Shown here: positions 1 through 22,217 of the stretch, piece after piece | Numbering within the stretch: the stretch's first letter is position 1 | Layout of the letters: every line of letters starts with the position of its first letter | IMG/VR virus record: IMGVR_UViG_3300043419_000932 | Coordinates: 1 to 22,217 of that record | Reading direction: 5' to 3' (one strand) | Length of the DNA: 22,217 nucleotides | From: a virus | The notes under the pieces: model-generated | The model's database searches: none | What the model was told of the DNA's origin: nothing | What the model saw: the letters and a program-made list of their open reading frames with translations, nothing else | Translations under genes and position numbers: made by a program

Positions 1-10
1 TTACTGACAT
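1..10 (-). CDS. Start of a gene running off the left edge
   Basis: An ATG followed by TCA GTA lies at the extreme left on the minus strand, 28 bases after the stop of the acidic scaffold-like gene. Only three codons (Met-Ser-Val) are visible, so the product cannot be identified. By gene order in tailed phages (portal, scaffold, major capsid protein) the next gene would most simply be the major capsid protein; this is inference from position only. Confidence 0.35.
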
Positions 11-38
11 GATTCTTAGTTTTTAAAGTTAATTTGCG

Positions 39-1166
39 TTATTTTTCAAACAGCCTCTTTACATCCAGTTGGTCTGGATCAAATGTTTTTATTTTTCCTT
101 TCTCAGCCTTTCCGAAATTTTTAATTCTTTCTTGGTTGCTTTGAATTTTTTGTCTTAAGTTTTGTGCACTTGCTGATTTAACTTTAGTTGAGATAATATC
201 ACTCAACTGAAGCTTTTTATACATCAAGTAATCCAATGCTAATTTAGCATCCATTTCTGCAGAAGCATAGTCAACGTCTCTTTTAGTTTGACCTTGCTTA
301 TTTACAGGCTTAGAGATGTAGTCAAAGAATTTTGCCTTTTCACGGTCTGGAATTTTAATCCCAGCAAATTCTTTTCCTTGTTCAATTGTAGTTGCAACAC
401 TTTCCCAAAACTCTTCAGTTTGTTTTTCTTGTTGCTTTTGCATTTCTCTTTGACGAGCTACAATCTCTTCTCTTTCTCTAGCTTGACCAGCTGCAAGATG
501 TTTTTGAGCATTTAGAGCTCTGTCGTATAATTTGCCAGAGTCTTCATAGTCATCAATCATATCTTTGATGAAATCATCATCATGTCCTTTTTCTCTTAAG
601 TATTCCGTTAAGAATCCTTTTTGAGTCCTAGAGTCGTCTCTATCAATTTCAATCTGACCATAATCCAATGAAGGATTGTAAGTCTGGAAGAATTTGTCAG
701 GATCTCCACCAGCCAATACATAGTCAAGATGTTTCTGCACAGTTGGGAACTGCTCAAACAATGCTTGAAGCTGATCCTCTGCAATCTCTTTAGCAACGTC
801 TTTAGTAAACTCTGCTAACCCTTCTTCGGTGTCAGCATAATCTTTTTCTAATTCGTAGCCTAAAGCTTTTGCAATTGAATCTGTGATAGAACCTTCACCG
901 TCATCTTCGTCTGTATCATCTTCTTCTTCGTCAGGGTCATCAAAGACTCCTTTCTTAGTAGATGATTTACGAGGTGCAGGATCATTGTCCTCATCATCTT
1001 CATCATTGTTATTATCATCGATGTCGTCATCTTGATCTTCAAGATCGTCATCATTTTCAATGTTTTCAGCTTTATCCTCTTTTGGATCAGCTGCCTCAAG
1101 ACCATCACCAATAAAGTCGTCGAAAGTGATGTCTGAGAAATCTAATTTGTCGTTTGGTTTACTCAT
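39..1166 (-). CDS. Acidic scaffold-like protein
   Basis: A 375-residue protein starting MSKPNDKLDF. I prefer the ATG at 1166; the frame is open nine codons further upstream, but only to a TTG, and that stretch covers a promoter-like TAACTTTG. Roughly residues 25-95 are extremely acidic, with long Asp/Glu/Asn runs. The remainder is highly charged and largely helical, with a Gln/Glu/Arg/Lys-rich coiled-coil-like part in the middle. Low-complexity acid followed by helical sequence, next to the portal and just before a probable capsid gene, is the usual look of a phage scaffolding or capsid-assembly protein, which would fill the prohead and be lost or cleaved. No catalytic motif is visible. It could instead be a retained internal virion protein. 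The role rests on composition and position. Confidence 0.7.
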   Translation of the reverse strand: MSKPNDKLDFSDITFDDFIGDGLEAADPKEDKAENIENDDDLEDQDDDIDDNNNDEDDEDNDPAPRKSSTKKGVFDDPDEEEDDTDEDDGEGSITDSIAKALGYELEKDYADTEEGLAEFTKDVAKEIAEDQLQALFEQFPTVQKHLDYVLAGGDPDKFFQTYNPSLDYGQIEIDRDDSRTQKGFLTEYLREKGHDDDFIKDMIDDYEDSGKLYDRALNAQKHLAAGQAREREEIVARQREMQKQQEKQTEEFWESVATTIEQGKEFAGIKIPDREKAKFFDYISKPVNKQGQTKRDVDYASAEMDAKLALDYLMYKKLQLSDIISTKVKSASAQNLRQKIQSNQERIKNFGKAEKGKIKTFDPDQLDVKRLFEK

Positions 1167-1235
1167 AGATACAAAGTTATTACTTGTTTTCAATCAAAAA
1201 GCATAAATTTTATTTTTATACTTTGCTTTATTATA

Positions 1236-2477
1236 TCACACTCGTCGTTTTCTGCCTACACAAGTGTAACATATTGGGCCTCCTAATTTTTTAAAAGTAG
1301 GTTTATAGTTAGGCCCGTATTTATCCCACCCTTTTAAAAATCTTTGGTATTCTTCTTCCTCTGTATTATGCTTTGCAGATCCTGCTTTATTATATACATT
1401 GTAATGATAGTTAAATACTTCCTTAGGGTTATTTGGATTTGGTTCTCCTAATTTACTTGTTTCTTTATAATATAACTTAGAAGCTAAAAGAGCTGCTTTA
1501 GGATCATCTTCTCTTAGAGCTTTTTCTAATTGCTGCCTGTTATTGTATCCGTTTCTTTCTAGTATATCTAAGACCTCTTTCTGCTTTGTCATATATCTAC
1601 CTTTATCTCCTTTCGGAATATAGAAGTCATCTAAAGCAGTTTTATCTAACGACATAAAAGAATTTGTGTACCTTCGATTGTAGGCTTTTGGATTATTTCC
1701 ATATGTACTTTCCATCCAGGCTGTCATTCTCATAGGAACTTCTGCCCCTGGTTTAAATGTTGGATCATGATACTTTAAGTATTCTATTCCATAGTCTATC
1801 TGATCTTGCTTATTAAGATTTTTCCAATCGTAATTTGCTAATTCATTTTGTTTATTTCGAATAGCTTCATCAGCAACTTTATTTGTTAATTCTGAGACTA
1901 CTGGAATTTTTTGAAAACTTTCAGGAATTACTTGTTTTTTTATGTTCTCAGTGAGACCTTTTATATCATTAAAAGTTGATTTGTTTTTACCATACCCCCA
2001 ATTAGATGCTTTATATTCTTCTATAGAATTATGGCCCATAGCTTTTGCTTTTGCAAATAGTTCTGGATTTTCACTAAATTTTATAGCATCTTCAATTGGA
2101 CCTCCTTCTTTATACTTAAATCCACCAGTAGCAAATATAGCTCTGCCTTGATTGGGACCTGATTGCCCTGATACCATACCCATTGGAGAATTCTGTGATT
2201 GAACTCCTATTGGAGCAGGAGGCTGTGGAGGAGTAAAGTTAGGGGCAGGAGTTGGGGAACTAGGAATAGCAGGTATTTGTGGACCCTGCTGCATCTGTTG
2301 TTGAGGCATTTGCATAGGCATTTGCTCTTGCTGCATTTGCTGCAATTGCATTTGCTGCTCATATTCTCCAATTAAATCTTTACCTTGGTTGTAGTTAGCA
2401 AAGACATCTAATATGCTGCCAGGATATCCAACAGCTCTTGCTCTATACAGTAGCTCTTTCCTAGTAGCGTTATCCAT
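1236..2477 (-). CDS. Virion protein with possible transglycosylase-like motif
   Basis: 413 residues. A short N-terminal helical part (MDNATRKELLYRARAVGYPG) is followed by a Gln/Met/Pro-rich linker at about 40-105, a Gly-rich ATGGFKYKEGG segment, and a longer charged C-terminal part. Around residue 250 the stretch WMESTYGNNPKAYN resembles the catalytic Glu region of lysozyme-like or lytic transglycosylase domains, where a Glu-Ser pair precedes a Tyr/Gly-rich turn. The C-terminus ends with GGPICYTCVGRKRRV, containing a CxxC pair. It starts five bases after the ferritin-like gene's stop. A structural or ejection protein that loosens peptidoglycan is plausible. The enzymatic assignment is weak, because only one motif is seen and no full domain is proven. 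Confidence 0.6.
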   Translation of the reverse strand: MDNATRKELLYRARAVGYPGSILDVFANYNQGKDLIGEYEQQMQLQQMQQEQMPMQMPQQQMQQGPQIPAIPSSPTPAPNFTPPQPPAPIGVQSQNSPMGMVSGQSGPNQGRAIFATGGFKYKEGGPIEDAIKFSENPELFAKAKAMGHNSIEEYKASNWGYGKNKSTFNDIKGLTENIKKQVIPESFQKIPVVSELTNKVADEAIRNKQNELANYDWKNLNKQDQIDYGIEYLKYHDPTFKPGAEVPMRMTAWMESTYGNNPKAYNRRYTNSFMSLDKTALDDFYIPKGDKGRYMTKQKEVLDILERNGYNNRQQLEKALREDDPKAALLASKLYYKETSKLGEPNPNNPKEVFNYHYNVYNKAGSAKHNTEEEEYQRFLKGWDKYGPNYKPTFKKLGGPICYTCVGRKRRV

Positions 2478-2482
2478 AAGAT

Positions 2483-2908
2483 TTATGATAAGAATTTAAG
2501 CTTATACTTAGCTGAGTTTAAAGTAGACTTAATAGCATCTAAATCATTTACAATTTCTGTGTAAGGCACAGCATCTTGTAATTTAGAAATTTTAGAATGA
2601 AGTTCTTCAATGTAACTAATTGCTTCTTTAACACTTGACATTGCAGGGGCACAAACATTTGCTGGCATATCTGCAGGATACTTTGGGATCTCTCCAGTTG
2701 CACCTTGATAGCCTTCTGCAATATTATCTGCAAGTCCTGGCAATGCATCATACAATTCGTTAAGGGCTTTATGGGCAGCATAGCTTCCAGGTCCTGTAAT
2801 TGTTAAGTGTAGGATGTGGAACTTAGTCGATGCATCCATTAATTCTACTACTAAGCCTGGCACGGTTACTTTACCTTTAGCTGAGGCTACTTTGTCCATG
2901 TACTTCAT
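2483..2908 (-). CDS. Ferritin/Dps-like four-helix protein
   Basis: 141 residues, all-helical in appearance. The segment KFHILHLTITGPGSYAAHKA carries His residues spaced as in ferritin-like/Dps-like proteins and is followed by LPGLADNIAEGYQG with an Asp and a Glu one or two turns apart. FHxxH...AAH...D...E is the pattern of a di-iron or Dps-type site, and similar small ferritin-like proteins are common in phages. The start codon overlaps the portal stop as TAATG, so the two genes are translationally coupled. The function in the virion or the cell is unknown: iron or oxidant protection of DNA, or a purely structural helical bundle. Metal-binding competence is inferred from residues only. Confidence 0.6.
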   Translation of the reverse strand: MKYMDKVASAKGKVTVPGLVVELMDASTKFHILHLTITGPGSYAAHKALNELYDALPGLADNIAEGYQGATGEIPKYPADMPANVCAPAMSSVKEAISYIEELHSKISKLQDAVPYTEIVNDLDAIKSTLNSAKYKLKFLS

Positions 2909-5118
2909 TATTCTGAAATTTGTGAGTTAGCTTTAATATCTAAATCTCTTTCTTTTAAAGCTAACTCTTGTTGTTTAATTTGGAAGTCTTGCATCATTTT
3001 TTCTAATGTTGCACTAGATGATTTATCAGCAGCTTCAGCTCCAATTAATGCCACTTCAATTTGAAGTTGACGATCTTTTTCTTTATCTAAAGCTGCTTGT
3101 TGGATAGCTTGTTGTTGAACTTGAAGTTTAGCCTGCTCTTGCTCTTGCATAGCTTGGTCTTGAGCTTTCTTAAGTTCTTCTTGAGCTTTCTCAGCTTGAA
3201 TGATTTTATCTTTAATTTGACTCAAGCTATCTGATTCGTACATAGCAATTGCTGCAGAAAGTGGAAGACCGTTCTGAACTGCTGCCTGAGCTAGTCCCTC
3301 AATCTTCTGTTTCTTATCAATGTCTTTACCTGCATCAGATACAAAGATTCCATATTCACTTTCCATATGAGTAATTGGGTCAATATCCAATTCATCAAAT
3401 GATCCGTCAGGCATTACGTACGTTGCTTTTTTACCGTTAAGCCAAGCTTCTTTCGAATAGTCAAGTAAACCCTGTAGTTCTCTCTGCTCAAAGTTAGAGA
3501 ACTTACGGAAGATATCTTCAGTAATGTGAGAAGATTGAACAATGGATTGCTGGGATGTGGCTTTTCCTTCATAAGTCCCCATTTGCCCTTGTCTCTGTCT
3601 TGTTACCCCGGAAAGTTTTTCCCATTCTAACATGATAGACTCAAGGAGAGTTAAGTATTGTGATATGGTCTTAATTGACATATCTAATACTGACTGGTGT
3701 TGAGGAGACAATTGAATTCCTTCTTTGTTGTAATCAACCCAAGCAATACCTGTACCTTCTACATAGTGCATGAACTTATCCATGTCCCAGTTTTTAGGGA
3801 TCATGTTAATATCAAACTGAGCTACAATGTCTTTACTTCTAGCAATTGCTAATTCGAGACGGTACTTATAGATGTTATAATTAAGCTGATACGGAATACC
3901 AAGGCTGATCAACGACACGTTCTGTGAGTTGATGTCTGAGTATTTTCTTCCGTTAATCGGAAGTTTGCAAATCGATGGGTTGTCTAAACTGTTTCTTTGG
4001 TTAACGTAAGGTCTCATTTTAATATAGTACAGACCGTCAATACGTGTACCCTCCCAAACTTCGTTAACCCATTCCCACTCCATTTTGGCCCCAAGATCTT
4101 TTAACTCTTTTGGGAGTTTGTATTCTTCATCAACATCAAATGTTTCTTGATTGCCAGTGTTTGGATCGTTGTAAGTTACAAATCCAACTCTCTTTCTTGA
4201 CTTCCAATAAACCGTTACAACTTCTACAAGTCGGTTACGGTAAATGTTATCATCAGCTCCAGCTGCTTCTGCACGATAAAGTAAGTAAGCTTGTGCTGCT
4301 GTATGTGTTGGAGTTTCTAATTGAAGAATTTGATCGTCAGTTAAAAAGTCTCCTAGATTGTCTATGATTGTAGAAGCATGTGCATACTTTCTAAGAATAG
4401 CCCAGTCACCATCTTCTACGAAGTCAATGTCTGGATCTTTATCAAAGTCGACATCTAATGGGTTAATAACTTCGTAGAAAGGTTCATTACGACGTACCCC
4501 TTTATGTGAGTAGCATTCCCCAGTTACTAAGAAGTGGAAGAATTGCTTTTGTAATTTGTCGTAAAACTCTGTGAAGTACATAATGTAGTTTAAAGCAGCC
4601 TGCCCTCTGATTGCTCTAGAGTCTACATAACTTCTATTGAATTCTTCTTGTATTTGCTTTGGAAGTGGAGGCTCTTCAGCTTCCATTCCTTCAGGTAATT
4701 GCCCTTGTTTAGCTAACTCACTTAAGAACTTTGCTTTAATGTTTGTAAGCATTAATTGCTTAAGTGTCTCTTCTTTGATGCTAATCGAATCAGAGTTTTG
4801 CACTGTAACAGTAAACTCTAATGGACGTTTAGATTTTTCTCCTAATAGAAGATCGATAACTGGCTTGATGATAGGATAGTTACGTAGCTTAGATGGAAAA
4901 TTCTTTCTAGTCTTTCCGTAAGGTTTAAGTACGTAGTTGTAATCCTCTTCATCAATTACACCATTGTAATAATCGTAAAGAGATTTAAGATATGTACGAC
5001 GTTCACTAATACCAAACTTAGAAAGATTGATAAATGCATCTACACATGATTTCTGCCATGCCTCATTTTTTTGAGACAATGGGATTCGTTGTTTTGGGAT
5101 ATGGGCTTGTCCGTACAT
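2908..5118 (-). CDS. Portal protein
   Basis: 736 residues, the size expected for portals of podoviruses of the crAss-like type. The N-terminal third contains PIIKPVIDLLLGEKSKRPLE, a typical phage portal segment at the base of the clip/wing. The middle is rich in beta-type sequence and holds SGVTRQRQGQMG, also typical of portals. The last ~150 residues are a long Gln/Glu/Ala/Lys-rich coiled coil (about 630-725), which fits a barrel or crown extension. It would form the dodecameric ring through which TerL pumps DNA. Its neighbours support this: large terminase upstream, scaffold-like protein downstream. A TAATTTTG element sits only five bases before the ATG in an 81-base gap, so the gene may have its own transcription start. 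Confidence 0.92.
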   Translation of the reverse strand: MYGQAHIPKQRIPLSQKNEAWQKSCVDAFINLSKFGISERRTYLKSLYDYYNGVIDEEDYNYVLKPYGKTRKNFPSKLRNYPIIKPVIDLLLGEKSKRPLEFTVTVQNSDSISIKEETLKQLMLTNIKAKFLSELAKQGQLPEGMEAEEPPLPKQIQEEFNRSYVDSRAIRGQAALNYIMYFTEFYDKLQKQFFHFLVTGECYSHKGVRRNEPFYEVINPLDVDFDKDPDIDFVEDGDWAILRKYAHASTIIDNLGDFLTDDQILQLETPTHTAAQAYLLYRAEAAGADDNIYRNRLVEVVTVYWKSRKRVGFVTYNDPNTGNQETFDVDEEYKLPKELKDLGAKMEWEWVNEVWEGTRIDGLYYIKMRPYVNQRNSLDNPSICKLPINGRKYSDINSQNVSLISLGIPYQLNYNIYKYRLELAIARSKDIVAQFDINMIPKNWDMDKFMHYVEGTGIAWVDYNKEGIQLSPQHQSVLDMSIKTISQYLTLLESIMLEWEKLSGVTRQRQGQMGTYEGKATSQQSIVQSSHITEDIFRKFSNFEQRELQGLLDYSKEAWLNGKKATYVMPDGSFDELDIDPITHMESEYGIFVSDAGKDIDKKQKIEGLAQAAVQNGLPLSAAIAMYESDSLSQIKDKIIQAEKAQEELKKAQDQAMQEQEQAKLQVQQQAIQQAALDKEKDRQLQIEVALIGAEAADKSSSATLEKMMQDFQIKQQELALKERDLDIKANSQISE

Positions 5119-5199
5119 TAATACAAAATTAGTGTCGTTTTACTTACGGGTATAAAGATAATGATTTTTAGTTGATTATTTATTATATCTCACTCAGTA

Positions 5200-7173
5200 T
5201 TAACCGTAGTTTTTGTCAAACCAGTCATTTTTAGAGTTATCGTGGTCATCAAACTTAAGTTCCTTATTGTATAACTCTCGTGTGTGATACATCCCAATCA
5301 TGAATGCCATGGCACGGTCAAAGTTGCCCTGCCTGTTAAATTTGATTAACTCTAGTAATAAAGCTGGGTCATAAATCTTGTGCATATTGAGAGTTACGTC
5401 CCCATCTTCGTTTACCCCTCTACCACTAACTAACCAGTCTCTGATATACAATTCACCTTGAGCTTTACGTTGTTCGGTCATGTGCATACCGTACTGTCGT
5501 TTTACTGTCTTACTTCTAAGATCTCTCTTATCCAGCATTTCGAACTCTTCCTGTAGCATATGCATTTTTCTAAATCGTTTTGCATAGGCAATAACTTCTC
5601 CTCGGTCATTCTCAAATCCAATCTTTGCATTGTAGTATTCAGCCAGCATAAATAGATTTCTATTGTAGTCATCTTGGGTCTGAGGCCTTCCGACATACGA
5701 AGCCACAATGATATCATCAGGCTTAGAAATGTTGTTCGGGACTTTAATAACATATGCTGCACCGAGAGATGTAGCTGATGCTGACTTTCCTTGTGCATAT
5801 GGGTCATGGCAAATTATGTATAAGTTCTTTGGGGTGATATCTTCTATCTCTGTTTTAAATGGAGGTTCGTAAATAACTATGGCCCCGGTTAAATTGTCGT
5901 CCTTTCTGTGTGGAAACTTAACAATAGGTTTAAGGTTGAAGTCAGGTCTGAAACTAACTTTACCTTTACTATCGTAGTACATCTCACCTGCTACCCCAAT
6001 CTTTTGGAGATCGTTAGCAATTACTCTGTTGTACTGTTCTTTTAAAGATGATACGTCAAAGGTATTTGCAGTAACTTGAAGTGTAGCTTCTTGTGGAGTG
6101 AACGGCATCTCGGCAATGTACTGGTCAAATGCTTTTGGATCGTTACCTTTCTTTTTCTTCTCCCTTTGAGCTTCTTCGTAAGCAATTGCTTCCTCGATTA
6201 AGCTGTTACCATTCTCGTCAATAAAACCATCTAAGTTTTTGTAGATGGGGACAAAATATCCACAGGTAGTCCCCATAGCCCCAGCATCCCAATCGTTTTC
6301 AAATCCAAGGCAGTCATAAGCTTCAGGGTGGTAAAACAATTCCTCCATACCTTCAAAACCTGGACCTTCTTCTCCACCTGTTCCAAATGCAACCATTGTC
6401 CCAAGAGTTTTAGAACCTTGTCTCATTGTAGGCATTGCTACCTCCCAAGCTTTTAACAGTCCTGCAAAAGATCCTGCTTCTTCAAAGAAGATCAATTCAC
6501 CTGCTTTACCACGGATTTTATCTGGATCATCTTTTAAGGATACCCCGATAATCTGTGATTTAAAGCCTAAGGTAACGTCGGCTCCGTTTACATTCTTTTT
6601 GTAACCAGACTGCTTGTGCATCTCTCTATCGATAAGTCTAGGCTGAGTCCAAGCTGTGTTGTCATCTATGAATGAGACAATGTCCCAAGCTTTAGATAAC
6701 ATTCCATCTCCAGTTAAGTATTGCTTGTCAGAAGCAAATACAAAATTCTTAGAATTCCTAATATGGAAGTAGTTACGGCAAAGCATAGCTGCAGCCTTGT
6801 AGGAGAATCCTTTTCGACGAGCCTTGAGAACCACGAGATGTTTGTTTTCTCTACGTGCTCTATCAACCGAGTTAAAGTATTCGAAGTCACCGTCATAAAA
6901 TGCTGGGAAGCTTCTATCACGTCGTGAGATAATTTCACCATCAGGTTGTTCTTCATCTATAATCCTATCTATTGGACAATAATTTAAGTAAAAGTAGTGA
7001 AATCCAGAAATCTTTATTCCATTAACTTCGTACCCATGCATGCATCTATTCTGCTCTTCATCCCAATACTCATAGTATTGCTTTGTACCAGGAAGAGCAT
7101 CAGTATAAAAGCCATACTCAATGTAATGAGCTGCAGCTGGGGCAAATAAATGTGTGTCTTTAAGCTTACTCAC
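5200..7173 (-). CDS. terL: Terminase large subunit
   Basis: 657 residues. The ATPase part shows a Walker-A-like KARRKGFSYK at about 117-126 and a Walker-B LIFFEEAG at about 227-234, followed by a coupling-type GTMVAFGTGG. The RNase-H-like nuclease part shows a first acidic motif IICHDPYAQG (Asp ~457), a second acidic IGFENDRGE (~519-525) and a last Asp in NFDRAMAFM near 630. It cuts the concatemer and powers packaging through the portal. The N-terminal HGYEVNGIKISGFHYFYLNY is characteristic of terminases in Bacteroidota phages, including crAss-like ones. The start is GTG, inside the 8-base overlap with the upstream gene; the next Met is about 45 residues in and would remove conserved sequence. 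Confidence 0.95.
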   Translation of the reverse strand: MSKLKDTHLFAPAAAHYIEYGFYTDALPGTKQYYEYWDEEQNRCMHGYEVNGIKISGFHYFYLNYCPIDRIIDEEQPDGEIISRRDRSFPAFYDGDFEYFNSVDRARRENKHLVVLKARRKGFSYKAAAMLCRNYFHIRNSKNFVFASDKQYLTGDGMLSKAWDIVSFIDDNTAWTQPRLIDREMHKQSGYKKNVNGADVTLGFKSQIIGVSLKDDPDKIRGKAGELIFFEEAGSFAGLLKAWEVAMPTMRQGSKTLGTMVAFGTGGEEGPGFEGMEELFYHPEAYDCLGFENDWDAGAMGTTCGYFVPIYKNLDGFIDENGNSLIEEAIAYEEAQREKKKKGNDPKAFDQYIAEMPFTPQEATLQVTANTFDVSSLKEQYNRVIANDLQKIGVAGEMYYDSKGKVSFRPDFNLKPIVKFPHRKDDNLTGAIVIYEPPFKTEIEDITPKNLYIICHDPYAQGKSASATSLGAAYVIKVPNNISKPDDIIVASYVGRPQTQDDYNRNLFMLAEYYNAKIGFENDRGEVIAYAKRFRKMHMLQEEFEMLDKRDLRSKTVKRQYGMHMTEQRKAQGELYIRDWLVSGRGVNEDGDVTLNMHKIYDPALLLELIKFNRQGNFDRAMAFMIGMYHTRELYNKELKFDDHDNSKNDWFDKNYG

Positions 7174-7663
7174 TGTACTTATTAGTTTTTACTCCTGCTC
7201 TGTTTGGACTATCCTTGGCTTGTTGCTTTTGAATCAACTCTTCTAGTCTATCTAGGCCTTCGATTACCTCTCCAACCTTTGAAAGGTTTGATAGAAGGTC
7301 TTTTGCTTGATATACTAACTTTCCATTTTCATCCAGAGCTGTAAGGTCAATTGTTTTAAAGTAGTTCTCTAGTTTGTTCACAGACAAACGTGCAGATTTA
7401 AGAAGTTTAGTAGCATGAGTGTCAGATAGTTCCTTGTACTTATCTACTCCGGCCGTTAATTTAGGGGTTATCTTCACCCCTAAGTCTTTCATTAAAACTT
7501 CTTGACGTTCTTCATCGTCATATGCTGCATAACTAGATCTGTGGTCCACAAAGAAGTAGATAAAGCTTAGTTCTTTAACTGTAAGCTTTTCAAATTCAGG
7601 GATAGTCAGGGCATACACTGATGGTATGACCATGTTATTATTTACCGTTAGCAAGTCTTTCAT
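7166..7663 (-). CDS. Possible small terminase subunit
   Basis: 165 residues, mostly helical, with a leucine-rich C-terminal half that could be a coiled coil (VNKLENYFKTIDL...LSNLSKVGEVIEGLDRLEELIQ). It lies directly upstream of terL and overlaps it by 8 bases, the usual place of the DNA-recognition subunit, and it follows an IHF-like gene with a 26-base overlap. There is no clear helix-turn-helix that I can point to, so the small-terminase label is a positional inference. It could also be a head-completion protein. Confidence 0.5.
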   Translation of the reverse strand: MKDLLTVNNNMVIPSVYALTIPEFEKLTVKELSFIYFFVDHRSSYAAYDDEERQEVLMKDLGVKITPKLTAGVDKYKELSDTHATKLLKSARLSVNKLENYFKTIDLTALDENGKLVYQAKDLLSNLSKVGEVIEGLDRLEELIQKQQAKDSPNRAGVKTNKYSE

Positions 7664-7871
7664 TTTTCCTTCTTTTTAGTTCGTTTATGTGGGCAATCCT
7701 AGACTTCTTTGCATGAAATTTTCCAAAATATGGGAGCCTAATTGTTTCAAAATCTCCAAGCTTGATAATCTTAGCAGCATACTTGAATTGGTGGTACACC
7801 ATATCTTCTACTTTGTTAAGAGGAAGATTATACTTAGTTGCCAGCTTCTGGATTATCGTCTTTTCTTTCAT
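7638..7871 (-). CDS. IHF/HU-like DNA-binding protein
   Basis: 77 residues, MKEKTIIQKLATKYNLPLNK. An N-terminal two-helix dimerisation part is followed by FETIRLPYFGKFHAKKSRIA, which corresponds to the start of the beta-arm of HU/IHF proteins (the I-x-LPxFGxF pattern). The basic C-terminus is shorter than in host HU (about 90 residues). IHF-like proteins next to the packaging genes are a recurrent trait of crAss-like phages. It would bend or compact phage DNA during packaging or transcription. It overlaps both neighbours (26 bases with the gene after it, 38 bases with the zinc-ribbon gene before it). Confidence 0.8.
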   Translation of the reverse strand: MKEKTIIQKLATKYNLPLNKVEDMVYHQFKYAAKIIKLGDFETIRLPYFGKFHAKKSRIAHINELKRRKNERLANGK

Positions 7872-8163
7872 CTTTTAATTTTAAAGGTTTTCCACTTTCC
7901 CCAACTTTAATTTTTGGCCATCTAGATGGTTTGTCTGGACATGCTTGACTTTGCCAAGCTCCTTTAGCTTCTACCCAACATCCACACAGACTGCAACGTC
8001 CGTCTTTCTTTTCGTCTAAAACTAAGTTTGGACATGTGTTGCATGCATCCATTCTTTCTAAGAATTGTGCTTCGGTTACAGGCTTCATTCCTGAAGCTGC
8101 ATGCTTGATTACTGCTACTGTAAAGTTAGCTAGCATTTTAAGTCTTGATGGTAATTTACTCAT
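7834..8163 (-). CDS. Small zinc-ribbon protein
   Basis: 109 residues. The central segment has the Cys pattern CNTCPNL ... RCSLCGCWVE ... QACPDKPSRWP, giving a CxxC, a CxxCxC and a further Cys. This fits a zinc-binding ribbon of a kind commonly seen as a small hypothetical protein in phages of Bacteroidota. The C-terminus is Lys-rich and hydrophilic and probably disordered. It has no catalytic residues. It is co-transcribed with the IHF-like gene and overlaps it by 38 bases. Function unknown; nucleic-acid or protein binding is a guess from the fold type. Confidence 0.7.
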   Translation of the reverse strand: MSKLPSRLKMLANFTVAVIKHAASGMKPVTEAQFLERMDACNTCPNLVLDEKKDGRCSLCGCWVEAKGAWQSQACPDKPSRWPKIKVGESGKPLKLKDERKDDNPEAGN

Positions 8164-8281
8164 GTGGAACTTCTGTTAATTGCAATAATAATACTTTACC
8201 TTTTCCATCCTGCACAACTGATAAGCACATGTTTTCAATGTAAAAGTATGTGATTACTTTATTTGAGTTGAATGTTATCAT
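8156..8281 (-). CDS. Tiny conserved-position protein, 41 residues
   Basis: Reads MITFNSNKVITYFYIENMCL and on to LQLTEVPHE. The ATG overlaps the stop of the winged-helix gene as ATGA, and its end overlaps the start of the zinc-ribbon gene by 8 bases, so it fills the operon exactly, which is the main argument that it is real. It has a beta-strand-like amphipathic composition, with no signal or membrane segment. Function unknown. Confidence 0.55.
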   Translation of the reverse strand: MITFNSNKVITYFYIENMCLSVVQDGKGKVLLLQLTEVPHE

Positions 8282-8589
8282 TGTGGGGTGATGTTGATTT
8301 GCACTTGCTCTTTCTTAAGTAGTGGGACCAAAGCATATCCGTTTGCTGTCTGCACGATAGCTTTTTTATCCTTCAATCGTTTAACGTAATTGTTTAACGT
8401 GTTGTGATCTTTGATTTCCATTGCATCTGCTACTTTCTTTTTATTAGCAGGAGAGCATAAGTTTACAGTTTCACTTAAGTCAATTAGGTTAGCTAGAACT
8501 CTTAACTCTGTGTCTGTTAGTTCTAGAATTCCGTTAAATACTTGAAGAAACTTAAGGGTGTTGTTTGTTTTGATGTTAATCTTCCTCAT
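8278..8589 (-). CDS. Winged-helix DNA-binding protein
   Basis: 103 residues. Residues about 20-90 form a helix-helix-turn-helix-wing layout: LTDTELRVLANLIDLSE, then NKKKVADAMEIKDHNTLNNYVKRLKDKKAIVQTANGYALVPLL. The Leu-rich recognition helix followed by KKAIV-x-Gly-YAL matches the wing of MarR/replication-initiator-type winged helices. It probably acts as a transcription factor or DNA-binding accessory within the late block. Its end overlaps the next start as ATGA, and its start overlaps the end of the preceding gene by 14 bases. The target is unknown. Confidence 0.7.
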   Translation of the reverse strand: MRKINIKTNNTLKFLQVFNGILELTDTELRVLANLIDLSETVNLCSPANKKKVADAMEIKDHNTLNNYVKRLKDKKAIVQTANGYALVPLLKKEQVQINITPQ

Positions 8590-8845
8590 CTTCTTCTATT
8601 TGTTTTCCGTTATCTAAAAGCTCAATTTTAGCTCGACCATCAACGATACGAACTTTGCATGTTGTGGAGTATGAGTTGAATTCATCTAGATGCTCGTCAA
8701 TGTTTTCTCTTGTAATCAAGAAAGTTAGGAATACCTCAAGCTCTTTTGCAGCTTTCAGTAATCCTGTTCTTTCTATTTTTGAGGCTTGGGCACCTAGTTT
8801 CAATGTCTCATAGTCTTCTATGGTCATTGTAACTGTTCCTGTCAT
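8576..8845 (-). CDS. Hypothetical protein, 89 residues
   Basis: Reads MTGTVTMTIEDYETLKLGAQ, with an N-terminal strand plus helix, a charged middle, and a very acidic tail (KQIEEDEED). It starts inside the GroES-like gene's stop (ATGA overlap) and ends 14 bases inside the winged-helix gene, so it belongs to this coupled cluster. No domain recognised and no membrane segment. The acidic tail is encoded in the same bases as the start of the next gene. Confidence 0.65.
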   Translation of the reverse strand: MTGTVTMTIEDYETLKLGAQASKIERTGLLKAAKELEVFLTFLITRENIDEHLDEFNSYSTTCKVRIVDGRAKIELLDNGKQIEEDEED

Positions 8846-9117
8846 TTTACTATTCCAAGAACTGCCATTGATTCGTTAATCATAACGTACTCTGAGTCGT
8901 TTAACTCAACGATTACTCCATCACTAGACGGATGAATGTAAACCACATCCCCAACTTTGCATTTGCAATCTGGGCCTGCAGCTAATACTGGAAGTACGTT
9001 AGAACGTAATTGTGATGCTGATCGATCTGATAAGATGATACCTGCATCTGTAACTTTTTTGTCCGGCTTTGGGACTACCAACCAGTCACGTGTTGGCTCG
9101 AAATTTAATTTTTCCAT
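8842..9117 (-). CDS. GroES-like co-chaperonin
   Basis: 91 residues, the length of a Cpn10. It follows the GroES plan: FEPTRDWLVVPKPDKKVTDAGI corresponds to the first strands (R-x-LV-x-P...GI); the Ile/Leu residues after the Gly fit the mobile loop that docks to GroEL; VLAAGPDCKCKVGDVVYIHP corresponds to the V-x-A-x-G-P...VGD-x-V core; and EYVMINESMAVLGIV is the closing strand. Several phages carry such proteins (T4 gp31 is the known case) so that host GroEL can fold the capsid protein. It is the first gene after an internal promoter and leads the head/packaging genes, which suits that role. Its partner chaperonin would be the host GroEL. Confidence 0.85.
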   Translation of the reverse strand: MEKLNFEPTRDWLVVPKPDKKVTDAGIILSDRSASQLRSNVLPVLAAGPDCKCKVGDVVYIHPSSDGVIVELNDSEYVMINESMAVLGIVK

Positions 9118-9137
9118 TTGTTTTGATTTGCTTAATG

Positions 9138-9170
9138 CAAATGTATAACAAATGATCTTATATAAGCAAA
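9138..9170 (-). promoter_or_regulatory. Internal promoter for the head/packaging genes
   Basis: On the minus strand, TTTG at 9170-9167 is followed after 21 bases by TACATTTG at 9145-9138, matching the Bacteroidota -33/-7 consensus (TTTG, 19-21 bases, TAnnTTTG). The GroES-like ATG lies 20 bases further on. It sits in the 57-base gap between the lysis cassette and the packaging block. Confidence 0.65.
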
Positions 9171-9174
9171 CTTT

Positions 9175-9621
9175 TTATTTAAACACTGCAACTATAGTAG
9201 TAGCAATGAATACAGAGGTAGTTAAGACAAATACTCCTGTTGAAACCTTATAAGTTCGTAGCTCTTCTTTGGTGTTATCAAGCTCAAGATTTAAGTTGTC
9301 GACATCTAGTTGTAGTGTCCCAATGTTCTCAAGGTTTATTTTATTTGAATTCTGACATTTAACATATGCATCATTTAAAGTCTTGATAGCCAAGTCTTTA
9401 TCTTTCAATCTTATTTCATAAGAATTAACGTTTTGATTTAACAGGAATTCACTTTTCTTACAAGCATCTAAGTCTACTAATGCTTTTAGTAGAATCTCTT
9501 CTTGCTTAGTTGTAAAGAATACTCCAGCTTGGCTGTTGTAATTAATTCTTTGGGGAGTAAGTTGCCCATAGCTGATCACGTTCATTGTTATCAGCACTAG
9601 AAATACGACCAATGACTTCAT
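9175..9621 (-). CDS. Spanin-like protein: signal peptide, coiled coil, C-terminal TM
   Basis: 148 residues. An N-terminal Sec-type signal (MKSLVVFLVLITMNVISYG) is followed by a Gln, then a long helical/coiled-coil region (about 40-120, with heptad-like Leu/Ile/Val) and a C-terminal hydrophobic helix (VFVLTTSVFIATTIVAVF). A periplasmic rod held at one end by a membrane helix is the design of spanins, which fuse inner and outer membrane in the last step of lysis. There is no lipobox Cys at the signal end, so it is not a standard outer-membrane spanin or a standard unimolecular spanin. It overlaps the preceding 120-residue gene by 80 bases in another frame, like Rz/Rz1 pairs. Assignment rests on topology and neighbourhood. 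Confidence 0.6.
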   Translation of the reverse strand: MKSLVVFLVLITMNVISYGQLTPQRINYNSQAGVFFTTKQEEILLKALVDLDACKKSEFLLNQNVNSYEIRLKDKDLAIKTLNDAYVKCQNSNKINLENIGTLQLDVDNLNLELDNTKEELRTYKVSTGVFVLTTSVFIATTIVAVFK

Positions 9622-9904
9622 CTCTGTCTTTTTTTATGTTAATGATTAGGTTTGCATTTGCAAGCACCTTGTATTTGTTGATGCTATCGTGATAAGCTAG
9701 GCTATCCACAATGTGCATTGTTTGTATTGAGTCAATCTTGAGCTCATACAAATCTGATATCACTTTTAATCTAGCATTTGCTTTTGATTTGGCTTCTTTA
9801 CTGGCCTGTAATTGTGAAACTAGGCCAAGAACTATGACTGTTAAGATTGCACAAGCTATAAATGCTATGCCTTGCCAGGAAATTGCTTTATTATTCTGAC
9901 TCAT
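9542..9904 (-). CDS. Inner-membrane spanin candidate
   Basis: 120 residues with one N-terminal membrane helix (GIAFIACAILTVIVLGLVS, about 12-30) followed by a long charged helical region (KEAKSKANARLKVISDLYEL onward). This N-in, C-periplasm rod is the topology of an Rz-type inner-membrane spanin subunit. It overlaps the holin candidate by 14 bases upstream and the signal-peptide protein by 80 bases downstream. The pair and its place next to endolysin and holin candidates suggest a two-component spanin. No homology is claimed. Confidence 0.6.
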   Translation of the reverse strand: MSQNNKAISWQGIAFIACAILTVIVLGLVSQLQASKEAKSKANARLKVISDLYELKIDSIQTMHIVDSLAYHDSINKYKVLANANLIINIKKDRDEVIGRISSADNNERDQLWATYSPKN

Positions 9905-10133
9905 TTGATTTTGGTTTTCCGAATACTTTTGATACGTTTTCTACAGCTGTGAATCCCATTCCTGCCCCCGATAAAATCAATAATCCATCATAGATAAACT
10001 CTGGGCAGATGTAAATTGTAAATGTTGACACATAGGCAATGACTAAGCATGTCAAAAGAGCTAGGAATGACCCAACTCTTTTGTAGCTTACATCTCCTTC
10101 AGCAGAAAACATTGACTTTATCCATTTTTTCAT
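9891..10133 (-). CDS. Two-TM holin candidate
   Basis: 80 residues with two hydrophobic helices: about 21-45 (VGSFLALLTCLVIAYVSTF) and about 48-66 (FIYDGLLILSGAGMGFTAV). The N-terminus is short and positively charged and the C-terminus hydrophilic. Size and topology match class II holins, and the gene lies between the BhlA-like gene and the spanin candidates. It would make the inner-membrane hole that frees the endolysin. Its start overlaps the upstream stop as TAATG. Alternative: an antiholin or other small membrane protein. Confidence 0.6.
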   Translation of the reverse strand: MKKWIKSMFSAEGDVSYKRVGSFLALLTCLVIAYVSTFTIYICPEFIYDGLLILSGAGMGFTAVENVSKVFGKPKSNESE

Positions 10134-10297
10134 TATTTCTCTCTTAACTCATCGTTCAACTTTTCTAATCTTTCGATTAATCTTTGCTTTTCTCTCCTGT
10201 CTTGTTGCAAGAACTTGTATATTACAAACCCCATTACTACACAGAGTACCCCAAGTAATCCAAATTCAAAAAGTTTGTTAATTATGGTAGTTTCCAT
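10133..10297 (-). CDS. BhlA/UviB-like holin candidate, 54 residues
   Basis: Reads METTIINKLFEFGLLGVLCV and continues through a single membrane helix (about 10-30) into a strongly charged helix (QQDRREKQRLIERLEKLNDE). One N-terminal TM plus a charged coiled-coil tail is the pattern of the BhlA/UviB family of bacteriocin-associated and phage holins. The stop and the next start share bases as TAATG, and the endolysin gene ends three bases upstream, so the cassette is continuous. Either this or the two-TM protein could be the true holin; the other may be the antiholin. Confidence 0.6.
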   Translation of the reverse strand: METTIINKLFEFGLLGVLCVVMGFVIYKFLQQDRREKQRLIERLEKLNDELREK

Positions 10298-10299
10298 CT

Positions 10300-10845
10300 T
10301 TAAAATTCTCTTAATAAAGTGTAAGTAAATTCTTTTCTACCTGTTGTTTCACAAGAGCTAATCAATGTTTTGAACTGTTCGGGATTGTCTAACACTTGAC
10401 ATCCTGCAGACCACTTATCTATAAGTTTAGAAATAGCTGATGCATTAGCACGATGGATGTTAATTCCAAATAAGCCGGTATCTTCTTTACCTTGCTCTTC
10501 TGCAGTATCATCTTTGTCACCATCACGGTATACAGTTACAGGTTTACGTTGCACTAATGCTTTGTACTTACCTTGGTGTAATCCTAACTGATAGGCATCT
10601 ACGTATTGTCCTGGTTTAAGGACTGCAGTTCCCTTAGGATTTAGCAAATTCTTTAACCAGTGAGTCCCAGGATTAGTAGTTCCTGAAAATACGTACATTA
10701 TTGGACCTTTAATCAAGTAAAAGTAATCATCAAACTTGTTTTTTTCGTTAGCTAATGACCGTGTTCCAATTATATGGAAGGCCGGCCATTCGTATCCAAG
10801 TTCCTTGAACTTGTTTTCTAGTTCTACGTAAGAGTATTTTTTCAT
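10300..10845 (-). CDS. L,D-peptidase-like endolysin
   Basis: 181 residues. The C-terminal half has GINIHRANASAISKLIDKWS followed by AGCQV. A His in I-N-I-H and a Cys in S-A-G-C-Q-V are arranged as in YkuD-type L,D-transpeptidase/carboxypeptidase enzymes (H...SxGC). Related proteins in phages with INIH and SAGCQV are usually called peptidoglycan hydrolases. There is no signal peptide, so export needs the neighbouring holin candidates. It would cleave peptidoglycan at the end of infection. It follows the 35-residue gene by an ATGA overlap. Catalysis is inferred from the His and Cys only. Confidence 0.7.
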   Translation of the reverse strand: MKKYSYVELENKFKELGYEWPAFHIIGTRSLANEKNKFDDYFYLIKGPIMYVFSGTTNPGTHWLKNLLNPKGTAVLKPGQYVDAYQLGLHQGKYKALVQRKPVTVYRDGDKDDTAEEQGKEDTGLFGINIHRANASAISKLIDKWSAGCQVLDNPEQFKTLISSCETTGRKEFTYTLLREF

Positions 10846-10949
10846 TCTGGTAATTTTTCTTCAGTTACTTCCTCTACTTCAATAAATTCAACACGAACAA
10901 GACCATTATCATCGTATATCTCGTTTCTTATTGTTTTTGGCTCTGTCAT
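10842..10949 (-). CDS. Tiny acidic protein, 35 residues
   Basis: Reads MTEPKTIRNEIYDDNGLVRV and continues EFIEVEEVTEEKLPE. It lies snugly between the tail fibre-like gene (4 bases) and the endolysin gene (ATGA overlap), which is the main support. Very acidic and beta-strand-like. Small ORFs of this kind often follow tail fibre genes in Bacteroidota phages. Function unknown. Confidence 0.55.
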   Translation of the reverse strand: MTEPKTIRNEIYDDNGLVRVEFIEVEEVTEEKLPE

Positions 10950-10953
10950 TTTT

Positions 10954-12528
10954 TTACGCTTTGGTGATAAATAAAGCACAGTTACCAACAGTGGTTAGTG
11001 TCGGTGTTCCAAATGGCGATGGAGCAGGTGATGCGTAAGTAATACCCGTTCTTTGAAAAGCTATATTTGAATTTGCTCCTGTCATACTTAGCGTTAGTGA
11101 TGAAATAGAAGTTAGGTGCAAACGAGATGCTGCCGTACCATTTGTTTTAATACCTAGCCAATAACGAGTTCCCGCAACAAAACTGAATGATGTTGTTGCA
11201 GTTTTTAAACCTAATGTGGAACAGTCCAAATCTGCACTCTCGTATAATCGTGTGTTCGGTAATCCGTTTAAATCTGAATAAATAACAATGGTACATAATG
11301 AACCTGCTGTTGCTGTTGTAACACTAATAAACAAATTACTAGTTGTAATTGATTGAGCAGGAATATAAGGTGCTACTCTGACCACTAAGCCTGTTTGGTT
11401 TGTCGCTGATGTACTTGCGGCTAATCCGTTGTATGTAACATCTCCGCTTGCCATTGGTACAATTGAATGCACTCCTGCTAGTGGTGTGTACCCAAACGAG
11501 TTTTGTTTGTTGTTAAATGTGTTCCAATCGGTTGAACTCAATGCACCTCTATTCGTTGCTGATGCAGTAGGTAGATTAAATGTATGGGTAGTTCCTGTTG
11601 AGGATATGGCAAAGTCTGTTCCTGTAGTTCCTGTCGCTAGCGTTTGAACAGCTCCTGTCAATGAGTTAATGGCGGTAATACCTGTACCTGCTAAGATTCC
11701 TGCCTGCTGAGTCACTGTTAAAATTACTGAAGCAGCCGATGGAGGAGGAGATCCTGCAGCATAAAACTGCATTGTTACACTAGCAGCAGCAGTTGTACTC
11801 CACACTAATTCGTAGTATTGACCTCCGACTACATCAAGCAGATAGTTCCATGAAGCTACACAATGCCCATTAACACCACCATGTTTAGATGGCACTCCTA
11901 TAAAACCACTTGACCCAGGTACATCTACTCCGTTTAATCGAAGCCAAATGGTTACATCATGTTCCTGAGTATCTGTGTTTTGAAATTGAGATGAGAACTG
12001 AAGATTATATACTCCTGTGTTATCAAAAGTTATACGAGTTAGATTAGTACCATTGGTTACTACCCGGACCTGATTCTCTAAATCAATAGTCCTGAATATC
12101 ATTGGATAACCCGTATTGCTCACAGCCGCAGTCTGAGTTACATCGTCTTGCCATGCTCCATAATATCCTAATGGTGTAGGAGTGGCTGTATTATTAATCG
12201 TAACATTCCCAACTCCAGTGGTTGGAGAAATAGAAATGTTAGATCCTGCTATAATTTTTCTAACCCCTGTATTTGAAATAGTAGTTAATCCATCTTTGTC
12301 TGTAGAGATAGATATCCCGGTACCCCCTTGAAGAAGATCCGAGATGTATCGAAAGCTAAATGTCTTTGGACGATTGAACTTAGATAGAGATACTAGGACT
12401 TGATTGTCCCTTACATTATCAACCCTATCTCTACTGCCCCCAGTCTGGTCAAAATCAGCAAGTTGCCTTAAGCTGATGTCAACTTTCTTAGGGGCAGCGG
12501 TAAGTTTACTAGGGTTGTAAGTATCCAT
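10954..12528 (-). CDS. Tail fibre / receptor-binding-like protein
   Basis: 524 residues, Thr/Ser/Asn/Gly-rich, beta-structured. The N-terminal part (about 1-115) has repeated GTGISIS/IIAGSNISISP-type strands that look like a virion-attachment beta-prism region. The centre contains ALSSTDWNTFNNKQNSFGYT, a hallmark of tail fibres and appendage proteins in Bacteroidota phages, where LSSTDWNTFNNKQ recurs. The C-terminal part (about 370-520) has two similar strand-rich stretches ending in aromatic/Gly-rich sequence and could be the receptor-binding head. It probably binds a surface glycan or protein. The start shares one base with the upstream stop. Host specificity cannot be read from the sequence. 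Confidence 0.8.
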   Translation of the reverse strand: MDTYNPSKLTAAPKKVDISLRQLADFDQTGGSRDRVDNVRDNQVLVSLSKFNRPKTFSFRYISDLLQGGTGISISTDKDGLTTISNTGVRKIIAGSNISISPTTGVGNVTINNTATPTPLGYYGAWQDDVTQTAAVSNTGYPMIFRTIDLENQVRVVTNGTNLTRITFDNTGVYNLQFSSQFQNTDTQEHDVTIWLRLNGVDVPGSSGFIGVPSKHGGVNGHCVASWNYLLDVVGGQYYELVWSTTAAASVTMQFYAAGSPPPSAASVILTVTQQAGILAGTGITAINSLTGAVQTLATGTTGTDFAISSTGTTHTFNLPTASATNRGALSSTDWNTFNNKQNSFGYTPLAGVHSIVPMASGDVTYNGLAASTSATNQTGLVVRVAPYIPAQSITTSNLFISVTTATAGSLCTIVIYSDLNGLPNTRLYESADLDCSTLGLKTATTSFSFVAGTRYWLGIKTNGTAASRLHLTSISSLTLSMTGANSNIAFQRTGITYASPAPSPFGTPTLTTVGNCALFITKA

Positions 12529-12758
12529 TAGTTAAGTTTCGTTCTAGCTTGAATGTACAAATGTGACTTCTCTTGCTCTGCAGCCATTACAGCCATTATC
12601 CCTCGAAGCTCTTCATAGGTAAATTGTAAGATTAAGTCATCGGAGTCATTTAAGACTTGGATAACATTTTCATCAATATACACTAGAGCTTGCTCGGCCT
12701 CCTCATCATTCTTAGTGAAAGGAGGTTGATAAATTCCAGTCTTAAGATAGGTTGGCAT
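12528..12758 (-). CDS. Small protein before the tail fibre gene, 76 residues
   Basis: Reads MPTYLKTGIYQPPFTKNDEE and continues into an acidic helical part (EEAEQALVYIDENVIQVLND) and a helix with Met/Ala (ELRGIMAVMAAEQEK). It is tightly linked to the tail fibre-like gene (one shared base), so a tail-related role or a fibre assembly helper is possible. No domain recognised. A TATCTTTG element lies 18 bases before its start. Confidence 0.6.
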   Translation of the reverse strand: MPTYLKTGIYQPPFTKNDEEAEQALVYIDENVIQVLNDSDDLILQFTYEELRGIMAVMAAEQEKSHLYIQARTKLN

Positions 12759-13059
12759 TTGTACTCAATTTGAAATCAAAGATAATCAAATTATTGGACA
12801 TAGTTATCCCCTTGAGATTTTTTCGTTTAAAATTGACCTTCAGATTACTGCCGTCTTTAGCCTTCGGAGGAACATTTCTGTCAGCCTATAGTTTTAACCC
12901 TCCCCAGTATCCTATATCAATTCAATTTTTGCAACTATTGGGGACAACTTTTTCTAACTATGTTGATAGAAATAGAACCCAACTTCTGACCCCTTACTTT
13001 GGTTACCTCAGGGGTGATCGTATTGGCTTACGGTTGCAGATGCAAATATAATAAGTTTG
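12759..13059. other. 300-base gap with hairpins and no convincing gene
   Basis: The only sizeable open frame here runs on the plus strand from inside the neighbouring minus-strand gene; I do not believe it. Visible features: an 8-bp hairpin (12902-12909 CCCCAGTA with 12936-12943 TATTGGGG, one G-U pair), an ACCCCT/AGGGGT inverted repeat around 12989-13015, and -7-like elements on the minus strand at 12777-12784 and 13043-13050. It may be a long 5' leader or a small RNA ahead of the tail genes. Confidence 0.45.
12777..12784 (-). promoter_or_regulatory. Promoter -7 element before the tail/lysis genes
   Basis: TATCTTTG on the minus strand fits the Bacteroidota -7 consensus TAnnTTTG and ends 18 bases before the ATG of the 76-residue gene. 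I see no TTG/TTTG at the proper 19-21 base distance, so this is a half-supported promoter. Confidence 0.35.
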
Positions 13060-13197
13060 TTACCCTTGTCCTACTGAAAGTTTTCGATAGTTCTTTGAAC
13101 TTTTCAACTTTGAGTGTTTGGTCTTAGAATGGACTCCAGGTCTTTTGATTCTAGGTTTCGGATTGAATGTGCTAGATGTTTGCTTTACTTTGGCCAT
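13060..13197 (-). CDS. Small basic protein, 45 residues
   Basis: Reads MAKVKQTSSTFNPKPRIKRP and continues GVHSKTKHSKLKSSKNYRKLSVGQG. Lys/Arg/His/Ser-rich, with no hydrophobic core. The KRPGVHSK-K-SK-K-SKNY-K...GQG pattern is one I recognise as a recurrent tiny basic protein of Bacteroidota phages, found close to structural genes, with no known function. It is 6 bases after the previous tiny gene's stop. It may bind nucleic acid because of its charge. Confidence 0.75.
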   Translation of the reverse strand: MAKVKQTSSTFNPKPRIKRPGVHSKTKHSKLKSSKNYRKLSVGQG

Positions 13198-13203
13198 CTT
13201 ATC

Positions 13204-13359
13204 TTAGTGCTTTTCTAATGTGATTCTAATTGAGTACTTGTACAAATATATACTTAAGTACAATTCCCACCACAATTTATTTTCTGGTCTTACAAACTTG
13301 AAGTCAATCCCAATTCTTTGGGTAAGCTTCATCTTTCTTTTTGTTGCTCTTAGTTTCAT
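13204..13359 (-). CDS. Small basic hypothetical protein, 51 residues
   Basis: Reads MKLRATKRKMKLTQRIGIDF and continues with KFVRPENKLWWELYLSIYLY and a basic tail. The ATG follows an A-rich leader 11 bases after the upstream stop, and the next start follows 6 bases after its stop, so it fits an operon of tiny genes. The strand-like Trp/Tyr-rich part suggests a small beta-sheet protein or a membrane-associated segment. No family recognised. Confidence 0.55.
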   Translation of the reverse strand: MKLRATKRKMKLTQRIGIDFKFVRPENKLWWELYLSIYLYKYSIRITLEKH

Positions 13360-13370
13360 CTTTTTAAATT

Positions 13371-13523
13371 TTAGCTACCACAGTATAGACAATCCTCATT
13401 ATCGTCGTCATAATATCCACTGATGATTTTCTCCATCTCGGTATTAATTTCTTCGTCGGTCCAGTCAGGGTTCTTCATCTTAACTTGGACTCTTAAAAAT
13501 TGGTATTGTTCTAGGCTGTGCAT
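13371..13523 (-). CDS. Tiny first gene of the minus-strand block, 50 residues
   Basis: Reads MHSLEQYQFLRVQVKMKNPD and continues WTDEEINTEMEKIISGYYDDDNEDCLYCGS. I chose the ATG at 13523. The frame stays open further upstream, but that would run through a perfect TATATTTG -7 element at 13538-13531, only 7 bases before this ATG. The end is acidic with a CxxC pair that could bind metal as a dimer. Function unknown. As the promoter-proximal gene of the leftward block it would be transcribed early in that programme. Confidence 0.55.
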   Translation of the reverse strand: MHSLEQYQFLRVQVKMKNPDWTDEEINTEMEKIISGYYDDDNEDCLYCGS

Positions 13524-13530
13524 TTCGTAA

Positions 13531-13538
13531 CAAATATA
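13531..13538 (-). promoter_or_regulatory. Leftward -7 element
   Basis: TATATTTG on the minus strand, 7 bases before the ATG at 13523. It matches the Bacteroidota -7 box. No good -33 box is seen at the usual spacing. It faces the rightward promoter at 13723-13753 across a 180-base divergent region. Confidence 0.45.
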
Positions 13539-13722
13539 CGTAAAAATTGTTACCACACTATAGTAAGTAATGTCCGTTATAACTCCTAAGATTACTTGGT
13601 TTTATACCTTTAATGACACTTTAATGTGGTTTTTAAGAAATAGAAAAGCTGTTTTTTATTTTGTATACAATATGTTATGTTAAAACTGCATAGTCCTTTT
13701 ATACCTAATAATGTTAAAATGT

Positions 13723-13753
13723 TTTGATTACACCTAATAGTTACGTATATTTG
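13723..13753 (+). promoter_or_regulatory. Rightward promoter of the GIY-YIG-HTH gene
   Basis: TTTG (13723-13726), 19 bases, then TATATTTG (13746-13753): a full Bacteroidota-type promoter. The ATG follows 16 bases later. AGGTATA at 13761-13767, directly before the ATG, is the reverse complement of TATACCT found at 13603-13609 and 13700-13706 in the same intergenic region, so these may be operator sites. Confidence 0.75.
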
Positions 13754-13769
13754 CATTAAAAGGTATAAT

Positions 13770-14318
13770 ATGAAAACTAATTTAATCTACTCTCTTTACT
13801 GCCCCATTCATCACAAACCTGTTTATGTAGGTCAATCTAGTGTTGGTATGAACAGGCCATTCACACACATTAAAGAGAAATCTCACAGTGTTAAAGTTAA
13901 TGATTGGGTAAGACATCTTAAAGACCAAAACTTAGAACCAGTACTTGTAATACTAGAACATGACTTTGAAGACAAATATCTTAATGACAAAGAAAAGTTT
14001 TGGCTTAACAAGACTTTAAATGATGGACATCTTTTGTTAAACCAACAAGGGGTGTCTTCAGCATTTTATCAAGCAACCGAGTTTGATGTAGAACCTTCAA
14101 TTGATTTTCTTGCCGATATAAGACTGTATGTAAAAGGAAGAAGAAAATTACTAAAACTTACACAACCAGAGTTAGCAGCAAGGGCTGGTGTAGGATTAAG
14201 ATTTGTGAGAGAACTAGAAAGTGGTAGCAAATCTAACTTCCAGACGGCATCTATAGAAAAAGTTCTTAGCTTATTAGGAAATGTTAAAATAAAAGTAGAA
14301 CCCCTTAATATTAGTTAG
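13770..14318 (+). CDS. GIY-YIG nuclease fused to HipB/Y4mF-like helix-turn-helix
   Basis: 182 residues in two parts. Residues 1-95 fit a GIY-YIG fold: IYSLYCP (GIY position), VYVGQSS (YIG position), an Arg in GMNRPFTHIKEK (catalytic Arg position), a Glu in KEKFWLNK (metal-binding Glu position), and LLLNQQGV at the end of the fold. Residues about 118-178 read KGRRKLLKLTQPELAARAGV then GLRFVRELESG and VLSLLG, the layout of Xre/HipB-like regulators of the Y4mF type. So a DNA-cutting domain is joined to a DNA-binding domain that also resembles an antitoxin. It has its own strong promoter and is the first rightward gene. It could be a site-specific or homing-type nuclease, or a self-regulated transcription factor with a degenerate nuclease domain. 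Confidence 0.75.
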   Translation: MKTNLIYSLYCPIHHKPVYVGQSSVGMNRPFTHIKEKSHSVKVNDWVRHLKDQNLEPVLVILEHDFEDKYLNDKEKFWLNKTLNDGHLLLNQQGVSSAFYQATEFDVEPSIDFLADIRLYVKGRRKLLKLTQPELAARAGVGLRFVRELESGSKSNFQTASIEKVLSLLGNVKIKVEPLNIS

Positions 14319-14336
14319 ATGTTATAAATAACACCT

Positions 14337-14363
14337 GTCCGATATAAACGGACAACTCTTGTC
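14337..14363 (+). terminator. Two overlapping hairpins after the GIY-YIG gene
   Basis: GTCCG/CGGAC with a 7-base loop (14337-14353) and GACAA/TTGTC with a 3-base loop (14351-14363) share three bases, so only one can form at a time. There is no clear U-run, so this is a weak terminator or a regulatory switch at most. Confidence 0.35.
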
Positions 14364-14394
14364 GTAAGTATAGTAAACTTTTGAGACAAGGATT

Positions 14395-14442
14395 GTGGAA
14401 AATAATCACCAGAATAAGGCTTATAGTGGAAAATAATCCCCA
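14395..14442. repeat. Direct repeat pair A (17 bases)
   Basis: GTGGAAAATAATCACCA at 14395-14411 and GTGGAAAATAATCCCCA at 14426-14442: 16 of 17 identical, period 31 bases (about three helical turns). Non-coding; candidate protein-binding sites or iterons. Confidence 0.75.
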
Positions 14443-14450
14443 ACCCCTTT

Positions 14451-14484
14451 GCCAAACTCTGTAATAAAATGCTGCCAAACTCGG
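14451..14484. repeat. Direct repeat pair B (11 bases)
   Basis: GCCAAACTCTG at 14451-14461 and GCCAAACTCGG at 14474-14484: 10 of 11 identical, period 23 bases. Immediately follows repeat pair A. Confidence 0.6.
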
Positions 14485-14512
14485 AAGTTTACCGAATTGT
14501 TTTGTATGATTT

Positions 14513-14570
14513 AACATGCATTAACATATAGAATTAACGATCTGCCTAATATAGCATGCAATTACATATA
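14513..14570. repeat. Direct repeat pair C (18 bases)
   Basis: AACATGCATTAACATATA at 14513-14530 and AGCATGCAATTACATATA at 14553-14570: 15 of 18 identical, period 40 bases. Each holds a CATGCA/GCATGC palindromic core. The 14319-14707 gap holds these three repeat pairs plus an AAATTTTT/AAAAATTT hairpin at 14597-14619 and no gene. A replication origin or a multi-site operator is possible. Confidence 0.6.
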
Positions 14571-14707
14571 AGATGGTTAGCGACAGTAACCTACTGAAAT
14601 TTTTTTTGGGGAAAAATTTTTTGAGAGTGATGCCCTACCTAATCAACGACCCCCACTAAGTCTCGGGAATCAAGAAGATCCCCATAAATTAAATAAATTA
14701 TCAGCTC

Positions 14708-14980
14708 ATGTCAGAAAAAATTACTGCTGCATCAGTCAGCCTTTGCTTTAAAGATAAAGCAATCTCAGGATTAATCCTTTCGTCCGTTGCCGCTTCTATC
14801 GAAGATGTCAACGTAGACAAGAAATCAGGTACAATTACATTTACCGGATATGACTCACTCGACAAACAATTCGATGTCGAGAGAAAAGTATGTTTCGTTG
14901 GCTCGAAACATCCTAAATTCCAAGATATTCTTGCTGCCGCAAGAAAATCAGGAATTGTTACCAATGAATTGCCGGCCTAA
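14708..14980 (+). CDS. Hypothetical early protein, 90 residues
   Basis: Reads MSEKITAASVSLCFKDKAIS and continues with alternating strand-type segments (SGTITFTGYDSLDKQFDVER) and a C-terminal helix (FQDILAAARKSGIV). It appears to be a small alpha/beta cytosolic protein, with no signal, membrane segment or known motif. Its end is only 6 bases from a near-perfect intrinsic terminator, and it follows a 390-base repeat-rich gap, so it is a single-gene unit, perhaps strongly expressed. Function unknown. Confidence 0.7.
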   Translation: MSEKITAASVSLCFKDKAISGLILSSVAASIEDVNVDKKSGTITFTGYDSLDKQFDVERKVCFVGSKHPKFQDILAAARKSGIVTNELPA

Positions 14981-14986
14981 CGGCCA

Positions 14987-15011
14987 GGGGGACATTCGTC
15001 CCCCTTTTTTT
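14987..15011 (+). terminator. Intrinsic terminator
   Basis: GGGGGAC (14987-14993), loop ATTC, GTCCCCC (14998-15004), then seven T (15005-15011). A textbook rho-independent terminator six bases after the 90-residue gene. The 15012-15183 gap behind it has a GATTGAT/ATCAATC hairpin (15138-15159, 8-base loop) and a short AC-dinucleotide run near 15110. Confidence 0.9.
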
Positions 15012-15183
15012 GAAAATTAATCTCTCGAGGCAGATCACGACACGTAGTAGTTGTAGACAAATCGGTGAGATAATTCTTGGTGACAAGGGTGTAAGTGACT
15101 GAGTTCCAGGACACACACACCACATTCAAGGTCATTCGATTGATACCTCAAAATCAATCTATCAAACTATATAACACATTGTT

Positions 15184-15366
15184 ATGAAATACTTTCTATT
15201 GACTATCATTATCATTGCTATGCTTGACAGCTTTGCATTGTTATATTTCTGCATCACATTACTTGAACCATCAGTATATGTACTATCATTTGTATCATTT
15301 GTTAGTGCCTTTACAGTATGGTTATTAGTATTCCACATCAAGGAATTAAGAGCCGGATCACGATAA
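15184..15366 (+). CDS. Small membrane protein, 60 residues
   Basis: Reads MKYFLLTIIIIAMLDSFALL and continues YFCITLLEPSVYVLSFVSFV. Two hydrophobic helices (about 3-27 and 33-51) connected by a short EPS turn, ending in a basic HIKELRAGSR tail, so both ends are probably cytoplasmic. It lies alone between two non-coding stretches. Small early membrane proteins of phages often act on host membrane processes or superinfection; no specific function can be given here. Confidence 0.6.
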   Translation: MKYFLLTIIIIAMLDSFALLYFCITLLEPSVYVLSFVSFVSAFTVWLLVFHIKELRAGSR

Positions 15367-15729
15367 CATGTGAACCAAAGGGTTTAACTGTACCCATAGT
15401 AAACAGTTTACTTTCCAACAGCATTGAGGTCTGATTTGCCAAGCCAAGTCTTTCGACTGATATGTTGTTGGTTTGTATTAATGCATCATAACTTACTTCA
15501 CAAGGGTAAGCAATTATGATAATACTGATAACCACTCTTGAGACTAGAGATAAAATAGCTTAGACTAAGGGTTATATACACTTTCAATGTAGTGTAGTGG
15601 TATTATCATAATTGAATGCAGAGTGGTACAACAAAGGACTTTATCTATTGGACTTCATACAATAGAAGCTTTACAGTGAGGCTCAAACTGTTTGCAATAT
15701 AATTCATAAACTAAAATCATATAACGAAC
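15367..15729 (+). ncRNA. Gap with structured-RNA hairpins and palindromes
   Basis: No gene is seen. Hairpins: a composite 12-bp stem at 15485-15520 (ATCATAA/TTATGAT outside, CTTAC/GTAAG inside, with a 3-base bulge), TACACT/AGTGTA at 15577-15596 with an 8-base loop, and TCTATTG/CAATAGA at 15644-15666. Two palindromes share a core: AGTAAACAGTTTACT at 15398-15412 and CAAACTGTTTG at 15684-15694. This may be one RNA of about 300 bases, or the leader of the next gene. Confidence 0.4.
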
Positions 15730-16155
15730 ATGAAAGTAGTAATCAATGACTGTTATGGAGGCTTCGGTCTATCTGACGAAGTACTAAAGATGTATTTAGA
15801 AAGAAGTAATACACCTTATACAATCTATTATTCTGGACCCTGTGAACACCTTATAGTAGATGATCAACCTTTTACTGAAGATTCTATTGCAAGACATGAT
15901 CCTATCTTAATAGAAATCTTAGAAGAAGTAGGATGGGTTAAGAAAGGATTTGCAATTGTAGTTATTCCTGACTTTGCTAAGTATTCTATTGGTGAGTATG
16001 ATGGGAAAGAATGGATTGATAATACTTGGATCAACGTAACTGTTGATGAACTACGTGCTGGTCTTTCACAGGAAAAATTAGAACAGGCTAGTCAAGTAAA
16101 CTTTATTAAAGTAAATGTATTTAGTGAAGAGGAATTAGAACTTTACTTTAAATAA
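15730..16155 (+). CDS. Conserved hypothetical phage protein, 141 residues
   Basis: Reads MKVVINDCYGGFGLSDEVLK. This beginning, a helix-rich middle with IARHDPILIEILEEVG, and a strand-rich FAIVVIPD...YSIGEYDGKEWI segment are a set I know from small hypothetical proteins of many tailed phages (MKxVINxCYGGFGLS...RxDPxLIxxxEELG...EYDGxExI). It is an alpha/beta cytosolic protein without catalytic motifs. It begins a tight run of four genes on the plus strand. Function unknown. Confidence 0.8.
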   Translation: MKVVINDCYGGFGLSDEVLKMYLERSNTPYTIYYSGPCEHLIVDDQPFTEDSIARHDPILIEILEEVGWVKKGFAIVVIPDFAKYSIGEYDGKEWIDNTWINVTVDELRAGLSQEKLEQASQVNFIKVNVFSEEELELYFK

Positions 16156-16243
16156 CAATAGAAAGGACGTGATATTCGTCGTATTCCTAGGCATGAAGAC
16201 AAACTGCCTTATATTTTGTAATCATTCAACTAAATTAATAATC

Positions 16244-16453
16244 ATGAGAAAACCATTCAAACAACTATTCCGTGGACTAGCAGAATTAGCTGCTGTATTC
16301 ACTGCCATTTTTATGGTACCAGCGTTGCTTACTGCTCTTGTCAACTTTGATATTAGCGTGTACTTTCAATGTATACATAATGTTACTTACTGTGTGTTCT
16401 TCACAATAGTAGGTATCATTGTGTCAATAGGTTATACAGCAATGTATCAATGA
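16244..16453 (+). CDS. Small membrane protein, 69 residues
   Basis: Reads MRKPFKQLFRGLAELAAVFT. I chose the ATG at 16244 because it follows a typical A/T-rich leader. An upstream ATG in the same frame would add 25 residues of unlikely sequence. Two hydrophobic helices (about 12-33 and 44-64, VFFTIVGIIVSIGY) and a positively charged N-terminus. Its stop overlaps the next start as ATGA, so translation is coupled. Function unknown. Confidence 0.55.
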   Translation: MRKPFKQLFRGLAELAAVFTAIFMVPALLTALVNFDISVYFQCIHNVTYCVFFTIVGIIVSIGYTAMYQ

Positions 16454-16635
16454 AAAAGCTTAAATATCACCTTCAACTCCATTGGTATTGGGAGGATCGA
16501 GTATTCGTATTCGTTCCAACCATTGCCTTTGGAGAGTGCTTACCCGATTACGACGACTCGTACTGGTTTGCGTTTATGTTTGGACCTATGAGATTAGGTA
16601 TCAAACGAGTTGCTAATAATATAGCACAAGATTAA
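16450..16635 (+). CDS. Small aromatic-rich protein, 61 residues
   Basis: Reads MKKLKYHLQLHWYWEDRVFV and continues FVPTIAFGECLPDYDDSYWF. Rich in Trp, Tyr and Phe with strand-like alternation; no signal peptide. Coupled to the upstream membrane protein by ATGA and followed 29 bases later by the 204-residue gene. Probably a small folded beta protein of unknown role. Confidence 0.55.
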   Translation: MKKLKYHLQLHWYWEDRVFVFVPTIAFGECLPDYDDSYWFAFMFGPMRLGIKRVANNIAQD

Positions 16636-16664
16636 GGATTTAATAAATCAACATATAAAAACAA

Positions 16665-17279
16665 ATGAGTAAAAACACTCTAAATTCTGGTAGTCTTCAG
16701 GGATTGAAGGCTGGCCAAACCTTGTTACACCGTGCTAGGAAAGTGAACGGTGGAAAAATTGAACTTGAGTATGCTGAGGTTTTAGAAAAAGAGCCTAAAC
16801 CAGTATCTCTAGTTGCGTTATTCAATGCTAGTGACTCTAGATTCTCTCAAGGAGGAACTAAAGCTCAACGTGCTTGGGCTTATGTATCACCTGTGGATGC
16901 AGGTAGATTGTTAGGTATTGATTTATCTGATAATGCTGAGTGGTACACAGATCAACAAGGTCGTCAGCTTTTAGACTTGAATATCCTAAACCCAGTAGTA
17001 ATGCTAGGTTCTGAATCTCATTCTCTTAAAGTTCAAATCGTTGAGACTGTTGTTCCAACTGATTATCAAGAGGATAACATCGAGTCTACAGCTAAACGTA
17101 AGGGAGCTGATGGAGATTTCTGTACTCATAAGGGTATGTACATCTTCTCAAATTCAAGTGTTGTATTGAATACAGCTAACCACATCTTCTTAGAGATGGA
17201 TAAGACAACGAAGTCTGCAAAGTCTTCGAATGGTATCTATGCTAATGTAGATGCAGCAACAGGAGAGATTTTCAACTAA
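16665..17279 (+). CDS. Conserved early protein, possible ssDNA-binding role
   Basis: 204 residues, MSKNTLNSGSLQGLKAGQTL. The central ~130 residues look beta-rich and end in a long KVQIVETVVP strand. A KRKGADGDFCTHKGMYIFSN segment follows, and the C-terminus is Ser/Gly/Asn-rich. No nuclease, helicase or helix-turn-helix motif is seen. An early-region, beta-rich, ~200-residue protein upstream of the DNA polymerase could be a single-strand-binding protein, but the usual acidic C-terminal tail is missing, so the idea is only inference. It ends just before a strong hairpin at 17297-17326. Confidence 0.65.
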   Translation: MSKNTLNSGSLQGLKAGQTLLHRARKVNGGKIELEYAEVLEKEPKPVSLVALFNASDSRFSQGGTKAQRAWAYVSPVDAGRLLGIDLSDNAEWYTDQQGRQLLDLNILNPVVMLGSESHSLKVQIVETVVPTDYQEDNIESTAKRKGADGDFCTHKGMYIFSNSSVVLNTANHIFLEMDKTTKSAKSSNGIYANVDAATGEIFN

Positions 17280-17296
17280 ATCTCAAATGTCTAACA

Positions 17297-17326
17297 AATG
17301 TCTAGGGGATTCGTCCCTTAGACATT
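17297..17326 (+). terminator. Terminator-like hairpin
   Basis: AATGTCTAGGGG (17297-17308), loop ATTCGT, CCCTTAGACATT (17315-17326): 12 bp with one G-U pair. No long T-run follows (TATAC...), so it could be a terminator or a processing/stability hairpin. The loop plus first arm bases (ATTCGTCCC) repeat those of the intrinsic terminator at 14987-15011. Confidence 0.65.
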
Positions 17327-17328
17327 AT

Positions 17329-17600
17329 ACTTCTGTGCAGAGCAGACCAAGGGTTGTAACCTTGCAGAAGTACTATAGGTTATCAGGTTCCTTTAATATC
17401 TGATGAGTACTTGCCTCTTGTAAGTCTTACCCCGAACTGCCAACATCATAGGGAATTAGTAAGTAAGAAATGGTTTCTGTTGAGCCACAGATACAGCTCA
17501 ACTTTGTCTATAAGACAGATCGGTAGACAAATGCAACGTAAGTTGCGGCCTATTTATGGAGGGGAATCTGGTAATCACTGTCATGATTACAAATCGGATT
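17329..17600 (+). ncRNA. Run of hairpins: probable structured RNA
   Basis: Seven stems in 270 bases without a gene: ACTTCTG/CAGAAGT (17329-17371) enclosing CAAGG/CCTTG with a 7-base loop; AGTACT...AGTACT around 17369-17413 enclosing ATCAG/CTGAT; GTTGAGC/GCTCAAC (17479-17502); TTTGTCTA/TAGACAAA (17503-17531); GCAAC/GTTGC closing a GTAA tetraloop (17533-17546); and GTAATCA/TGATTAC (17571-17590). A GNRA-type loop and consecutive perfect stems are typical of folded RNA. The class is unknown; large phage RNAs such as GOLLD or ROOL are possible comparisons, but I cannot test that. Confidence 0.5.
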
Positions 17601-17679
17601 GCTCTATGAAGTAATAGGTAATGTGTAGTATTTTTAATATTACATATTAGTACCAATTGTATCTCTACCAACATGTAGT

Positions 17680-17754
17680 AAAACTGTTTACAAGCAATGA
17701 TATGAGAGTTTTCTGATAATTTCTCTCGTATTGTTGCTTGTTTTTTACAGTTTT
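17680..17754 (+). ncRNA. Long 27-bp RNA hairpin
   Basis: Outer stem AAAACTGT/ACAGTTTT (8 bp), a TT/TTTTT internal loop, then an inner 19-bp stem between 17690-17708 and 17723-17741 with three G-U pairs and no mismatch, closed by a 14-base loop. The G-U substitutions, which keep pairing only as RNA, point to an RNA structure. The stem lies between the hairpin-rich region and the lipoprotein gene. Possible roles: attenuator, RNase III substrate, or small RNA. Confidence 0.6.
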
Positions 17755-17829
17755 CGGACAAAAAAAGAAAAAAGAGATGACTTCCGAAAGAGGCAAATCA
17801 CGAACTATATTTATAAAAACCAAATAATC

Positions 17830-17994
17830 ATGAAAAAATCAAATGCTTATCTTATTCTTTACTTTGCAATCATCATTGCAATAGCTTGTATGACATCTTG
17901 TAGTAGCTCTCAACATGGTTACGATTACAAGTCTCATGCTAAGCATCGTAATACAGGACCTAGTAAATGCTATAAAAAGCATAACAATTGGTAA
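17830..17994 (+). CDS. Small lipoprotein, 54 residues
   Basis: Reads MKKSNAYLILYFAIIIAIAC, then MTSCSSSQHGYDYKSHAKHR and NTGPSKCYKKHNNW. Basic start, hydrophobic helix, then a Cys in MTSCSSS (or the Cys four residues before it) as the lipobox: a lipoprotein signal. The mature part of about 30 residues is His/Lys/Tyr-rich with one further Cys. I chose the ATG at 17830 over the longer open frame, as it gives a clean signal peptide. Phage-encoded small lipoproteins often block superinfection (T5 Llp is the known case); an outer spanin partner is less likely, this far from the lysis genes. Confidence 0.7.
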   Translation: MKKSNAYLILYFAIIIAIACMTSCSSSQHGYDYKSHAKHRNTGPSKCYKKHNNW

Positions 17995-18166
17995 TAGCTC
18001 CGTTGGCCAGGAGATCGTAAAACACAGTAACTCCTCTTGAATCGTACCAGCTATACTATCATGGTATAGACGAACTTAATGAAACTGTTCTCATCGTATA
18101 GGAGATAGGGTATTAGTTAGCCTTTTCAAACACCCGACGTCGTATCCAAACTTTAAAAGGCAACAT
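17995..18166 (+). other. Hairpin-containing gap before the tRNA-like elements
   Basis: No gene. Stems: AGGAG/CTCCT within TAGCT/AGCTA (about 17996-18053), CTATAC/GTATAG with a 7-base loop (18051-18069), and GCCTTTT/AAAAGGC (18120-18161). The segment around 17997-18013 looks like a tRNA D-arm (TAGCTCCGTTGG...), but I could not complete a cloverleaf. Confidence 0.4.
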
Positions 18167-18236
18167 AGTCAGGTAGTTTAATTGTTAAAACGTTCTCATA
18201 GTGAGAAGATTACAGGCTCGTTACCTGTCCTGACTA
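18167..18236 (+). tRNA. Degenerate tRNA-like element
   Basis: Perfect 7-bp acceptor AGTCAGG/CCTGACT (18167-18173, 18229-18235), then TA, a D-arm GTTT/AAAC, a TTCTC/GAGAA arm with a loop of only 5 bases (7 if the last pair opens), and a T-arm ACAGG/CCTGT with loop CTCGTTA directly against the acceptor. The D-loop has a single G, and the T-loop lacks the TTC and A58 positions. No U33 precedes any likely anticodon, so I assign none. It may be a decayed tRNA gene or a tRNA mimic. The 3' CCA is not encoded. Confidence 0.45.
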
Positions 18237-18279
18237 CAACCAGCTAGGACATGCTGTTGTTTTATTCATAAGTATACGG

Positions 18280-18302
18280 TACCCCCGAAGTCCAAGGGGG
18301 TA
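18280..18302 (+). other. GC-rich hairpin between tRNA-like elements
   Basis: TACCCCC (18280-18286), loop GAAGTCCAA, GGGGGTA (18296-18302), flanked by GTATAC on both sides (18272-18277 and 18300-18305), so alternative pairings exist. It ends 3 bases before the next tRNA-like element and may be a processing or transcription-pausing signal. Confidence 0.55.
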
Positions 18303-18305
18303 TAC

Positions 18306-18422
18306 AGAAGAGTAGTGTATTGGTACATCGGATGGTTATAGCACCGATAGCAAAAAAGCATCTGAACAAGATGTGGTCACTGTAATGGCAGCTACATAAG
18401 GGTTCGACTCCCTTCTCTTCTT
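18306..18422 (+). tRNA. tRNA-like gene with a 46-base expanded centre
   Basis: Perfect acceptor AGAAGAG/CTCTTCT (18306-18312, 18415-18421); D-arm GTGT-ATTGGT-ACAT with the G18-G19 pair (18315-18328); canonical T-arm AAGGG-TTCGACT-CCCTT (18398-18414). Between D- and T-arm are 69 bases instead of about 23. These hold GGATG/CATCT (18330-18334 with 18359-18363) enclosing 24 bases, or alternatively ATCGG/CCGAT, then CATCT-GAACA-AGATG, and GTGG...CTAC around a CTGT-AATG-GCAG hairpin. No usual anticodon arm can be chosen. It could be a tRNA with an insertion, or a tRNA-like RNA using only acceptor and T-arm. Confidence 0.55.
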
Positions 18423-18455
18423 CTAATTTTAAATAATAATTAACCCTTAAATTTT

Positions 18456-18680
18456 ATGGCTAAAAAGAAAGAACAGAAGATTGTAAAAGAAAAAACTTAC
18501 AGTATCAAACACATTACCTATGAAGATGGTAGTTCACATTTGATACGAGAGAATAATGGCTTTAATCCATTTGAACTATTAGGGTATTTAGAACATGCCC
18601 AATTAGAAATCATGCAGGAAATAGCAGGTGTGCTTAAGCCTGATGTTGTAGAGAGAAAATTTGTTAAAACTAAAAACTAA
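18456..18680 (+). CDS. Hypothetical protein, 74 residues
   Basis: Reads MAKKKEQKIVKEKTYSIKHI. A very basic N-terminus (KKK-x-QK-x-VK-x-K) is followed by a strand-type region and a helix (FELLGYLEHAQLEIMQEIAG). No membrane segment or known motif. The basic start could bind nucleic acid. It follows the tRNA-like element by 33 bases and is the first of a close run of small genes that leads to the polymerase. Function unknown. Confidence 0.6.
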   Translation: MAKKKEQKIVKEKTYSIKHITYEDGSSHLIRENNGFNPFELLGYLEHAQLEIMQEIAGVLKPDVVERKFVKTKN

Positions 18681-18685
18681 AAATT

Positions 18686-18859
18686 ATGAAAAGATTTCTT
18701 AAAAGAATATTTTTTGGTAAGCCACTTTTGATGAGTGTATTTCAAGATAAGTATGGTCGCAAGTATGGCGGTACAATACATAAGGAAGGTCAAGATGTGG
18801 TAGATATTACCTCACATATTGAAGAACCCATTTGGTTAGGCAAGATTGAAATTTATTAA
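18686..18859 (+). CDS. Hypothetical protein, 57 residues
   Basis: Reads MKRFLKRIFFGKPLLMSVFQ and continues DKYGRKYGGTIHKEGQDVVD. A basic amphipathic N-terminal helix is followed by a strand-rich part ending WLGKIEIY. The start follows the A-rich leader ACTAAAAACTAAAAATT, the same kind of leader that precedes the next gene, and there are only 5 bases between it and the previous stop. No family recognised. Confidence 0.55.
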   Translation: MKRFLKRIFFGKPLLMSVFQDKYGRKYGGTIHKEGQDVVDITSHIEEPIWLGKIEIY

Positions 18860-18870
18860 AACTAAAAAAT

Positions 18871-19311
18871 ATGGAAAGGAAACAAGGTTGTATAGATTGG
18901 TTGGTTGAAGAAATCAACAAACAAAAGGCTTGGGCTGACCCTTCAAAGTTAGAACCGATTATTGAACAAGCCAAAGCAATGCACAAGGAGGAGATTCAAT
19001 ATGCCTATTGGGAGGGAGGAATGGATAAACCAAAAGGGAGTAAAGAATGTGAACACTACTACAACGAAACTTACGGAGAAACTAAAAACTCAATAACTAT
19101 GGAAAAGAAACAAACTGCGGTTGATACTTATTTTGGTCGTTACAAATGGTATAGAAAATTAGTTGGTAGTTTTTGGTACAAGCACCAATTTACAAAAGAT
19201 GCAAACGAACTAACCTTTACAGCAGGTGGGACTTGGTGGGCAAGATATAATCAATGCAATAGATATTCAGAAGTAATTGAAATAGAAACTTATGGAGGTA
19301 ACAATGAGTAA
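18871..19311 (+). CDS. Fusion of two array-type proteins
   Basis: 146 residues made of two units of the array family. Unit 1 (1-76): MERKQGCIDWLVEEINKQ...IEQAKAMHKEEIQYAYWEGG...CEHYYNETYGE. Unit 2 (77-146): MEKKQTAVDTYFGRYKWYRK... with an unrelated Trp/Tyr-rich centre, then the array's shared ending ETYGGNNE. At the join (19080-19101) an A-rich start leader, ACTAAAAACTCAATAACT then ATG, is still present inside the frame, so two former genes have probably lost the stop between them, and an internal start at 19099 may still be used. The last bases hold GGAGGT and overlap the next gene. Function unknown for the family. Confidence 0.65.
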   Translation: MERKQGCIDWLVEEINKQKAWADPSKLEPIIEQAKAMHKEEIQYAYWEGGMDKPKGSKECEHYYNETYGETKNSITMEKKQTAVDTYFGRYKWYRKLVGSFWYKHQFTKDANELTFTAGGTWWARYNQCNRYSEVIEIETYGGNNE

Positions 19312-19326
19312 ACAAACTGCGGTTGA
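19294..19326 (+). repeat. Array junction repeat, copy 1
   Basis: 33 bases identical to 19499-19531. They begin GGAGGTAACAATGAG, cover the end of one gene (GGNNE-stop) and the start of the next (MSKQTAV). A 14-base part (GGAGGTAACAATGA) recurs at 19770-19783; the start half recurs with one change at 20057 and as 17 bases inside the fused gene near 19106. Confidence 0.9.
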
Positions 19327-19516
19327 ATTATTAGAGCAACAATTAAAGGAGAGGTACTCTCTTATGAACTCTGAACCACTATTTGACCAAGCCAAGCAAA
19401 TGGAGAAGGAGCAGATAATTGATGCTCATATTCACGCTCAATTCAAAGTTTTAGAAGCAAAAAGAGAATTTGCACAAAAGTACTTTAATGATTTTTACGG
19501 AGGTAACAATGAGTAA
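19304..19516 (+). CDS. Array protein 2, 70 residues
   Basis: Reads MSKQTAVELLEQQLKERYSL and has the family core LFDQAKQMEKEQIIDAHIHA, then an ending FYGGNNE. I chose the ATG after the GGAGGTAACA element; an earlier in-frame ATG would read through that element. The family plan is MxKQTAVxxL...QAKxMEKEQIxxAY...YYNETYG, a short helical protein that I know only as a hypothetical protein recurring in Bacteroidota phages. It shares 23 identical bases (19394-19416) with the next gene. Stop and start overlap as ATGAGTAA. Confidence 0.7.
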   Translation: MSKQTAVELLEQQLKERYSLMNSEPLFDQAKQMEKEQIIDAHIHAQFKVLEAKREFAQKYFNDFYGGNNE

Positions 19517-19531
19517 ACAAACTGCGGTTGA
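19499..19531 (+). repeat. Array junction repeat, copy 2
   Basis: Identical over 33 bases to 19294-19326, joining array proteins 2 and 3. Confidence 0.9.
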
Positions 19532-19787
19532 CTTGTTAGTAAGCATACTAAATAAGGAAGGTTTTGCTCCCGTATTAACTGATGAAGAGATACAACACTT
19601 TAAGCAAATGGAGAAGGAGCAGATTGTAAATGCTTATTGGGATGGTGGACAAGATGTTCCAATGCACATAAGCACTTGTGAAAAATACTACAATGAAACA
19701 TTTGGAGTGGAAACGGGTGTAATTGTATTTGATAACATACATTTGACTAACACAAATAAAATTAATAATGGAGGTAACAATGAATAA
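19509..19787 (+). CDS. Array protein 3, 92 residues
   Basis: Reads MSKQTAVDLLVSILNKEGFA, then HFKQMEKEQIVNAYWDGGQD and CEKYYNETFGVETG, then a unique stretch (VIVFDNIHLTNTNKI) and the shared ending NNGGNNE. It is the most complete copy of the family plan, with an added C-terminal piece before the shared tail. The start overlaps the upstream stop as ATGAGTAA, 4 bases after GGAGGT. Its own end provides GGAGGT for the next gene. Function unknown. Confidence 0.7.
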   Translation: MSKQTAVDLLVSILNKEGFAPVLTDEEIQHFKQMEKEQIVNAYWDGGQDVPMHISTCEKYYNETFGVETGVIVFDNIHLTNTNKINNGGNNE

Positions 19788-20064
19788 TCTAGAAATAACA
19801 AAGGTCTCTGAATTAGAAGCAAACACTACAAGAGTATGTGAAATCAAATTTAATTGTCTAGTCACAATGCATGATGTTGCTTACAAAAAGTATAAAGGTG
19901 TATGGGGTCAAGAAAAACAATCAAAGATAGCACAATGGTTTAAAGCAAACCAAACAATAACATTAGAAGGTGTTAAAGATGCTGACCCATATGAACTTGG
20001 AATGAGGATTAAACAAGTGTTTAATCAAATGGAAGACACAATTAACAAGTATGAAAATGAGTAA
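19780..20064 (+). CDS. Unrelated protein placed within the array, 94 residues
   Basis: Reads MNNLEITKVSELEANTTRVC and continues with VTMHDVAYKKYKGVWGQEKQ and a helical end. It lacks the KQTAV...YYNETYG plan but is joined to the array by the same GGAGGTAACAATGA element, and it ends at KYENE-stop overlapping the next start. It may be an SSB-like or other small beta/alpha protein; I cannot name it. It shows that the junction sequence is not tied to one protein type. Confidence 0.6.
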   Translation: MNNLEITKVSELEANTTRVCEIKFNCLVTMHDVAYKKYKGVWGQEKQSKIAQWFKANQTITLEGVKDADPYELGMRIKQVFNQMEDTINKYENE

Positions 20065-20320
20065 ACAAACAGCGGTTATGTATTTTATTAATGAGTTGAA
20101 AAAATCAAAAGATTTTCAAAGAGTCATTAATGAAGTTAATCTAAGTAGTACATCGGTTAGAGATATAGTTCAAGAAACTTTACAATTGGAACGTGAGCAG
20201 ATTGTACTGTCTTATACTGCAAATAGCGTAATAAGAATAAGAACTAAAGCTGAACAATACTACAACGAAACTTACGGAGAAAAGTTCGGGGAAAAGTTCG
20301 GAGGTCAAGATGAAAACTAA
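20057..20320 (+). CDS. Array protein 4, 87 residues
   Basis: Reads MSKQTAVMYFINELKKSKDF, then LQLEREQIVLSYTANSVIRI and AEQYYNETYGEKFGEKFGGQ. A 25-base stretch (20258-20282) coding for YYNETYGE is identical to 19057-19081 in the fused gene, which indicates recent duplication or gene conversion. Near the end a 12-base unit is tandemly doubled (20279-20290, 20291-20302), giving EKFG twice. An ATG six bases earlier (MKMSK) is possible. Function unknown. Confidence 0.65.
   Translation: MSKQTAVMYFINELKKSKDFQRVINEVNLSSTSVRDIVQETLQLEREQIVLSYTANSVIRIRTKAEQYYNETYGEKFGEKFGGQDEN
20279..20302 (+). repeat. 12-base tandem duplication
   Basis: GAAAAGTTCGGG then GAAAAGTTCGGA, in frame, duplicating Glu-Lys-Phe-Gly inside array protein 4. 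A recent slippage event is the simple reading. Confidence 0.8.
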
Positions 20321-20326
20321 TCAGCT

Positions 20327-20533
20327 ATGGGTTATATGAAGTGGGTAAAAGGCCTGATGGATACAGGTCGGCACACAATTCTTCGTGAGAAATACGACGA
20401 AGCAATTAAGTGTGAGTTTAAACGAATAGAATTTGACAATTCTAATCTTGATGTTAAATTTGTAGGTCACGTTCTTGATTTTATTGACAAGAATGATGAT
20501 GCTCATACAGCAACAAGACATGAAAAACTCTGA
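20327..20533 (+). CDS. Hypothetical protein before the polymerase, 68 residues
   Basis: Reads MGYMKWVKGLMDTGRHTILR and continues EKYDEAIKCEFKRIEFDNSN. Helix then strand, charged, with no motif. Its last 14 bases overlap the polymerase start in another frame, so the two are coupled. GGAGGTCAAGATGA at 20300-20313 just upstream looks like a further, decayed copy of the array junction, whose own ATG leads to only nine codons. Confidence 0.55.
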   Translation: MGYMKWVKGLMDTGRHTILREKYDEAIKCEFKRIEFDNSNLDVKFVGHVLDFIDKNDDAHTATRHEKL

Positions 20534-21914
20534 TTCTATCTATGTAGTTAATGGTAAAGATAATCTCTTTGAATACCCATTGAACTCGTGTACAATGCAA
20601 GAATGTGTAGACTACTTACGATCAATTGATTTGATTGGGGTAGATACCGAGACCGAAGGTTTCGACTTCACAGGCAAACGATTGTTAATGATTCAATGTG
20701 GTGACAAAGGGAAACAGTTTATCATTGATTACAGAGTAACTAGTAAGCAAGAGATAGCATTGTTGAAATCTGTTTTAGAAGATGATTCTAAAATTAAGAT
20801 ACTTCATAATGCTAAGTTTGATTACAAGTTCCTCAAGTTCTATTGTAATATCAGCCTCAATAATGTGTACGACACATTCTTGGTGGAGAAGATATTACAC
20901 TGTGGTAAAGACGATTATGGTTTTGCTCTTGGCAAGCTTACTCAAAGGTATTTAAACGTCACTCTCAATAAAGAAGTACGTAACAGATTCGTAGACCTTG
21001 GTAGTAATCCATTCACTGTTGATCAAATGGTGTATGGTGCTAAAGATGTAGAATATCTAATCGATATCTATCACAAACAACAGCCTGATATTGAGCTTAA
21101 GAGACTACGAAGTGTAGTTAGGCTTGAGAACGAAGCTGTTGTAGTTTTCTCTGAGATTGAGTATGAGGGATTAATCCTTGATACTGAAGCTTGGCAAAAA
21201 CTTGCTGTCAGAAACAAAGCCATGTCTATTCAGCTTGAGAAAGAGCTGGACAAGTCATTGGTTGCTGATGAAAGGTTTACGAAATACAAGGCACAAAAGC
21301 AGTTGGATATGTTTACTGCTGTAGAGGATTTGAAAGAGTCTACAGTTAAGTGGTCGTCCCCAACTCAAGTGTTAAAGATTTTCAGAACGTTAGTACCTGA
21401 GCTTGAGAATGCTAACGGTAAGAAGCTTGCACCTTATAGGTTTAAGCATACTCTTATCGATGAGTATATCAAGTACAAGGAGAAGGATAAGTTATCATCT
21501 GCATTTGGAGATAACTTCTACACATTCCTTAGTGCTGACAAGAAAGTTAGAACGAATTTCACACAAATCCTGGACACAGGTCGTGTTAGTAGTTCTGAGC
21601 CCAATATGCAACAAATTCCTGCTACTAACGAGTACAGAAATTGCTTTGTGGCTCCTGAAGGTTATGTGTTTGTATCTAGTGACTACTCATCACAAGAATT
21701 AAATGTAATAGCATATGGATCTCAAGACCCTGTGTTTCTAAAAGCTCTCGAAAATAATGAAGACTTGCACTCGGTATGTGCAGAGTTAGTATTCGGAGAA
21801 GTATGGAAGAATGCAGCAGAAGAGGATTGTGCCTATTACAAAACGAAAGAGAAGTGTGACTGTAAAGCTCACAAGAAATTAAGAACTCAAGTTAAGACAA
21901 TCAATTTCGGTTAA
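20520..21914 (+). CDS. polA: DNA polymerase family A, N-terminal exon
   Basis: 464 residues, starting MKNSDSIYVVNGKDNLFEYP. 3'-5' exonuclease domain: Exo I VDTETEG (Asp42, Glu44), Exo II HNAKFDYKF (Asp101) and Exo III YGAKD (Asp176). Polymerase domain: DTGRVSSSEPNMQQIP (about 352-367), motif A FVSSDYSSQELN (Asp388), then RTQVKTINFG, the first half of motif B (O-helix), where the frame meets TAA. Palm motif C (HDE) and the rest of the fingers are missing, so this product alone could not polymerise. A short Cys-rich insert (DCAYYKTKEKCDCKAH) lies between motifs A and B. It replicates the phage genome. The break coincides with a possible group I intron site. Confidence 0.92.
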   Translation: MKNSDSIYVVNGKDNLFEYPLNSCTMQECVDYLRSIDLIGVDTETEGFDFTGKRLLMIQCGDKGKQFIIDYRVTSKQEIALLKSVLEDDSKIKILHNAKFDYKFLKFYCNISLNNVYDTFLVEKILHCGKDDYGFALGKLTQRYLNVTLNKEVRNRFVDLGSNPFTVDQMVYGAKDVEYLIDIYHKQQPDIELKRLRSVVRLENEAVVVFSEIEYEGLILDTEAWQKLAVRNKAMSIQLEKELDKSLVADERFTKYKAQKQLDMFTAVEDLKESTVKWSSPTQVLKIFRTLVPELENANGKKLAPYRFKHTLIDEYIKYKEKDKLSSAFGDNFYTFLSADKKVRTNFTQILDTGRVSSSEPNMQQIPATNEYRNCFVAPEGYVFVSSDYSSQELNVIAYGSQDPVFLKALENNEDLHSVCAELVFGEVWKNAAEEDCAYYKTKEKCDCKAHKKLRTQVKTINFG

Positions 21915-21959
21915 ATTTTATTATCTTTGTCTTATGAAAAAAGATAGCCAGGCCGAAGT
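21904..21959 (+). other. Candidate group I intron P1 helix
   Basis: The exon end ATTTCGGT (21904-21911) pairs with GCCGAAGT (21952-21959) over 8 bp. The last exon base U pairs with G, the hallmark of a group I 5' splice site. An inner TATCTTT/AAAGATA hairpin (21922-21928, 21940-21946) extends it. The same bases hold a -7-like TATCTTTG at 21922-21929. Confidence 0.5.
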
Positions 21960-22217
21960 AAAAATCCGTAAATTCAGGGAACCCTCAGCACGTAACGGTG
22001 GTGGCAATCCTGAGCCAAGCCTTGAGAGTAAGGAAGGTGCAGAGACTAGACACGGATTATGTAAGAAATGCAATGAACCTATTCCGGTTCACAAATACAA
22101 AAATGCTAAATTTTGCAGCGACAAATGTAGAACTGCATTTGCTTCTCATAAATGGAGAGTTGAACATGGATTAATCAAAGTTCCTAATGTAGGATCTGGA
22201 GGTAATCAATGGGGAAA
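21912..22217 (+). mobile_element. Probable group I intron in the polymerase gene (5' part)
   Basis: The polymerase reading frame is cut within motif B by sequence that starts with TAA and carries an HNH-like ORF. Self-splicing introns with HNH homing endonucleases in DNA polymerase genes are known from phages (SPO1 is the classic case) and introns are reported in crAss-like phages. The catalytic core (P3-P9) and the second exon would lie beyond the right edge, so the class is inferred from the break point, the P1 helix and the ORF. Confidence 0.55.
21934..22217 (+). CDS. HNH-type homing endonuclease candidate (N-terminal part)
   Basis: 94 residues are visible, open at the edge: MKKDSQAEVKIRKFREPSAR, a polar linker, then LCKKCNEPIP (Cys43, Cys46) and KFCSDKCRTAF (Cys61, Cys65), a CxxC...CxxxC zinc finger, followed by KVPNVGSGGNQWG. 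A zinc finger followed by VGSGGNQ-x-G is a pattern I associate with N-terminal parts of phage HNH endonucleases; the His-Asn-His core would lie beyond the edge. Its start codon lies within the loop of the candidate P1 extension, and a TATCTTTG element ends 4 bases before it, so it may also be transcribed independently. The nuclease call is inference until the catalytic part is seen. Confidence 0.6.
   Translation, partial: MKKDSQAEVKIRKFREPSARNGGGNPEPSLESKEGAETRHGLCKKCNEPIPVHKYKNAKFCSDKCRTAFASHKWRVEHGLIKVPNVGSGGNQWG

Follow-up and report, generated by a model that had tools for sequence, protein, structure and literature searches.

What a phage does with a gene that joins a nuclease to the DNA reader of a bacterial toxin–antitoxin operon is the question raised by the locus described here. 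The window, meaning the whole stretch of DNA analysed, is a viral record of 22,217 bases. We read its phage as crAss-like from phrog families and gene order; terminase and portal match phrog_6681 (E 3e-129) and phrog_6547 (E 1e-118). The gene, supported by ORF call, TIGR03070, an AlphaFold2 model and fold search, lies at 13770–14318 (+) and encodes 182 amino acids, exactly as a preliminary description made from the sequence had placed it. It also sits, as that description held, at a divergence point, with a leftward gene block on one side and a rightward block on the other. The further claim that it is served by the strongest promoter of the window is not supported: a Bacteroidota-type promoter, TTG-N19-TATATTTG, can be matched at 13724–13753 (+), but the pattern occurs twice in the window against 0.75 occurrences expected and is not rarer than chance.

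A nuclease fold joined to a HipB fold

The N-terminal part is a GIY-YIG domain (residues 5–95; 13782–14054, +), as indicated by alignments, model, fold search and PF01541. Profile evidence from the window protein alone is faint: PF01541 scores 13.2 bits, under its cut-off of 22.6, and the group I intron endonuclease family TIGR01453 matches weakly (E 6e-4). PF01541 is matched at E<0.01 by 25 of 36 family members. Querying PDB sequences with a profile of the GIY-YIG part gave no meaningful match, and the likeness to known GIY-YIG structures comes from fold search only. In the AlphaFold2 model (mean pLDDT 87.7), residues 1–95 superpose on the catalytic domain of I-TevI (1ln0; Z 9.9, 85 aligned residues, 2.3 Å). 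The best structural match, limited to the GIY-YIG part, is the nuclease PD-T4-3 (PDB 9u75; Z 10.4). Structure prediction thus bears out the GIY-YIG assignment of the preliminary description.

The residues expected of an active site are retained across the family. All of 36 sequences have Y7, Y19, G21, H33, E75 and N91, and R29 is kept in at least 90%, being replaced only in L142 (by K) and L148 (by C) in a 47-row alignment. By motif order, we read the fusion's Arg and Glu as the counterparts of I-TevI R27 and E75. One option in the preliminary description was a repressor derived from a nuclease; such a dead nuclease is disfavoured, since nearly all of the 47 distinct relatives keep the catalytic-type set of Tyr, Tyr, Arg, His, Glu and Asn.

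The C-terminal part is a complete HipB-type helix-turn-helix (HTH) domain, including the C-terminal strand (residues ~112–180; 14103–14309, +), identified by TIGR03070 and fold search. TIGR03070 (couple_hipB/Y4mF) matches it with E 8e-13 and 48.1 bits, under the family cut-off of 71.65, while Pfam HTH_3 scores 24.6 bits, over its cut-off of 23. Residues 110–182 of the model match HipB structures 8ezt (Z 10.2) and 4z5h (Z 9.1). Best segments share 40–72% identity with short HipB proteins, mostly of Bacteroidota, and the closest relatives are the HipB proteins of Bacteroidota hipBST toxin–antitoxin operons. In two such host operons examined, HipB is followed by HipS-like (Couple_hipA) and HipT-like (HipA_C) genes, the hipBST order. 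The recognition segment, GVGLRFVRELESG (14187–14225, +), is of the pattern found in these host proteins, hereafter type 1. Model and family comparison together back the joining of GIY-YIG to HipB that the preliminary description had reported.

The search for the same fusion in other phages, proposed there, yielded 47 distinct fusions in scans of viral contigs. They are spread over different phage kinds: L003 carries the gene beside a phosphoesterase-like gene, and L004 in another gene order. The top match in a viral structure library, A0A6J5KZ42, spans the whole fusion with 30% identity and carries no name other than HTH_XRE. Searching GenBank phages by tblastn gave no match, nor did a GIY-YIG-only profile against 395 Bacteroidota genomes, a search run without a positive control. 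No publication combining 'GIY-YIG' and 'HipB' was found in open-access full text, and we found no description of this phage family in the literature searched.

Operator half-sites in hosts and phages

Host HipB proteins with a type-1 recognition helix (GVGxRFxREL) have operators near TATACC-N6-GGTATA in 77 of 77 promoters, a set chosen by that helix. These operators are phased by ~41 bp, mostly at -20/-21, -61/-62, -102 and -142 from the ATG. The spacer of six is correct; a scan with a spacer of five gave zero sites. Host HipB proteins of type 2 (helix GVALTVxRKI) instead have a start-proximal CATATA half-site in 7 of 8 cases and GGTATA in none. Among other host genome loci, 17 of 20 type-1 rows carry GGTATA close to the ATG and 0 of 20 carry CATATA. 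Both sets come from a search of genomes in which a type-2 HTH was the query, plus four further loci; L158 and L184 are one place, and the four added loci overlap the 77-promoter set.

Phage fusions follow the same rule. Of 11 type-1 genes, nine have GGTATA next to the start codon, against 0 of 30 type-2 genes, whereas [CG]ATATA is present in 21 type-2 genes and no type-1 gene; nine type-2 genes are without it, and the promoters of L004, L107 and L108 have no such half-sites. The contrast of 9/11 with 0/30 gives a Fisher p of 1.6e-7, ignoring relatedness, and is weakened because the genes are related: only two independent pairs fall on supported branches, which puts significance out of reach. 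On the GIY-YIG-domain tree, helix type changes about four times (at least four) and GGTATA at least three times. These comparisons point to what appears to be a new specificity code, common to hosts and phages, that links recognition helix to operator half-site. The binding specificity predicted for the fusions, for hip operators of the matching helix type, is well supported, indirectly, by the same patterns.

Perfect type-1 sites are rare in the 198 genomes of the phylum that were scanned, at 0–4 per genome, and a reversed control pattern occurs at the same order of frequency. Of the 75 perfect operators listed for host genomes, 30 have a hipB match no more than 400 bp away. The 82 perfect sites in viral contigs were rejected as chance hits, with no family member or host HipB homologue detected within 700 bp.

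The window's own promoter holds a reduced version of this arrangement. A GGTATA half-site lies just 5' of the ATG (13762–13767, +), the position of the start-proximal operator in host hipB genes. Upstream of it are a degenerate hip operator with its left half intact (TATACCTAATAATGTTAA; 13700–13717, +) and an operator relic (TATACCTTTAATGACACT; 13603–13620, +) that aligns with the left operator of relatives lacking the gene. The 170 bp upstream of the gene hold three of the window's eight GGTATA/TATACC hexamers and no full operator. The best PWM score there is 4.0, compared with a host median of 24.3; the case for binding at this promoter therefore rests on half-sites and on relatives. In nine type-1 phage promoters with a proximal GGTATA, the left half matches TATACC at one to four of six positions, and L002, L099, L110 and L114 have a fuller operator further upstream. 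Such weak sites could permit repression at high dose while reducing self-cutting. Elsewhere in the window, the best hip-operator-like site (17121–17138, PWM 15.0) falls inside the ORF 16665–17279; none of 30 simulated windows reached 15.

A possibly mobile locus with gene-less relatives

Five relatives with terminases 90–99% identical (L198, L202, L204, L205, L240) are without the fusion gene at the same place. Alignments show that the missing stretch, 13635–14359 (+), comprises promoter, gene and a 3' hairpin (TGTCCGATATAAACGGACA; 14336–14354, +). The left flank match ends at 13634 in L198, L202 and L240 and resumes at 14298–14369, the right edge varying. At the gap stands a hip-like operator pair: 41 bp apart in L240 (TATACCCTATATGATACT and AATACCTCGACGGGTACG), L198 and L202. 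In L204 and L205 the pair is stronger, with a spacing of 51 bp. Only nine sites reach PWM 12 across 856 kb of terminase loci, and six of these are at the gene-less place. No HipB was found elsewhere in 18 terminase-relative records, which are mostly fragments.

This operator pair fits a homing target, and it also fits relics of a lost copy. L198 has the hairpin that follows the fusion gene's stop codon, and its similarity reaches roughly 20 bases into the 3' end of the coding sequence; in L198 and L202 a remnant of the gene's C-terminal part may survive. The gene-less state could for that reason be a loss, with the operators as its relics.

Reader domains appear to have moved as well. In L114, the HTH is 80% identical to host HipB and 55% to the nearest phage HTH; in L004 the values are 70% and 62%. 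The nuclease domains of both are 72–77% identical (L114 ~77%) to phage genes of the opposite helix type. Since their HTHs are nearer to host HipB while their nuclease domains are nearer to phage genes, L114 and L004 likely re-acquired HipB from hosts. L109 is the opposite case, with a type-2 helix and CATATA inside the window's nuclease clade.

Other observations concern gene exchange and neighbouring elements. Between L002 (1300–2100) and L003, flanks are mostly 95–100% identical per 100 bp, while the fusion-gene promoter falls to 65% and the 3' end to 74–82%, as if alleles had been exchanged. In L117, the fusion gene begins right after an apparent tRNA gene, upstream of 2628. A group I catalytic intron match (RF00028) lies at window positions 21903–22130 (+; 53.6 bits, E 3e-11). 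The polA ORF ends exactly at this match, after ...KTINFG, and the polymerase gene is thus probably interrupted by an intron here; an ORF with Cys pairs follows from ~21935. Small related ORFs, starting MSKQTAV or similar, stand in series at 18871–20320 (+), with a like ORF (MKQTAVDWL) in L004 at 859–1086.

A predicted nuclease for hip operators

We favour, with moderate confidence, the view that the gene encodes a free-standing, mobile and autoregulated GIY-YIG nuclease with a captured HipB, predicted to recognise hip operators and probably to cleave DNA at them. Its C-terminal HipB would have been captured from Bacteroidota hipBST operons. A HipB-type dimer would read hip operators, which for type 1, that of the window, are TATACC-N6-GGTATA. 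On the gene's own promoter, binding mainly to half-sites would cause autorepression; at intact operators, in host hipBST arrays or the gene-less phage pair, the attached GIY-YIG domains would cut nearby DNA. Because related fusions in dozens of phages carry in their promoters the binding sites of the host antitoxin-operon regulator, the switch sites of host toxin–antitoxin genes probably both guide the enzyme and govern its expression. Operator cutting would endanger the phage's own genome unless intact sites, several sites or another motif were required. The preliminary description's other option was cutting of host or competitor DNA at sequences bound by the HTH; its binding half gains strong indirect support from the helix–operator code common to fusions and host hip promoters, and the cutting itself is predicted. 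That description mentioned neither the half-sites in the gene's own promoter nor the relatives that lack the gene and have operators in its place. The target whose cleavage benefits the phage might be the host hip locus, a hip-bearing mobile element or the allelic phage locus. More tentatively, phages may capture host HipB time and again, building nucleases that domain exchange can retarget and that would destroy the hipBST loci of the host or of a competing element, at the operator arrays, in the course of infection. Such enzymes would be a nuclease-based answer to toxin–antitoxin loci.

Less probable is a selfish homing endonuclease whose target is the operator pair of the gene-less phage locus, host operators being incidental and the HTH serving mainly autorepression, as in I-TevI, which binds an operator upstream of its gene and cleaves there ~100-fold less than at the homing site (PMC2988022). 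The gene's presence in the window and absence from the allelic sites of the five relatives, which bear hip-like operator pairs, agrees with homing, as does the spread of the family across different phage kinds. However, the possible remnants in L198 and L202 and the hairpin in L198 admit loss with relic operators, and the helix code also follows host hip operators.

We think it improbable that the protein is a regulator with an inactive nuclease domain that represses host hipBST, phage genes or both. Precedents exist, in that HipB of hipBST autoregulates (PMC8262856) and the phage XRE protein TgrL can take over a host XRE regulon (PMC10688885), but the family-wide conservation of active-site residues speaks against it. 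A mimic of the antitoxin, which would neutralise host HipT or HipS–HipT by binding it, although compatible with the complete HipB fold and its C-terminal strand, is scarcely credible: the hipBST antitoxin is HipS and HipB alone is none (PMC8262856), and the GIY-YIG domain would be left without explanation.

The closest parallel to our favoured reading, a nuclease steered to hip operators, is Odn (ICP1 gp88, the origin-directed nuclease), likewise a phage GIY-YIG-superfamily nuclease with a DNA-binding domain. Odn reads its target through a domain resembling the target's RepA, one common to the attacked element, and recognises that element's own repeats (PMC8263062); here, HTH and operators are common to the fusion and the host hipBST regulator. 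Odn differs in joining T5orf172 to RepA_N against a satellite origin, as established by experiment, whereas the fusion's reader is host HipB and its target is predicted. I-TevI and the T4 intron endonucleases have the GIY-YIG catalytic fold, and the DNA-binding part of I-TevI acts at the operator before its own gene, a role proposed here for the fusion; I-TevI is, however, intron-borne, with a linker, zinc finger, minor-groove helix and an HTH of its own but no HipB (PMC2988022). HipB of hipBST (PMC8262856) matches the fusion's reader in HTH fold and recognition segment and shares its operator half-sites; the fusion differs in being nuclease-fused and phage-borne, apparently with no hipS or hipT next to it. 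No hip kinase was found among the ten window proteins scanned, which covered the small ORFs adjoining the gene only in part. PD-T4-3, alike in its GIY-YIG fold, is a 5hmC-specific restriction endonuclease.

The fusions form a family of phage nucleases in which the recognition helix gives the predicted binding sequence, and this sequence can be searched for in host genomes. They would extend the idea behind Odn, a nuclease equipped with the DNA reader of the element it attacks, beyond satellites to a host toxin–antitoxin regulator. With such a family in hand, the role of hip loci in phage infection becomes directly testable in Bacteroidota.
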